Below, one piece after another: positions 1 to 43,570 of a DNA stretch of 43,570 bases. The stretch spans positions 1 to 43,570 of the forward strand of contig CALKXH010000010.1 of NCBI GenBank assembly GCA_938005675.1. The letters are read 5' to 3'. The notes beneath the pieces were generated by a model that worked only from the letters and a program-made list of their open reading frames with translations, searched no databases and was not told the DNA's origin. A program made the position numbers and the translations under genes. This DNA comes from an uncultured Anaerolineae bacterium. GTDB lineage: Bacteria > Chloroflexota > Anaerolineae > Aggregatilineales > UBA2796. How positions within the stretch are numbered: the stretch's first letter is position 1; each line of letters begins with the position of its first letter.

Positions 1-419
1 GCGCGCTGCACCCCGATTGCCGTCCAGTCGGTCTGATCGCCGCCCTGCCCGTGCAACAGGATCACGAAAGGGTAGCGGCGTTGCGTCTCGGCGTAGCAGG
101 GCGGCAAGTAGACGCGGTAGGGCAGGTCTTGGCGGGCGATCGGGCTGAAAAAGGTCAGCTCGACGGTCTGTCCGCGCGCCTCGCGGCACAGGAAAGGCGT
201 GGGCGTGGGCGGGAAGGTCGGGGTGGGGGTGGGCGTGGCGGTCGGCGTGGGCGTGATGGTCGGCGTGAGCGAAGGCACCGCCGTCGGCGGGATGGCGGTC
301 GGCGTGGCTTGGCGGGCGGCGCGCTGCAGCGCCGCGAGGGTCGGGTCGGGCGCCAACGGATCGCAGGCGGCGAGGGCGATCAGGGCGCACAGGCTGCACA
401 ACAAACGTCTGAGCATCAT
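1..419 (-). CDS. Lipoprotein esterase, alpha/beta hydrolase (truncated by window edge)
   Basis: The N-terminal 139 residues are visible; the gene runs off the left edge, so no stop codon is seen. Translation from the ATG at 419 gives a signal peptide with lipobox L-A-A-C (Cys19), so the product should be lipid-anchored outside the membrane. A Thr-Pro-rich linker (about residues 40-80) follows, typical of exported Chloroflexota lipoproteins. Then comes the start of a putative-esterase domain (PF00756-like) with Y-R-V-Y-L-P-P and the oxyanion motif L-L-H-G-Q-G-G. The catalytic Ser, Asp and His lie outside the window. There is no Shine-Dalgarno before the start. A -10 hexamer ends 7 nt upstream of the ATG, so the transcript may be leaderless. 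Substrate unknown; an esterase D or feruloyl-esterase type activity is inferred from the family. Confidence 0.75.
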   Translation of the reverse strand, partial: MMLRRLLCSLCALIALAACDPLAPDPTLAALQRAARQATPTAIPPTAVPSLTPTITPTPTATPTPTPTFPPTPTPFLCREARGQTVELTFFSPIARQDLPYRVYLPPCYAETQRRYPFVILLHGQGGDQTDWTAIGVQR

Positions 420-426
420 GAGCGTG

Positions 427-455
427 AGTATAGCGCAGCTTGCGCCGCGCGTCAG
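427..455 (-). promoter_or_regulatory. Promoter of the lipoprotein gene (possibly leaderless)
   Basis: On the minus strand, CTGACG (450-455) is separated by 17 nt from TATACT (427-432). The initiating ATG at 419 lies 7 nt past the -10. It interleaves with the rightward promoter at 440-468. Confidence 0.5.
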
Positions 456-468
456 GGCGCGCTATGCT
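440..468 (+). promoter_or_regulatory. Promoter of the FecR-like gene
   Basis: TTGCGC (440-445), 17-nt spacer, TATGCT (463-468), 27 nt before the chosen start codon. The hexamer is followed by CAAGGGCGA, a sequence also found directly after the -10s at 3514 and 28761. Confidence 0.5.
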
Positions 469-495
469 CAAGGGCGAGGCTTCAATCAAGAAAAA

Positions 496-1842
496 ATGCT
501 CTACGGCACCCGCTCACACACTTTACGCAATCCGCAGGCAGTCGCTTGGGCGATTCTGCTGGCGAGTTTCGTGACGTTTTGCCTGATCATGGCGCTCGGC
601 ACGGTCGGCGCGTACTGGTTCCTGTTCCAGTCGCGCGTGGAGATGACCATCCGCCTGACCGTCAGCAAGGGGCGCGTCGATCTGACCCTGCCCGACGGCA
701 GCCCCGCCAGCGCCGCCCGCCAAGACTTCCCTGAGGCGAACTCCACCGTGCAGGTCGATAGCGTCTCGCAGGGCTACCTGACCTTTGAAGATAACTATTC
801 GAAGCAGCTGATCGCCACGGTCTTCCTGATGCAGGGCAGCAGCCTGAGCATCGAGCGGGCAGCGCGCCCGCGCTTTGAGTGGAGCGCCGAACCGTACACC
901 ATTCGGCTGCGCAACGCCGTCGGACGTTTCTGGATCGATCTGCCGTCTGACGTGGCGCGCGAAGTGGTGCTGGAGGTTGCCGCTGAGGCGGGCGTGGCGC
1001 GCTTCAGCCAGAGCGGGAACTTCCGCCTGCACAGCGGCAGCCAGCGCCTCGATCTGCACGTCGATAGCGGCACGGCGACCCTCGAATCGCCCAGCGGCGA
1101 GCGCCACACGGTCAGCGCGGGCGAGGTCGGCGCGCTGCTGCGCGAGCCCATCGGCATCGGCACGTTCCTCCTGCGCCCCACGCCTTTCGAGCAGCTCAAC
1201 GCCGACTTCGGCAGCCGCGAGGACATCGAGATCAACCCTGCCTTGCCCTTCGGCTGGGCGTGCACCAGCCGCGCCAACCGCGCCAACGAGCCGCAAGGCG
1301 CTTTCGCCCGCGCGCTCGTCGACCAGCAAGTGGCGCTGAGCATGAAGCGGCTCGGACAGGGCTTGGATCACGCCGAGACCAGCTGCCAGTACACCTTCAG
1401 CGAGGACGACGGCATCCTGCTGAGCATCCCGCGCCGCAGCCTGAGCGCCTACGACTCGCTCTACATCCGCGCCCGCGTGCGCATCAACAGCCAAGACGTC
1501 ACCACTTGCGGCATTCAAGGCTCGGAGTGCCCGATCATGATCCAGCTGGATTACTTGGGCGAGAATAACGCGCCGGAGAGCCCGCAAGTGTGGCGGCACG
1601 GCTTCTACACGCTGCGCCCGCCCACCGACGAGAATCCGACCATCTGCGACACCTGCCTGCAAGAGCACGAGAAGATCAACGCCAATACGTGGTACATCTA
1701 CGACTCCGGCGACCTGTTCAAGCTCTTGCCGGGCGCGCGCAAACCTGAGAGCATCCTGCGCTTGCGCGTGTACGCCTCCGGTCACGCTTACGAGTCGATC
1801 ATCGCCAACTTGCAGGTGATCGGCGGGCGCAAAGGGCAGTAG
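496..1842 (+). CDS. Single-pass membrane protein with FecR-like segment, unknown function
   Basis: A 448-residue protein from the ATG at 496. The open frame extends further upstream, but that part is antisense to the lipoprotein linker and precedes the promoter, so it is rejected. One membrane segment (about residues 17-43) places most of the protein outside the membrane. A FecR-like stretch (about 191-216, G-T-A-T-L-E-S-P-S-G then S-A-G-E) sits in a beta-rich region. The C-terminal 200 residues look like a beta-sandwich and contain several cysteines (C-G-I-Q-G-S-E-C, C-D-T-C) that could form disulfides; a carbohydrate-binding role is possible but unproven. It lies divergently from the lipoprotein gene and convergently with the Nudix gene, two bases from its stop. 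I do not recognise a specific family beyond the FecR similarity. Confidence 0.6.
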   Translation: MLYGTRSHTLRNPQAVAWAILLASFVTFCLIMALGTVGAYWFLFQSRVEMTIRLTVSKGRVDLTLPDGSPASAARQDFPEANSTVQVDSVSQGYLTFEDNYSKQLIATVFLMQGSSLSIERAARPRFEWSAEPYTIRLRNAVGRFWIDLPSDVAREVVLEVAAEAGVARFSQSGNFRLHSGSQRLDLHVDSGTATLESPSGERHTVSAGEVGALLREPIGIGTFLLRPTPFEQLNADFGSREDIEINPALPFGWACTSRANRANEPQGAFARALVDQQVALSMKRLGQGLDHAETSCQYTFSEDDGILLSIPRRSLSAYDSLYIRARVRINSQDVTTCGIQGSECPIMIQLDYLGENNAPESPQVWRHGFYTLRPPTDENPTICDTCLQEHEKINANTWYIYDSGDLFKLLPGARKPESILRLRVYASGHAYESIIANLQVIGGRKGQ

Positions 1843-1844
1843 AG

Positions 1845-2396
1845 CTACCTGCCCAGCGCGGCGAGCGCCAAACCGATGGCGAGCGCCGTCGGCGCGCTGA
1901 CGAACTCGCCCGCCGCCCAGCGCCGCCTGACCTCGCCGAGCGGCAAGCGGTGGACGCTTATTTCACCGACATCCCCGGAGTCGGCGGGCGCCACGATCTG
2001 CGCGCCGCGCGCCAAAAAGATGTGCGCCCAGCCGCAGCCGCGATTGGCGTCCATCACGTAGCGCCCCAAGAACTGCCACTCAGCCGCCACCGCGCCGCAT
2101 TCCTCGTACAGCTCGCGGGCGGCGGCATCCTGCGCCGATTCGCCCGCCTCAAGGTGACCGGCTGAGAGCTCCAACAGATAGCCATCGACGGCTTGGCGAT
2201 ATTGGCGCACGAAGATCACCTCGTCCGCCTCAGTCAGCGGGAAGGTCACGGCGAAGGGCGGCAGATCGACCTGCAGCCAGTTGGTGATGACGCGCCCGTC
2301 GGGCAGGCAGAAGTCCAGATCGTAGACGCGCGCGAAAGGCGAGCGATCTGCCACGAGGCGCTTATCGAGGCGCTGCCAGCGCTGCTCGTCGCTCAT
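1845..2396 (-). CDS. Nudix hydrolase, ADP-ribose pyrophosphatase-like
   Basis: 183 residues. The complete Nudix box G-x5-E-x7-R-E-x-x-E-E-x-G is present (G-H-L-E-A-G-E then R-E-L-Y-E-E-C-G), so metal binding and diphosphate hydrolysis are expected. The N-terminal strand region and R-Q-Y-R-Q-A-V-D-G-Y-L-L-E-L resemble the ADP-ribose/NDP-sugar pyrophosphatase subgroup (E-x-P-A-G in the classic members; here E-L-S-A-G). It is the second gene of a leftward pair: its ATG overlaps the stop of the MoxR-type ATPase by 4 nt, so translation is probably coupled. Exact substrate not determinable. Confidence 0.85.
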   Translation of the reverse strand: MSDEQRWQRLDKRLVADRSPFARVYDLDFCLPDGRVITNWLQVDLPPFAVTFPLTEADEVIFVRQYRQAVDGYLLELSAGHLEAGESAQDAAARELYEECGAVAAEWQFLGRYVMDANRGCGWAHIFLARGAQIVAPADSGDVGEISVHRLPLGEVRRRWAAGEFVSAPTALAIGLALAALGR

Positions 2397-3367
2397 CCGT
2401 AGCGCCCGCCGCGCGGACGGGTGGGCGGCAAGCCGCGCCCCGTCTGCCCGCTGATGCCGCCGCGCCGCATCAGGTTGCCGCCCTCGCGCCGCGCCCGCTG
2501 CACATCCGATTCGTGCTTGAGCAGGACGGTCAGGGTGTTCTCTAAAGTCTGCTCATCGAGCGAGTCGGCGTTGAGCATGACCAGCGCCTTCGCCCAGTCG
2601 AGGGTCTCCGCCACGCTGGGATGCTTTTTCAAGTCCATCTGGCGCAAATTCTGGACGACGTCGACGACTTGCTGGGCGAGGCGGGCGTTCAGCTGCGGCA
2701 CGCGCATCCGCACGATGTTCAGCTCCTCCTCGTGGTTGGGGTAGTTGATGGAGAGGTACAAGCAGCGCCGCTTGAGCGCCTCAGAGAGCTCGCGGGTGTT
2801 GTTGCTGGTCAGGATGACCATGGGCTGATGCTTGGCGGTGATCGTGCCGAGTTCCGGGATGGAGACTTGGAAGTCGCTCAGCACCTCCAGCAGGAACGCC
2901 TCGAATTCGGCGTCGGAGCGGTCGATCTCGTCGATCAGCAGCAGGGCGGGCTCCGGCGAGATGATGGCATCCAAGAGCGGGCGCGGCAGCAGGAAGCGAT
3001 CCGAGAAGAAGACGTCCTCTTCGGCGGCGAGGCGGTCGGCAGCTTCGGCGAGGCTGACGGCGTCGCGCAGCAGGTCTTGGAGTTTATCGCGCAGCAGCTG
3101 CGTGTAGAGCATCTGCTTGGCGTACTCCCACTCGTAGAGCGCCTTTTTCTCGTCCAAGCCCTCGTAGCACTGCAGGCGGATCAGGCGGCGGTTGGTCGCC
3201 TTCGCCCAGGCTTTGCCCAGCTCGGTCTTGCCGACACCCGCCGGTCCTTCGGAGAGGACGGGCTTGCCCAGTTTCTCCGCCAAGAACAGCACGGTGGCGA
3301 TCTCATCAGAGGCGATGTACTGCTGCTGCCCAAGCGCAGCGATCACCGCACGGGTATCTTCAAACAT
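2393..3367 (-). CDS. MoxR-family AAA+ ATPase
   Basis: 324 residues. Walker A G-P-A-G-V-G-K-T (41-48), Walker B L-L-L-I-D-E-I-D (D146, E147), sensor-like L-T-S-N-N-T-R-E and an arginine-finger-type R-R-C-L-Y. The subgroup looks like the MoxR/NorQ/CbbQ chaperone ATPases, which remodel or activate partner proteins, often with a von Willebrand A partner. No VWA gene is adjacent. The C-terminal tail (about 296-324) is rich in Gly and Arg and probably disordered. The start codon ATG at 3367 is preceded by AGGAGTCC-type ribosome-binding sequence. Co-transcribed with the downstream Nudix gene by 4-nt overlap; client unknown. Confidence 0.85.
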   Translation of the reverse strand: MFEDTRAVIAALGQQQYIASDEIATVLFLAEKLGKPVLSEGPAGVGKTELGKAWAKATNRRLIRLQCYEGLDEKKALYEWEYAKQMLYTQLLRDKLQDLLRDAVSLAEAADRLAAEEDVFFSDRFLLPRPLLDAIISPEPALLLIDEIDRSDAEFEAFLLEVLSDFQVSIPELGTITAKHQPMVILTSNNTRELSEALKRRCLYLSINYPNHEEELNIVRMRVPQLNARLAQQVVDVVQNLRQMDLKKHPSVAETLDWAKALVMLNADSLDEQTLENTLTVLLKHESDVQRARREGGNLMRRGGISGQTGRGLPPTRPRGGRYG

Positions 3368-3490
3368 AAGGACTCCTGTTCACACGCTCGGAATGCGGGG
3401 AGATTTGCTCGCTACATACAGCCCGTCTGTGAGCAGATTGTAGCACGCAGGCGGAACAGGCCGCAAAAAGCGGGGCAAGGCACAGGACTG

Positions 3491-3519
3491 CTGCGCCATC
3501 GGCTGAGATGCGCTATGCT
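3491..3519 (+). promoter_or_regulatory. Promoter of the RmlC-like gene
   Basis: CTGCGC (3491-3496), 17-nt spacer, TATGCT (3514-3519). Bases 3510-3528 are identical over 19 nt to 459-477, the promoter of the FecR-like gene. Confidence 0.5.
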
Positions 3520-3568
3520 CAAGGGCGACGCTTTCAACCTTGAGCCAACAGGGAGTTTCAGCTATAGC

Positions 3569-4030
3569 ATGGGCACAATCCACGATGTGGTGGTCAAAAA
3601 ATTGGTGACGCACAGCGACGATCGCGGCTACCTGCGCGAGATTCTGCGCGACGACGATAACCTGCTGCGCCGCTTCGGGCAGATCACCGTCACCAAGACC
3701 TACCCGAACGTGATCAAGGCTTTCCACTGGCATCAGCATCAGGACGACATCTGGTACGTGGCGAGCGGCATGGCGCGCGTGGTCATGTACGACCGCCGCC
3801 CCGACTCGCCCACCTATCGGCAGACGATGGTCGTCTACGCCGGGGAGGATAACCCCGTCTCGATCTTGATCCCTTGCGGGATCGCGCACGGCTATCAGGT
3901 GCTGGGCAATCAGCCGGTGCTGCTCTTCTACACGGTCACGCACAGCTACAACGCGGCGGCGCCGGACGAGTTCCGCATCCCCTTTGACGATCCGGAGATC
4001 GGCTTCGATTGGTCAATCAAGAATCGCTAG
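3569..4030 (+). CDS. RmlC-like cupin, NDP-sugar 3,5-epimerase family
   Basis: 153 residues from the ATG at 3569. A GGGAG sequence lies about 15 nt upstream, and an alternative ATG at 3515 sits inside the -10 element and is rejected. The double-stranded beta-helix signature of dTDP-4-dehydrorhamnose 3,5-epimerase is visible: D-D-R-G-Y-L-R-E, K-A-F-H-W-H-Q-H (catalytic His region, variant of the R-G-L-H motif), D-R-R-P-D-S-P-T, I-P-C-G-I-A-H-G-Y and the C-terminal D-D-P-E-I-G-F-D-W. It is shorter than typical RmlC (about 180 residues). Either sugar epimerisation or another cupin isomerase role is possible. Its last 18 nt overlap the end of the convergent Nudix gene. A nucleotidyltransferase of the same pathway type is at 18.97 kb. 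Confidence 0.75.
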   Translation: MGTIHDVVVKKLVTHSDDRGYLREILRDDDNLLRRFGQITVTKTYPNVIKAFHWHQHQDDIWYVASGMARVVMYDRRPDSPTYRQTMVVYAGEDNPVSILIPCGIAHGYQVLGNQPVLLFYTVTHSYNAAAPDEFRIPFDDPEIGFDWSIKNR

Positions 4031-4498
4031 GGCGGCGAGGGCGCGCCGAACGACCTCAGCGTGGAAAGGCGAGAGCGGCGGCAGCGCCTCCTGCGGGGCG
4101 AACCAGCGATAGTCCAGCAGCTCGCGGCTGAGGCGCACGGGCTGATCGGGCGCGCTCAGGCGGCACAAGTAGCCCACATCGAGGTGATGCCGCCACAAGT
4201 GCGACGGGGCGATGATGAGCGGCTGCAGCACTTCCACGCGCAGGGCGGTCTCTTCGAGCAATTCGCGGCGGACGGTCTGATCGGGCGTCTCGCCGCGGTT
4301 CAGGTTGCCGCCGGGCAAGCCCCACGGCGTCTGGGGATGAAAGAGATGCTCCACGAGCAGCAGCCGCCCCTCCGCATCGAAGACGGCGCCGACTGCGCCG
4401 ACCGTCACACGAGCGTTGAAGGGGCGCAGCAGGCGCTGAGGCAGGTAGATCAGCCACGGCGCGCGCCGCAGCAAGTGGGCGAGTCGGCGCGCGGTCAT
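4013..4498 (-). CDS. Nudix hydrolase
   Basis: 161 residues with a canonical Nudix box G-x5-E-x7-R-E-x-x-E-E-x-x (G-N-L-N-R-G-E then R-R-E-L-L-E-E-T), preceded by W-G-L-P-G. The substrate subgroup cannot be told. The start codon at 4498 shares one base with the stop codon of the UBL-FHA gene (TGATG), so it is the third gene of the leftward EccC-like operon by arrangement. A role in secretion is not evident; it may simply be a passenger. Its 3' end overlaps the convergent epimerase gene. Confidence 0.85.
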   Translation of the reverse strand: MTARRLAHLLRRAPWLIYLPQRLLRPFNARVTVGAVGAVFDAEGRLLLVEHLFHPQTPWGLPGGNLNRGETPDQTVRRELLEETALRVEVLQPLIIAPSHLWRHHLDVGYLCRLSAPDQPVRLSRELLDYRWFAPQEALPPLSPFHAEVVRRALAALAILD

Positions 4499-5196
4499 CA
4501 GTTAGGGTTCGGCTCGATCGGCGGGTTGAAGCTCTGCGGGTTGGACACGCTTTGAGTCAGCCCGCTGCGCAAGCCGAAGGTCAAGGTGATCTGCCCGATG
4601 CGCAGCTTATCGCCTGGGTACATCACGCGCTTATCGCCCACGCGCACCAGCTCGCCATTCAGATAGGCGGGGTTATGTTCGGCGAGGCTCTCGATGTAGA
4701 ACTGCCCGCCCTCCTCGGTGAGGCGAGCGTGATAGCGCGAGACGCTCTTGGCGCCCTCGTAGCCCTCCAAATTGACCGCCAACAGCTCGCGGCTGGCGGG
4801 ATTGCTGTGATCGGGGCGCCCGATGATGGCGGGCTGAAAGTCGATGTTGAAGATATCTCCGCGCGAGTCCTCGCGGAAGTAGGGGCGCTTATTGGTGCTG
4901 AAGAGGACGCGCGAGGCGCTGCCGCGCAAGGCTGTCTCGCGGCGGGGGGCGCGGCGCTCGCGGCTGAAGACCAGCCGAGCGCCCGTCCTGATGCCCTGCT
5001 GCTCGAGGGTCTTTTCAGGATCGAGCAGTTTGCCGCTGCTCTCGATGCGCAGGGCGTAGAGGGCATCCTCAGGCAGGTTGAATTCCTTGAGCGTCTCTTC
5101 GATCAAGGTGCGCACGGGCAGATTCTCGCGCACGGAGGCTTCCTGCTCAGGGTTATCGAATAAATCGGATGAGATAGTCACCACCAGACGAGCCAT
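4498..5196 (-). CDS. Ubiquitin-like (YukD/EsaB-type) plus FHA domain protein, T7SS-associated
   Basis: 232 residues. The ATG at 5196 is chosen because AAAGGA lies 8 nt upstream; a longer reading from 5226 lacks this. Residues 1-80 look like a ubiquitin-like beta-grasp domain: a beta start, L-I-E-E-T-L-K-E-F helix, L-L-D-P-E-K-T-L-E-Q-Q-G-I and G-A-R-L-V-F. This pattern is seen in YukD/EsaB and the N-terminus of EccD. Residues about 120-208 are an FHA domain with G-R (126-127), S-x-x-H in S-R-Y-H (153-156) and the N-x-x-Y-L-N-G loop (175-181), so phosphothreonine binding is plausible. A Gly/Arg linker joins them. It lies 71 nt downstream of the EccC-like gene in the same direction. FHA domains occur in EssC and in other T7SS parts, which supports a secretion role by inference. 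Confidence 0.75.
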   Translation of the reverse strand: MARLVVTISSDLFDNPEQEASVRENLPVRTLIEETLKEFNLPEDALYALRIESSGKLLDPEKTLEQQGIRTGARLVFSRERRAPRRETALRGSASRVLFSTNKRPYFREDSRGDIFNIDFQPAIIGRPDHSNPASRELLAVNLEGYEGAKSVSRYHARLTEEGGQFYIESLAEHNPAYLNGELVRVGDKRVMYPGDKLRIGQITLTFGLRSGLTQSVSNPQSFNPPIEPNPN

Positions 5197-5231
5197 TGAG
5201 TCGATCCTTTCTATGACAGATCGCAAAGGGT

Positions 5232-5258
5232 GGGCTGCCCTGCGCGGCAGAGCAGCCC
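5232..5258 (-). other. Intercistronic hairpin between eccC-like and UBL-FHA genes
   Basis: GGGCTGC and GCAGCCC arms (7 bp), with an inner CTGC/GCAG stem separated by one mismatch. No T-run follows, so it is more likely an mRNA processing or stability element than a full terminator. Confidence 0.4.
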
Positions 5259-5267
5259 TCGCCTAGC

Positions 5268-8200
5268 TTAATCGCCACTCTGAGGCTTGGCGGCGCCTTC
5301 GGGCGTCGTCGGGACGCCTTGAGCGCCGCTACCGCCGTTGCCGCCGGCTGCTTCGGCGGCGGCGCGTTTGCGCGCTTCCGCCTCCGCCTTGCGCCGATCA
5401 ATCTCCTCTTGGCTGAGCTTGACGGGCGTGGGCTTGGGCGCCACAGTAGCCGCCGCTTCGAGTTCTTTCTCCAGTTCCTCGATGCTCTTTTGGGCGCTCA
5501 CGGCGGCGGTGGCGGAGGCGGCGCGCTCCTGCTCTAGCTTCTTCAAGTCGACGTCGGGCGCTTGAGCGGCGCGACGCGCCAGCTCATCGGCGGTCACGGC
5601 GAGGCTTGCCGCCGCTGCCGCCAGCGAGGCCGCCACGGGCTGCATCGCCGCTTCTTGGCGCAGCTCGGGCACCAGATCGGCGAGCCACTGGGCGCGCGTC
5701 GGATACTTGGCGCAGATGCGCGCCACCCAGCGGTCGAGCGCCTCTTCCATCGTGGCGTCGCCGTCATCTTGCGGCGTGGCGACTTGCATCAGGATGGCGC
5801 GGTTGCTGCGCACGATGTAGCCGCGACCGGGCGGGAATTCCTCCGTGCTGGAGCGCAAGCGCGCGCCCAGCGAGTTCGCCGATTCGCCGCTATCCAAGCC
5901 GAGCGCGAAGCGCGACTCCAGGGCGCGGCGCAGGAAGTCGTCTTGCCCGCGCAGGATGCTGGACGAGCCGCACAGCACGGCGTGGAAGCCATCCGGACCG
6001 TACTTGTTCGCCATGACCGCCAGATCGCTGAGCAGGCTGCCGCGCCCGAAAGCGCTGCCGAAGTCGTCGTAGTTATCGGCGAGGAAGAACACCTCGCGGC
6101 GCGGATGCCCTTGGCGCGCCTCTTCGGGCGTCTCGAACTCGACGCGCAAGTTCGCCACCACTTGCGCCATCTCCTCAGGCGTGGAGACGGTGGCGACCAC
6201 GTGCGGCAAGTCGGCGAGGCTGTGTTTGCTGGTGCGCCCGCCGTAGCGGAAGAAGCGTTGGCGCAAGTCCACCAGCACCAACATGACCTGAGCGGGGTCG
6301 TAGAGGGCGGCGGTTGCCAATGCCCACGTGCGCAGAGTCGTGGTCTTGCCGCTGAGGGGCGGTCCGATGATGACGAAGTGCGGACCGCGCGCCTGCAGGT
6401 CGAAGGCGGCGGGCTCAAGGTTGCTATCCTCGATGCCCAGCAGCGTCTCGACGGCTGCGCCGTGCGGGCGCTCAGGCAGGACGGTGCTGAGCGGGATGAC
6501 CTTGCGCAGGATATCGATGCCGCTCGGACGCGGACGTCCCGCCCAAGCTTTCGCCATCAGCTCGACCAGCTGGGCGAGTTTCTTGGTGTCGTCCAGCTTG
6601 CGAACCTCTTCATCCTCCTTGCTGAGCGAGATCGGGACGGCGATCTGCATCTCCAGCGCCTGCTTGTTGCGCAGGGCGAAGCCGCGGCCAGGGTCTTGTG
6701 GCACGCCCTGCACGCGCCCGATGATGTTCATGTAGTCGGCGGCGTCGTTGAGCTTGAGGGCGAGGCGCTCGGTGAACAGGTTGAAGAGCTTGGTGGTGAA
6801 GACGCCCGATGAGTCTGCGGTGACCACGAAGTGGACGCCGTTGGCGCGCCCGTCGCGGATGACGCTGATCAGATCGGGCAGGAGCGGCTCGTAGTTCTCG
6901 CGGAACTCGGCGAAGTTATCGATCAGGATCAGCATGGCGGGGATGACGCGGTCGGGATTGGCGGCGTTGTAATCGAAGAGGCTATCGGCGCGCGCCTTGC
7001 TGAGGAGGTCGCGGCGGCGCTCGATCTCGCTGGCGGCGCGGCGCAGCAGGCGCTGGATGCGCTCATCCTCGCCGGAGTTGATGGTCGGCGCGCTGACGTG
7101 GGGCAGCTCGTTGAGGACGCTCAAGCCCTTGCCGCCCAAGTCCATGATGTAGATGTTCAGCTCTTCAGGCGAGTGGGTGGCAGCCAGCGCCATCACCAGC
7201 GTGCGCAGCATGAAGGTCTTGCCCATGCCAGAGGCGCCGATGACCACGACGTGCCCTTTGGTCAGATCGAGCTGGAGCGCCATTTGAGCCGCTTCCAGCG
7301 GGTTATCGACCAAGCCGATGGTGGCGCGCATGGCGTCTTTCTTCCAATCGATGCCGCGCCAAGCGCCGCGCCCCTCGCGCCAATCGATCAGGGCGGGGCT
7401 GAGCGGCAAGAGCGGATTGGGCTTGCGCTCGCCCTCAAGGGCAGTCTGATCGAGGGTCAGGCGGGTCGGCAACGGATCGGGATAGGGCTTGGGCTGCGGC
7501 TTGACGTCCTCATTCTCCTCCGCCAAGCGCTTCATGACGGCGGTCAGGATGTTGGAGAGGAACAGCTCATCGGCACTATCTTTATCCTCGCGCAGGTGCT
7601 TGAGGAAGTCCGGCAGCGCGCCGTTGTACGGACCGCCGGCGCGCGCCACTTGCATCAGTTCGAGGTTATCGTTGCCGACCTGCAAGAACGCCCGACCGGG
7701 GATGTTATTGGGCAGGAAGGCGGCGTCGGCGCGTTTGAGCAGCTCTTTGGAGTCGTCGCCGGTCTCCACGCGCAGGCAGATGCGCCACTTGATGTTGGAG
7801 CGCATTTGATCGGTCACCACGCCGGCGGGGCGCTGCGTGGCGAGGATCAGGCAGACGCCCAGCGCGCGTCCCAAGCGCGTGATCGAGTCGAGGCTGCCCT
7901 TGAACTCCGGGTTCTCCTTGACCATCTCGGCGAATTCGTCCACCACCACGAACAGGAAGGGGAACGGCTCGCGGCGCTCGTGCAGATTGCGCTTGCGGTA
8001 ATCGACGATGTGCTTGGTCTGCGTGACGGCGAGCAGGGCGGAGCGCCGATTCATCTCGGCTTTCATGGCGGTGAAGGTGCGCGCGCCGGCCAAACCTTGC
8101 AAGTTGGTGACGATATCGACTGCGTGCGGCAAGCCCTTGAAGGGATCGAAGGCGCTGCCGCCTTTGTAGTCGGCTAGGATGAAGTTGACCACGCTCGGAT

Positions 8201-11200
8201 CGTAGCGCATGGCCAGACCTGCCACCACGGTCAGCAGCAGCTCGGACTTGCCCGAGCCGGTCGTGCCGGCGACCATGCCATGCACGCCGTCGATCTGCTG
8301 ATCGAAGATCAGCGAGCGGACTTTGTTGCCCGTCACCAAGCCGACCGGCGCCTTGAGCCACTCGGCTTTTTCCGGCTTGCGGCTCTCGCGCCACCACTCG
8401 AGGATCGGGAAGTCCATGACCGACTTGTACTCGCGCTTATCGAGCAGCTCGAAGAGCTCTGTCAGCGAGAGCTGGCGCACCAGATCGACGCTCTGCGGCA
8501 CGGGACGCTCGCCCCAAGCGGCTTTCATGCCCTCCACAATGCGCGAGAGCTTCTTCAGGACGTCCAGCCCGTGCTCTGCCTCCGCTTTCGTGACCGTGAT
8601 CGGCTGGGCAACTTGCATCTCCAGCGGCTCGTTCTCCACAGGCACGAAGCCGCGCCCGGGGATATCGGGCAGGTTGGGCATGTTGCGCCCGACGATCATC
8701 GAGTACTCGGTCGAGTCGGTCAGCTTGAAGGCGAGGCGCATGGCGAACATGTTGTAGAGCTTGCTGGGGACTGAGCCGATCTGCTGCGTGGTGACGAGGA
8801 AGTGGATGCCGTTGGCGCGGGCATCGCGCACGATGGCGGTCAGTTCGGGCAGCAGATTCTCGTAGTTCTCGCGGAACTCGGCGAAGTTATCGATCAGCAC
8901 CAAGATGGCGGGCAGCGCCTTATCGGGGTACTGGGTGTTGAAGATCGCCAAATCTTCGGCGCGCGCCTGACTGAGCAAGGCTTTGCGCTGCTCCAGCTCG
9001 TCCGAGAGGCGGCGCAGCAACGCCGAGACGCGGTCGTCCTCCGAGGGGTAGATCGAGCAGGCGACGTGCGGCAACTCCAGCAGCACATCCAGACCCTTGC
9101 CGCCGAAGTCCATCATGTAGATGTGCAGCTCTTTGGGCGAGTGCGTGGCAGCCAGCGCCATCGCCACTGTGCGCAGCAGGACGGTCTTGCCCGTGCCGCT
9201 GGCGCCCACGGCGATCACGTGCCCGCGATTGAAGTTCAGGGTCAGCGGCAGCTGCTCGGCGCGGGCGGGATTGTCGATCAAGCCGACCGCTGCGCGCATC
9301 CCGTTGCGCGCCCAATCGACGCCCGTCCATGCGCCGCGTCCCGCCGCCCAATCGGACATGGCGCGGCTGAGCGGCATGAGCGGGTTATCCTCAAAGTCCT
9401 TTTCAAGGCGCTGCTGATCGAGGGTGAGCAGGCGCGGCAGCGGATCGGGATAGGGCTTTTTCTGCTCCAGCACGTCCGGGTTGGTCTGCAGCATATGGCG
9501 CATCATGTAGGAGAGGACGTCGGTCAGGGCAGGGACATCGCCGCTGTATTTATCCTGCAGATAGTCGGGCAGGGGTCCGCTGTACGGACCGCCGGCGCGC
9601 GCCACCTGCATCAGCTCGATGTTATCGTTGCCGACCTGAATGTAGCCGCGCCCCGGCACGGTGTTGGGCAGGTAGGCGGCGTCTTCGCGCTTGAGCAACT
9701 CGCGCGAGTCGGCGCCGGTCTCCACGCGCAGGCAGACGCGCCACTTCATGTTGGAGCGCATCTGATCGGTCACCACGCCGGCGGGGCGCTGCGTGGCGAG
9801 GATCAGGAACAAGCCCAGCGCGCGCCCCAAGCGCGTGATCGAGTCGAGGTTGCCCTTGAACTCCGGGTTCTCCTTGACCATCTCGGCGAACTCGTCCACG
9901 ATCACGAACAGGAAGGGGAAGGGTTCGCGCGTCTCGTGCAGATTCTTTTGGCGGTACTCCACGATGTGCTTGGTGGAGGTGGCGGCGAGCAGGGCGGAGC
10001 GGCGGTTCATCTCGGCGCGCATGGCGGTGAAGGTGCGCGCGCCCGCCATGCCCTGCAGGTTGGTGACGATATCGACCGCGTGCGGCAATGCCTCCACCGG
10101 CGTGAAGGCGCTGCCGCCTTTGTAGTCGGCTAGGATGAAGTTGACCACGCTGGGATCGTAGCGCATCGCGACGCCCGCCACCAGCGTGAGCAGCAGCTCG
10201 GACTTGCCCGAACCGGTCGTGCCGGCGACCATGCCATGCACGCCATCGACGTTCTGATCGAAGACGATGGAGCGGACTTTGTTGCCCGTCACCAAGCCGA
10301 TGGGCGCTTTGATCCACTCAGCTTTGCTGGCTTTGCGGCTCTCGCGCCACCACTCGAGGATCGGGAAGTCCATGACGGTTTTGTACTCGCGCTTATCGAG
10401 CAGCTCGAAGAGCTCCATCAGCGAGAGCGCCTTGACCAAGTCGACGCTCTGTGGGCGCGGACGCTCGCCCCAGGCTTTGTTCATCCGCTCCACCAGCAGC
10501 GCCAATTTCTTGGTGTTATCCAAGCCCGCCTGCTCATCCTCGACGGTCAGGCTGATGGGCAGGGCGATCTGCATTTCGAGGGCTTGTCCGTCGTGCTGGA
10601 TGAAGCCGCGCCCGCCGATCTCCGGCAGCTGCGAGCCGACGCGCCCGACCACGCCCTGATACTCGCTGACGTCGGGCAGGCGGAAGGTCAGGCGCTCGGT
10701 GATCATGTTGAACATCTTGTTGGGGATGGCGTTGGGCTGCTGCGAGGTGAAGATGAAGTACACGCCGTTGGCGCGCCCGTCGCGCACGTAGGTGGTCAGT
10801 TCGGGCAGCAGCGCCTCGTACGACTCGCGCAGCTCCATGAAGTTATCGATCACCACCAGCATGGCGGGGACGGGCTTGTGCGGATGGGCGACGTTGTATT
10901 CGGCGATGTTATCGGTGCGGGTCTGGCTGAGCAACGCCTTGCGCTGTTCCAGCTCGTCCTGAATGCGGCGCATGATGGCGGTGACGCGCTCATCTTGGCT
11001 GGGCAGGGCGTAAGAGGCGACGTGCGGCAAGTCGCGCACCACGTCCAAGCCCTTGCCGCCGAAGTCGAGGATGTAGATGTGCAGCTCGGCGGGCGAGTGG
11101 GTGGCTGCCAGCGAGGTGATCAAGGTGCGCAGCAGGAAGGTCTTGCCCCAGCCGCTGCCGCCGAAGACGGCGACATGCCCGCGATTGAAGTCGAGGATGA

Positions 11201-13811
11201 GCGGCAGCTGCTCGGCGTTGCCCGGGTTATCGATCAAGCCGATGCGGGCGCGCATGGCGCGTTCGCGCCAGTCGATTGGGTTGCGCCAATCGGGCTCATC
11301 CTCTTCCATCCAGTCGATCACGGCGCCGTTGAGCGGCAGATTCGGGTTGGGCTTGATGTCGCCGGGCAGGCGCTCCATATCCAGCGAGAGCTTGACGGGC
11401 AGCGGGTCGGGCCACGGCTTCTTCTGCGGCACGACGTCATCGTTTTCGGCGGCGAGCTGCGCCATGCGCGCGATCAGCAGGTCGGAGATGGTCGGCACTT
11501 CGGCGGCGGCGCTGCGCGCTGCGACGGCGGCGACATCGACCATGCCGGACAGATTCGACCGCGAGCGCCAGATGACGGGCGGCTCAGCCGTCTCTTGGTC
11601 GCCGGTGAAGGGCGCGCCCGCCCGCGCCAGCTGCAGCAGCTCGACGTTCTCGTTGCCGACCTGCAAGTAGCCGCGTCCGGGGATGTTGTTGGGCAGGAAG
11701 GCGGCGTCGGAGCGCTTGAGCAGCTCGCGGGAGTCTTCAGCCGTCTCCACGCGCAGGCAGATGCGCCACTTGATGTTGGAGCGCATCTGATCGGTCACCA
11801 CGCCGGCGGGTCGTTGCGTGGCGAGGATCAGGCTGACGCCCAGCGCGCGTCCCAAGCGCGTGATCGAGTCGAGGTAGCCCTTGAAATCGGGGTTCTCCTT
11901 GACCATCTCGGCGAACTCGTCCACGATGATGAAGAGGAAGGGGAACGGCTCGCGCGTCTCGTGCAGATTTTTCTGGCGGTAGTGGACGATGTGCTTGGTG
12001 TTGGTATCCGCCAGCATTTTGCTGCGGCGGTTCATCTCGGCTTTGGTGGCGGTGAAGGTGCGCACGCCCGCCAAGCCGTTCAAGCTGCTGACCACGTCCA
12101 CGGCGTGCGGCAGGGGCTTGAAGGGATCGAAGGCGGTGCCGCCTTTGTAGTCTGCCAGCACGAAGTTGACCACGCTGGGATCGTAGCGCATCGCCAAGCC
12201 GACCACGATGGTGATCAGCAGCTCGGATTTGCCCGAACCGGTCGTGCCGGCGATCATGCCGTGAACGCCGTCAATATCGGCGGCGTAGGTCAGCGAGCGG
12301 ACTTTGTTGCCCGCCATCAAGCCGATGGGCACGCGCAGCCACTCAGCTTTTTCGGGCTTGCGGCTTTCGCGCCACCATTGCAGCAGCGGGAAGGCGTTGG
12401 GGCGGTCGTAGTTTTTATTATCGAGGATGCTGAAGAGTTCTAGCAGGTTGACGGAGGTGGCGACGTCGGCGCCGAAGGTGGCGCGCACCATCTTAGAAGC
12501 CAGCTTGCGGGCGAAGCGGTCGTCGGCGTTGCGCTCGCTGATGGCATCGGCGATGCCGTCGTAGCGCATCGAGTTCAGCCCGATCTCGGCGTAGCGGAAC
12601 ATGGGCGTCTCATCGACGACGTCCAGCTCGATGATGGCGCGGCATTCGCTGGGGATTTGATCGCGCTCGGGCACCACGAAGATGACCGCCGCGCCCAATT
12701 GCGCCCCGCGCGTGAGCAGGAGCGCCACGGCTGCCTCGGTGCTGAGGCTGTGCAGGGGCGAGTCGGCGGCTTGGGAGAGCGCATCGACGACCACGACCAT
12801 GAAGGGCAAGGTCACATCGCCGGCGTCTTCATCTTCGGCGCGCAGGGCGCGGCGTTGCAGCTCATTTTGGAGCAAATCCCAGATGCGGCGGGTCTTGCGC
12901 GGCTCAAAGGCGAGCAGATCGCCCTTGCCGGAGTCGTTGCGGCTGGTGTTGCAGTGCGGCAGCCAGCGCGCCCAATCCCAATCTTTTTGGCGGTCGGCGG
13001 CGCCGATGACGTACAGGCGCGTATCGTTGGGCGAGTGGAAAGCCGTGTAGCTGACCAGCATAGCGCGCACGAAATCGCTGGTGCGGGCGGTATCGGCGCC
13101 CGCCACGCCGATGGCATAGCGCCCGACCGACGGAATCTTGATGCCCAGCGCCGTGCCTTTGCTATCCAACGAGCTGGGATCGTCCTCGCCCAAGCGCGGG
13201 CGCAAGGTGATGGTGATCGGGATGTTGTGGACGATCAGCGAGTCTTCTGCTAGGCGCTTGGCGTCGGGCATTTGAGGGGCGGTGGCATCCTGCGTATCGA
13301 TGCGGTAGACGACCGTCGAGGGCATTGAGCCCATGCCGAGGCGGATGGCGCCGAAGTCATTATCGTCGACGCGGCGCTCCCACAGCCGCGATTCGTCGGC
13401 GCCCTCGCCGCCGCCGACCATCGCCATGATCGTATCCATATCCGGGTTGTTGTGGATGTAGAAGGCGCGCTGCTTATCGTGCGATGCCATCATCTCGCGG
13501 CGCATCTCGATCAGCAGGCGGGCGTATGCCTCGCGGCGCTCTTTATCGATGCGCCGATCGCGCAGGTACTGGAAAACTGCCAGCACGCTGGTCGCCATGA
13601 CCGAGATCGCCATCGGCAAGACGAACAGCGCATTGCCGCCGCGCCCACCGCTGACCAGGACGTAGCCCAGAATGGTGATCAGCGGGATGGCGACCGTGAT
13701 GAGCAACTGCTGGGCGGAGGTGTTGGAGGGCGTGGGCGGTTGTGGGATATCGATCTCGCCAGAGGGCAGCTCTGGCTGAATACGGGGCGGACGGTTCACA
13801 TACTCAAGCAT
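5268..13811 (-). CDS. eccC: Giant EccC-like FtsK/SpoIIIE ATPase with seven P-loop domains (T7SS)
   Basis: 2847 residues; the ATG has GGGAGA 8 nt upstream. N-terminus: two membrane segments (about 35-54 and 61-80), then a stalk and a degenerate nucleotide-binding-like domain (about 225-410), as in EccC/EssC. Seven Walker A motifs follow: GTTGSGKS at 522, 1197 and 1849; GGSGWGKT 884; GASGTGKT 1536; GASGMGKT 2192; GPPLSGKT 2483. The three GTTGSGKS domains have Walker B with catalytic Glu (V-D-E at 630-632, 1305-1307, 1957-1959). The other four have D-N instead (989, 1641, 2298, 2579). So the order is D1-D2 three times, then D3; ordinary EccC/EssC carries one D1-D2-D3 set in about 1300-1500 residues. 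The C-terminus (2720-2847) is an Ala/Lys/Glu-rich coiled region. The family powers export of WXG100-type proteins; substrates are not in the window. Confidence 0.9.
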   Translation of the reverse strand: MLEYVNRPPRIQPELPSGEIDIPQPPTPSNTSAQQLLITVAIPLITILGYVLVSGGRGGNALFVLPMAISVMATSVLAVFQYLRDRRIDKERREAYARLLIEMRREMMASHDKQRAFYIHNNPDMDTIMAMVGGGEGADESRLWERRVDDNDFGAIRLGMGSMPSTVVYRIDTQDATAPQMPDAKRLAEDSLIVHNIPITITLRPRLGEDDPSSLDSKGTALGIKIPSVGRYAIGVAGADTARTSDFVRAMLVSYTAFHSPNDTRLYVIGAADRQKDWDWARWLPHCNTSRNDSGKGDLLAFEPRKTRRIWDLLQNELQRRALRAEDEDAGDVTLPFMVVVVDALSQAADSPLHSLSTEAAVALLLTRGAQLGAAVIFVVPERDQIPSECRAIIELDVVDETPMFRYAEIGLNSMRYDGIADAISERNADDRFARKLASKMVRATFGADVATSVNLLELFSILDNKNYDRPNAFPLLQWWRESRKPEKAEWLRVPIGLMAGNKVRSLTYAADIDGVHGMIAGTTGSGKSELLITIVVGLAMRYDPSVVNFVLADYKGGTAFDPFKPLPHAVDVVSSLNGLAGVRTFTATKAEMNRRSKMLADTNTKHIVHYRQKNLHETREPFPFLFIIVDEFAEMVKENPDFKGYLDSITRLGRALGVSLILATQRPAGVVTDQMRSNIKWRICLRVETAEDSRELLKRSDAAFLPNNIPGRGYLQVGNENVELLQLARAGAPFTGDQETAEPPVIWRSRSNLSGMVDVAAVAARSAAAEVPTISDLLIARMAQLAAENDDVVPQKKPWPDPLPVKLSLDMERLPGDIKPNPNLPLNGAVIDWMEEDEPDWRNPIDWRERAMRARIGLIDNPGNAEQLPLILDFNRGHVAVFGGSGWGKTFLLRTLITSLAATHSPAELHIYILDFGGKGLDVVRDLPHVASYALPSQDERVTAIMRRIQDELEQRKALLSQTRTDNIAEYNVAHPHKPVPAMLVVIDNFMELRESYEALLPELTTYVRDGRANGVYFIFTSQQPNAIPNKMFNMITERLTFRLPDVSEYQGVVGRVGSQLPEIGGRGFIQHDGQALEMQIALPISLTVEDEQAGLDNTKKLALLVERMNKAWGERPRPQSVDLVKALSLMELFELLDKREYKTVMDFPILEWWRESRKASKAEWIKAPIGLVTGNKVRSIVFDQNVDGVHGMVAGTTGSGKSELLLTLVAGVAMRYDPSVVNFILADYKGGSAFTPVEALPHAVDIVTNLQGMAGARTFTAMRAEMNRRSALLAATSTKHIVEYRQKNLHETREPFPFLFVIVDEFAEMVKENPEFKGNLDSITRLGRALGLFLILATQRPAGVVTDQMRSNMKWRVCLRVETGADSRELLKREDAAYLPNTVPGRGYIQVGNDNIELMQVARAGGPYSGPLPDYLQDKYSGDVPALTDVLSYMMRHMLQTNPDVLEQKKPYPDPLPRLLTLDQQRLEKDFEDNPLMPLSRAMSDWAAGRGAWTGVDWARNGMRAAVGLIDNPARAEQLPLTLNFNRGHVIAVGASGTGKTVLLRTVAMALAATHSPKELHIYMMDFGGKGLDVLLELPHVACSIYPSEDDRVSALLRRLSDELEQRKALLSQARAEDLAIFNTQYPDKALPAILVLIDNFAEFRENYENLLPELTAIVRDARANGIHFLVTTQQIGSVPSKLYNMFAMRLAFKLTDSTEYSMIVGRNMPNLPDIPGRGFVPVENEPLEMQVAQPITVTKAEAEHGLDVLKKLSRIVEGMKAAWGERPVPQSVDLVRQLSLTELFELLDKREYKSVMDFPILEWWRESRKPEKAEWLKAPVGLVTGNKVRSLIFDQQIDGVHGMVAGTTGSGKSELLLTVVAGLAMRYDPSVVNFILADYKGGSAFDPFKGLPHAVDIVTNLQGLAGARTFTAMKAEMNRRSALLAVTQTKHIVDYRKRNLHERREPFPFLFVVVDEFAEMVKENPEFKGSLDSITRLGRALGVCLILATQRPAGVVTDQMRSNIKWRICLRVETGDDSKELLKRADAAFLPNNIPGRAFLQVGNDNLELMQVARAGGPYNGALPDFLKHLREDKDSADELFLSNILTAVMKRLAEENEDVKPQPKPYPDPLPTRLTLDQTALEGERKPNPLLPLSPALIDWREGRGAWRGIDWKKDAMRATIGLVDNPLEAAQMALQLDLTKGHVVVIGASGMGKTFMLRTLVMALAATHSPEELNIYIMDLGGKGLSVLNELPHVSAPTINSGEDERIQRLLRRAASEIERRRDLLSKARADSLFDYNAANPDRVIPAMLILIDNFAEFRENYEPLLPDLISVIRDGRANGVHFVVTADSSGVFTTKLFNLFTERLALKLNDAADYMNIIGRVQGVPQDPGRGFALRNKQALEMQIAVPISLSKEDEEVRKLDDTKKLAQLVELMAKAWAGRPRPSGIDILRKVIPLSTVLPERPHGAAVETLLGIEDSNLEPAAFDLQARGPHFVIIGPPLSGKTTTLRTWALATAALYDPAQVMLVLVDLRQRFFRYGGRTSKHSLADLPHVVATVSTPEEMAQVVANLRVEFETPEEARQGHPRREVFFLADNYDDFGSAFGRGSLLSDLAVMANKYGPDGFHAVLCGSSSILRGQDDFLRRALESRFALGLDSGESANSLGARLRSSTEEFPPGRGYIVRSNRAILMQVATPQDDGDATMEEALDRWVARICAKYPTRAQWLADLVPELRQEAAMQPVAASLAAAAASLAVTADELARRAAQAPDVDLKKLEQERAASATAAVSAQKSIEELEKELEAAATVAPKPTPVKLSQEEIDRRKAEAEARKRAAAEAAGGNGGSGAQGVPTTPEGAAKPQSGD
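6504..8474 (-). repeat. EccC-like tandem repeat unit C (D1-D2)
   Basis: Residues about 1780-2436, opening with L-T-E-L-F-E-L-L-D-K-R-E-Y-K. It is followed by a single, diverged D3 domain (about 2437-2690), which has no partner copies. Confidence 0.8.
8475..10427 (-). repeat. EccC-like tandem repeat unit B (D1-D2)
   Basis: Residues about 1129-1779, opening with L-M-E-L-F-E-L-L-D-K-R-E-Y-K. The D1 Walker A motifs of units B and C are 652 residues apart, and the DNA match at 9764 is 1956 nt from that at 7808. Units B and C are the most alike, suggesting the more recent duplication. Confidence 0.8.
10428..12449 (-). repeat. EccC-like tandem repeat unit A (D1-D2)
   Basis: Residues about 455-1128. 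It opens with L-L-E-L-F-S-I-L-D-N-K-N-Y. The D1 Walker A of units A and B are 675 residues apart. The DNA copy gatcggtcaccacgccggcg occurs at 11789 here and recurs at 9764 and 7808. Confidence 0.8.
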
Positions 13812-13896
13812 TGGCGGGCTCTCCCAAACGTCGGCTCACGGCTTGACACAACACGGATTCAGTACTAAGTTAGTAGCAATGCGGAAAAGATAGCCC

Positions 13897-13925
13897 ATGA
13901 TGGCACACTTGCGGGCGTTTGTCAA
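13897..13925 (-). promoter_or_regulatory. Promoter of the eccC-like operon
   Basis: A perfect TTGACA (13920-13925), 17-nt spacer and CATCAT (13897-13902) on the minus strand. This leaves an 85-nt leader before the ATG. The hup promoter has the same build, TTGACA-17-CATGAT. Confidence 0.6.
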
Positions 13926-13951
13926 GCAAGAGTTTTTACCCGAGGCGCGTC

Positions 13952-13981
13952 TTGCCGCAAAGCCCTCAAGTGTGCTAAGCT
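13952..13981 (+). promoter_or_regulatory. Promoter of the pseudokinase gene
   Basis: TTGCCG (13952-13957), 18-nt spacer, TAAGCT (13976-13981), 32 nt before the start codon. Back-to-back with the eccC-like promoter, so the two divergent units could share control. Confidence 0.5.
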
Positions 13982-14013
13982 GAGCGCAGCAGGTGGAGCG
14001 AGGTGAGGAAAGC

Positions 14014-15117
14014 ATGAAACGCTACTGTCCTAGAAGTGAGACGATCACGCCGATGTTCAGCGTGTGGGGGTCGGCGCGCATCTCGGAGGCGGGCGAGCTC
14101 TCGGTGATCTTCGATTACGGCGATTTCTTGGGCGATATCGAGATCACGCGCCTGATCCGCGTCATGAAGACGGGCGCGCTCTACGAGGCGCGGCGGCGCA
14201 TCAAGAACAAGCCTAAGCCGATCTTGATCAAGGTTGCCCACAACGGCTGCGAGGAGCTGCTCAAGCGCGAAGCCATCCTGATGGCGAAGCTGAACGAGTC
14301 AGGCGGGCATCCGATGCTGCCCGTCTTGCAGCCGCCCTACCTAGTGGGCGATGCTAACGTCAAGCAGCGCCCCTACGGCAAGGTCGCTTTCGGCAACGAG
14401 ATGAAGTATTACATCGTCTACGCGCACACTGAGGGCGAGTTCCTGCGCGATGCGCTCTTGAAGAACCCGCAGCCGTGGTACCTGCACGCCGCCTGGCTGA
14501 CCATCAGCGTCGCCGCCGCCGTCGCTTTCATTCACGGCAAGGCGCAACACTTGGTGCTGAATCTGAGCCCGGATACGATCCTGATCCGCTACGACCGCGA
14601 CGGCATCCCGCGCCCGCTGCTGATGGACTTGAGCCTCGCCGCGCCGCCCACCGACATCAACTTCGATGAGCTAGAGCGCTACAGCATGGCGGCTTACATC
14701 GCCCCGGAGCTGCTGATCGACCGCGAAAAAGGGCAGTACGGCGCCCAGACCGACGTCTATGGCTTGGGCGTGCTGCTCTACGAGATGCTCAAAGGGCGCC
14801 CGCCTTATATCTACCGCCTGCGCCGCCCTGAGGACGTGCGCCAAGACGTGCGCCTGCTGCCCATCCCGCCGCTGGATCGCACCGATCTGAGCAGCGATAT
14901 CAACATGATCGTGACTCAGGCGATTGATAAATCGCCCATGCGCCGTCAGAAAGATGTGCGCACCTTCGCTAAGGAGCTGGTCGCCAAATTTGGCGAGGTG
15001 CCGCCTGAGCGCAAGGGACGGCGCATCCCGCCGCAGTACCTCGCGGCAGGGGCGGCGGTGGTGCTGCTGATCGTCGGCTGGCTGCTCTTCGTGGCGACCT
15101 TGCAAGCCGGCGCCTAG
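14014..15117 (+). CDS. Membrane-anchored pseudokinase, EssB/YukC-like candidate
   Basis: 367 residues from the ATG at 14014, with GGTGAGGA just upstream. The protein-kinase fold is recognisable: beta3 Lys (I-L-I-K73), helix-C Glu86, A-P-E (230-232) and D-V-Y-G-L-G (247-252). Catalytic residues are lost: the H-R-D-x-K-P-x-N loop reads V-L-N-L-S-P-D-T (181-188), so Asp becomes Asn183, Lys becomes Ser185 and Asn becomes Thr188. DFG reads D-L-S (205-207). Phosphotransfer is therefore unlikely, though nucleotide binding is possible. A single membrane helix (about 343-362) leaves only about five residues beyond it. In Firmicutes T7SS, EssB/YukC is a membrane pseudokinase that works with EssC; the divergent position next to the EccC-like gene suggests the same here. 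EssB's extracytoplasmic domain is absent. Alternative: an unrelated regulatory pseudokinase. Confidence 0.8.
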   Translation: MKRYCPRSETITPMFSVWGSARISEAGELSVIFDYGDFLGDIEITRLIRVMKTGALYEARRRIKNKPKPILIKVAHNGCEELLKREAILMAKLNESGGHPMLPVLQPPYLVGDANVKQRPYGKVAFGNEMKYYIVYAHTEGEFLRDALLKNPQPWYLHAAWLTISVAAAVAFIHGKAQHLVLNLSPDTILIRYDRDGIPRPLLMDLSLAAPPTDINFDELERYSMAAYIAPELLIDREKGQYGAQTDVYGLGVLLYEMLKGRPPYIYRLRRPEDVRQDVRLLPIPPLDRTDLSSDINMIVTQAIDKSPMRRQKDVRTFAKELVAKFGEVPPERKGRRIPPQYLAAGAAVVLLIVGWLLFVATLQAGA

Positions 15118-15560
15118 CCGCTCAAGCCCAGCTCGCTCAGCCGCAGCGCCACGTCGCGCTCGGGCGCCTCGAAGCGCGCGCTCAGATTTTGCGGCGTGCG
15201 CTGCGCGGCGGGCAACGCCTCCAGCATGGCGCGCGGCATCACGATGGCGCGCGCCAAGGCGCGCACTGCCTCGTCGTCCTCTGCATAGGGCGCTAAGCCG
15301 CGCTCGGCGCCCCACGCGCAGCGGCACAGATGGCGCACCAGCAGCCGCGCGATGGACATACGCGGGCTGAAGGGATGCTCCAGACTGATGAACGAGAGCG
15401 ACAGCTCATCCAGCTTGACCTCTTGCCACATGGTCGGGCGCGGACGTTGTAGCATCAGCTCTAGCGGCACGGGCGGGCGCTCCACCTCGAAGGCGCTCAG
15501 CAAGTCGGTCACGACCCGCTCAAAGAGGGCGAGGGTCTCGGCGTTCATCGGTTCAGGCAC
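15114..15560 (-). CDS. Degenerate ImmA/IrrE-like protein
   Basis: 148 residues from a GTG at 15560, chosen because AAGGAG lies 10 nt upstream; upstream in-frame sequence is antisense/overlapping rsmD. The C-terminal half has the layout of ImmA/IrrE metallopeptidases: a helix where HExxH normally sits, then an Ala-rich segment ending A-I-V-M-P-R, then L-S-A-R-F and R-L-S-E-L-G-L. The HExxH zinc motif is not present; the matching stretch reads L-V-R-H-L-C-R-C. It is probably not an active peptidase of that type. It is the last gene of the leftward TPR/URO-D/RsmD operon, 22 nt after rsmD. Its stop codon overlaps that of the convergent pseudokinase in the bases CTAG. The assignment is by pattern only. 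Confidence 0.5.
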   Translation of the reverse strand: MPEPMNAETLALFERVVTDLLSAFEVERPPVPLELMLQRPRPTMWQEVKLDELSLSFISLEHPFSPRMSIARLLVRHLCRCAWGAERGLAPYAEDDEAVRALARAIVMPRAMLEALPAAQRTPQNLSARFEAPERDVALRLSELGLSG

Positions 15561-15582
15561 GATGGGCAAGCTCCTTAAAAGC

Positions 15583-16143
15583 TCATGTGCTAGGGCGCTC
15601 GAAAAACCAGAGCAGCGTGTTGCCGTACTTGCGCTCATCGATAGCCCGCAGGTGCTGCAAACTGACTGCCTCCTTCTCCTGCGGGTCGATCTGGACAATC
15701 GCCCAGCCGTCTAGGGATAGGTGCTCGATGTTGGCGTCGAGCAGATTGAGAGTCTCCAGCCACAAGCCCTGATATTGCGGCGGCGCGATGTAGATCAGCT
15801 CGAAAGGCTGGCTGGGCGGGGCGCGCAGATAGTCGCGGGCGTCGGTGCGCAGCACCTCGGCGAAGCCATCCAAACCGACGTGCAGCAGATTCGCCTTGAT
15901 GGTCTGGATGGCGAGCTTGGCGTTATCGACGAAGGTGACGTGCGCCGCTCCGCGGCTGAGCGCCTCGATGCCGACGCTGCCCGTGCCGGCGTACAGATCG
16001 AGGCAGTTCGCCTCCACCACGCGCTCGCCGAGGATGCTGAAGAGCGCCTCCTTAACCCGATCCATGATCGGGCGCGTGCCGCCGCCCGGCACGGGCTTGA
16101 GTTTGCGCCCCTTGGCGATGCCGCCAATGACCCGAATCGGCAT
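15583..16143 (-). CDS. rsmD: 16S rRNA (guanine-N2)-methyltransferase RsmD
   Basis: 186 residues, the usual length. It should methylate G966 of 16S rRNA using SAM. Visible: the N-terminal R-V-I-G-G-I-A-K-G-R-K-L and R-P-I-M-D-R-V-K-E-A-L-F-S-I-L signatures, SAM motif I L-D-L-Y-A-G-T-G-S-V-G-I-E-A-L-S-R-G-A, and the acidic D-N-A end of beta2. Motif IV, normally D-P-P-Y/F, is I-A-P-P-Q-Y here: Asp replaced by Ala and a Gln inserted. Start ATG has GGGAG 6 nt upstream. It lies 10 nt after the URO-D gene in the same operon. Confidence 0.9.
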   Translation of the reverse strand: MPIRVIGGIAKGRKLKPVPGGGTRPIMDRVKEALFSILGERVVEANCLDLYAGTGSVGIEALSRGAAHVTFVDNAKLAIQTIKANLLHVGLDGFAEVLRTDARDYLRAPPSQPFELIYIAPPQYQGLWLETLNLLDANIEHLSLDGWAIVQIDPQEKEAVSLQHLRAIDERKYGNTLLWFFERPST

Positions 16144-16153
16144 GGCGCGCTCC

Positions 16154-17140
16154 CTAGCCCGTCTCGACGGCGTGGCGCAGCGCGCGGATGTTGGCGAGCG
16201 GCGTGGTGATCGGCATCACGCAGCCCGTCGAGAGGATGAAGCGCCGCCCGCCCGTCTGCTCGATTGCCTCGCGCGCCTGCGCCCGTACTTCGGTCGGCGT
16301 GCCGTTGTGCAGCGGACTCCACTGCCCGACGCCGCCGCAGACCGCGCCCTTGAATTTGAGCTTGCCCTCAGCCAGCGAGACGGCGCTGCTGCGGTCGTGC
16401 CAGTTGACCACTTGCGCGGGGTATGCCGTGAACAGCTCCAGCATGGGCGAGTCGCCGTGGATGTGCAGGATGTTCAGCCACCACTCGCTGGGCAGCGCCT
16501 CAAGGATGCGCAGATCGTAGGGCTGCCCGAACTCGCGGTATTCCGCCTCGCTCAGGTGAGCGTAGTCCGCCAGCTGAGCGGCGTAGAAGATGCCGCTGGG
16601 CTTGGTCGGTCGGATCGCCTCGATGAGGCGCACGGTGCTCTCGGTCAAGGTGTTCAGGGCGGTGTGCAGGCGTTCGGGCGCGCTGCGCAGGTGCAGGATG
16701 AGCGTCTCTAAGCCCGCCAGATTCTTCGCTTGCGCCAGGGGGCTGTAGATCGTCATGACGTAGGGCGTGTCGGAGTCTTTGAGCGCCTCTTTGAGCAGGC
16801 GCAGGGCGCTCACTTGCGCCGCGAGCGCGCCGCGCGTCGGATCGAGCGGGCGCAGATCGAGCCAATCGGCGGAGCGCTTGACGACGCGCCGCGCGTAGCG
16901 ATTCGTCCCCTCCAACGAGCCGACCCACTCATCCTGCGCGCCGTAATCGAGCAGGCAGTAGCTGCTGGCGGGCGTCACCTTGATGAAATCCCAATCGTAC
17001 TGGCGTTGAAAGCTCAGCAGCGACTCGACGAAGTCGGGCGGGCGCTGATCGTCGACGGGGAAGTGCCGCCACAAGGCGACGGGCGGTCGGTCGGGCAGGT
17101 CGCCGTTGATGGCGCGCTCAAGGCGCTCGCGCTTGGGCAT
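16154..17140 (-). CDS. Uroporphyrinogen decarboxylase (URO-D) family protein
   Basis: 328 residues with the URO-D/MtaA fold signature: an N-terminal R-E-R-L-E-R-A-I-N-G and R-P-P-V-A-L-W, a central acyl-barrel pattern, and the C-terminal G-G-R-R-F-I-L-S-T-G-C followed by P-I-T-T-P-L-A-N-I. True HemE carries an R-Q-A-G-R motif near the N-terminus. Here it is W-R-H-F-P-V-D, so tetrapyrrole decarboxylation is doubtful; corrinoid methyltransferase-like members of this family are an alternative. The start codon lies two nt after the stop of the TPR gene, so the genes are translationally coupled. Function within the family is unresolved. Confidence 0.75.
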   Translation of the reverse strand: MPKRERLERAINGDLPDRPPVALWRHFPVDDQRPPDFVESLLSFQRQYDWDFIKVTPASSYCLLDYGAQDEWVGSLEGTNRYARRVVKRSADWLDLRPLDPTRGALAAQVSALRLLKEALKDSDTPYVMTIYSPLAQAKNLAGLETLILHLRSAPERLHTALNTLTESTVRLIEAIRPTKPSGIFYAAQLADYAHLSEAEYREFGQPYDLRILEALPSEWWLNILHIHGDSPMLELFTAYPAQVVNWHDRSSAVSLAEGKLKFKGAVCGGVGQWSPLHNGTPTEVRAQAREAIEQTGGRRFILSTGCVMPITTPLANIRALRHAVETG

Positions 17141-17142
17141 GG

Positions 17143-17475
17143 TCAGCTCAGCGTGGCGAGGTGCTGATCGATCATGCGCAGCAGCATATGGAAGCGCGAG
17201 TTATCCTCGCCGGTGTGCCGCGCGCGCTCCGCCTCGATGTACTCGCGCACTTTTTGAAACTGCTCGCGGGCTTGATCGTAGCGCTTGGCGCCCTTATAGG
17301 CGAGGGCGAGCCCGTAGTTGGCATCGATGTGATCGCCCCATTCGTCCACCAATTTCCTGAATTCGGCGATGGCGGCCTCGGATTGCCCCTGAATGTGCAG
17401 GCTCCACGCCTTGCCCACGCGCTGATCGAACTCGGTGAACTCGGCACGGACGCTCTTGGTCTTGGTCTTGCTCAC
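17143..17475 (-). CDS. Small TPR-repeat protein
   Basis: 110 residues from a GTG at 17475 with AAGGAG 11 nt upstream; an upstream ATG-led extension of ten codons includes the ribosome-binding site and is rejected. Two TPR-like helical hairpins are readable (S-E-A-A-I-A-E-F-R-K-L-V then A-N-Y-G-L-A-L-A-Y-K-G-A and Y-D-Q-A-R-E-Q-F). TPRs mediate protein contacts; the partner is unknown. It is the first gene of the four-gene leftward operon ending with the ImmA-like gene. Confidence 0.7.
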   Translation of the reverse strand: MSKTKTKSVRAEFTEFDQRVGKAWSLHIQGQSEAAIAEFRKLVDEWGDHIDANYGLALAYKGAKRYDQAREQFQKVREYIEAERARHTGEDNSRFHMLLRMIDQHLATLS

Positions 17476-17581
17476 AGCTGCAAAAGCTCCTTGCATATAT
17501 AGCATAATAAGTAGTGGCTGATCGCCTGATTGAGTTCAGGCAGAGTATAGCCCAAAAGGGCGGGCAAGGGTAGCCGCTCGG

Positions 17582-17610
17582 CTGACAGAACGGCGCGACT
17601 CTGTTATAAT
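17582..17610 (+). promoter_or_regulatory. Promoter of the polysaccharide operon
   Basis: CTGACA (17582-17587), 17-nt spacer, consensus TATAAT (17605-17610), 24 nt before the first start codon. This is the best sigma70-type match in the window. Confidence 0.65.
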
Positions 17611-17634
17611 CGCGCCCGTTGTGAGAGGTAAACG

Positions 17635-18288
17635 ATGCAACTTTCCGATTACGTCCGTATTTTGGCGCGGCGCGGCTGGCTGATCGTCTTGGCGGTGGCG
17701 CTCACGGCGGGCAGCGCCTTCATCTTCAGCCGCCTGCAGACGCCCATCTACCGCGCCACCCAAAAAATCCTGATCCAGCCCGCCCGCAACGACTTCGGCT
17801 TGGCGCAGACCCTCAAACAGCTGATGAGCAGCTGGGCGACCCGCCTCGACGCCGACGAGCGCGCCGAAGACGTCATCCGCGCCCTCAACCTCGATCTGAC
17901 GCCCGCCCAGCTGCGCAGCATGGTCACCGTCTCCACCAATTTGGATACGCTGCTGATCAACATCGATGTGGATATGCCCGATATGGCGCTGGCGGGCAGA
18001 GTGGCGCGCACCTACGGCGAGCAGTTCGTGCAGTGGCGCAACCAATCCAACGCCCCGATCCGCCTTGAGGATCGCATCAACGCCGAGCTGATCGATCAGC
18101 CCGCCCTCAGCCTGTTCCGCCCGAACACCGCCTTCAACGTCGCCGCCGGCGCCTTGCTGGGCATCCTGCTCGGCGGGAGCGCGCTCTTCGCCCTTGAGTA
18201 CCTCAGCGCCAACATCCTGCGCCGCCGCGAAGACGTCGAGCGCGCCCTGAATCTGCCTGTGCTGGGCGCCCTGCCCGCCTCTGACTGA
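17635..18288 (+). CDS. Wzz/CapA-type polysaccharide chain-length determinant
   Basis: 217 residues. Two membrane helices (about 14-33 and 164-187) bracket a short periplasmic-type domain with coiled regions. The N-terminus M-Q-L-S-D-Y-V-R-I-L-A-R-R-G-W is the Wzz-domain signature and a Pro/Asn-containing stretch precedes the second helix. It would regulate chain length or export of an extracellular polysaccharide together with the following P-loop protein. GAGAGG precedes the ATG. It begins the operon with the CpsD-like and nucleotidyltransferase genes. Shorter than enterobacterial Wzz (about 325), closer to the split CapA/CpsC type. Confidence 0.85.
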   Translation: MQLSDYVRILARRGWLIVLAVALTAGSAFIFSRLQTPIYRATQKILIQPARNDFGLAQTLKQLMSSWATRLDADERAEDVIRALNLDLTPAQLRSMVTVSTNLDTLLINIDVDMPDMALAGRVARTYGEQFVQWRNQSNAPIRLEDRINAELIDQPALSLFRPNTAFNVAAGALLGILLGGSALFALEYLSANILRRREDVERALNLPVLGALPASD

Positions 18289-18303
18289 GCTACGGAGCCA
18301 CCC

Positions 18304-18963
18304 ATGACCGATCTGATCACCCTCAAAGACCCGCGCGCGCCCGCTGCAGAGGCGTTCCGCGTGCTGCGCACCAACATCCAGTTCAGCGCCCTCGATCAGC
18401 CCATCCACACCTTGCTGATCACCTCCGCCGCCGCCGATGAGGGCAAGGGCAGCACGGCGGCCAATTTGGCGGTGACGATGGCGCAGGGCGGCAGCCGCGT
18501 CATCCTCGTGGATGCCGATCTGCGCCGCCCCTCGCAAGGCGCGCTCTGGAAGCTGCCCAATGAGCGCGGGCTGAGCGCGGCGCTCCTCGAAAATCTGCCC
18601 GCCGAGGCGCTGCCGCTGCAGCCCACGCCCGTGGAGGGGCTGCGCGTGCTGACCGCCGGCGCGCCCGTCCCCAACCCCGCCGATTTGCTGGGCAGCAAGC
18701 GCATGGAAGCCCTGATCGCGGCGCTCAGGGCGCAGGCGGATTACGTCCTCTTCGATGCGCCGCCCGTCCTCGCCGCCGCCGATGCGCCGCTGCTCGCCAC
18801 CAAGCTGGATGCCGTGTTGCTGGTCTTACAGGCGGGCGCCACGCGCCGCGATCACGCTCAGCGCGCTAAGGAGGCGCTCACGCGCGTCAACGCGCGCATC
18901 ATCGGCGTGGCGCTGACCAACGCGCCGCGCGATTCCTTGCTCAGCACCTACGGAAAGGTCTAA
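18304..18963 (+). CDS. CpsD/CapB-type P-loop ATPase (BY-kinase-like)
   Basis: 219 residues. It has the BY-kinase layout: A-E-A-F-R-V-L-R-T-N-I, a P-loop, Walker A-prime V-I-L-V-D-A-D-L-R-R-P and Walker B Y-V-L-F-D-A-P-P. The Walker A reads D-E-G-K-G-S-T: the Ser/Thr that should follow the Lys is Gly, and Ser/Thr come one position later. The C-terminus has only one Tyr (S-T-Y-G-K-V) rather than a tyrosine cluster, so autophosphorylation of the usual kind is doubtful. It sits 15 nt after the Wzz-like gene, as split Cps systems do, and probably modulates polymer export. Start ATG has GGAG. Confidence 0.8.
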   Translation: MTDLITLKDPRAPAAEAFRVLRTNIQFSALDQPIHTLLITSAAADEGKGSTAANLAVTMAQGGSRVILVDADLRRPSQGALWKLPNERGLSAALLENLPAEALPLQPTPVEGLRVLTAGAPVPNPADLLGSKRMEALIAALRAQADYVLFDAPPVLAAADAPLLATKLDAVLLVLQAGATRRDHAQRAKEALTRVNARIIGVALTNAPRDSLLSTYGKV

Positions 18964-18966
18964 CTC

Positions 18967-20055
<1,089 letters not shown>

Positions 20056-20074
20056 GCGCGTCCGTGAGCGACGG

Positions 20075-20100
20075 AAAAGGCAGCGGCGGCTGCCTTTTTT
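20075..20100 (+). terminator. Rho-independent terminator after the polysaccharide operon
   Basis: Arms 20075-20084 and 20089-20098 (AAAAGGCAGC with GCTGCCTTTT), 4-nt loop, six T in a row. It also separates the operon from grpE. Confidence 0.85.
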
Positions 20101-20113
20101 GATCGGCGGGCGG

Positions 20114-20227
20114 GATTCTTGTCAGAATCTATGCCTTTATTTACGCAATTCTATTACAGGTGCGCTATGTTCTAGGCGTGAGATTGTGTGGCGCGCTGAC
20201 TGTGGCGCGCCCTAATGCCACTATACA
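20114..20227 (+). promoter_or_regulatory. grpE upstream control region
   Basis: Holds the inverted repeat GATTCT-tgtc-AGAATC (20114-20129), a candidate -10 TATGTT (20166-20171) with weak TTACGC at 20141 (19-nt spacer), and a 10-bp direct repeat TGTGGCGCGC at 20187 and 20201 (14-nt period). A second -10-like TATACA is at 20222. A canonical CIRCE (TTAGCACTC-N9-GAGTGCTAA) is absent. Confidence 0.4.
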
Positions 20228-20251
20228 GATCGGAGAGAGAAAGCGCCGCCC

Positions 20252-20785
20252 ATGAGCGAGATGACTGATCAAAACGCAGCTGAAACGCCCGAAGCGGCTG
20301 AGACGCCGACGGTCAGCGTGGAAAGCGCCCCGCTGGAAGCACAACTGGAGGAAGCCCGCCGCAAAGCCGATGAATATCTGAGCGGTTGGCGACGGACGCT
20401 GGCTGAATTCGATAACTACCGCAAGCGCGCCGAAAAAGAGCGCGAGGAAATCGCTCAGAACGCCACCATCGAGACGCTACGGCGCCTGCTGCCCGTCGTC
20501 GACGACTTCGAGCGCGCGCTCGGCAGCCTCCCGCAGGAGCGCGCCGAGGATGAGACGCTCAAGGGCTTCGTCCTGATCCATCGCAAGCTGATCAGCCTGC
20601 TGGAGAGCGCCAACCTGACTCAGCTCGATCCGCTCGGTCAGGCGTTCGATCCGAGCTGCCACGAGGCAATCGGGCAGGAGCCGAACAGCGGGGTCGCCAG
20701 TGGGCACGTTTGCGCGGTGCTGCAGAAGGGCTACCGCTATGGCGAGCGGCTAATTCGCCCGGCGCTGGTGCGCGTGGCAGAGTGA
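20252..20785 (+). CDS. grpE: Nucleotide exchange factor GrpE
   Basis: 177 residues. An acidic disordered N-terminus (1-30), the long dimerisation helix with L-A-E-F-D-N-Y-R-K-R and L-R-R-L-L-P-V-V-D-D-F-E-R-A, and the C-terminal beta-domain ending K-G-Y-R-Y-G-E-R-L-I-R-P-A-L-V. It releases ADP from DnaK. It heads the two-gene grpE-dnaK unit. GGAG lies about 16 nt before the ATG, rather far, while a purine-rich run is closer. Length is normal. Confidence 0.95.
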   Translation: MSEMTDQNAAETPEAAETPTVSVESAPLEAQLEEARRKADEYLSGWRRTLAEFDNYRKRAEKEREEIAQNATIETLRRLLPVVDDFERALGSLPQERAEDETLKGFVLIHRKLISLLESANLTQLDPLGQAFDPSCHEAIGQEPNSGVASGHVCAVLQKGYRYGERLIRPALVRVAE

Positions 20786-20803
20786 TTTCTCGTCAAGGCA
20801 GAA

Positions 20804-20872
20804 GGTGAGGCGATCCTCACCGCACAGCACTTGAAGCAACCATACTCTACAGAGGTGAGGAGATAAGGACAT
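20804..20872 (+). promoter_or_regulatory. Hairpin and ribosome-binding region before dnaK, possible RNA switch
   Basis: GGTGAGG (20804-20810) and CCTCACC (20815-20821) form a perfect 7-bp stem with a 4-nt loop. The same GGTGAGG recurs at 20854-20860, overlapping the GAGGAG Shine-Dalgarno of dnaK (ATG 20873). CCTCACC could thus pair with either copy, hiding or freeing the ribosome-binding site. The alternative pairing is seen in the sequence; a switching role is inferred. Confidence 0.4.
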
Positions 20873-22756
20873 ATGGCAAAGGTAATCGGTATTGATCTCG
20901 GCACGACCAACTCGGTCATGGCGGTGATGGAAGGCGGACAGCCGACGGTCATCCCCACTAGCGAGGGCAGCCGCTTGTTGCCTTCGGTGGTCGCCGTCAA
21001 CCCTAAGACGGGCGAGCGTTTGGTGGGGCAAGCGGCGCGCCGCCAAGCCGTCATCAACCCGGAGAACACCATTTTCTCGATCAAGCGCTTCATGGGGCGC
21101 AAATTCAGCGACCCGGAAGTCCAGCGCGCCATGAAGATCGTCCCCTACAAGGTGACCGAAGCGCCCAACGGCGATGTGCGCGTGATCATGGGCGGCAAGG
21201 AATACAGCCCGCCGGAGATCAGCGCGATGATTCTGAGCAAGCTGAAGGCGGATGCCGAAGCATTTCTCGGCACGGACGTCAACCAAGCCGTGATCACGGT
21301 GCCCGCTTACTTCAACGATAGCCAGCGCAACGCCACCAAAGATGCCGGGCGCATCGCCGGCTTGGAGGTGCTGCGCATCATCAACGAGCCGACCGCCTCG
21401 GCGCTCGCCTACGGCTTGGATAAGAAAGGCGACGAGACCATCGCGGTCTACGACATGGGCGGCGGCACCTTCGATATCTCGATCTTGGACGTGGGCGACG
21501 GCGTCTTCGAGGTCAAGGCGACCAACGGCGATACCTACTTGGGCGGCGACGACTTCGATAACCGCATCATCAACTGGCTCGCCGACGAATTCAAGCGCGA
21601 GCAGGGCATCGACTTGCGCAACGACCGTCAGGCGCTCCAGCGCCTGAAAGAGGCGGCTGAGAACGCCAAGAAAGAGCTCTCCCAGACCATGCAGGCGGAG
21701 ATCAACCTGCCCTTCATCACGGCGGATGCCAGCGGTCCGAAGCACTTGGTCATGCAGCTGACGCGCGCCAAGCTGGAGCAGCTGACCGCCGATCTGATCG
21801 AGCGCAGCATGGAGCCCGTCCGCCGCGCCCTTGAGGATGCCGGGGTCAAGGCGAGCGACATTGACGAAGTCGTGCTGGTGGGCGGCATGACCCGTATGCC
21901 CGCCATTCAAGAGGCGGTCAAGAAGCTCTTCGGCAAAGAGCCCAACAAGAGCGTCAACCCGGATGAGGTGGTGGCGGTCGGCGCGGCGATTCAGGCGGGC
22001 GTGCTGAGCGGCGAGGTCAAAGACGTGCTGCTCTTGGACGTGACGCCGCTCACGCTCAGCATCGAGACGCTCGGCGGCGTGGCGACGCCCCTGATCGAGC
22101 GCAACACCACCATCCCGGTGCGCAAGTCGCAGGTCTTCTCGACGGCGTCGGACAACCAGACTCAAGTCGAGATTCACGTGGTGCAGGGCGAGCGCCCGAT
22201 GGCTGCCGACAACAAGACGCTCGGTCGCTTCATCCTCGATGGCATCCCGCCGGCGCCGCGCGGCGTGCCGCAGATCGAGGTGACCTTCGATATCGATGCC
22301 AACGGCATCCTGAACGTCTCGGCGGTCGATAAGGCGACCGGGCGCTCGCAGCACATCACCATCACCGCCTCCAGCGGCTTGAGCGAGGCTGAGATCGAGC
22401 GTATGATCAAGGAAGCCGAGCGCAACCGCGCCGCCGACGAGCGCCGCAAGCAGGAGATCGAGCTGAAGAACTTGGCCGATAGCACGGTCTACGCGGCGGA
22501 GAAGGCGCTGCGCGATTACGGCGATAAGATCGATGGCGCGCTCAAGTCCAGCATCGAGAAGCAGATCGAGGCGGTCAAGAAGGCGAGCCAAGGCAGCGAT
22601 CAGGGGCAGCTGCGCAGCGCCGTTGAGGAGCTGCAGCGCAGCGTCCAGCAGATCGGCGCCAGCATGTACGGTCAGCCGAACGTGGGCGGCGCGCCCAACC
22701 AAGAGCCGGACGGTCGCCGTAAGGAAGACGTGGTCGAGGGCGAAGTGGTCGACTGA
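20873..22756 (+). CDS. dnaK: Chaperone DnaK (Hsp70)
   Basis: 627 residues. ATPase domain: [28 protein letters not shown] and [11 protein letters not shown], all intact. Substrate domain: [14 protein letters not shown] and I-P-V-R-K-S. The C-terminus ends E-G-E-V-V-D after a Gly/Asn-rich linker. It folds proteins with GrpE and a J-protein; no dnaJ gene lies next to it. The gene is 87 nt downstream of grpE and followed by a strong terminator. Confidence 0.97.
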
Positions 22757-22776
22757 GGCGGGGATGCCTCGAAGCG

Positions 22777-22811
22777 ACGGCGCGGATCGTAGCGATCCGC
22801 GCCGTTTTTTT
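22777..22811 (+). terminator. Rho-independent terminator of grpE-dnaK
   Basis: A perfect 13-bp stem (22777-22789 with 22793-22805), 3-nt loop TAG, then a run of seven T (22805-22811). It sits between convergent dnaK and hrcA. Confidence 0.9.
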
Positions 22812-22821
22812 GATCGGTCGC

Positions 22822-23901
22822 TCAGCCGTTCTCGTGACGTTCCTCGCCTTCGCCGTAGACGGTGAGCAACATGCCGCTGATCAAGCCCGCCACGTAGCGC
22901 ACGGTCGCCACGGCGCGCCCGTAGCGCATCCGCGTCGGACCCAGCACCAGCAAGGCGCCGGTCGTCTGGGCGGGCACGCCATAGCGGCTGATCACCATGC
23001 CCAGATGCTGGACGTCCTGCCAGCGCCCCTCGCCGCCGATGATGACGCGCACCTGCCCGATGGCTTGGTCGGGCAGCTCGGCTACGATGGCTTGCAGGAT
23101 TTGCGGCTCTTCAACGGCGCGGATGGCTTGTTGCACGCCGACGCTCTCGGTGAAGCGCGTCAGCACCTCGCTCAAGCCCTCGCGGTAGACGAAGCGGGCG
23201 GGCGCTCGATCTGCCTCGTCCATCACGTCGGCGATCAGCTCGCCGATCTCGCGGGCGAGCTCATTTTCCAGCTGCTTGACGCGGCTGCGAATTTGTTCGG
23301 CGTCCAGCCCCTCGCACAGGGCGTTGAGCTGATTGGCGATGGCGCTGAGCTGCTCTTGGCTGAGCGACTCGGCAAGGGTGAGCACTTGTTGGCGCACCTC
23401 GCCGCCGTGCAGCACCAAGACCATCATCACGGCGCGCCCTTGCGTCGAGAGCAGCGCCAGGTGCTTGTACTGGCTGTGGACGGCGCGCGGGGCGGTGACG
23501 AGGGCGGCGCCTTGCGCGTTGCGCGCCACCAGCGCCGCCGCAAGGCGCAAGCCGCCCTCCAGATCGTGCGCCACGGGCGCGAAAGCCGAGTCGAGGGCTT
23601 GTTTTTCGTCGGGCGGCAGCTCGTCGGAGAGCAGGCGGCGCACGAAGTAGCGATAGCCGACTTCGGTCGGCACGCGCCCGGCTGAGGTGTGCGGCGCGGC
23701 GAGCAAGCCCAGCTCTTCAAGGCGCGCCATCTCGTTGCGGATGGTGGCGCTGCTCAGGTTGGCGAGGTAGGTCTCGGCGAGGAACTTGCTGCCGACTGGC
23801 TCTGGTCTGTTGGTGTACTCGCGGATGATCAGCGCCAGAATTTTCTCTTGGCGCTCGGTAAGTTCGGGCAGGGCTGCCGCGTCTGAAGGCGTATCTGCCA
23901 T
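22822..23901 (-). CDS. hrcA: Heat-inducible transcription repressor HrcA
   Basis: 359 residues from the ATG at 23901; the open frame upstream overlaps trxA antisense and is rejected. The N-terminal winged helix has L-T-E-R-Q-E-K-I-L-A-L-I-I-R-E-Y and P-V-G-S-K-F-L, then S-S-A-T-I-R-N-E-M-A-R-L-E-E-L-G and H-T-S-A-G-R-V-P-T. The C-terminal GAF-like part is complete with I-I-G-G-E. It represses chaperone genes by binding CIRCE. It is convergent with dnaK and divergent from trxA. A CIRCE-like repeat covers its own leader (23907-23934), which suggests autoregulation. Confidence 0.95.
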   Translation of the reverse strand: MADTPSDAAALPELTERQEKILALIIREYTNRPEPVGSKFLAETYLANLSSATIRNEMARLEELGLLAAPHTSAGRVPTEVGYRYFVRRLLSDELPPDEKQALDSAFAPVAHDLEGGLRLAAALVARNAQGAALVTAPRAVHSQYKHLALLSTQGRAVMMVLVLHGGEVRQQVLTLAESLSQEQLSAIANQLNALCEGLDAEQIRSRVKQLENELAREIGELIADVMDEADRAPARFVYREGLSEVLTRFTESVGVQQAIRAVEEPQILQAIVAELPDQAIGQVRVIIGGEGRWQDVQHLGMVISRYGVPAQTTGALLVLGPTRMRYGRAVATVRYVAGLISGMLLTVYGEGEERHENG

Positions 23902-23906
23902 ATGCC

Positions 23907-23934
23907 AACACACTCGCTCTCTCTGAGATGTGTT
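23907..23934. promoter_or_regulatory. CIRCE-like inverted repeat between hrcA and trxA
   Basis: AACACACTC, nine bases, GAGATGTGTT: arms complementary apart from one extra A, with the same CACTC/GAG core and N9 spacing as CIRCE. It lies 6-33 nt upstream of hrcA and inside the trxA promoter spacer, a fit place for HrcA to act on both genes. Binding is inferred. Confidence 0.45.
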
Positions 23935-23943
23935 ACAATTGTA
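23934..23943. promoter_or_regulatory. Self-complementary -10 element for divergent hrcA and trxA
   Basis: TACAATTGTA is a perfect palindrome that reads TACAAT on both strands, so one site can serve as -10 for either direction. No strong -35 is seen for either. Confidence 0.4.
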
Positions 23944-23976
23944 GCGCATGAGCAACCCGATAAGGATAGCGAATCT

Positions 23977-24318
23977 ATGGGAAAGCACACCTTTGATGTG
24001 ACCGACAGCAGCTTCCAAGCGGAGGTGCTGAGCAGCCCGACGCCCGTCTTGGTGGATTTCTGGGCGGATTGGTGCCAGCCCTGCAAGATGATCGCCCCGA
24101 TTGTGGACGAGGTGGCGGCGCGCTATGAGGGGCGGTTGCGCGTCGCCAAGCTGGACATCGACTCGAACCCGAAGACGACCGAGTCCTACAACATTCAGGG
24201 CATCCCGACTTTGGTGCTGTTCAAGGATGGCGCGGCGGTGCATTACATCGTGGGCTACCGCACGCGCGAGAAGCTTGAAGCCGAGCTGAACAAGCATCTC
24301 TCCCCACAGCAAGCCTGA
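23977..24318 (+). CDS. trxA: Thioredoxin
   Basis: 113 residues from the ATG at 23977, with AAGGA about 12 nt upstream; longer in-frame reading begins inside the promoter region and is rejected. Active site W-C-Q-P-C-K (C-x-x-C intact; the usual Gly is Gln), preceded by V-D-F-W-A-D. The cis-Pro is in G-I-P-T-L and the fold ends normally. A cytosolic disulfide reductase. The Gln in the C-x-x-C loop may shift redox potential compared with C-G-P-C. Followed by a terminator hairpin at 24331. Confidence 0.93.
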   Translation: MGKHTFDVTDSSFQAEVLSSPTPVLVDFWADWCQPCKMIAPIVDEVAARYEGRLRVAKLDIDSNPKTTESYNIQGIPTLVLFKDGAAVHYIVGYRTREKLEAELNKHLSPQQA

Positions 24319-24330
24319 GCGCGTCACAGG

Positions 24331-24370
24331 CGGCGAGGTCGGCAAGGCGGCTGACCTCGCCGTTTTGTTT
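24331..24370 (+). terminator. Terminator after trxA
   Basis: CGGCGAGGTC (24331-24340) pairs with GACCTCGCCG (24353-24362), 12-nt loop, followed by TTTTGTTT. Confidence 0.75.
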
Positions 24371-24380
24371 GTCCGCGGAT

Positions 24381-24409
24381 TTGTCCGCCCGTCGGCGCGA
24401 TGGTAAACT
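24381..24409 (+). promoter_or_regulatory. Promoter of the alcohol dehydrogenase gene
   Basis: TTGTCC (24381-24386), 17-nt spacer, TAAACT (24404-24409), 39 nt before the chosen ATG. Confidence 0.5.
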
Positions 24410-24448
24410 GTGCGCGTGCTTCACACTTGTTCAGCGAGATGGCTCAAC

Positions 24449-25486
24449 ATGGCGGACACGATGCAAGGCGTATTTTTCTTAGGTGCCGGGCAGCTGGAGC
24501 TGCGCGAGGTGCCCATCCCGCAGCCCGCCGCAGGCGAGGTCGTGGTGAAAGTGGGCGCTGCCACCACCTGCGGCACCGACCTCAAGGCGTACAAGCGCGG
24601 ACACAAGCTCTTCAAGCCGCCGATGCCTTTCGGGCACGAGTGGGCGGGCACGGTCGTGGCGGTGGGCAAGGGCGTGACGCGCTTCAGGGAGGGCGAGCGC
24701 GTCACGGCGGCGAACTCGGCGCCGTGCGGGGCGTGTTATTACTGTCGGCGCGGCAAGCCACAGTTGTGCCTCGAGCTCGAAGCGCGCTTCAACTGGGGGA
24801 CGTACGCCCAGTATTTGCGCGTGCCTGCGCACATCGTCGATATCAACATGCACAAGATTCCCGACGGGCTCAGCTTCGCCGAGGCGGCTTTCATCGAGCC
24901 GTTGGCGTGCGCGGTCTTGTGCATCGATTACGCTGCGATCGCGCTGGGCGATACAGTCGCCATCATCGGCAGCGGGGCGCAGGGCTTGATGCAGATTCAG
25001 TTGGCGAAGGCGCGCGGCGCGGCGCGCGTGATTGTGGTCGGGCGCGGGCGCGGGCGGCTTGAGGTGGCGCGCCAACTGGGCGCCGATGAGACCCTCAGCA
25101 CGCTCGATGGCGATGCGGTCGCGGCGGTGAAGGCGCTGACCGACGGGCGCGGCGCCGACGTGGTCATTGAGGCGGCGGGCAGCGCCGAGACGTGGCAGAT
25201 GGCGGCGCAGATGGCGCGTCCCGCCGCGACGGTTGTGCTGTTCAGCGGCTTGCCCGGCGGGACGCAAGTCAGCTTTGATGCGACGCACCTGCACTACGAT
25301 GAGATCGCGCTCAAGGGCGTCTTTCACCACACGCCGCGCACTGTGGAGCAGGCGTTGCAGCTGCTGGGCAGCGGGCAGGTGAACGTCAAGCCGCTGATCA
25401 GCGGGACGATCTCGCTGAGCGAGGTGGAGGAGGGCTTGAATCGGATGGCGCGCAGCGAGGTCATCAAGTTGGCGGTGCAGCCGTAG
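24449..25486 (+). CDS. Zinc-dependent medium-chain alcohol/polyol dehydrogenase
   Basis: 345 residues from the ATG at 24449; an upstream GTG at 24410 lies right after the -10 and is rejected, and ATG 24461 is an alternative. Catalytic zinc ligands: C-G-T-D, G-H-E-W-A-G and I-E-P-L-A-C. The structural zinc site is complete (C-x2-C-x2-C-x7-C in C-G-A-C-Y-Y-C to C). NAD(P) Rossmann motif G-S-G-A-Q-G. It resembles threonine/sorbitol/galactitol dehydrogenases; the substrate is not determinable. It stands alone on the plus strand, 19 nt from the convergent hydrolase gene. Confidence 0.88.
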   Translation: MADTMQGVFFLGAGQLELREVPIPQPAAGEVVVKVGAATTCGTDLKAYKRGHKLFKPPMPFGHEWAGTVVAVGKGVTRFREGERVTAANSAPCGACYYCRRGKPQLCLELEARFNWGTYAQYLRVPAHIVDINMHKIPDGLSFAEAAFIEPLACAVLCIDYAAIALGDTVAIIGSGAQGLMQIQLAKARGAARVIVVGRGRGRLEVARQLGADETLSTLDGDAVAAVKALTDGRGADVVIEAAGSAETWQMAAQMARPAATVVLFSGLPGGTQVSFDATHLHYDEIALKGVFHHTPRTVEQALQLLGSGQVNVKPLISGTISLSEVEEGLNRMARSEVIKLAVQP

Positions 25487-25505
25487 CTGAGCGAGGCGCT
25501 CTCGA

Positions 25506-26267
25506 TCAGTTGCTCAGGCGCGCCATCAGCGCCAAGAGCGCCGCGTTGGTTTGAGCTTGTTGCTCGGCGCGGCTGATTCGGGCGGGCTGATCGCCGTTCT
25601 GCTCGCCATACCAGCCGAATTGAGCGTGATTGCCGCCCTCGATGGGCACGAAGACGACCGAAGGCGGGTAGAGCGGGCGCGCGCCCTCGACTTGATCGGG
25701 GCGCGCCAAGCCGTCCTGCGTGCCGTAAATCACGCTGACCGCCAAATCTTCGCGCGCCGACATATCCGAGCTGGCTTCGGGGTAGCTGGCGATCAGCGCC
25801 AAGCCGCGCACTTTGCCTTTATGCTGGGCGGCGTAGCGCGCCGCCATCGCGCCGCCCAACGAGTGACCGCCAATCGCCCAGACGGGCACCTCGGGGTGGC
25901 GGGCGAGGATGGCGTCGGCGGCGTTGGCGTTCAAGACGGCGAGGTTGAGCGGCATCGGCACGATCACGGCGAGGTAGCCCGCCTCGGCGAGGGCGCGGGC
26001 GGTCGGGGCGTATGCCTCAGGCGGCACGCGCCCGCCCGGATAGTAGATGAAGCCCGCTTGCGGCGGCTTGCCGACGGGCGCGAAGGTCAGCGCCTCGCCG
26101 CGCGCGACTTGCACCTTCGCGTCGCTCTCTAGGGCGGCGAGCGCCTCGGGCATTGGCGCGCTGCTGGGCGTTGCCGCCCACAAAACGAAGCCGCCGAGCG
26201 CGCTGACTGCGATCAAGGCTGCGGCGAGGGCGAGCCTCGCCCACCGCCGTCGCGGACGTCTGGACAT
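25506..26267 (-). CDS. Membrane-anchored or exported alpha/beta hydrolase
   Basis: 253 residues from the ATG at 26267 with AAGGAG 8 nt upstream. An N-terminal membrane segment (about 10-32) without a lipobox suggests a signal anchor. The hydrolase core has Y-Y-P-G-G-R (oxyanion region), nucleophile G-H-S-L-G-G, an acid candidate in Y-G-T-Q-D-G and the histidine in G-G-N-H-A-Q-F-G. It fits the Abhydrolase_5/6-like extracytoplasmic esterase or lipase group. No substrate can be assigned. It is a single-gene unit facing the dehydrogenase. Confidence 0.75.
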   Translation of the reverse strand: MSRRPRRRWARLALAAALIAVSALGGFVLWAATPSSAPMPEALAALESDAKVQVARGEALTFAPVGKPPQAGFIYYPGGRVPPEAYAPTARALAEAGYLAVIVPMPLNLAVLNANAADAILARHPEVPVWAIGGHSLGGAMAARYAAQHKGKVRGLALIASYPEASSDMSAREDLAVSVIYGTQDGLARPDQVEGARPLYPPSVVFVPIEGGNHAQFGWYGEQNGDQPARISRAEQQAQTNAALLALMARLSN

Positions 26268-26346
26268 GAGCGATTCTCCTTGAGTGAGCGTTAGGGTTAT
26301 GAAGATTCTAGCAAGCGCGGCGCGCCTTGCCGATCCGCGCGACCTG

Positions 26347-26378
26347 AAAACACGCACGCCCGTGCTGGCACGGGCGTG
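26347..26378 (-). terminator. Terminator of hup
   Basis: CACGCCCGTG (26355-26364) with CACGGGCGTG (26369-26378), a 10-bp stem and 4-nt loop. On the minus strand a TTTT run follows after four bases. Confidence 0.6.
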
Positions 26379-26404
26379 GTGCGCCACCGCGGAGGCTGCC
26401 GCGC

Positions 26405-26716
26405 TTACTGTTTCTTCTTAGCGGGCTTCTTGGCGGGGGCTTTGCCGGTCACTTCGCTCTTGAGCGTTGCGCCGACGTTGAACTTGATACTCTTGCCGGC
26501 TGGAATTTGGATTTTCGCGCCCGTGCTGGGGTTGGTGCCGGTGCGGGCTTTTTTCTCGCGCACCTCGAAGGTGCCGAAGCCCGTCAGCGTCACTTTTTCG
26601 CCGTTCTTCAGCGTGGCGGTGATGACGTCCATCAGGGCGCTCACCACTTCGCCGACCGCCTTCTGGCTGTGCCCCGTCTTCTCGGCGATCGCTTTGACCA
26701 ATTCCGTCTTCTGCAT
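26405..26716 (-). CDS. hup: DNA-binding protein HU
   Basis: 103 residues. The HU/IHF fold is complete: M-Q-K-T-E-L-V-K-A-I-A, the G-F-G-T-F-E-V-R core and the DNA-intercalating arm R-T-G-T-N-P-S-T-G, with the P of N-P. A lysine/alanine/proline-rich C-terminal extension (K-A-P-A-K-K-P-A-K-K-K) exceeds the usual 90 residues and should add non-specific DNA binding. AAAGGAG precedes the ATG; the bases GGAG-tcac-CTCC around it could form a small stem. Promoter at 26762-26790. Confidence 0.95.
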   Translation of the reverse strand: MQKTELVKAIAEKTGHSQKAVGEVVSALMDVITATLKNGEKVTLTGFGTFEVREKKARTGTNPSTGAKIQIPAGKSIKFNVGATLKSEVTGKAPAKKPAKKKQ

Positions 26717-26761
26717 CGGAGGTGACTCCTTTACTGAACCTTAACAAGAGTTCCGCCCATT

Positions 26762-26790
26762 ATCATGGGATAGCCCGCCCGTCCTGTCAA
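26762..26790 (-). promoter_or_regulatory. Promoter of hup
   Basis: A perfect TTGACA (26785-26790), 17-nt spacer, CATGAT (26762-26767), 45 nt upstream of the ATG. Confidence 0.6.
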
Positions 26791-26799
26791 GCATCCGTG

Positions 26800-27150
26800 C
26801 CGAGAATCAAGATTTCAGCACGCTTGTTCGGTTAGCGTTCCATCGCAACTGTGTTACGAACGCTGCGCGGCAGACTGAGCGGCTTCCCTTTGGGCTAAGT
26901 TGAGACAAGCCTTTGTTAAGTCTGTCACAGAGGGCGTTCAGCAAGCTCCGATGCGCCTAAATGCCATTTGACGTGTAGCCGTGCCAAACGGCTCGGCGGG
27001 CAGCGGCGCCTCGATCAGGCGAATCACAGCCCAGCATCGAGGAAAATTAGGCGCAACAAAACGTTGAGGGAAAATTGAGGGATTCGTCGCAGCGCCGTGT
27101 GCATAAAGCCTAGCAGCCTGATGGCGAGCAGCTGATCGCGCGACGCTTGA
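26800..27150. other. Non-coding stretch, no recognised gene
   Basis: No convincing coding frame: a 100-codon minus frame here runs into tmRNA and has no ribosome-binding site. Visible structure: AGCGTTC (26834-26840) with GAACGCT (26858-26864), CCTCGAT (27009-27015) with ATCGAGG (27036-27042), and the similar strings GAGGAAAATT and GAGGGAAAATT near 27040 and 27067. Lower GC than the genes around it. It might hold an unrecognised small RNA or decayed sequence. Confidence 0.4.
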
Positions 27151-27152
27151 GG

Positions 27153-27184
27153 AAACGAAACGGCGAGGCTGTCTTGCCTCGCCG
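27153..27184 (-). terminator. Terminator of ssrA
   Basis: CGGCGAGGC (27161-27169) with GCCTCGCCG (27176-27184), 6-nt loop, followed on the minus strand by TTTCGTTT. It begins 9 nt past the tmRNA 3' end. Confidence 0.8.
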
Positions 27185-27192
27185 CCCTTGAG

Positions 27193-27574
27193 TGGAGATG
27201 CCGGGCATCGCAGCCCGGGTCCGAAGGAGCTCTCCTGCATACGTCTACAAGCGTAGTCGAGCGGTTAGAGTCTCGCTGCTTCGGCTCAGCTCGACAAGAG
27301 CCTGCGCAGCCAACCGATGATCTTAGGCGCTATTTATCGGTGTCATAACGCAGCAGTTCGGTTTTGGTCACGCCTACGGCTGCTCCGTCCGAACTACGTA
27401 GCAGGTAGACGGCTAACCCGCAGGTTAGCAGCTCTGCTTTAGCTGATTAGGCAGCCATTGCGAGAGCAGGTGCAGTGCGAGTGTTCGCATCTACTGGTTT
27501 TGCACGGTTTACGGGTTCATGCGCCCGGCTTGCAGTATGCGCTCAACCTCCCCCGTCGAGCCTAGTTCATCCCC
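27193..27574 (-). ncRNA. ssrA: Transfer-messenger RNA (tmRNA)
   Basis: About 382 nt. The 5' GGGGATG (27568-27574) pairs with 3' CATCTCC (27194-27200). This gives a 7-bp acceptor stem with a G3-U pair, the alanyl-tRNA synthetase identity element. The conserved 5' motif C-T-C-G-A-C-G-G-G-G follows the acceptor. The tag frame (27447-27488) most likely encodes ANTRTAPALAMAA followed by TAA; the first codon is a best guess, with GCG after GTAGAT. CCA is not encoded, so it must be added. The T-arm is unusual: a 5-6 bp stem closes a loop reading CTGCGATG instead of TTCRANT. tmRNA rescues stalled ribosomes with SmpB, which is not in the window. Promoter and terminator both flank it. Confidence 0.85.
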
Positions 27575-27587
27575 CTGTTCGATGCTA

Positions 27588-27616
27588 AATATAGCTCACT
27601 TTTTCTGTTTTGTAAA
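27588..27616 (-). promoter_or_regulatory. Promoter of ssrA
   Basis: TTTACA (27611-27616), 17-nt spacer, TATATT (27588-27593), about 14 nt before the mature tmRNA 5' end. Confidence 0.65.
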
Positions 27617-27623
27617 GTCCCTT

Positions 27624-27653
27624 TTGAGCGCCCGCCGCCCAATGCGCTATAAT
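27624..27653 (+). promoter_or_regulatory. Promoter of the carbamoyltransferase gene
   Basis: TTGAGC (27624-27629), 18-nt spacer, TATAAT (27648-27653). Divergent from the ssrA promoter. Confidence 0.6.
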
Positions 27654-27694
27654 TCTCGCGCCATATCCTCTCAGCACACGGAGTTCTCTCAACC

Positions 27695-28678
27695 ATGCAG
27701 ACCGATTTACGCGGGCGCGACCTGATCACGACCCAAGAATGGACGCTCGACGAGCTGGAGACCGTCTTCGACGTGGCGTGGGACCTGAAACGCCGCCGCG
27801 CCATCGGCGAGCCGCACGCCCTGCTGCGCGATAAAGTGCTGGCGCTGCTCTTCTTCTTCACCAGCACGCGCACCCGCGCCAGCTTCGAGGCGGGCATGGC
27901 TCAGCTGGGCGGGCACGCCATGTTCATCGATAGCCAGACCACCCAAATCGCCCACGGCGATACCGCCAAAGAGATCGGCGAGATCATCGGGCGCTACGCC
28001 GATGGCATCGCCATCCGCCAATGCGATTGGAACTTCGGCAATCAGTACATCCGCGAGGTCGCCAAGCACAGCCGCGTCCCCGTGCTGAACATGCAGTGCG
28101 ACGTCTACCATCCCTTCCAAATCCTCGCCGACGCCATGACCCTGATGGAGCGCTTCGGGCGCAACCTGAAAGGGCGCAAGATCGCCGTCACGTGGGCGTA
28201 CGCCGCCAGCTACCAAAAGCCGATCAGCGTCCCGCAGAGCCTGATCCTGCTCATGACGCGCCTGGGCATGAACGTGGCGCTGGCGCATCCGCCCGAATAC
28301 AAGCTGATGCCTGAGATCGTGGCGCAAGCGCAAGAGAACGCCCGCCACAGCGGCGGCAGCCTCGAAATTATGCACGATATGGATGCAGCCTTCAAAGATG
28401 CCGACGCCGTCTATCCCAAGTCGTGGGGCGCGCTGCTCACCACCACCGATAACGCCGAATCGGCGCGCATCGGCAAGCAATACACCGACTGGATTTGCGA
28501 CGCGCGGCGCATGGCGCTCGCCAAAGAGCACGCCCTCTACATGCACTGCCTGCCCGCCGACCGCGGCTTGGAAGTGACCGACGCGGTCATCGATGGCGCT
28601 CAGAGCGTCGTCTACGAGCAAGCCGAGAATCGCCTGCACGTGCAGAAAGCGGTCATGGCGCTGACCATGCGCAGCTGA
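27695..28678 (+). CDS. Knotted carbamoyltransferase, YgeW/acetylornithine-transcarbamylase-like
   Basis: 327 residues. The carbamoyl-phosphate site is intact: F-T-S-T-R-T-R (55-61), H-P-F-Q (139-142) and H-C-L-P (284-287). The segment W-A-Y-A-A-S-Y-Q-K-P-I-S-V-P-Q (167-181) corresponds to the proline-rich loop of the knotted AOTCase/SOTCase/YgeW subgroup rather than ordinary OTCase. K-D-A-D-A-V-Y-P-K-S-W and the Q-C-D-V region also match YgeW as I recall it. Substrate is uncertain: ornithine, an acylated ornithine or another amine. It is alone on its transcript, not in an arginine operon. CGGAG lies about 16 nt before the ATG. Confidence 0.8.
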   Translation: MQTDLRGRDLITTQEWTLDELETVFDVAWDLKRRRAIGEPHALLRDKVLALLFFFTSTRTRASFEAGMAQLGGHAMFIDSQTTQIAHGDTAKEIGEIIGRYADGIAIRQCDWNFGNQYIREVAKHSRVPVLNMQCDVYHPFQILADAMTLMERFGRNLKGRKIAVTWAYAASYQKPISVPQSLILLMTRLGMNVALAHPPEYKLMPEIVAQAQENARHSGGSLEIMHDMDAAFKDADAVYPKSWGALLTTTDNAESARIGKQYTDWICDARRMALAKEHALYMHCLPADRGLEVTDAVIDGAQSVVYEQAENRLHVQKAVMALTMRS

Positions 28679-28689
28679 GCATCTGCGCG

Positions 28690-28720
28690 CGGGCGGACGG
28701 CGTGTGCAAACATCCGCCCG
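28690..28720 (+). terminator. Hairpin after the carbamoyltransferase gene
   Basis: CGGGCGGA (28690-28697) with TCCGCCCG (28713-28720), 15-nt loop; no T-run, so termination would be weak or factor-dependent. Confidence 0.35.
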
Positions 28721-28736
28721 CCCGTCGCACGTTCGC

Positions 28737-28766
28737 TTGTAGATAGCATATTACCTATGTTACAAT
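28737..28766 (+). promoter_or_regulatory. Promoter of the receiver/histidine kinase pair
   Basis: TTGTAG (28737-28742), 18-nt spacer, TACAAT (28761-28766), then CAAGGGCGA as at 463 and 3514. Confidence 0.5.
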
Positions 28767-28829
28767 CAAGGGCGAGCGTGCTGCCAGAGACTTGAGTCGA
28801 ATCTGCCAAACATCGGGAGATTGTGCGTC

Positions 28830-29441
28830 ATGACGTGGCTTTTGGTCGAAGACGATCCTGATATCCGCACTTTCGTTCAGATGGTGCTGACCGTCTGGGG
28901 CGAGACGCCTCTGCCCTTCCCCGACGGGCGCGCCGCTTGGGCATGGCTGGATAGCGTGGAGAACGGCACCTACACCGGCGAGCTGCCCGAACTCGCCCTG
29001 ATGGATATCCGTATGCCCGGTCACACCGGCGACGAGATCGCCGCCCGCATCCGCCAAACCGAGCCGCTCAAACACATCCCGATCATCCTGATGACCGCCT
29101 TCACCCTCAGCGAGACCGAAATCGCCGAGATGCAGCGGCGCGTCGGCTTCGATCACCTGATCAACAAGCCGCTGCCGGAGCTGGATCGCCTCCAGCAGCT
29201 GCTCTACGGCGTCCGCGATAAGCGCCGCGCCCAGACTCAGACGGCAGCCGCGCCCGCCCAGCCCTCAGATGCCGCTACACCCCTCGAGGCGGCTCAGCCG
29301 CCCGCCGAGTCCGCCGAGACGCCCATCGAGGTCGCCAAGCCGCCTCAGTCGCAGCCGCTCAGGATCGCGGTCTCGGGTAAGCGCAAGACCGGCAAGCACG
29401 CCAAGCTCAAGACTCCGCCCGAAGGCGACGCGCAAGCCTGA
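28830..29441 (+). CDS. Response regulator receiver-only protein with disordered tail
   Basis: 203 residues from the ATG at 28830 with GGGAG 10 nt upstream; a TTG at 28821 is rejected. Receiver domain (1-125) with acidic pocket E-D-D (7-9), phospho-acceptor Asp59 in L-M-D-I-R-M-P-G, Thr89 and Lys113 in I-N-K-P. No DNA-binding or enzymatic output domain follows. Instead there is an Ala/Pro/Glu-rich linker (about 130-185) and a basic tail ending G-K-H-A-K-L-K-T. It should relay a phosphoryl group or act by protein contact. The histidine kinase gene starts three nt after its stop. Confidence 0.85.
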   Translation: MTWLLVEDDPDIRTFVQMVLTVWGETPLPFPDGRAAWAWLDSVENGTYTGELPELALMDIRMPGHTGDEIAARIRQTEPLKHIPIILMTAFTLSETEIAEMQRRVGFDHLINKPLPELDRLQQLLYGVRDKRRAQTQTAAAPAQPSDAATPLEAAQPPAESAETPIEVAKPPQSQPLRIAVSGKRKTGKHAKLKTPPEGDAQA

Positions 29442-29444
29442 GCC

Positions 29445-30704
29445 ATGCCCACGCCCGACCTGCCCGCCGCCCACGCCCGCGAGGAGACCGTCTGGACGTT
29501 GCTGCGCTTCGTCGACGACTTCGGCAGGACGAGCGAGGGCTTCTTCAAGCGGCTCTATCAGGGCTTGCGCCGCAAGCCCGCCCAACGCGCGCCCGATCCC
29601 AACTCCGAGAGCGCCCTGCGCCAAGCCAACCGCGAGCTCGCCGCCCGCCTGCGCGAGGCGCAGACGCTCGCCGCCCGCATGGAAGCCATCTTCGCCCGCC
29701 TCGAAGAGGGCGTCATTCTGCAGTCCGCCGAGGGGCGCGTGCTGCTGATCAACCCCGCCGCCCTGCGCCTGATCGGCTCGATGCGCACCTTCTGGGAGAG
29801 CGAGCTGGGCAGGCTCTACCAACAGGCGAGCCCCCCGCCCGAAAGCGACGCCGAATTAGAGCCAATCGGCAAGCCGCTGCGCGTGCAAGTCAACGACCGC
29901 ATCCTCGGCGTGCGGCTGTGCGCCGTGCGCGCCCGCGATGGCGGCTGGCTGGGCAGCCTGCTCCTGCTCAGCGATGCCACTCGCGAAGCCCTCGCCGACC
30001 GCCTCAAGGATCAATTCGTCACCCAGATCACCCACGAGCTGCGCACCCCGCTGACCGCCATCAAGGGCATGAGCGAGGTCTTGCTGAGCGCCCCGCCCGA
30101 CCGCCCGCCCAACCGCAAATTCCTCGAGGCAATCGGGCGCAACGTCACCATCCTCGACCGCATGATCAGCGAGCTGCTGGATATCTCCGAGATGAACAGC
30201 GGCGCCTTCGCCGTGCGCAAAGAGCCCGTCGCGCTGGATGAGCTGGTCTTCGACGTGATCAAAGGGCGCGAGGGCGCCGTCAAGCGCGGCGGCTTGACCA
30301 TCGGCTTGGCGCTGGCGAATCGAGCGCGCCTGCGCGTGCTGGGCGACGATCGGCGGCTGAGCTGGGCAATCGGACACCTGCTCGATAACGCCATCAACTA
30401 CACGCCCAAAGGCGGCAGCATCATCGTACGGCTGGGCGCTCTGCGCGGCGATAAAGTCCTGCTGGACGTGCTGGATAGCGGCGTGGGCATCAGCGAGCGC
30501 GACGCCGCCCACATCTTCGAGCGCTTCTACCGCGGCGAGGCGCGGACGCCCGACGGCAAACTGATCGATCCGCGCGGCTTGGGGCAGGGCTTGTACATCG
30601 CCCGCGCCGTCGCCGAGGCGCACGGCGGCTACTTGATCTTCAGCAGCACCGTCGGGCAGGGCAGCAAATTCACGCTGGGCTTGCCCCTCCTCCCTCAGAC
30701 CTAA
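29445..30704 (+). CDS. Soluble PAS histidine kinase
   Basis: 419 residues with no membrane segment. A helical N-terminus with coiled coil (about 55-85), a PAS-like domain (about 78-180), HisKA with phospho-acceptor His197 in T-H-E-L-R-T-P-L-T-A-I-K, and HATPase with the N-box D-N-A-I-N-Y-T-P, G1 D-S-G-V-G-I and G2 G-L-G-Q-G-L-Y-I-A. The expected partner is the receiver protein encoded just before it. The signal is unknown. Its stop codon overlaps the end of the convergent alaX gene (CTAA). Confidence 0.9.
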   Translation: MPTPDLPAAHAREETVWTLLRFVDDFGRTSEGFFKRLYQGLRRKPAQRAPDPNSESALRQANRELAARLREAQTLAARMEAIFARLEEGVILQSAEGRVLLINPAALRLIGSMRTFWESELGRLYQQASPPPESDAELEPIGKPLRVQVNDRILGVRLCAVRARDGGWLGSLLLLSDATREALADRLKDQFVTQITHELRTPLTAIKGMSEVLLSAPPDRPPNRKFLEAIGRNVTILDRMISELLDISEMNSGAFAVRKEPVALDELVFDVIKGREGAVKRGGLTIGLALANRARLRVLGDDRRLSWAIGHLLDNAINYTPKGGSIIVRLGALRGDKVLLDVLDSGVGISERDAAHIFERFYRGEARTPDGKLIDPRGLGQGLYIARAVAEAHGGYLIFSSTVGQGSKFTLGLPLLPQT

Positions 30705-31426
30705 CCGCTAGAGAGCGCGATGTAAATCCGCTTGTTCAGCTTGCCCTTGCTCTTGTAGTCGGTGACGCGAATCTGCCCGACCTCCGCCGTGTTGCGGACG
30801 TGCGTGCCGCCGTCGGCTTGGATGTCCAAGCCCTCGATGCTCACCACGCGCACCTCGGCAATATCGGGCGGCAACAAGTTGACCTTCGTGCGGATCAAGT
30901 CCGGGATTTGAAAGGCTTCCGCGCGCGGCAGGATGCGCACGCTGATCGGGCGGGCTGCCGCCACCTCAGCGCTGAGCGCCGCCTCGATCTGGCGGACAAA
31001 ATCGCCCTGCAGCGTCTCGAATTCGAAGTCCAGCCGCCCCTCGCCCGGCTCCATGTTGCCGCCCGTCACCTGCGCGCCGTAATCGCGGAAGACGACCGCG
31101 CTCAGGATGTGCAGGGCGGTGTGCGTGCGCATCAGAAGGTAGCGCCGCTCCCAATCCAGCTGCCCGACCACCGCCGCGCCCACGGCGGGCAGGCTCGCCT
31201 CAGGCGCGAGGACGTGCGCTACCTCGCCCGCCACCTTTTGAACTTTCACCACCCTGTGCGGGACTCCGCCGATCATCAGCGTCCCCAAGTCGCAGGGCTG
31301 ACCGCCCCCGCCGGGATAAAACGCCGTCCGATTCAGCCTGACGGCGTGTAGATCGGGATCGACCGCCGTCACGAGGGCGTCGAAGGTCTGGATGTAGCTA
31401 TCGAGCGTGTAGAGCAAGTCGGTCAT
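30701..31426 (-). CDS. alaX: Alanyl-tRNA editing protein AlaX
   Basis: 241 residues from the ATG at 31426 with GAGG 7 nt upstream. Free-standing editing domain that hydrolyses Ser- or Gly-tRNA-Ala. F-Y-P-G-G-G-G-Q-P and zinc motif H-T-A-L-H are present. The second metal motif, often C-x-x-x-H, reads A-D-G-G-T-H; the Cys is replaced by Asp, which I believe occurs in some bacterial AlaX groups. It lies nine nt after the stop of the upstream glycosyltransferase gene, so it may be the last gene of the histidine kinase/GT unit. Confidence 0.85.
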   Translation of the reverse strand: MTDLLYTLDSYIQTFDALVTAVDPDLHAVRLNRTAFYPGGGGQPCDLGTLMIGGVPHRVVKVQKVAGEVAHVLAPEASLPAVGAAVVGQLDWERRYLLMRTHTALHILSAVVFRDYGAQVTGGNMEPGEGRLDFEFETLQGDFVRQIEAALSAEVAAARPISVRILPRAEAFQIPDLIRTKVNLLPPDIAEVRVVSIEGLDIQADGGTHVRNTAEVGQIRVTDYKSKGKLNKRIYIALSSG

Positions 31427-31435
31427 GTTCAAGCC

Positions 31436-32716
31436 TCACACAAGGAAGGGAATCAGGACGCGATACAGGGCGTAGAGCGCGAAGACGAGCATGGCGAGGC
31501 TCAGGGCGGCGCTCAGCGCCGTCAGGCTGAGCAGGCGGCGCGCCAGAGTCAGGCGCGCGCGCAGGAATAAGGCAAAGCCCGCCGCTCCGCTCACGTAGAA
31601 GAGCGCTATCGGGATCAGGGCGGGGTACAGATAGCGCCCCTGAAACTGCACGAACTTCAAGTTGTAGTAGAAGAAAGCGCCCGCCACGCCCAAAAGCGCC
31701 ACGCCCAGCACGATCAAGCCGTCGCGCTGCGGCGGACTGAGCTTGCCCCATCGGCTGAAGAGCGCGTACAGCGCGCCCACCACCGCCAGCCCCGTCAGGA
31801 CGTGCAAGACGTGATAGGTGAACGGGTGCATCGGCACTGCCATCTCGCCGAACTGCCCCCAGAAGCTCTGGAAGGTCGTGCCGAGCAAGTCTTCCAGCCA
31901 GCCCGTCACGCCGCGCTCGGCGATCCACTCCTCAGCCGTCGGCTGCCCGGAGAGCGCCAACGCCAAGGCGTCGTGGCGCTGCTGAGCCAGAAAGTCCGGG
32001 AAGCCGTAGACCATCACGTTGCGCAGCCAAAAGGGCGCCCCGATCAGCGCCGCCGATACGCCAATCGTCAAGCCGCCGCTCAGCGCGGCGCGCCAAGGGC
32101 GCTCGGCGCGGCGCGCCCGCAAGAGCAACGCCGCGCCCACCGCCGCCGCCAACGGATAGAGCGTCAATTTGGTCACTAGGCAGATGCCCAGCACGCCTCC
32201 GATCCAGATCGGGGCGAGGCGGCTGTTGGGGCGCAGCCACCACAAGCACAACGCCAAGAGCGCCGCCGCCAAACTCTCCGCCAGAGCGTCGTTGTTCACC
32301 CCGACCACCATGCCCAGTCGCTGCGGCAAGAACGCCACGAAGCCCGTCACGCCGATGGCGACCCAAAGCTGGTCGGGAAAGAGGGCGCGCATGGCGCTCC
32401 ACGCCCCGAAGAGCGCCCCGACCCCGATCAGCAGCGTGGCGGCGCGCAACGCGTCGAGGTCGCCGTCCGTGGCGCGGTAGATCGGGGCGAGCAGCAGGTA
32501 ATAGAGCGGCGGCTGATGATCCTCGTAGTCCGTCCAGGTCGGGCGCACCTCTAGGACGGGGCAGCAGCCCTCTTGGGCGATCTGCTCGATGGTGCGCACG
32601 TGCTCGCGCTCGTCGGGCGTGCGCCCGTGCGGAGTCGCCCGCCAATACAAGCCGCCCAAGACGAGGTAGCCTGCGACGATCAGCCACAGCGGCAGGATGG
32701 CGCGGCGCGGCATCAC
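31436..32716 (-). CDS. GT-C-type membrane glycosyltransferase
   Basis: 426 residues with about ten to eleven membrane helices. The first loop has P-D-E-R-E-H-V and a Q-P-P-L-Y-Y-L-L motif, and N-D-A-L-A-E-S appears later; this matches ArnT/PMT-like or DUF2142-like polyprenyl-sugar transferases. It would attach a sugar from a lipid carrier to an envelope acceptor. Its ATG overlaps the stop of the giant histidine kinase by 4 nt, so translation is coupled. Acceptor unknown. Confidence 0.75.
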   Translation of the reverse strand: MMPRRAILPLWLIVAGYLVLGGLYWRATPHGRTPDEREHVRTIEQIAQEGCCPVLEVRPTWTDYEDHQPPLYYLLLAPIYRATDGDLDALRAATLLIGVGALFGAWSAMRALFPDQLWVAIGVTGFVAFLPQRLGMVVGVNNDALAESLAAALLALCLWWLRPNSRLAPIWIGGVLGICLVTKLTLYPLAAAVGAALLLRARRAERPWRAALSGGLTIGVSAALIGAPFWLRNVMVYGFPDFLAQQRHDALALALSGQPTAEEWIAERGVTGWLEDLLGTTFQSFWGQFGEMAVPMHPFTYHVLHVLTGLAVVGALYALFSRWGKLSPPQRDGLIVLGVALLGVAGAFFYYNLKFVQFQGRYLYPALIPIALFYVSGAAGFALFLRARLTLARRLLSLTALSAALSLAMLVFALYALYRVLIPFLV

Positions 32717-35700
32717 TGGGTCAGCTTCTCGCTCTGCTGAGCGAGCGGGATGGTGAAGTGGAAGGTCGTGCCGACGCCCAGCTCGCTCTCCACCCAGATT
32801 CGGCCGCCGTGCGCCTCGATCAAGCCGCGCGTCAGGGACATGCCCAAGCCCGTGCCGGGCTGCTCCTTGGCGGCGGGATTATCGCTGCGCCAATAGGGCT
32901 TGAACAGGTTGCGCAGGTCTTCGGCGCTCATGCCGATGCCCGTATCGCTGACCGCGCAATGCACCACCTCCGCGGCGCCATTCTCATCCCAGAGGTTGCG
33001 CGTGCGCTCGGCGAAGATGGTGACCGTGCCGCCGGGCTTGGTGTACTTGTTGGCGTTGCTGATGAAGTTGGTCATGATTTGGGTCAGGCGGCGCTCGTCG
33101 CCCCAGACGGGCGGCAAATCCTCAGGCACTTGCAGGATGACCTGCTGGTTTTTCTCGTCGAAGGCGCGCTGCATCGGGCGGACGGTATCCAGCACCACGT
33201 TGAAGAAGTTGACGGCTTGCATGTTCAGGCGCAGATTGCCCGTCTCCTGAGCGGTCATGTCGGTGAAGTCCTCGACCAGCTGCTGCAGGCGCACGGCGTT
33301 GCGCTGGATGATGTTGATGTAGTTCTGCTGCTGCTCGTTGAGGGCGCCCACCACTCTGGCACTGAGCAGGTCGGCGTAGCCCTTGATGGAGGAGAGCGGA
33401 TTCTTGAACTCGTGCGCCACCTTGCCGATGAAGCTGATGCGCTGCGTGTTGGCGCGCTGCAGCTGGGCGAAGAGCTGGGCGTTGGTGATGGCGGTGTTGG
33501 CGTGTTCGGCGATGCCCTCGATGTGTTCAGCCGTGATCTGCTGGAAGACGCCCGGCTGAGTCGTCTCCAGCAGCAGGATGCCCGTCACCCGCTCGCCGGT
33601 GATCATCGGCACGGCGATCTGATTGACGGCGTCGGGCAGGATGGTCAAGCCATCCAGCGGGAGGCGGCTGTTGGGCGTGAGCAGCGGTCGGCTGGCGCGA
33701 TAGGCGTGACCGAGCACGCCGTGATCGATGGGGAAGCTATCGCCGACCTTGACGAGGCGTTCAGGGTAGCCGGCGCAACCGACCACCTCGAAGTGCAGCC
33801 GATCCTCGCTCACCAGCGCCAAGAGCGCCGCGTCGGCGCCGCTCTCGCGGATGGCGTTATCGACGGTCAGATCGACCACGCGCTGGAAGTCGAGGGTGCG
33901 GTTCAGCTCTTGGTCGATGCGCTGCATGTTGAAGAGCTGGCGGACGCGCTCGGCGAGGGCTTCGTCGGTGCGGCGGAACAGGTTAGCGTTCTCGATGGCG
34001 ACGGCGGCTTGTCCGGCGAAGGTCATCAGCAGATTGGCGTTGTTATCGTCAAAGCCCGTGCCGTCGCGCTTGTTCATCACCTCCAGCACGCCGATGACGC
34101 GGTTGCGCGAGGAGAGCGGCACGGCTAGGATGCTATTGGTGCTGAAAGCGGACGACTCGCCCAGCTCGCCGCGCCAACGCGAGTCGTGCTGGGGGTCGTT
34201 GACGATCATGTACTGCCCCGTGGCGGCGACCGTGCCGGCGATGCCGCTGCCAATCGGCACGCGCGCGCCGATCAGCGCCTCGCCCTCGCCGCCGACCGCC
34301 ACCTGAAAGACCAGATCGCGCGCATCTTCATCGACCAAAAGCAAGCTGCCCGCCTCGCAATCCAAGATGGCGACGGCGGATTCGACGATGTTCTGCAGCA
34401 GCGCCTCGATATCCTCGAAGAGGGTCGCCAACTGAGAGCTGGTGGCATTGAGCATCTGCATCTGGCGCGCCAGCTGATTGCTCTCCTCCAGCAGGCGCAG
34501 CTTGTAGAGCGCTGTGGCGGCGAGGTCGGCGATGTTCCAGAAGAGCTTGGTCTGCTCTTCGGTGTAGGTGACGTTGGGATCGGTGCTGCCGAGCGCCAAA
34601 GCGCCGATGCAGCGCCCCTCGGCGGCGTTGAGCGGCACGCCCAGCCAAGCGCGCAGGCGCGGATTCTCCGCCGTCAAGCCGCGGCGCTGCATCTCGCGGG
34701 CGTAGTTCTCGGTGCGGAAGGGCTGGCGGCTTCTGACGATCTCGCTGAAGATATCCCTATCGGCTTGCCAGCGGTAGCCTTCGCGCTCAGGCAGGCGCTC
34801 GTCGTCCTCCTGAAAGAACGCGTAGCTCAGCTCATTGGTGCGGTCGTCGTACAGCACGATGTAGAAGTTGGGCGCCTCGATCACCTTGCTGATCTGCGCG
34901 TAGATGAACTCCAGCAGGGTATCGAAGTCCATGGCGATGTTCAAGCCGGCGCTGACCTGCACCAGAACCTTGAGTTCGCGCTCGCTCTGCTGCGCCTCCA
35001 TGACGATCTGGGCGCGTTCGAGCGCCGCCGCCGCTTGCGTGGCGATGCCCTCGAGGAAGCGCAGGTCTTCATGCGTGTAAAAGCCGCCCTCCCGCCGCGC
35101 GCCGAGCGCGATGAAGCCGTTGAGTCGCTGAGCGCTCTGCATTCGGACGATCAGCGGCGTGTTCAGGACAGCCAAACGCGGGCGGTCGGTCTGCAGCTCG
35201 GCGGAGGAGAAGGCGGGGTCGCTCAGGTTGAGGATCGGCTCCTCCGCGCTGCTGAGCAGGCGCACCAAGCCGCCCTCCGCCTTGAAGCGGATATCGGTCT
35301 GGGCGTGGCGAGCGCCCCGTTCGAGGATCGGCTCGTAGTCGCCCGTGAGGATGTTGCGCACGTAAATGAAGGCGTACAGCGGGTTGAGGGTCTCTTTAAT
35401 CTCCTGATCGAGCTGCTGGGCGATCGCGCGCGTCTCGATGGCGGTGGCGAGCTTGCGAGTGAGCTGCTCCAAGCGTTGCCCGTAATACAGACGCTGGCGG
35501 AAGAACGCCCGCTCCACGAAGCGCTCCATGCGCAGGCGCAGCGGCGCGAAGAGCAAGGCGATCACCAGCAGCGTCGCGCCGATCAGCACGGGGCTATCAG
35601 GGCGGAGCAAGCCCGCCGTCAGCAAGTAAGCGGCGAAGGTCACCAGCAGATAGCCGAGCGTCAGCAAGCCGCCCAGCAAGCCCAGCACCAGCGTGTCGTT

Positions 35701-36867
35701 GACGAGCCGATCCGTGCGCAGCGTGTTGCCATCGCCGCGCAACAGGATGGCGTACGCCATGCCGAAAGGCACAAAGAGCGCCGGCAGCTGCAAATAGATC
35801 GTCGAGAAGCTGATGCCGCGCCAACCGAACGCGTTTTCGAGCTGATTGGTGATCCACCACAGCGCAATGGGCAGCAGCGGCACGATCACGCTGACCAGCG
35901 CCACGGAGGCGCGCTCGCGAGCGAGCGGCGAGATGGCGCGCATCCGCCGCACGATCATGCTGAAGACGAAGAAGGCGCCGCTCGCGATCACGAACAGGAG
36001 CGACAAGTTGATCGAGAGGCTGTAGGTCTCGGCTTGGCGGCTCAGCAGCAGCGAGGCGAGCGCGATCAGCGCCGCGGTTGCCGCGCCCAGCCGCTCCCAA
36101 GGGCGGCGGCGCACCGCCAAGAGCGGATAGGGGAACAGCAGCGCGAACTGCAGCACCATGAAGCCCAACAGCACCAGACCCAAACTCAGCAGCGTCTCAA
36201 AGCGGTAGGTGGCAGTGACCTCGAAGCGCGCCACCGCCACCAGCGCGCCGACGCTGTTCAGCACGATCAGGGCGCGTATGGCTTGCACCCGCCCGTGCTT
36301 CAGCCACAGCCACGCCCCAAAGACCAGCAGCACGACCGCCACCGCAAAGCCGATGCCCCAATAGCCCAACCAATCGGCGAGGGGCAGCCGCTCCAAGCGG
36401 AGGCTGAAGGTGCACTCAGCGATGCCCGCCTCAGCGCTGAGCGGCGCGCATTCGGGCGGCAGCGTCGCAGCGTCGGAGTAGGCGCGCCGCACGGTCAGCG
36501 CGACCGTCTGCCCGAAGCTTCGCTCCGTCAGGGCGGCGTTCAGAGCCCGCCCATCGCGGACGGGCTGCCCGTCCAGCGCCCAGAGTCTATCGCCGCCGCG
36601 CACGCCCGCCGCCCGCGCCGCCCACGCGCCGTCCCCTAGCGGGCGCGCCCCGATGAACTCGCCCGTCGAGTAGAGGAAAGCGCCCAGGAAGGGCTGGTTA
36701 TACCAGCTGACCGACAAAATCAAGCTCAGGACGGTCACGCTGAGCGCCGCCAGCCAAGCCAAGCTCGCCCAGAGTGGGCTGGCGAGCAGAAAACCTTTCA
36801 CACTCGCAGCCGATGCGGCGCGTCTGGGCGCCTCAGAAATGCCAACAGCAGGCAGACGAACCCTCAT
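32713..36867 (-). CDS. Giant PDZ / multi-TM / 4-GAF hybrid-free histidine kinase
   Basis: 1384 residues from the ATG at 36867 with GGTGGAG 9 nt upstream; an in-frame ATG 7 codons earlier lacks a ribosome site. Order: membrane helix (33-53), PDZ-like domain (about 70-130, G-V-R-G-G-D-R-L-W-A-L-D-G), about nine further helices (167-442), four GAF domains (about 475-620, 640-790, 812-962, 985-1130), HisKA with His1152 in V-A-H-E-F-K-N-P-L, and HATPase (N-box around 1271, D-T-G-I-G-M 1308-1313, G-T-G-L-G-M 1338-1343). All kinase motifs are intact; no receiver is fused and no response regulator is adjacent. The PDZ lies outside or on the far membrane face. It is coupled to the GT-C gene by 4-nt overlap. 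A TATAAT is 49 nt upstream of its start. Confidence 0.9.
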   Translation of the reverse strand: MRVRLPAVGISEAPRRAASAASVKGFLLASPLWASLAWLAALSVTVLSLILSVSWYNQPFLGAFLYSTGEFIGARPLGDGAWAARAAGVRGGDRLWALDGQPVRDGRALNAALTERSFGQTVALTVRRAYSDAATLPPECAPLSAEAGIAECTFSLRLERLPLADWLGYWGIGFAVAVVLLVFGAWLWLKHGRVQAIRALIVLNSVGALVAVARFEVTATYRFETLLSLGLVLLGFMVLQFALLFPYPLLAVRRRPWERLGAATAALIALASLLLSRQAETYSLSINLSLLFVIASGAFFVFSMIVRRMRAISPLARERASVALVSVIVPLLPIALWWITNQLENAFGWRGISFSTIYLQLPALFVPFGMAYAILLRGDGNTLRTDRLVNDTLVLGLLGGLLTLGYLLVTFAAYLLTAGLLRPDSPVLIGATLLVIALLFAPLRLRMERFVERAFFRQRLYYGQRLEQLTRKLATAIETRAIAQQLDQEIKETLNPLYAFIYVRNILTGDYEPILERGARHAQTDIRFKAEGGLVRLLSSAEEPILNLSDPAFSSAELQTDRPRLAVLNTPLIVRMQSAQRLNGFIALGARREGGFYTHEDLRFLEGIATQAAAALERAQIVMEAQQSERELKVLVQVSAGLNIAMDFDTLLEFIYAQISKVIEAPNFYIVLYDDRTNELSYAFFQEDDERLPEREGYRWQADRDIFSEIVRSRQPFRTENYAREMQRRGLTAENPRLRAWLGVPLNAAEGRCIGALALGSTDPNVTYTEEQTKLFWNIADLAATALYKLRLLEESNQLARQMQMLNATSSQLATLFEDIEALLQNIVESAVAILDCEAGSLLLVDEDARDLVFQVAVGGEGEALIGARVPIGSGIAGTVAATGQYMIVNDPQHDSRWRGELGESSAFSTNSILAVPLSSRNRVIGVLEVMNKRDGTGFDDNNANLLMTFAGQAAVAIENANLFRRTDEALAERVRQLFNMQRIDQELNRTLDFQRVVDLTVDNAIRESGADAALLALVSEDRLHFEVVGCAGYPERLVKVGDSFPIDHGVLGHAYRASRPLLTPNSRLPLDGLTILPDAVNQIAVPMITGERVTGILLLETTQPGVFQQITAEHIEGIAEHANTAITNAQLFAQLQRANTQRISFIGKVAHEFKNPLSSIKGYADLLSARVVGALNEQQQNYINIIQRNAVRLQQLVEDFTDMTAQETGNLRLNMQAVNFFNVVLDTVRPMQRAFDEKNQQVILQVPEDLPPVWGDERRLTQIMTNFISNANKYTKPGGTVTIFAERTRNLWDENGAAEVVHCAVSDTGIGMSAEDLRNLFKPYWRSDNPAAKEQPGTGLGMSLTRGLIEAHGGRIWVESELGVGTTFHFTIPLAQQSEKLTQ

Positions 36868-36968
36868 GCTCTTCAGCTCCACCGCCAATCACGCAGTCGG
36901 GCGCAATTATAGCGCAAGCTTGCCCTCTAGCATACTCATTTTAGAGCCGCCCCGCCACTTCAGAGTGC

Positions 36969-36997
36969 TTGCCAGCCGCTTGAGGCGGTGGTAGAAT
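36969..36997 (+). promoter_or_regulatory. Promoter of the GNAT-like gene
   Basis: TTGCCA (36969-36974), 17-nt spacer, TAGAAT (36992-36997), 57 nt before the ATG. Confidence 0.5.
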
Positions 36998-37053
36998 GTG
37001 CCTTATAGCACAAGAACAGTCCGTTCCCGTGCAGTAGGACTAGTGAGCCAGCC

Positions 37054-38076
37054 ATGCCATACGAGGTACGTCCCTTTTTGCCGCTTGACTTGCCGCTTGT
37101 GCATCGGCTTGCGCCGTTGAGCATCAGCTTGGATTCGCTCACCGCGCTCACGCAGGGCAACCATCTGGTCGAGAACGCCGTCTGGTCGAGCTTGCCCCTG
37201 ACCGATTTCGGCACGCCGACTTACGTGCTGCGGCTGGGCGAGGGCGGCTACGTGGCGCAATTCCGCCATAAAGTCGGCGATGAACACGCTCACATCGTCT
37301 TCATTGCCCCCGCGCGGACTGCCCACGAGGACGCTCAGCCGTGGCTGCGCCTGATCGAGGCGCTGGTCGCCGCCGCCGGCAAACGCGGCGCGATCACCCT
37401 CAACGCCGAGGTGGCTGAGGACGACCCGACCTTTGAACTCCTACGGCAGGCGGGCTTCGCCGTCTACGCCCGCCAGAGCATCTGGCGGCGTGAGCCACAG
37501 CCGCTGCGCGCCCGCGCCCTCTCGCTGTGGCGCCCCGTCAGCGAGCAGGACGCCCTCGCCCTGCACAGCCTCTACCTTGAGAACGTCCCGCGCCTGCTGC
37601 GCCAAGCTTACGCCCCGCCCGAGCCGCGCAGCGCCCTCGTCTACTCGCGCGGCGGACGCCTAGCCGCCTACCTCGCCGCCCACGAGGGCAAATGCGGCAT
37701 CTACCTCGATCTGATCCTGAGTCCGGACGCCTGCCAGCCCCGCGCCGCCGACCTGCTCGCCGACGCCCTCGCCCGCTTGCCGCGCGCCGAGCGCCTGCCC
37801 GTCTACGTGCATCTCTACCGCCATCAGGACTGGCTCAGCAGCGCCCTGGAGCGCCTGAACTTCGCTCCGCTGGGCAGCCAAGCCCTGATGGTGCGCCATA
37901 CTGCCCGCCCGCTGGAGCAGCGCGCCTCCATTGCGCACAGCGTCGAGCACGTCGTGCTGGCGCTGCCCCGCCGCCACGAGATGTGCTATCGCCCGCCCAT
38001 CGAGCCTGCCCTTGACTATCAAAAGGCACTTGACCCTGAATGGAACGTCACATCACAGACGATCTTGAGAAGCTGA
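37054..38076 (+). CDS. Tandem GNAT-like acetyltransferase-fold protein
   Basis: 340 residues with two halves that each look GNAT-like: an opening R-P-F-L-P-L-D-L-P-L-V, then L-L-R-Q-A-G-F-A-V-Y-A (about residue 130), and a second W-R-P-V-S-E-Q-D-A-L-A-L-H, ending L-E-R-L-N-F-A-P-L-G (about 270-280). The acetyl-CoA Q/R-x-x-G-x-G/A loop is not clear in either half, so activity is uncertain. No strong Shine-Dalgarno. Its last 37 nt overlap the start of the SpoIIIAA-like gene, indicating a co-transcribed pair. The assignment is by pattern only. Confidence 0.45.
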   Translation: MPYEVRPFLPLDLPLVHRLAPLSISLDSLTALTQGNHLVENAVWSSLPLTDFGTPTYVLRLGEGGYVAQFRHKVGDEHAHIVFIAPARTAHEDAQPWLRLIEALVAAAGKRGAITLNAEVAEDDPTFELLRQAGFAVYARQSIWRREPQPLRARALSLWRPVSEQDALALHSLYLENVPRLLRQAYAPPEPRSALVYSRGGRLAAYLAAHEGKCGIYLDLILSPDACQPRAADLLADALARLPRAERLPVYVHLYRHQDWLSSALERLNFAPLGSQALMVRHTARPLEQRASIAHSVEHVVLALPRRHEMCYRPPIEPALDYQKALDPEWNVTSQTILRS

Positions 38077-39437
38077 AAGCCGCTCTGCCCGATGCGCTCG
38101 TGGACGCTCTAGAGCAGATCGGGCGCATCGATGAGCTGGTTGAAGTCATCCTCGACCTAGGGCGCGTGCCGACCGCCCGCTACACCGACGGCGAGCGCGT
38201 CCTCGATCAGCGCGAAGTCACTCACGAGACCCTCGCTTACGTGGTCGGGCGCATCGGCAGCTTCGATGCCGATAACCGCGCCGGCATCGAGCGGACGCTG
38301 CATCGCATCTCCGCCATCCGCAACCGCCGCGGCGATATCGTCGGGCTGACTTGCCGCATCGGGCGGGCTGTCTACGGCACCATCGATATCATCCAAGACA
38401 TCATCGAGTCCGGGCAGAGCGTGCTGATTCTGGGCGCGCCGGGCGTCGGCAAGACCACCATGCTGCGCGAGGCGGCGCGCGTGCTGGCAGAGCACAAGCG
38501 CGTCATCATCGTCGATACCAGCAACGAGATCGGCGGCGATGGCGACGTGCCGCATCCAGCCGTGGGCAGAGCCCGTCGAATGCAAGTGCCGCAGCCCGTC
38601 CTGCAGCACGAGGTGATGATCGAAGCCGTCGAGAATCACAACCCCGAGGTCATCATCATCGATGAGATCGGGCGCGAGCTGGAGGCGATGGCGGCGCGCA
38701 CCATCGCCGAGCGCGGCGTGCAGCTGATCGGCACGGCGCACGGGCAGACCCTCGATAATTTGCTGAATAACCCGACGCTGAGCGACCTGATCGGCGGCAT
38801 CAAGTCGGTGACGCTCTCGGATGAAGAGGCGCGACGGCGCGGCACCCAGAAGACCGTCCTCGAGCGCGCCGCCCCGCCGACCTTCGACGTGCTGATCGAG
38901 CTGCAGACGCGCCATCGCCTCGTGGTGCATGAGGACGTCGCCGCGGCGGTGGATAATTACCTGCGCGGGCGACCCGTCTCAGTGGAGGTGCGCTCGCGGG
39001 ACGCCAACGGCGAGATCGTGATCGAGCTGCAGAGCTTGGGCGGCAACGCGCTCGAACGCAACGGTCGGCGGGCTGCCGCCGCCCCGCCGCCTGAGCGCCA
39101 CGAGCGGCGCGCCGCCCCCGAAGGCGAGGAGATGCAGCCGTTGCACGTCTATGCCTATGGCGTGGCGCGCAACCGCATGATCAGCTCGGCGCGGCGGATG
39201 CGCCTGCCGCTGATCATCGAGGACGATCTGGGCAACGCGCAGGTGATCGTCACCTTGAAGAACTACTACCGCCGCCGCCCTAAGCTGATCGTGGACGCCG
39301 AGCGGCGCGGCACGCCCATTTACGTGCTGCGCGCCAATACCGTCTCGCAGATGGAAGACCTGTTGGCGACGCTCTTCCACGGTTTCAGCGCCCTCGACGA
39401 ATCGTATAGGTCTGCGACGGATTCGGCCAGCGCCTGA
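38040..39437 (+). CDS. SpoIIIAA/Ycf45-like AAA ATPase
   Basis: 465 residues. Walker A G-A-P-G-V-G-K-T (132-139), Walker B I-I-I-D-E (D208, E209), and G-T-A-H-G-Q (about 238). This matches the SpoIIIAA-like / plastid Ycf45 group, soluble relatives of secretion ATPases. The C-terminal 100 residues may hold an R3H/KH-like nucleic-acid-binding part, as in some Ycf45 proteins. No spoIIIAB-AH genes follow, so a sporulation role is not suggested. Start overlaps the GNAT-like gene by 37 nt. Confidence 0.75.
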   Translation: MERHITDDLEKLKAALPDALVDALEQIGRIDELVEVILDLGRVPTARYTDGERVLDQREVTHETLAYVVGRIGSFDADNRAGIERTLHRISAIRNRRGDIVGLTCRIGRAVYGTIDIIQDIIESGQSVLILGAPGVGKTTMLREAARVLAEHKRVIIVDTSNEIGGDGDVPHPAVGRARRMQVPQPVLQHEVMIEAVENHNPEVIIIDEIGRELEAMAARTIAERGVQLIGTAHGQTLDNLLNNPTLSDLIGGIKSVTLSDEEARRRGTQKTVLERAAPPTFDVLIELQTRHRLVVHEDVAAAVDNYLRGRPVSVEVRSRDANGEIVIELQSLGGNALERNGRRAAAAPPPERHERRAAPEGEEMQPLHVYAYGVARNRMISSARRMRLPLIIEDDLGNAQVIVTLKNYYRRRPKLIVDAERRGTPIYVLRANTVSQMEDLLATLFHGFSALDESYRSATDSASA

Positions 39438-39461
39438 GCGCGCCGCGCTGCGAGCAGCACA

Positions 39462-39481
39462 ACGCGCCTTGCAAGGCGCGT
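39462..39481. repeat. 20-bp perfect palindrome between convergent genes
   Basis: ACGCGCCTTG followed by its reverse complement CAAGGCGCGT with no loop. No T-run. It may act as a bidirectional transcription brake or a protein-binding site. Confidence 0.4.
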
Positions 39482-39509
39482 CAAGGGCTCTCAAGCCGCT
39501 CGTTGCCAC

Positions 39510-39528
39510 AAAAAGCGGGCGCGCCGCT
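39510..39528 (-). terminator. Terminator of the MBOAT gene
   Basis: AGCGG (39524-39528) with CCGCT (39514-39518), 5-nt loop, TTTTT tail on the minus strand. The stem starts in the MBOAT stop codon region. Confidence 0.55.
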
Positions 39529-40967
39529 CAGCCGCCCAGCCCGAACAAGCGTCCTAAAACGCCCAGCGCCTGCCCCGTGTCGTCTAGGGCGAACCACAGC
39601 CAGCCCAGCGCCACGTAGTGAAAGGTCAGCCCGACGCCCGCTGCGTAAACGATGCGCCGCAGAGTCGGTCGTTCGGGCAGGCGGGCGTAAAAGGCGCGCG
39701 TGCGCTCGCTGTATTGCCGATGCAACCACAGCCCCACGCCGTGCCACAGCGCCCACAGCACAAAATTCAGGGCAACCCCATGCCACAAGCCGATGGTCAG
39801 CATGGTGCCAAGCTGGGCGATCAGCACCGCCAGCCAAATCGGCGGCTTGCGGCGGCGCGTCATCAGGGCGCGCGAGAGCGGCATGAAAACGTAAAACCGC
39901 GCCCAGTTGCTCAGCGTGATGTGCCAGCTCTGCCAGAAGGCGGTCAGGTTGCTTTTGAGGTAGGGCAGGGCGAAGTTCTCCGGCAAGTCGATCCCGTAGA
40001 GCTTGCCGATGCCGATGGCGATATCCGAGTAGCCGCTGAAATCGAGGTACAGCCGAAAAGCGTAGGCGTAGACCAGCAGCCACAAAGCGGCGGCGCCCTC
40101 GGCGCGGCTGGCGGAGAGCGGATCGAGCGCGATCAGCGCCAAGGCGTCCGCCACGACGAATTTCTTCAGGCAGCCGACGGCGATCCGCCCGAAGCCTTCC
40201 ATCGCGCGCGGGGCATCCAGCGGCGGCAAGGCGCGGTAGTCCTTCACGAAGCGCTCCGCCCGATCAATCGGTCCGGCCGTGTAGGCAGGGAAGAAGATCA
40301 GGTAGGTCAGGTACTCGCGCAGGGAGAGGGCGGGCAGCTTGCCGCTCTGTCGGTCGCGCAGGGTGTGGATCAGCCGAAAGGCGACGTAAGAGAAGCCCAA
40401 CCAGCCCACATCCAGCCCCCCGGCGACGCTCAAGGGGCGGTCGGCGTGGGCGCGCAGCCACGCCGCCAAGCCATCGGTCAGGGGCGCGCTCTTCAAGATC
40501 AGGAACAAGCCGATCAAAAACGCCAAAAAGACCGAGAGGGCGGCTTGGCGCGCCTCCCCGCTCGCCGCGAGGGGCTGAGCGGCGATCAAAACGGCGCCGA
40601 CCGCCACAAAAGCCAGCAGCGCATCGGCGAGGGGCGGCGTCGGCGCGGGAGTCAGGCGCGGCGCGAGGTTCAAATTGCCGATCAGGGCGACTCCCAGCGC
40701 CACGGCGCCGCTCAGGGCGAGCGCGGCGCGGTCGTCCGCCGTGAGGGGCTGCGCCTCAGGCGGGCGGGTCAGCCACCAGCCGATCAGGGCGAGGATCAGG
40801 CTGAAGGTGGGCAGGGCGTAGGTCATGGGCGGCAGCGGCAGGGCGGGCTGCAGCAAATACACGGCGAGGAGGCTGCCGAGCAGCAGCGCCCACGCCCGCC
40901 AAGCGGCGGGCAGCAGCCGAAAGAGCAGCGCGGCGGCGCTGAAGGTCAGGATGTGGCTGAGGGTCAC
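39528..40967 (-). CDS. MBOAT-family O-acyltransferase
   Basis: 479 residues from a GTG at 40967, four nt after the mini-gene's stop. About 11-12 membrane helices. Family motifs: F-R-L-Y-L-D-F-S-G-Y-S-D-I-A-I-G, F-W-Q-S-W-H-I-T-L-S-N-W and the catalytic His region G-L-W-H-G. Subgroup is AlgI/DltB-like: it would transfer an acyl group across the membrane onto an envelope polymer. No DltA/DltC or AlgJ/AlgX partners are adjacent, but a DltX-like mini-protein is. No clear Shine-Dalgarno; translational coupling is likely. Confidence 0.88.
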   Translation of the reverse strand: MTLSHILTFSAAALLFRLLPAAWRAWALLLGSLLAVYLLQPALPLPPMTYALPTFSLILALIGWWLTRPPEAQPLTADDRAALALSGAVALGVALIGNLNLAPRLTPAPTPPLADALLAFVAVGAVLIAAQPLAASGEARQAALSVFLAFLIGLFLILKSAPLTDGLAAWLRAHADRPLSVAGGLDVGWLGFSYVAFRLIHTLRDRQSGKLPALSLREYLTYLIFFPAYTAGPIDRAERFVKDYRALPPLDAPRAMEGFGRIAVGCLKKFVVADALALIALDPLSASRAEGAAALWLLVYAYAFRLYLDFSGYSDIAIGIGKLYGIDLPENFALPYLKSNLTAFWQSWHITLSNWARFYVFMPLSRALMTRRRKPPIWLAVLIAQLGTMLTIGLWHGVALNFVLWALWHGVGLWLHRQYSERTRAFYARLPERPTLRRIVYAAGVGLTFHYVALGWLWFALDDTGQALGVLGRLFGLGG

Positions 40968-40971
40968 GGCG

Positions 40972-41091
40972 CTAGAAGCCCTGATAAATCCATTGCGGGG
41001 CGCTCTCAGCCGTGACGATCACCAGCAGGATCACCAGCAGGCACAGGGCGAGCGCGAGGGCGTTCTCGCGGTTGAACAGGCGCTTGAGCAT
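40972..41091 (-). CDS. DltX-like single-pass mini-protein
   Basis: 39 residues from the ATG at 41091 with a strong AAGGAGG seven nt upstream; a longer frame lacks a ribosome site. Basic N-terminus (M-L-K-R-L-F-N-R), one membrane helix (about 11-28), and C-terminal Q-W-I-Y-Q-G-F. The end recalls the conserved F-I-Y-N-E-F motif of DltX, the small partner of the MBOAT DltB, whose C-terminal Tyr carries the acyl group. The gene sits four nt before the MBOAT. A TATAAT lies at 41117-41122. By inference it is the acyl shuttle or stabiliser of the MBOAT. Confidence 0.6.
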   Translation of the reverse strand: MLKRLFNRENALALALCLLVILLVIVTAESAPQWIYQGF

Positions 41092-41116
41092 GGGCGTCCC
41101 TCCTTGCGATGGGGCA

Positions 41117-41122
41117 ATTATA
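41117..41122 (-). promoter_or_regulatory. Promoter -10 of the mini-protein/MBOAT operon
   Basis: TATAAT on the minus strand, 25 nt before the ATG. The only -35 candidate is TTAGCC at 19-nt spacing. Confidence 0.45.
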
Positions 41123-41143
41123 GCGCCCAGAGGGGCGAGGTGG

Positions 41144-42682
41144 CTAATCGGGCAGCAGGACGGGGCGAAAGCCAATCGAGTCCAGCTCGATGACGGGGAT
41201 GTTCTGATAGCGGTAAAAGGTGTTGACGAGGCTGCCCTCCGAAGACCACGATCCGCCGCGCAGCACGCGCGGGTTGCTGCCCTCCAGCCGCAGCGAATCG
41301 GTCTCCCATTCGGTCAGGCACCACTCCCAGACGTTGCCGTGCATATCGAGGACGCCGAAGGGGCTTTTGCCGTTGGGATAAGCATCGACGGGCGTGGGCG
41401 CGCCGATGCCGCTCTCACGGGTGTTGGAGCGCTTGGGATCGAAGAATTTGCCGTAGGGGTAGGGGCGGTTGCCATCGCCTTGGGCGGCGTGCTGCCATTG
41501 CAGCTCGCTGGGCAGGCTGATGCGCTTGCCGGTGCGATGGCTCAGCCAGATGCAGAACGCCACGGCATCGAACCAGCTCACGCGGGTGCGCGGCAGGCGC
41601 TCGCCGAGGAAGACGGTCGGTTTGGGCTGAGGGCGTTTGCGCCGCCAAGCAGAAGCGTGCGGGGAGTACGTCCACCAGCGCAGGTCGCGGTAGCCGTCTG
41701 AGGCGTCGAGGAAGACTTGATACTGGGCGTTGGTGATGGGCGTCTGGGCGATTTTGAAGTCGCCGACCTCGAACAGCCCGCCGCCGGAGCCGGTCGGGTT
41801 GTATTTGCGGATGTCGGTGGCGTTTTCGATGAAGACGAAGCCGCCGCTGACCTCGCACCAGGCGAAGTCGGGCAGGATGTCGCGCACGTCGGGCTTGAGG
41901 CATCTCGGGCGCTGCGGAGGGCGCAATTGGCGGTTGAGGTCGAGCGGATCGTCGGTATGTTCGGGATAATCGCGGCGGAAGCGCTCCCAAGCTTGGCGCG
42001 CCATCTCCAAGTTGACGTGGCGCAAGGCGGCGATCTCTTCGTAGGCATCTTGCGCCTCTTGGCGGCGGCGCTGCTGATACAAGCTGTGCCGCGCGTGTTC
42101 AATGACGGTCTGAATGGAGAAGAAGCGCGGCTGGTAGCCCTCGTCGGCAAGGCTCTCCAGCAGCTCGATGGCGGGCTCGTAGGCGCCATCGCGGATGAGC
42201 GCCAGCGCCTCGGCGAGGCGCAGGGCATGGCGGCGTTGCTGGGGACTGTTAGCGGGGCGGCGGGCGCCGCCTTCGCGCTCGGCGAGGGCGTGCAGCACGC
42301 TGCTGAGCATGGTCTCGTAGGGCTTGTGCACGAAGTCGTGGATGTGCAGTCTGCCGGGCGAGATGGTGATGGGCAGGCTGTTCAGATCGGTCTCGCGGAC
42401 GAGGATCGGCACGATGATCGGGCGCTTTTCGGGCGGCAAGCCGGCGGCGTGATCGAGCTCGATGCGCGGGCCGCTCTCGGTGCTGATCGATTCGGGCGAG
42501 ATGACGAACACGAAATGCGTACACTGCTCGATGCCCGCCTTGATCTCTTCCCAGTAGGGCTTGCGTCCGCTGATGCGCCACACATCCAGCCAGACGTCAT
42601 GCTCGGCGCTCACCAGCCGTTCCGCCAATGCCAGCACGAACTCCTTATCCTGCGAATTGTAGCTGATGAAAACGCGCGCCAT
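41144..42682 (-). CDS. TIR domain - SUMF1-like fusion protein
   Basis: 512 residues from the ATG at 42682 (GAAGG 8 nt upstream). A TIR domain (2-130) opens with V-F-I-S-Y-N-S-Q-D and has Glu75 in R-I-E-L-D-H-A-A at the position of the catalytic glutamate of NAD-cleaving TIRs. A helical linker with TPR-like character (about 130-240) leads to a C-terminal SUMF1/FGE-sulfatase fold (about 265-510) with G-D-F-K-I-A-Q-T-P-I-T-N, L-P-S-E-L-Q-W, H-G-N-V-W-E-W-C and R-V-L-R-G-G-S-W. After W-E-W-C there is no Cys, so the formylglycine-forming Cys pair is missing; the fold probably serves as a binding module. Related fusions occur in bacterial signalling or defence. No effector or sensor partner is adjacent. 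Confidence 0.85.
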   Translation of the reverse strand: MARVFISYNSQDKEFVLALAERLVSAEHDVWLDVWRISGRKPYWEEIKAGIEQCTHFVFVISPESISTESGPRIELDHAAGLPPEKRPIIVPILVRETDLNSLPITISPGRLHIHDFVHKPYETMLSSVLHALAEREGGARRPANSPQQRRHALRLAEALALIRDGAYEPAIELLESLADEGYQPRFFSIQTVIEHARHSLYQQRRRQEAQDAYEEIAALRHVNLEMARQAWERFRRDYPEHTDDPLDLNRQLRPPQRPRCLKPDVRDILPDFAWCEVSGGFVFIENATDIRKYNPTGSGGGLFEVGDFKIAQTPITNAQYQVFLDASDGYRDLRWWTYSPHASAWRRKRPQPKPTVFLGERLPRTRVSWFDAVAFCIWLSHRTGKRISLPSELQWQHAAQGDGNRPYPYGKFFDPKRSNTRESGIGAPTPVDAYPNGKSPFGVLDMHGNVWEWCLTEWETDSLRLEGSNPRVLRGGSWSSEGSLVNTFYRYQNIPVIELDSIGFRPVLLPD

Positions 42683-42886
42683 GCTAATCGCCTTCAAAAA
42701 GGGACTTTCTCTTATTATGCGGTAAAAATCAGTTTTGTGCCTATGGGCTAGCCAAGCTACAGCGCGTTTGTGATCAGTCTAAATTTTATATAGAAATCGG
42801 CGAAATTCTCTAAATTTCTAGCTCAAATGCGCTTAGCATAATGGATTCAAGCCGACTCAAGGGCATCGGTGGCGCGGAAAGAGCAC

Positions 42887-42913
42887 AAAAAAGGGCAGGC
42901 ATCGCGCCTGCCC
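42887..42913 (-). terminator. Terminator after the small membrane gene
   Basis: GGGCAGGC (42893-42900) with GCCTGCCC (42906-42913), 5-nt loop, six T on the minus strand. Confidence 0.85.
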
Positions 42914-42938
42914 GTCTTGCTTGCCCGCCCGTACGTGT

Positions 42939-43217
42939 TCAGCCGACCGCGCCGTCGTCAAGTTGCCCGTCGGTGATGTCGTCGGCAAGGTCGGCGACCT
43001 CTTTGAGGGCGCGGGCGATCTCGCGCACCACTTTCGCCGCCTCAGGCGGCAGCGCCTGATATGCCAGCTCAAGGGCGCGCTTGTTGGCGCGCAAAATTGC
43101 CACGAACGCCGCGAAGCCGCCGACGGTCACCAGCGTGAAGGCGGCGAAGATCAGCACCACCGCCGCGCTCACAATCGCCGAGAGCGCCTGCACGTCCACC
43201 GAGCCGATGTTCTCCAT
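42939..43217 (-). CDS. Small single-pass membrane protein, unknown
   Basis: 92 residues; AGAGGAG lies 8 nt before the ATG. One membrane helix (about 14-42) is followed by an amphipathic charged helical tail and a final acidic end (D-D-I-T-D-G-Q-L-D-D). It recalls phage holin-like or small envelope proteins only in general shape. It lies 20 nt downstream of the coiled-coil gene in the same direction and ends in a strong terminator. Between this terminator and the TIR gene (42714-42840) is an AT-rich stretch that must hold the TIR promoter. Confidence 0.6.
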   Translation of the reverse strand: MENIGSVDVQALSAIVSAAVVLIFAAFTLVTVGGFAAFVAILRANKRALELAYQALPPEAAKVVREIARALKEVADLADDITDGQLDDGAVG

Positions 43218-43237
43218 CTCTCAAACTCCTCTGGCAG

Positions 43238-43561
43238 TCAGCCCAACTTAGACGGCAACTCTGCGCCGCCATCTTTTCCGATAATGCGCCTTATCTCCTC
43301 CAGCTCGCGCTGCAGCTCGCGCAAGATGCCGCGCAGCTCGGGATCGGGCAGGCGCTCGATGCGCTCCTCAATCGAACGCGGCGGCGGCTGTTGAGGCGGC
43401 GCCTCACGCCCCTCTTCAGGGCGATACGCCTGAACGCGATCCACCACTTGCTGCAGGGCGGCTTCATCAGCGCTCGGATCGCAATGCACGACCGTCTTGT
43501 AGACGCCGTAATCGCCCGTTGAGACGCCCAACACGTACGCCAAGTCGCTGAGCGCCGCCAT
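43238..43561 (-). CDS. Small protein with C-terminal coiled coil, unknown
   Basis: 107 residues from the ATG at 43561 with GAAGG just upstream at the window edge; an in-frame TTG is at 43564 and an upstream extension beyond the window cannot be excluded. An N-terminal compact part (to about residue 40, including Y-K-T-V-V-H-C-D-P-S), a Pro/Gln-rich linker and a charged helix (L-R-E-L-Q-R-E-L-E-E-I-R) at about 80-92. No family recognised. It is probably co-transcribed with the small membrane protein. Confidence 0.55.
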   Translation of the reverse strand: MAALSDLAYVLGVSTGDYGVYKTVVHCDPSADEAALQQVVDRVQAYRPEEGREAPPQQPPPRSIEERIERLPDPELRGILRELQRELEEIRRIIGKDGGAELPSKLG

Positions 43562-43570
43562 CAAACCTTC

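Follow-up and report, generated by a model that had tools for sequence, protein, structure and literature searches.

The ATPases of type VII secretion systems (T7SS), EccC and EssC, are known as hexamers whose chains carry domains D0 to D3 (PMC10765036), and stacked three-ring models have been published for EssC and EccC (PMC4925161, PMC6954902). The substrate-signal domain of known EccC is D3 (PMC6954902), and an asparagine has been described in the Walker B motif of EssC D2, giving a motif of the Asp-Asn type (PMC4925161). An ATPase of this family with a multiplied motor was analysed in contig CALKXH010000010.1 of an uncultured Anaerolineae bacterium (phylum Chloroflexota); the window, i.e. 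the whole stretch of DNA that was analysed, comprises 43,570 nucleotides. The protein bears on how ATP hydrolysis by EccC/EssC moves folded WXG100 substrates, on D1 ring formation and on the control of D1 by D2.

An EccC/EssC-type ATPase with three D1-D2 units

The ATPase is encoded by a single uninterrupted open reading frame (5268..13811, minus strand; 2847 amino acids counted from the ATG), which ruled out that the extra units belong to separate genes. An EccC-like identity had been proposed and was borne out by matches to family models. Pfam FtsK_SpoIIIE matched seven stretches of the protein (E 1e-180), and the NCBIfam models for EssC (TIGR03928; 1713 bits vs a cut-off of 778), EccCa and EccCb (TIGR03924 and TIGR03925; 1111 and 888 bits vs cut-offs of 509 and 347, respectively) all matched with bit totals that are inflated in part by the repeats, the single-stretch EccCa match in the genome amounting to 370 bits, i.e. 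less than the whole-protein cut-off. The N-terminus begins just ahead of the transmembrane (TM) segment and N-terminal FHA domains are absent; residues 6-754 aligned with YukB (9qks), starting past the YukB FHA domains. Hydrophobic stretches judged by eye placed a TM segment pair at approximately residues 34-84 (13560..13712, minus strand). A degenerate ATPase domain without a Walker A motif (DUF/D0; 12492..13124, minus strand) was recognised by eye and by alignment, with residues 247-723 aligning with the DUF and D1 of EccC5 (7b9f).

Seven Walker A motifs were present, at residues 522, 884, 1197, 1536, 1849, 2192 and 2483 (ATG numbering), and the domains that they mark all lie on the minus strand. 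The three D1 domains, assigned by motifs, share the P-loop GTTGSGKS and the Walker B motif VDEFAEM (D1_1, 11547..12473, P-loop at residue 522; D1_2, 9522..10439, residue 1197; D1_3, 7572..8483, residue 1849). The D2 domains have good P-loops of differing sequence and an Asp-Asn Walker B motif, IDNF, in each case (D2_1, 10482..11324, GGSGWGKT at residue 884; D2_2, 8517..9374, GASGTGKT at residue 1536; D2_3, 6537..7424, GASGMGKT at residue 2192). The chain ends in D3 (5772..6524; GPPLSGKT at residue 2483, Walker B ADNY). The original prediction of seven P-loops in the order TM, degenerate domain, (D1-D2)x3, D3 was thus confirmed, as were its repeat periods, with DNA repeats spaced 1956 and 2025 nt apart, and its estimate of about twice the usual EccC/EssC length, one-unit Chloroflexota EccC proteins having about 1400-1570 amino acids. 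With eight ATPase-like domains per chain (D0, three D1, three D2 and D3) rather than the standard four (D0-D3), the protein was classed as a variant of the EccC/EssC family and not as a standard member.

Repeated sequences raise the question of false expansion during assembly or annotation. The DNA repeats of the window gene are 85-89% identical over 300 nt and the genome is an assembly of 144 contigs, both of which would favour such an error. The same chain, with ortholog-specific units, was nevertheless present in many independent assemblies. Two congeners (G001 and G004) carried open frames of 2854-2855 amino acids with the units in the same order, a third (G003) carried the three-unit chain in fragments, and further copies were found in G006 (5 contigs), in a genome of another genus (G010) and in a 3-contig genome (G610). 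As the units also differ from one another (by 15-28% in D1 and 43-48% in D2), the expansion of the window gene is not an assembly error, and the chance of an artefact is practically negligible.

Within the window gene, the D1 units were 72-85% identical in protein sequence and the D2 units 52-57%. Positional counterparts in the congeners were 94-98% (D1) and 86-93% (D2) identical, far above the similarity to the other units of their own gene. Four-fold sites of orthologous D1 units matched at only 0.53-0.59 between congeners, and the high protein identity of D1 despite this divergence indicates that all units are under purifying selection.

The proposal that one chain carries three catalytically complete D1 domains was upheld by the motifs. 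A Walker A and an Asp-Glu Walker B motif were present in all three D1 domains of all 31 three-unit chains identified (see below), a retention that is partly built in since D1 was recognised through its Walker B motif; what was effectively tested is whether chains with two D2-D1 junctions in a single full frame ever had fewer than three D1 domains, and none did. Columns K528/S529, D631/E632, R584 and Q666 were at least 97% conserved in all three D1 units of the three-unit chains. R584 (window numbering) aligns with R543, which we take to be the arginine finger of Thermomonospora curvata EccC. A P-loop was not recognised in D2_1 of two chains (L045 and L048) or in D3 of three others (L088, L089 and L091). 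One chain counted among the 31 (G424, L099) has a frame of 2482 amino acids that ends before a recognisable D3.

An excess of synonymous-site similarity was observed between the D1 units of the window gene (z 5.6-7.5) and was stronger than in D2. Four-fold sites of these D1 units matched at 0.76-0.83 as compared to a shuffled codon baseline of 0.57-0.59, which ruled out codon bias as the full cause of the D1 DNA identity. As an explanation of the 85-89% identity at the DNA level, recent gene conversion was partly rejected, conserved protein sequence and codon use accounting for much of this identity. Limited intragenic gene conversion among the D1 units is likely on these sequence comparisons.

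Copy number and duplication history in Chloroflexota

The distribution of the repeat was surveyed with a D2-to-D1 junction model, to which a chain with a single unit gives no continuous match; the survey took in 154 genomes from the order, 396 from the class and 400 from the phylum. Three-unit chains were found 31 times, in three clades of Chloroflexota: clade A, the family of the window genome; clade B, family f11, with Anaerolineales, Thermoflexales and others (L039-L053); and clade C, comprising six families within the class (f22, f27, f38, f42, f45 and f52) and three outside it (f67, f73 and f83; L085-L107). Two-unit chains were seen twice, once complete (G007, 2208 amino acids) and once broken by a frameshift (G057), and the chain of G064 leaves its contig after two D1 domains. 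In the two chains with split frames, the break was due to a frameshift where D2_1 ends (G057, L105) and to an in-frame stop within D2_1 (L051), respectively. Sister genera (G005, G008 and G009) and other families have one-unit chains of this kind. Chloroflexota homologues therefore carry one, two or three D1-D2 units, and no chain with four or more was detected in the junction-model survey of the order, class and phylum genomes. The ATPase loci inspected outside Chloroflexota, a weak sample, had one D1 unit, and the peptide-pattern scan of contigs misses clade C and so is blind to possible expansions elsewhere. Among the plasmid matches listed, the query was split in two pieces with <40% identity. 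The architecture is real but not peculiar to the window gene: it is phylum-wide, with several apparent origins.

Expansion by duplication within one gene had been anticipated and was supported, but the units are not simply three copies of D1-D2. In all three clades, the D1 tree separated D1_1 from (D1_2,D1_3) and the D2 tree separated D2_3 from (D2_1,D2_2), the D2 split in clade A being weakly resolved. By these unit trees, D1_1 and D2_3 are the outer domains of older type, and the inner pairs D2_1-D1_2 and D2_2-D1_3 are mutual duplicates, so the block that was duplicated last runs D2-D1. The simplest history compatible with the trees would be D1-D2 to D1-[D2-D1]-D2 to D1-[D2-D1]-[D2-D1]-D2, repeated in each clade.

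A tree of the single-copy N-terminus placed A, B and C in separate clades (100/100 support) with one-unit chains between them, G057 and G064 forming a fourth group. AU tests on D1 rejected one common origin of all later units (p = 4.9e-34) and a duplication shared by A and B (p = 8.9e-4). From these phylogenies, the three-unit form seems to have evolved on three or more occasions in Chloroflexota, via a two-unit intermediate and stopping at three each time. An alternative would be a single ancestral triplication, followed by gene conversion within lineages and by contraction to one unit in some of them. A single gain with two losses could account for the three state changes on the N-terminal tree, the D1 units show excess synonymous similarity inside a gene, and in clade A D2_2 groups across genera while D1_2 and D1_3 group within genera. 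However, the unit trees of D1 and of D2 both keep the three clades apart, and the AU tests on D1 rejected a shared origin. The one-unit D1 domains lie at the base of clade A and not with D1_1, as contraction would predict. The units of clade C are mostly position-specific orthologs across families inside and outside the class, indicating that they were not homogenised by conversion. A single triplication is accordingly doubtful, although intragenic gene conversion, which is likely to a limited extent, could exaggerate the separation of origins. The architecture together with its parallel expansion is considered highly probable, and the repeated gain of three units, never four, points to selection for exactly three.

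Arrangement of the multiplied motor

The explanation that we favour is of a genuine T7SS ATPase in which the motor has been multiplied within one chain as a stacked D1-D2 relay, and a probability of roughly 0.55 is assigned to this explanation as a whole. The chains would assemble as a hexamer, as in known EccC/EssC, with the D1-D2 modules stacked serially beneath one membrane pore on the path taken by the substrate. WXG100-tagged cargo would be received by D3 and pulled in relay by three D1 rings with 18 D1 sites in all, a number that had been envisaged for a hexamer, and each D2 would act as a nucleotide-bound clamp and as a regulator of the neighbouring D1 domains. The P-loop spacing from D2 to the next D1 is fixed at 312-313 amino acids in clade A, and in a comparison of the C-terminal ends of the D2 domains the D2-to-D1 connector resembled the D2-to-D3 connector in sequence. 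An AF2 model of D1_1-D2_1-D1_2 was superposed on D1-D2-D3 of T. curvata EccC (4nh0) over 818 residues (Z 38.9); with a pTM of only 0.62 and an rmsd of 6.4, the relative placement of its domains is unsure. In this overlay D1_2 occupied the place of D3, an arrangement that AF2 may reproduce from 4nh0 in its training. The stacked geometry itself, judged from sequence and model, is given about even odds. Stacking alone does not account for the absence of chains with more than three units.

That absence is better matched if the D1-D2 units of one chain lie side by side, so that two chains supply the six D1 and six D2 domains of a layer. Each chain would then fill three of the six D1 positions of a covalently linked ring, and the motor would be the equivalent, among secretion ATPases, of dynein and other fused-ring motors. 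The allowed copy numbers would be the divisors of six (1, 2, 3 and 6); the chains found had 1, 2 or 3 units and in no case 4 or 5, and three units were reached repeatedly and then fixed. One, two and three are, however, also the first integers. The connector between the C-terminal helix of D2 and the next D1 is short, the helices being some 17 residues apart in the model, and by a rough estimate this short, D2-D3-like connector suits a path down the tube better than a climb past two layers. Each chain has one TM/DUF set, so that a dimer would have two sets in place of the six of known T7SS (PMC10765036). A ring made up of fewer chains, which had been put forward as an alternative, is rather improbable; connector length, the single TM/DUF set and the AF2 model speak for serial stacking instead, without being decisive.

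The extra D1-D2 pairs could also serve mainly in substrate docking and regulation, with a single ring active at once and the repeats providing places where several WXG100 substrates bind. A conserved WXG100 quartet and larger WXG100-headed proteins belong to these systems (see below), the ATPase domains of EccC beyond D0 have been described as flexible (PMC10765036), and the D2 domains are more diverged than D1. Three intact catalytic sites would be superfluous in docking arms, and the full catalytic motifs in every D1 of the 31 chains, as against the occasional loss of a D2 or D3 P-loop, therefore count against this role. One-unit chains of the same T7SS type likewise have WXG100 arrays (e.g. 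L029). A docking role is on balance unlikely, though it retains some plausibility. A three-engine version was built repeatedly while close relatives keep one or two engines with the same partners, providing a natural experiment on motor copy number. The apparent convergence of lineages on exactly three units, passing through two and in no case reaching four, leads to specific predictions on ring geometry.

Neighbouring genes and comparison with known systems

Two conserved partners adjoin the ATPase gene. Directly downstream, a YukD domain (EsaB-like ubiquitin fold) is fused to an FHA domain in a protein of 232 amino acids (4498..5196, minus strand). In T7SSb the FHA domain sits on EssC; here it sits on the EsaB-like YukD protein, apparently in several Chloroflexota families. 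Upstream of the ATPase, a divergently transcribed pseudokinase with a C-terminal TM helix and a replaced HRD Asp is encoded at 14053..15117 on the plus strand, and its place next to the ATPase gene is conserved in one-unit relatives as well as in all three clades. Its structure model was a confident kinase fold closest to PknA/PknB; it had no Pfam match to YukC, and EssB was absent among the best 50 structure matches. The window also contains, beside the T7SS core, a NUDIX gene (4013-4498; Pfam), a NUDIX-like gene (1845-2396; by eye) and a MoxR-type AAA gene (2393-3367).

A run of four WXG100-like genes lies directly upstream of the pseudokinase in clades B and C. In the window genome the quartet is on another contig (C1, 28852-30184; 99, 99, 107 and 97 amino acids) and is orthologous to that of clades B and C, with best matches in the order W1-W4. 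Nine Pfam WXG100 matches were obtained in this genome (E below 2e-6). WXG100 domains also occurred there in longer frames of 331-432 amino acids (C72:7508, C46:22583, C59:4609 and C12:21479), which are candidate T7SS substrates, and a stand-alone second gene of the YukD family was seen (C66:24481-24684, frame of about 111 amino acids). The only other FtsK-type match in the genome (C109) is apparently FtsK, making the window ATPase the sole EccC found in it. The congener G004 has, besides its three-unit ATPase, a distant EccC with one unit, encoded next to a WXG100-like gene (C31, L023 4608-8891), and probably carries two T7SS types. Downstream of the ATPase in four clade C loci (L085, L092, L096 and L088) are WXG100-headed proteins of 298-404 amino acids followed, directly or nearly so, by a protein of 260-270 amino acids; the pair may represent a substrate and its chaperone or immunity protein. 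The pseudokinase, EccC, YukD-FHA and WXG100 quartet together define a Chloroflexota T7SS.

The closest relatives are the one-unit Chloroflexota EccC proteins (e.g. G008, G009 and G013), which have one D1-D2 unit, and a one-unit locus (L029) shares the pseudokinase, YukD-FHA and WXG100 neighbours with the three-unit systems. The EccC proteins of T7SSa (T. curvata EccC, 4nh0; Mycobacterium tuberculosis EccC5) are the closest solved structures by sequence and fold, with the same order of TM, DUF, D1, D2 and D3, but they have one D1-D2 pair, and EccB, EccD, EccE and MycP were not noticed among the neighbours of the window ATPase. EssC of T7SSb (Staphylococcus aureus EssC, Bacillus subtilis YukB) is alike in its TM pair, DUF/D0, D1, Asp-Asn D2 and D3, and its partners likewise include WXG100 proteins, a YukD/EsaB fold and a pseudokinase. 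It differs in carrying D1-D2 once and not three times and in its N-terminal FHA domains, which the window ATPase lacks; the window pseudokinase is almost without an extracellular domain, and EssA and EsaA were not noticed beside the gene.

The subtypes T7SSc to T7SSj (Garrett et al. 2024, PMC11217815) likewise have FHA-less or otherwise varied EssC and new sets of partners. The survey concerns Gram-positive bacteria; Chloroflexi are unmentioned in its main text, and neither D1-D2 repeats nor a system with the Chloroflexota partner set was found in the parts consulted. In the open literature searched, no description of repeated D1-D2 units in EccC was found. The sequences have been public for years, and the number of domains may well be annotated in a database already. 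The families to which the ATPase and its partners belong were known before, and the repeated D1-D2 architecture is new relative to the literature searched, in which it was not found described.

Follow-up and report, generated by a model that had tools for sequence, protein, structure and literature searches.

A dead kinase, EssB/YukC, is part of the type VII secretion system known as T7SSb, and a locus from an uncultured Anaerolineae bacterium raises the question of whether a second such protein serves type VII secretion in another phylum and, if it does, whether the two are kin. The window, that is, the whole stretch of 43,570 nucleotides analysed here, contains on its plus strand a real open reading frame that begins with an ATG at 14014, ends with a stop at 15117 and encodes a product of 367 amino acids. 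The first-pass annotation of this DNA had taken the product for a tail-anchored pseudokinase beside EccC and for a counterpart of EssB/YukC without the outer domain. The question bears on why T7SSb needs a dead kinase, and the Chloroflexota pseudokinase could reveal which parts of the secretion machine are essential.

Fold, membrane anchor and active site of the protein

A GAGG-type ribosome-binding site, recognized by eye, precedes the ATG (14000..14009, plus strand). The Pfam Pkinase profile matches the product with E=1.1e-10 and matches 35/35 family members (E<=1). An AlphaFold2 model built on 35 sequences (mean pLDDT 88.6, pTM 0.85) displays a two-lobe kinase fold over about residues 33-331, followed by a long helix, residues 340-366, at the very end. 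The domain with both its lobes, delimited by the model and by alignment to PknB 6b2q_C, corresponds to 14110..15006 (plus strand), and the predicted membrane helix, which basic residues precede and no outer domain follows, to 15031..15111 (plus strand); in the sequence the C-terminal hydrophobic stretch comprises residues 340-367. Such a helix, with basic residues before it and a tail of 0-11 residues after it, ends 32/32 complete family sequences, namely the 35 minus three cut by contig ends. The single C-terminal membrane helix, the missing outer domain and the EssB/YukC-like order of pseudokinase and then membrane segment, all of them claimed in the first-pass annotation, are accordingly borne out by the model and the family sequences. 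Under a strict script criterion the terminal helix stands alone in 28/32, the same segment is split in two of the 32, and a weak inner hydrophobic stretch also passes in the window protein and in that of locus L087. This second stretch, residues 155-173 of the window protein, is modelled as an inner C-lobe helix of the kinase.

The N-terminal 32 residues (14014..14109, plus strand) resemble, when set against the family sequences, a remnant of a zinc-ribbon-like segment (CxxC...WCxxxxC). A putative zinc-ribbon-like N-terminus with four cysteines is kept in 28/35 members and is gone from the focal genus and some of its neighbours.

The catalytic loop, equivalent to HRDxKxxN and placed at residues 181-188 (14554..14577, plus strand) by the 35-member alignment, is degenerate. 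In the window protein the HRD aspartate is replaced by N183, the loop lysine by Ser185 and the loop asparagine by Thr188, and the DFG motif reads D-L-S. These substitutions are as first described, with one correction: the catalytic lysine said to be lost is that of the HRDxK loop, and not the VAIK lysine, K73 (14230..14232, plus strand), which is invariant in 35/35 members and in 6/6 more. Equally invariant in both sets are the alphaC glutamate E86 (14269..14271, plus strand) and the DFG aspartate itself, D205 (14626..14628, plus strand); an Asp at 247 is also constant among the 35 aligned members. The HRD aspartate has been replaced in 35/35 (by Asn in 20, Cys in 12, Gly in 2 and Ser in 1), the loop lysine survives in 1/35 and the loop asparagine in 0/35, and the glycine loop is degenerate throughout the 35. 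The six extra members, which come from families elsewhere in the phylum, share the same active-site pattern, with the HRD aspartate in 0/6. Given its Pfam match, these residues, the predicted two-lobe fold and the fold comparisons given below, the protein encoded at 14014..15117 (plus strand) is a tail-anchored pseudokinase of the Hanks-type Ser/Thr kinase superfamily.

Purifying selection acts on the gene: in comparison with four congeneric species dN/dS is 0.09-0.12, a rough estimate since dS is near 1. A recent pseudogene is ruled out by this ratio of about 0.1 together with the single clade that the members form in the tree described below.

The eccC locus and its partners across Chloroflexota

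The divergent neighbour of the pseudokinase gene, 202 bp away, is eccC (5268..13811, minus strand). Pfam, a motif scan and profiles identify its product as an EccC-like FtsK/SpoIIIE ATPase of 2847 aa that has seven Walker A motifs, RPPR at residues 7-10, hydrophobic segments soon after and no FHA domain, at the N-terminus or elsewhere. Its ATPase 1-2 module occurs in three copies, after which comes ATPase 3, making seven modules instead of three. In further families of the phylum (loci L120-L125), EccC likewise reaches 2871-2958 aa and contains 5-7 Walker A motifs; at most other loci it measures about 1410-1570 aa, and the one such protein inspected has three of these motifs. The window EccC exceeds the cut-offs of TIGR03928, TIGR03924 and TIGR03925 with scores that its repeats inflate. 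A three-module relative reaches 741.9 bits against the EssC profile (cut-off 778.4), 496.8 against EccCa (cut-off 509.15) and 354.1 against EccCb (cut-off 346.55); the TIGR03928 match of a 1418-aa relative begins at profile position 210, and the EccC of locus L108 matches the EccC 4nh0 with E=2.9e-98.

Downstream of eccC lies a gene (4498..5226, minus strand; likely start ATG at 5196) that, by Pfam and fold, encodes a ubiquitin-like (YukD-type) domain fused to an FHA domain, a protein referred to here as UBL-FHA. Pfam detects FHA at 5.2e-9 and YukD at 2e-5 (25.7 bits, under the 27-bit cut-off), and fold comparison of the UBL-FHA model gives Z 15.0 for FHA and Z 12.5 for the ubiquitin-like domain. 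A Gly-Arg and a Ser-Arg pair are invariant in 24/24 UBL-FHA sequences, with a His and an Asn at 90% or more; we take the invariant pairs to be the FHA phosphothreonine site. By eye, 6/24 contain a second FHA domain (L093, L095, L098, L101, L102 and L103), and these six resemble EssC in possessing two. Elsewhere in the window a tmRNA gene occupies 27192-27574 (minus strand), with the tag ANTRTAPALAMAA.

The distribution of the pseudokinase was followed in 61 genomes of its own order, in 301 genomes of the phylum and in a scan of GTDB contigs that yielded 34 named loci. The named loci and the genomes overlap, so their counts are not independent, and genes of the relatives were called with a home-made ORF picker that may miss small ones. 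We take 33/34 named loci to belong to Chloroflexota or groups within it; one is labelled Bacteroidetes. The protein occurs in 16/61 own-order genomes (E<=4.4e-71), two weak, ordinary-kinase matches among the 18 at E<=1e-15 having been left out, and eccC adjoins it in 14/16, the exceptions being G013 and G056, which have eccC elsewhere. Among the named loci, eccC lies within 700 bp of the pseudokinase gene in 27/34 and inside the fetched flank in 29/34; L087, L105 and L107 are cut by contig ends, and L089 and L090 have no eccC nearby. Within the phylum sample, 11/301 genomes encode the pseudokinase, the same 11 encode the cognate EccC type (E<=1e-100) and the genes are adjacent in 11/11; 28 further genomes have a distant EccC only (best 2.5e-45) and no pseudokinase at E<=1e-40. 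The UBL-FHA gene is present in 23/34 named loci, and WXG100-like open reading frames, some over the Pfam WXG100 cut-off, lie within 5 kb in 22/34. The pseudokinase thus belongs, as a conserved component, to a type VII secretion locus found in Chloroflexota. The proposed linkage to eccC holds in relatives, and the loss of linkage that had been named as a ground for dropping the idea is not what they display.

We infer that the pseudokinase is a core membrane subunit of the secretion machine, which would best explain these associations. Two observations count against membership: the separation of the gene from eccC in L089 and L090, and the position of the WXG100 genes of the focal genome, which exceed the cut-off at nine places, all on other contigs and none at the pseudokinase locus. 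A small number of WXG100 proteins has been recorded from Chloroflexi (PMC10765036 and PMC3935865). One site in the focal genome is G000:C1:28852-29731 (L140:9853-10494), and WXG100 domains within longer frames (331-432 aa) on contigs C72, C46, C59 and C12 are candidate substrates. Profiles for EccB and EccD exceed their cut-offs in 0/21 genomes, with weaker matches in 1 and 4, respectively, and with no positive control genome; the EsaA profile exceeds its cut-off in 0/21, with weak matches in 3/21, and in the B. subtilis control it does so.

A candidate docking role and a possible phospho-switch

According to PMC9600267, EssB of T7SSb attaches through its pseudokinase domain to the FHA domains carried by the ATPase, and the two domains co-purify; PMC13037476 ascribes to Oka et al. 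2025 a core, resolved by cryo-EM, that consists of YukC, YukB and YukD. The reading that we favour, and hold to be probable if far from secure, is that the Chloroflexota pseudokinase was recruited independently and acts as a tail-anchored scaffold, docking UBL-FHA and thereby the ATPase, in an EssB-like role. The C-terminal anchor would hold the cytoplasmic pseudokinase domain at the membrane as a docking platform, to which the neighbouring UBL-FHA protein would bind through its FHA domain. With the ubiquitin-like domain of the latter presumably seated on the EccC ATPase, the pseudokinase would gather, and perhaps gate, the ATPase ring at the membrane. The docking state may be governed by nucleotide that is bound but not used for phosphotransfer; such binding may occur because the Lys-Glu-Asp triad of the ATP site is kept and the catalytic base is gone. 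The protein would then do what EssB/YukC does in T7SSb, having reached that role from a different lineage within the kinase superfamily. As regards role, the original counterpart claim is made plausible by the FHA and ubiquitin-like modules that the locus encodes as well. A contact with the N-terminal stalk of EccC is not the likeliest one, because FHA, the type of domain on which EssB docks, sits here on the ubiquitin-like protein. If another phylum brought a second, seemingly unrelated dead kinase into the same position, with the FHA and ubiquitin-like modules united in one small soluble protein, the docking step would be a shared necessity, and docking could be studied with two small proteins rather than a large membrane complex.

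Two features count against a scaffold of this kind. The missing outer domain, together with EccB, EccD and EsaA below their cut-offs, leaves the crossing of the envelope unaccounted for. Furthermore, the phosphothreonine-site residues kept in 24/24 FHA domains hint that the FHA domain of UBL-FHA may bind something phosphorylated, and not simply the pseudokinase.

A phospho-switch like that of mycobacterial MviN and FhaA, in which an active Ser/Thr kinase places a phosphothreonine on the pseudokinase for the FHA domain of UBL-FHA to bind, toggling the secretion ATPase, would account for these conserved residues; we consider it unlikely, though deserving of serious attention. Apparently active Ser/Thr kinases, recognized by a regular expression for an HRD-type loop and a DFG-type motif, are encoded in 14/40 fetched loci, a count that is suggestive at most, and the fold search with the UBL-FHA model also retrieves 3oun, the FHA domain of FhaA bound to the Rv3910 domain (Z 13.4). 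In the precedent, as recounted in PMC12599244, PknB phosphorylates the MviN pseudokinase, which then recruits FhaA; a pseudokinase is paired with an FHA protein there as well. However, a universal phosphosite was sought in the pseudokinase alignment and no invariant Ser/Thr column was found, the best two (12 and 53) not being universal, and in 26/40 fetched loci, some on short contigs, no such kinase was found. MviN also differs in being a peptidoglycan synthesis protein whose pseudokinase lacks the ATP-site residues, and its motifs in the table of PMC12599244, VALT / Lsidhpsr / Y--, depart from the Chloroflexota pattern.

Ancestry and relation to described systems

That the protein is a true EssB/YukC orthologue minus its outer domain would fit the common domain order and topology, the same kind of locus partner and a fold superfamily that is also shared (PMC9600267). 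Profile searches largely refute this reading, which we regard as very improbable: the YukC profile PF10140 matches 0/35 family members (E<=1), 0/61 own-order genomes and 0/301 phylum genomes, with a positive B. subtilis control, and orthology is rejected on these counts. The best sequence and fold matches are instead PknB-type kinases. A search of solved structures with the family profile returns PknB first (E=1.5e-21), and residues 33-328 of the model align to PknB 6b2q_C with Z 28.7 and rmsd 2.1 over 251 aligned residues (VIA-align). PknB-type and other kinases fill the best rows of the fold alignment, and no EssB/YukC chain is among the best 50 rows of either fold search, an absence that is no evidence that the folds differ, as the fold alignment covered the 1000 chains ranked highest by Foldseek. 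The kinase domain here has about 300 residues and keeps the VAIK lysine and the DFG aspartate, whereas EssB is tabulated in PMC12599244 as residues 9-211 with the differing motifs LDMR / Ytfvlapd / TRG, and YukC is without ATP binding according to a portion of PMC9600267. A plasmid search with a Chloroflexota EccC returned no EssC locus among the best 60 of 690 records.

What the protein shares with EssB/YukC is thus a pseudokinase followed by a membrane helix, a T7SS locus, a partner ATPase and a proposed docking role; kinship, the other half of the counterpart claim, fails with PF10140, and the outer domain and the state of the ATP site also separate the two. In T7SSb the FHA domains belong to the ATPase, whereas here FHA belongs to the ubiquitin-like protein, and the phosphothreonine-site residues that UBL-FHA keeps are not kept in the FHA domains of EssC.

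Closeness to active Ser/Thr kinases with recent catalytic loss had been foreseen as a result that would tell against the EssB/YukC reading. The closeness is real and the recency is not. A tree, drawn midpoint-rooted from one search and containing one long row, covers 14 other kinases and 23 members, 18 of which come from the aligned 35 and five from the additional six. A 100/100 branch of length 1.4 sets the members apart from the 14, so that catalytic loss, judged from these sequences, looks old and single. PknB-type kinases, although nearest by sequence and fold, differ from the pseudokinase in its lost catalytic loop and in the membrane helix at its very end.

The VAIK lysine, alphaC glutamate and DFG aspartate, invariant while the HRD aspartate is gone, could alternatively mark a new enzyme on the kinase fold that transfers, e.g., AMP or glutamate; SelO and SidJ are tabulated in PMC12599244 with the lysine and the DFG aspartate and without HRD. 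Yet the metal-binding asparagine of the catalytic loop is lost in 35/35 and the glycine loop is degenerate, and we deem such an activity a slim prospect. That a kinase gene lies beside eccC by chance in kinase-rich genomes (15 kinase matches in the window's own genome) is scarcely credible and is rejected, as adjacency and co-occurrence are conserved (27/34 loci; 11/11 genomes).

The nearest published analogue, on the description in the main text of a 2024 survey of T7SS subtypes (Garrett et al. 2024, PMC11217815), is TshM of T7SSh. It, too, is kinase-like, has its one membrane helix at the C-terminus, lacks an outer domain and adjoins a ubiquitin-like protein and an EccC/EssC-type ATPase without N-terminal FHA. 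Unlike the present protein, TshM is found in Bacillota, where it is 'not confidently predicted'; T7SSh also includes an EspG-type protein, and its ubiquitin-like protein stands alone (PMC11217815). TscD of T7SSc and TsdD of T7SSd are also membrane components of kinase type, but both carry large C-terminal regions past the kinase, and the active site of TscD is conserved (PMC11217815). The survey places T7SSc-j, with their kinase-type components, in Bacillota and Actinomycetota, and the string 'Chloroflex' is absent from its main text; among the titles and abstract openings listed for type VII secretion, EccC or WXG100 in Chloroflexi or Chloroflexota we found no description of the pseudokinase-eccC locus. 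The locus widens the described variety of T7SS past Actinomycetota and Bacillota.

Seen against T7SSb, the core modules are regrouped in Chloroflexota: the ATPase is without FHA, the ubiquitin-like protein is fused to it, and the pseudokinase is tail-anchored. The bridge between the two T7SS types drawn in the first-pass annotation stands as a description of this mixed architecture and does not amount to evidence for an evolutionary intermediate. We tentatively propose, as a possibility short of an expectation, that a separate Chloroflexota T7SS subtype assembled anew, out of different components, the pseudokinase-FHA-UBL-ATPase core known from T7SSb. EssB would be replaced by a tail-anchored pseudokinase that was recruited independently and could still bind nucleotide, and the FHA domain would have passed from the ATPase onto the ubiquitin-like protein. 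If this is true, pseudokinase-FHA docking is a convergent and hence essential principle, here possibly under nucleotide control.

Two sister T7SS loci, WXG100-eccC clusters without the pseudokinase, encode tail-anchored kinases that keep the loop aspartate, at L074 10689-11819 (minus strand; HRDIKPGN) and at L068 2828-3853 (minus strand; HGDLKPAH). In the tree both fall among the other kinases and not with the pseudokinase, which suggests that tail-anchored kinases have been recruited to T7SS loci more than once.
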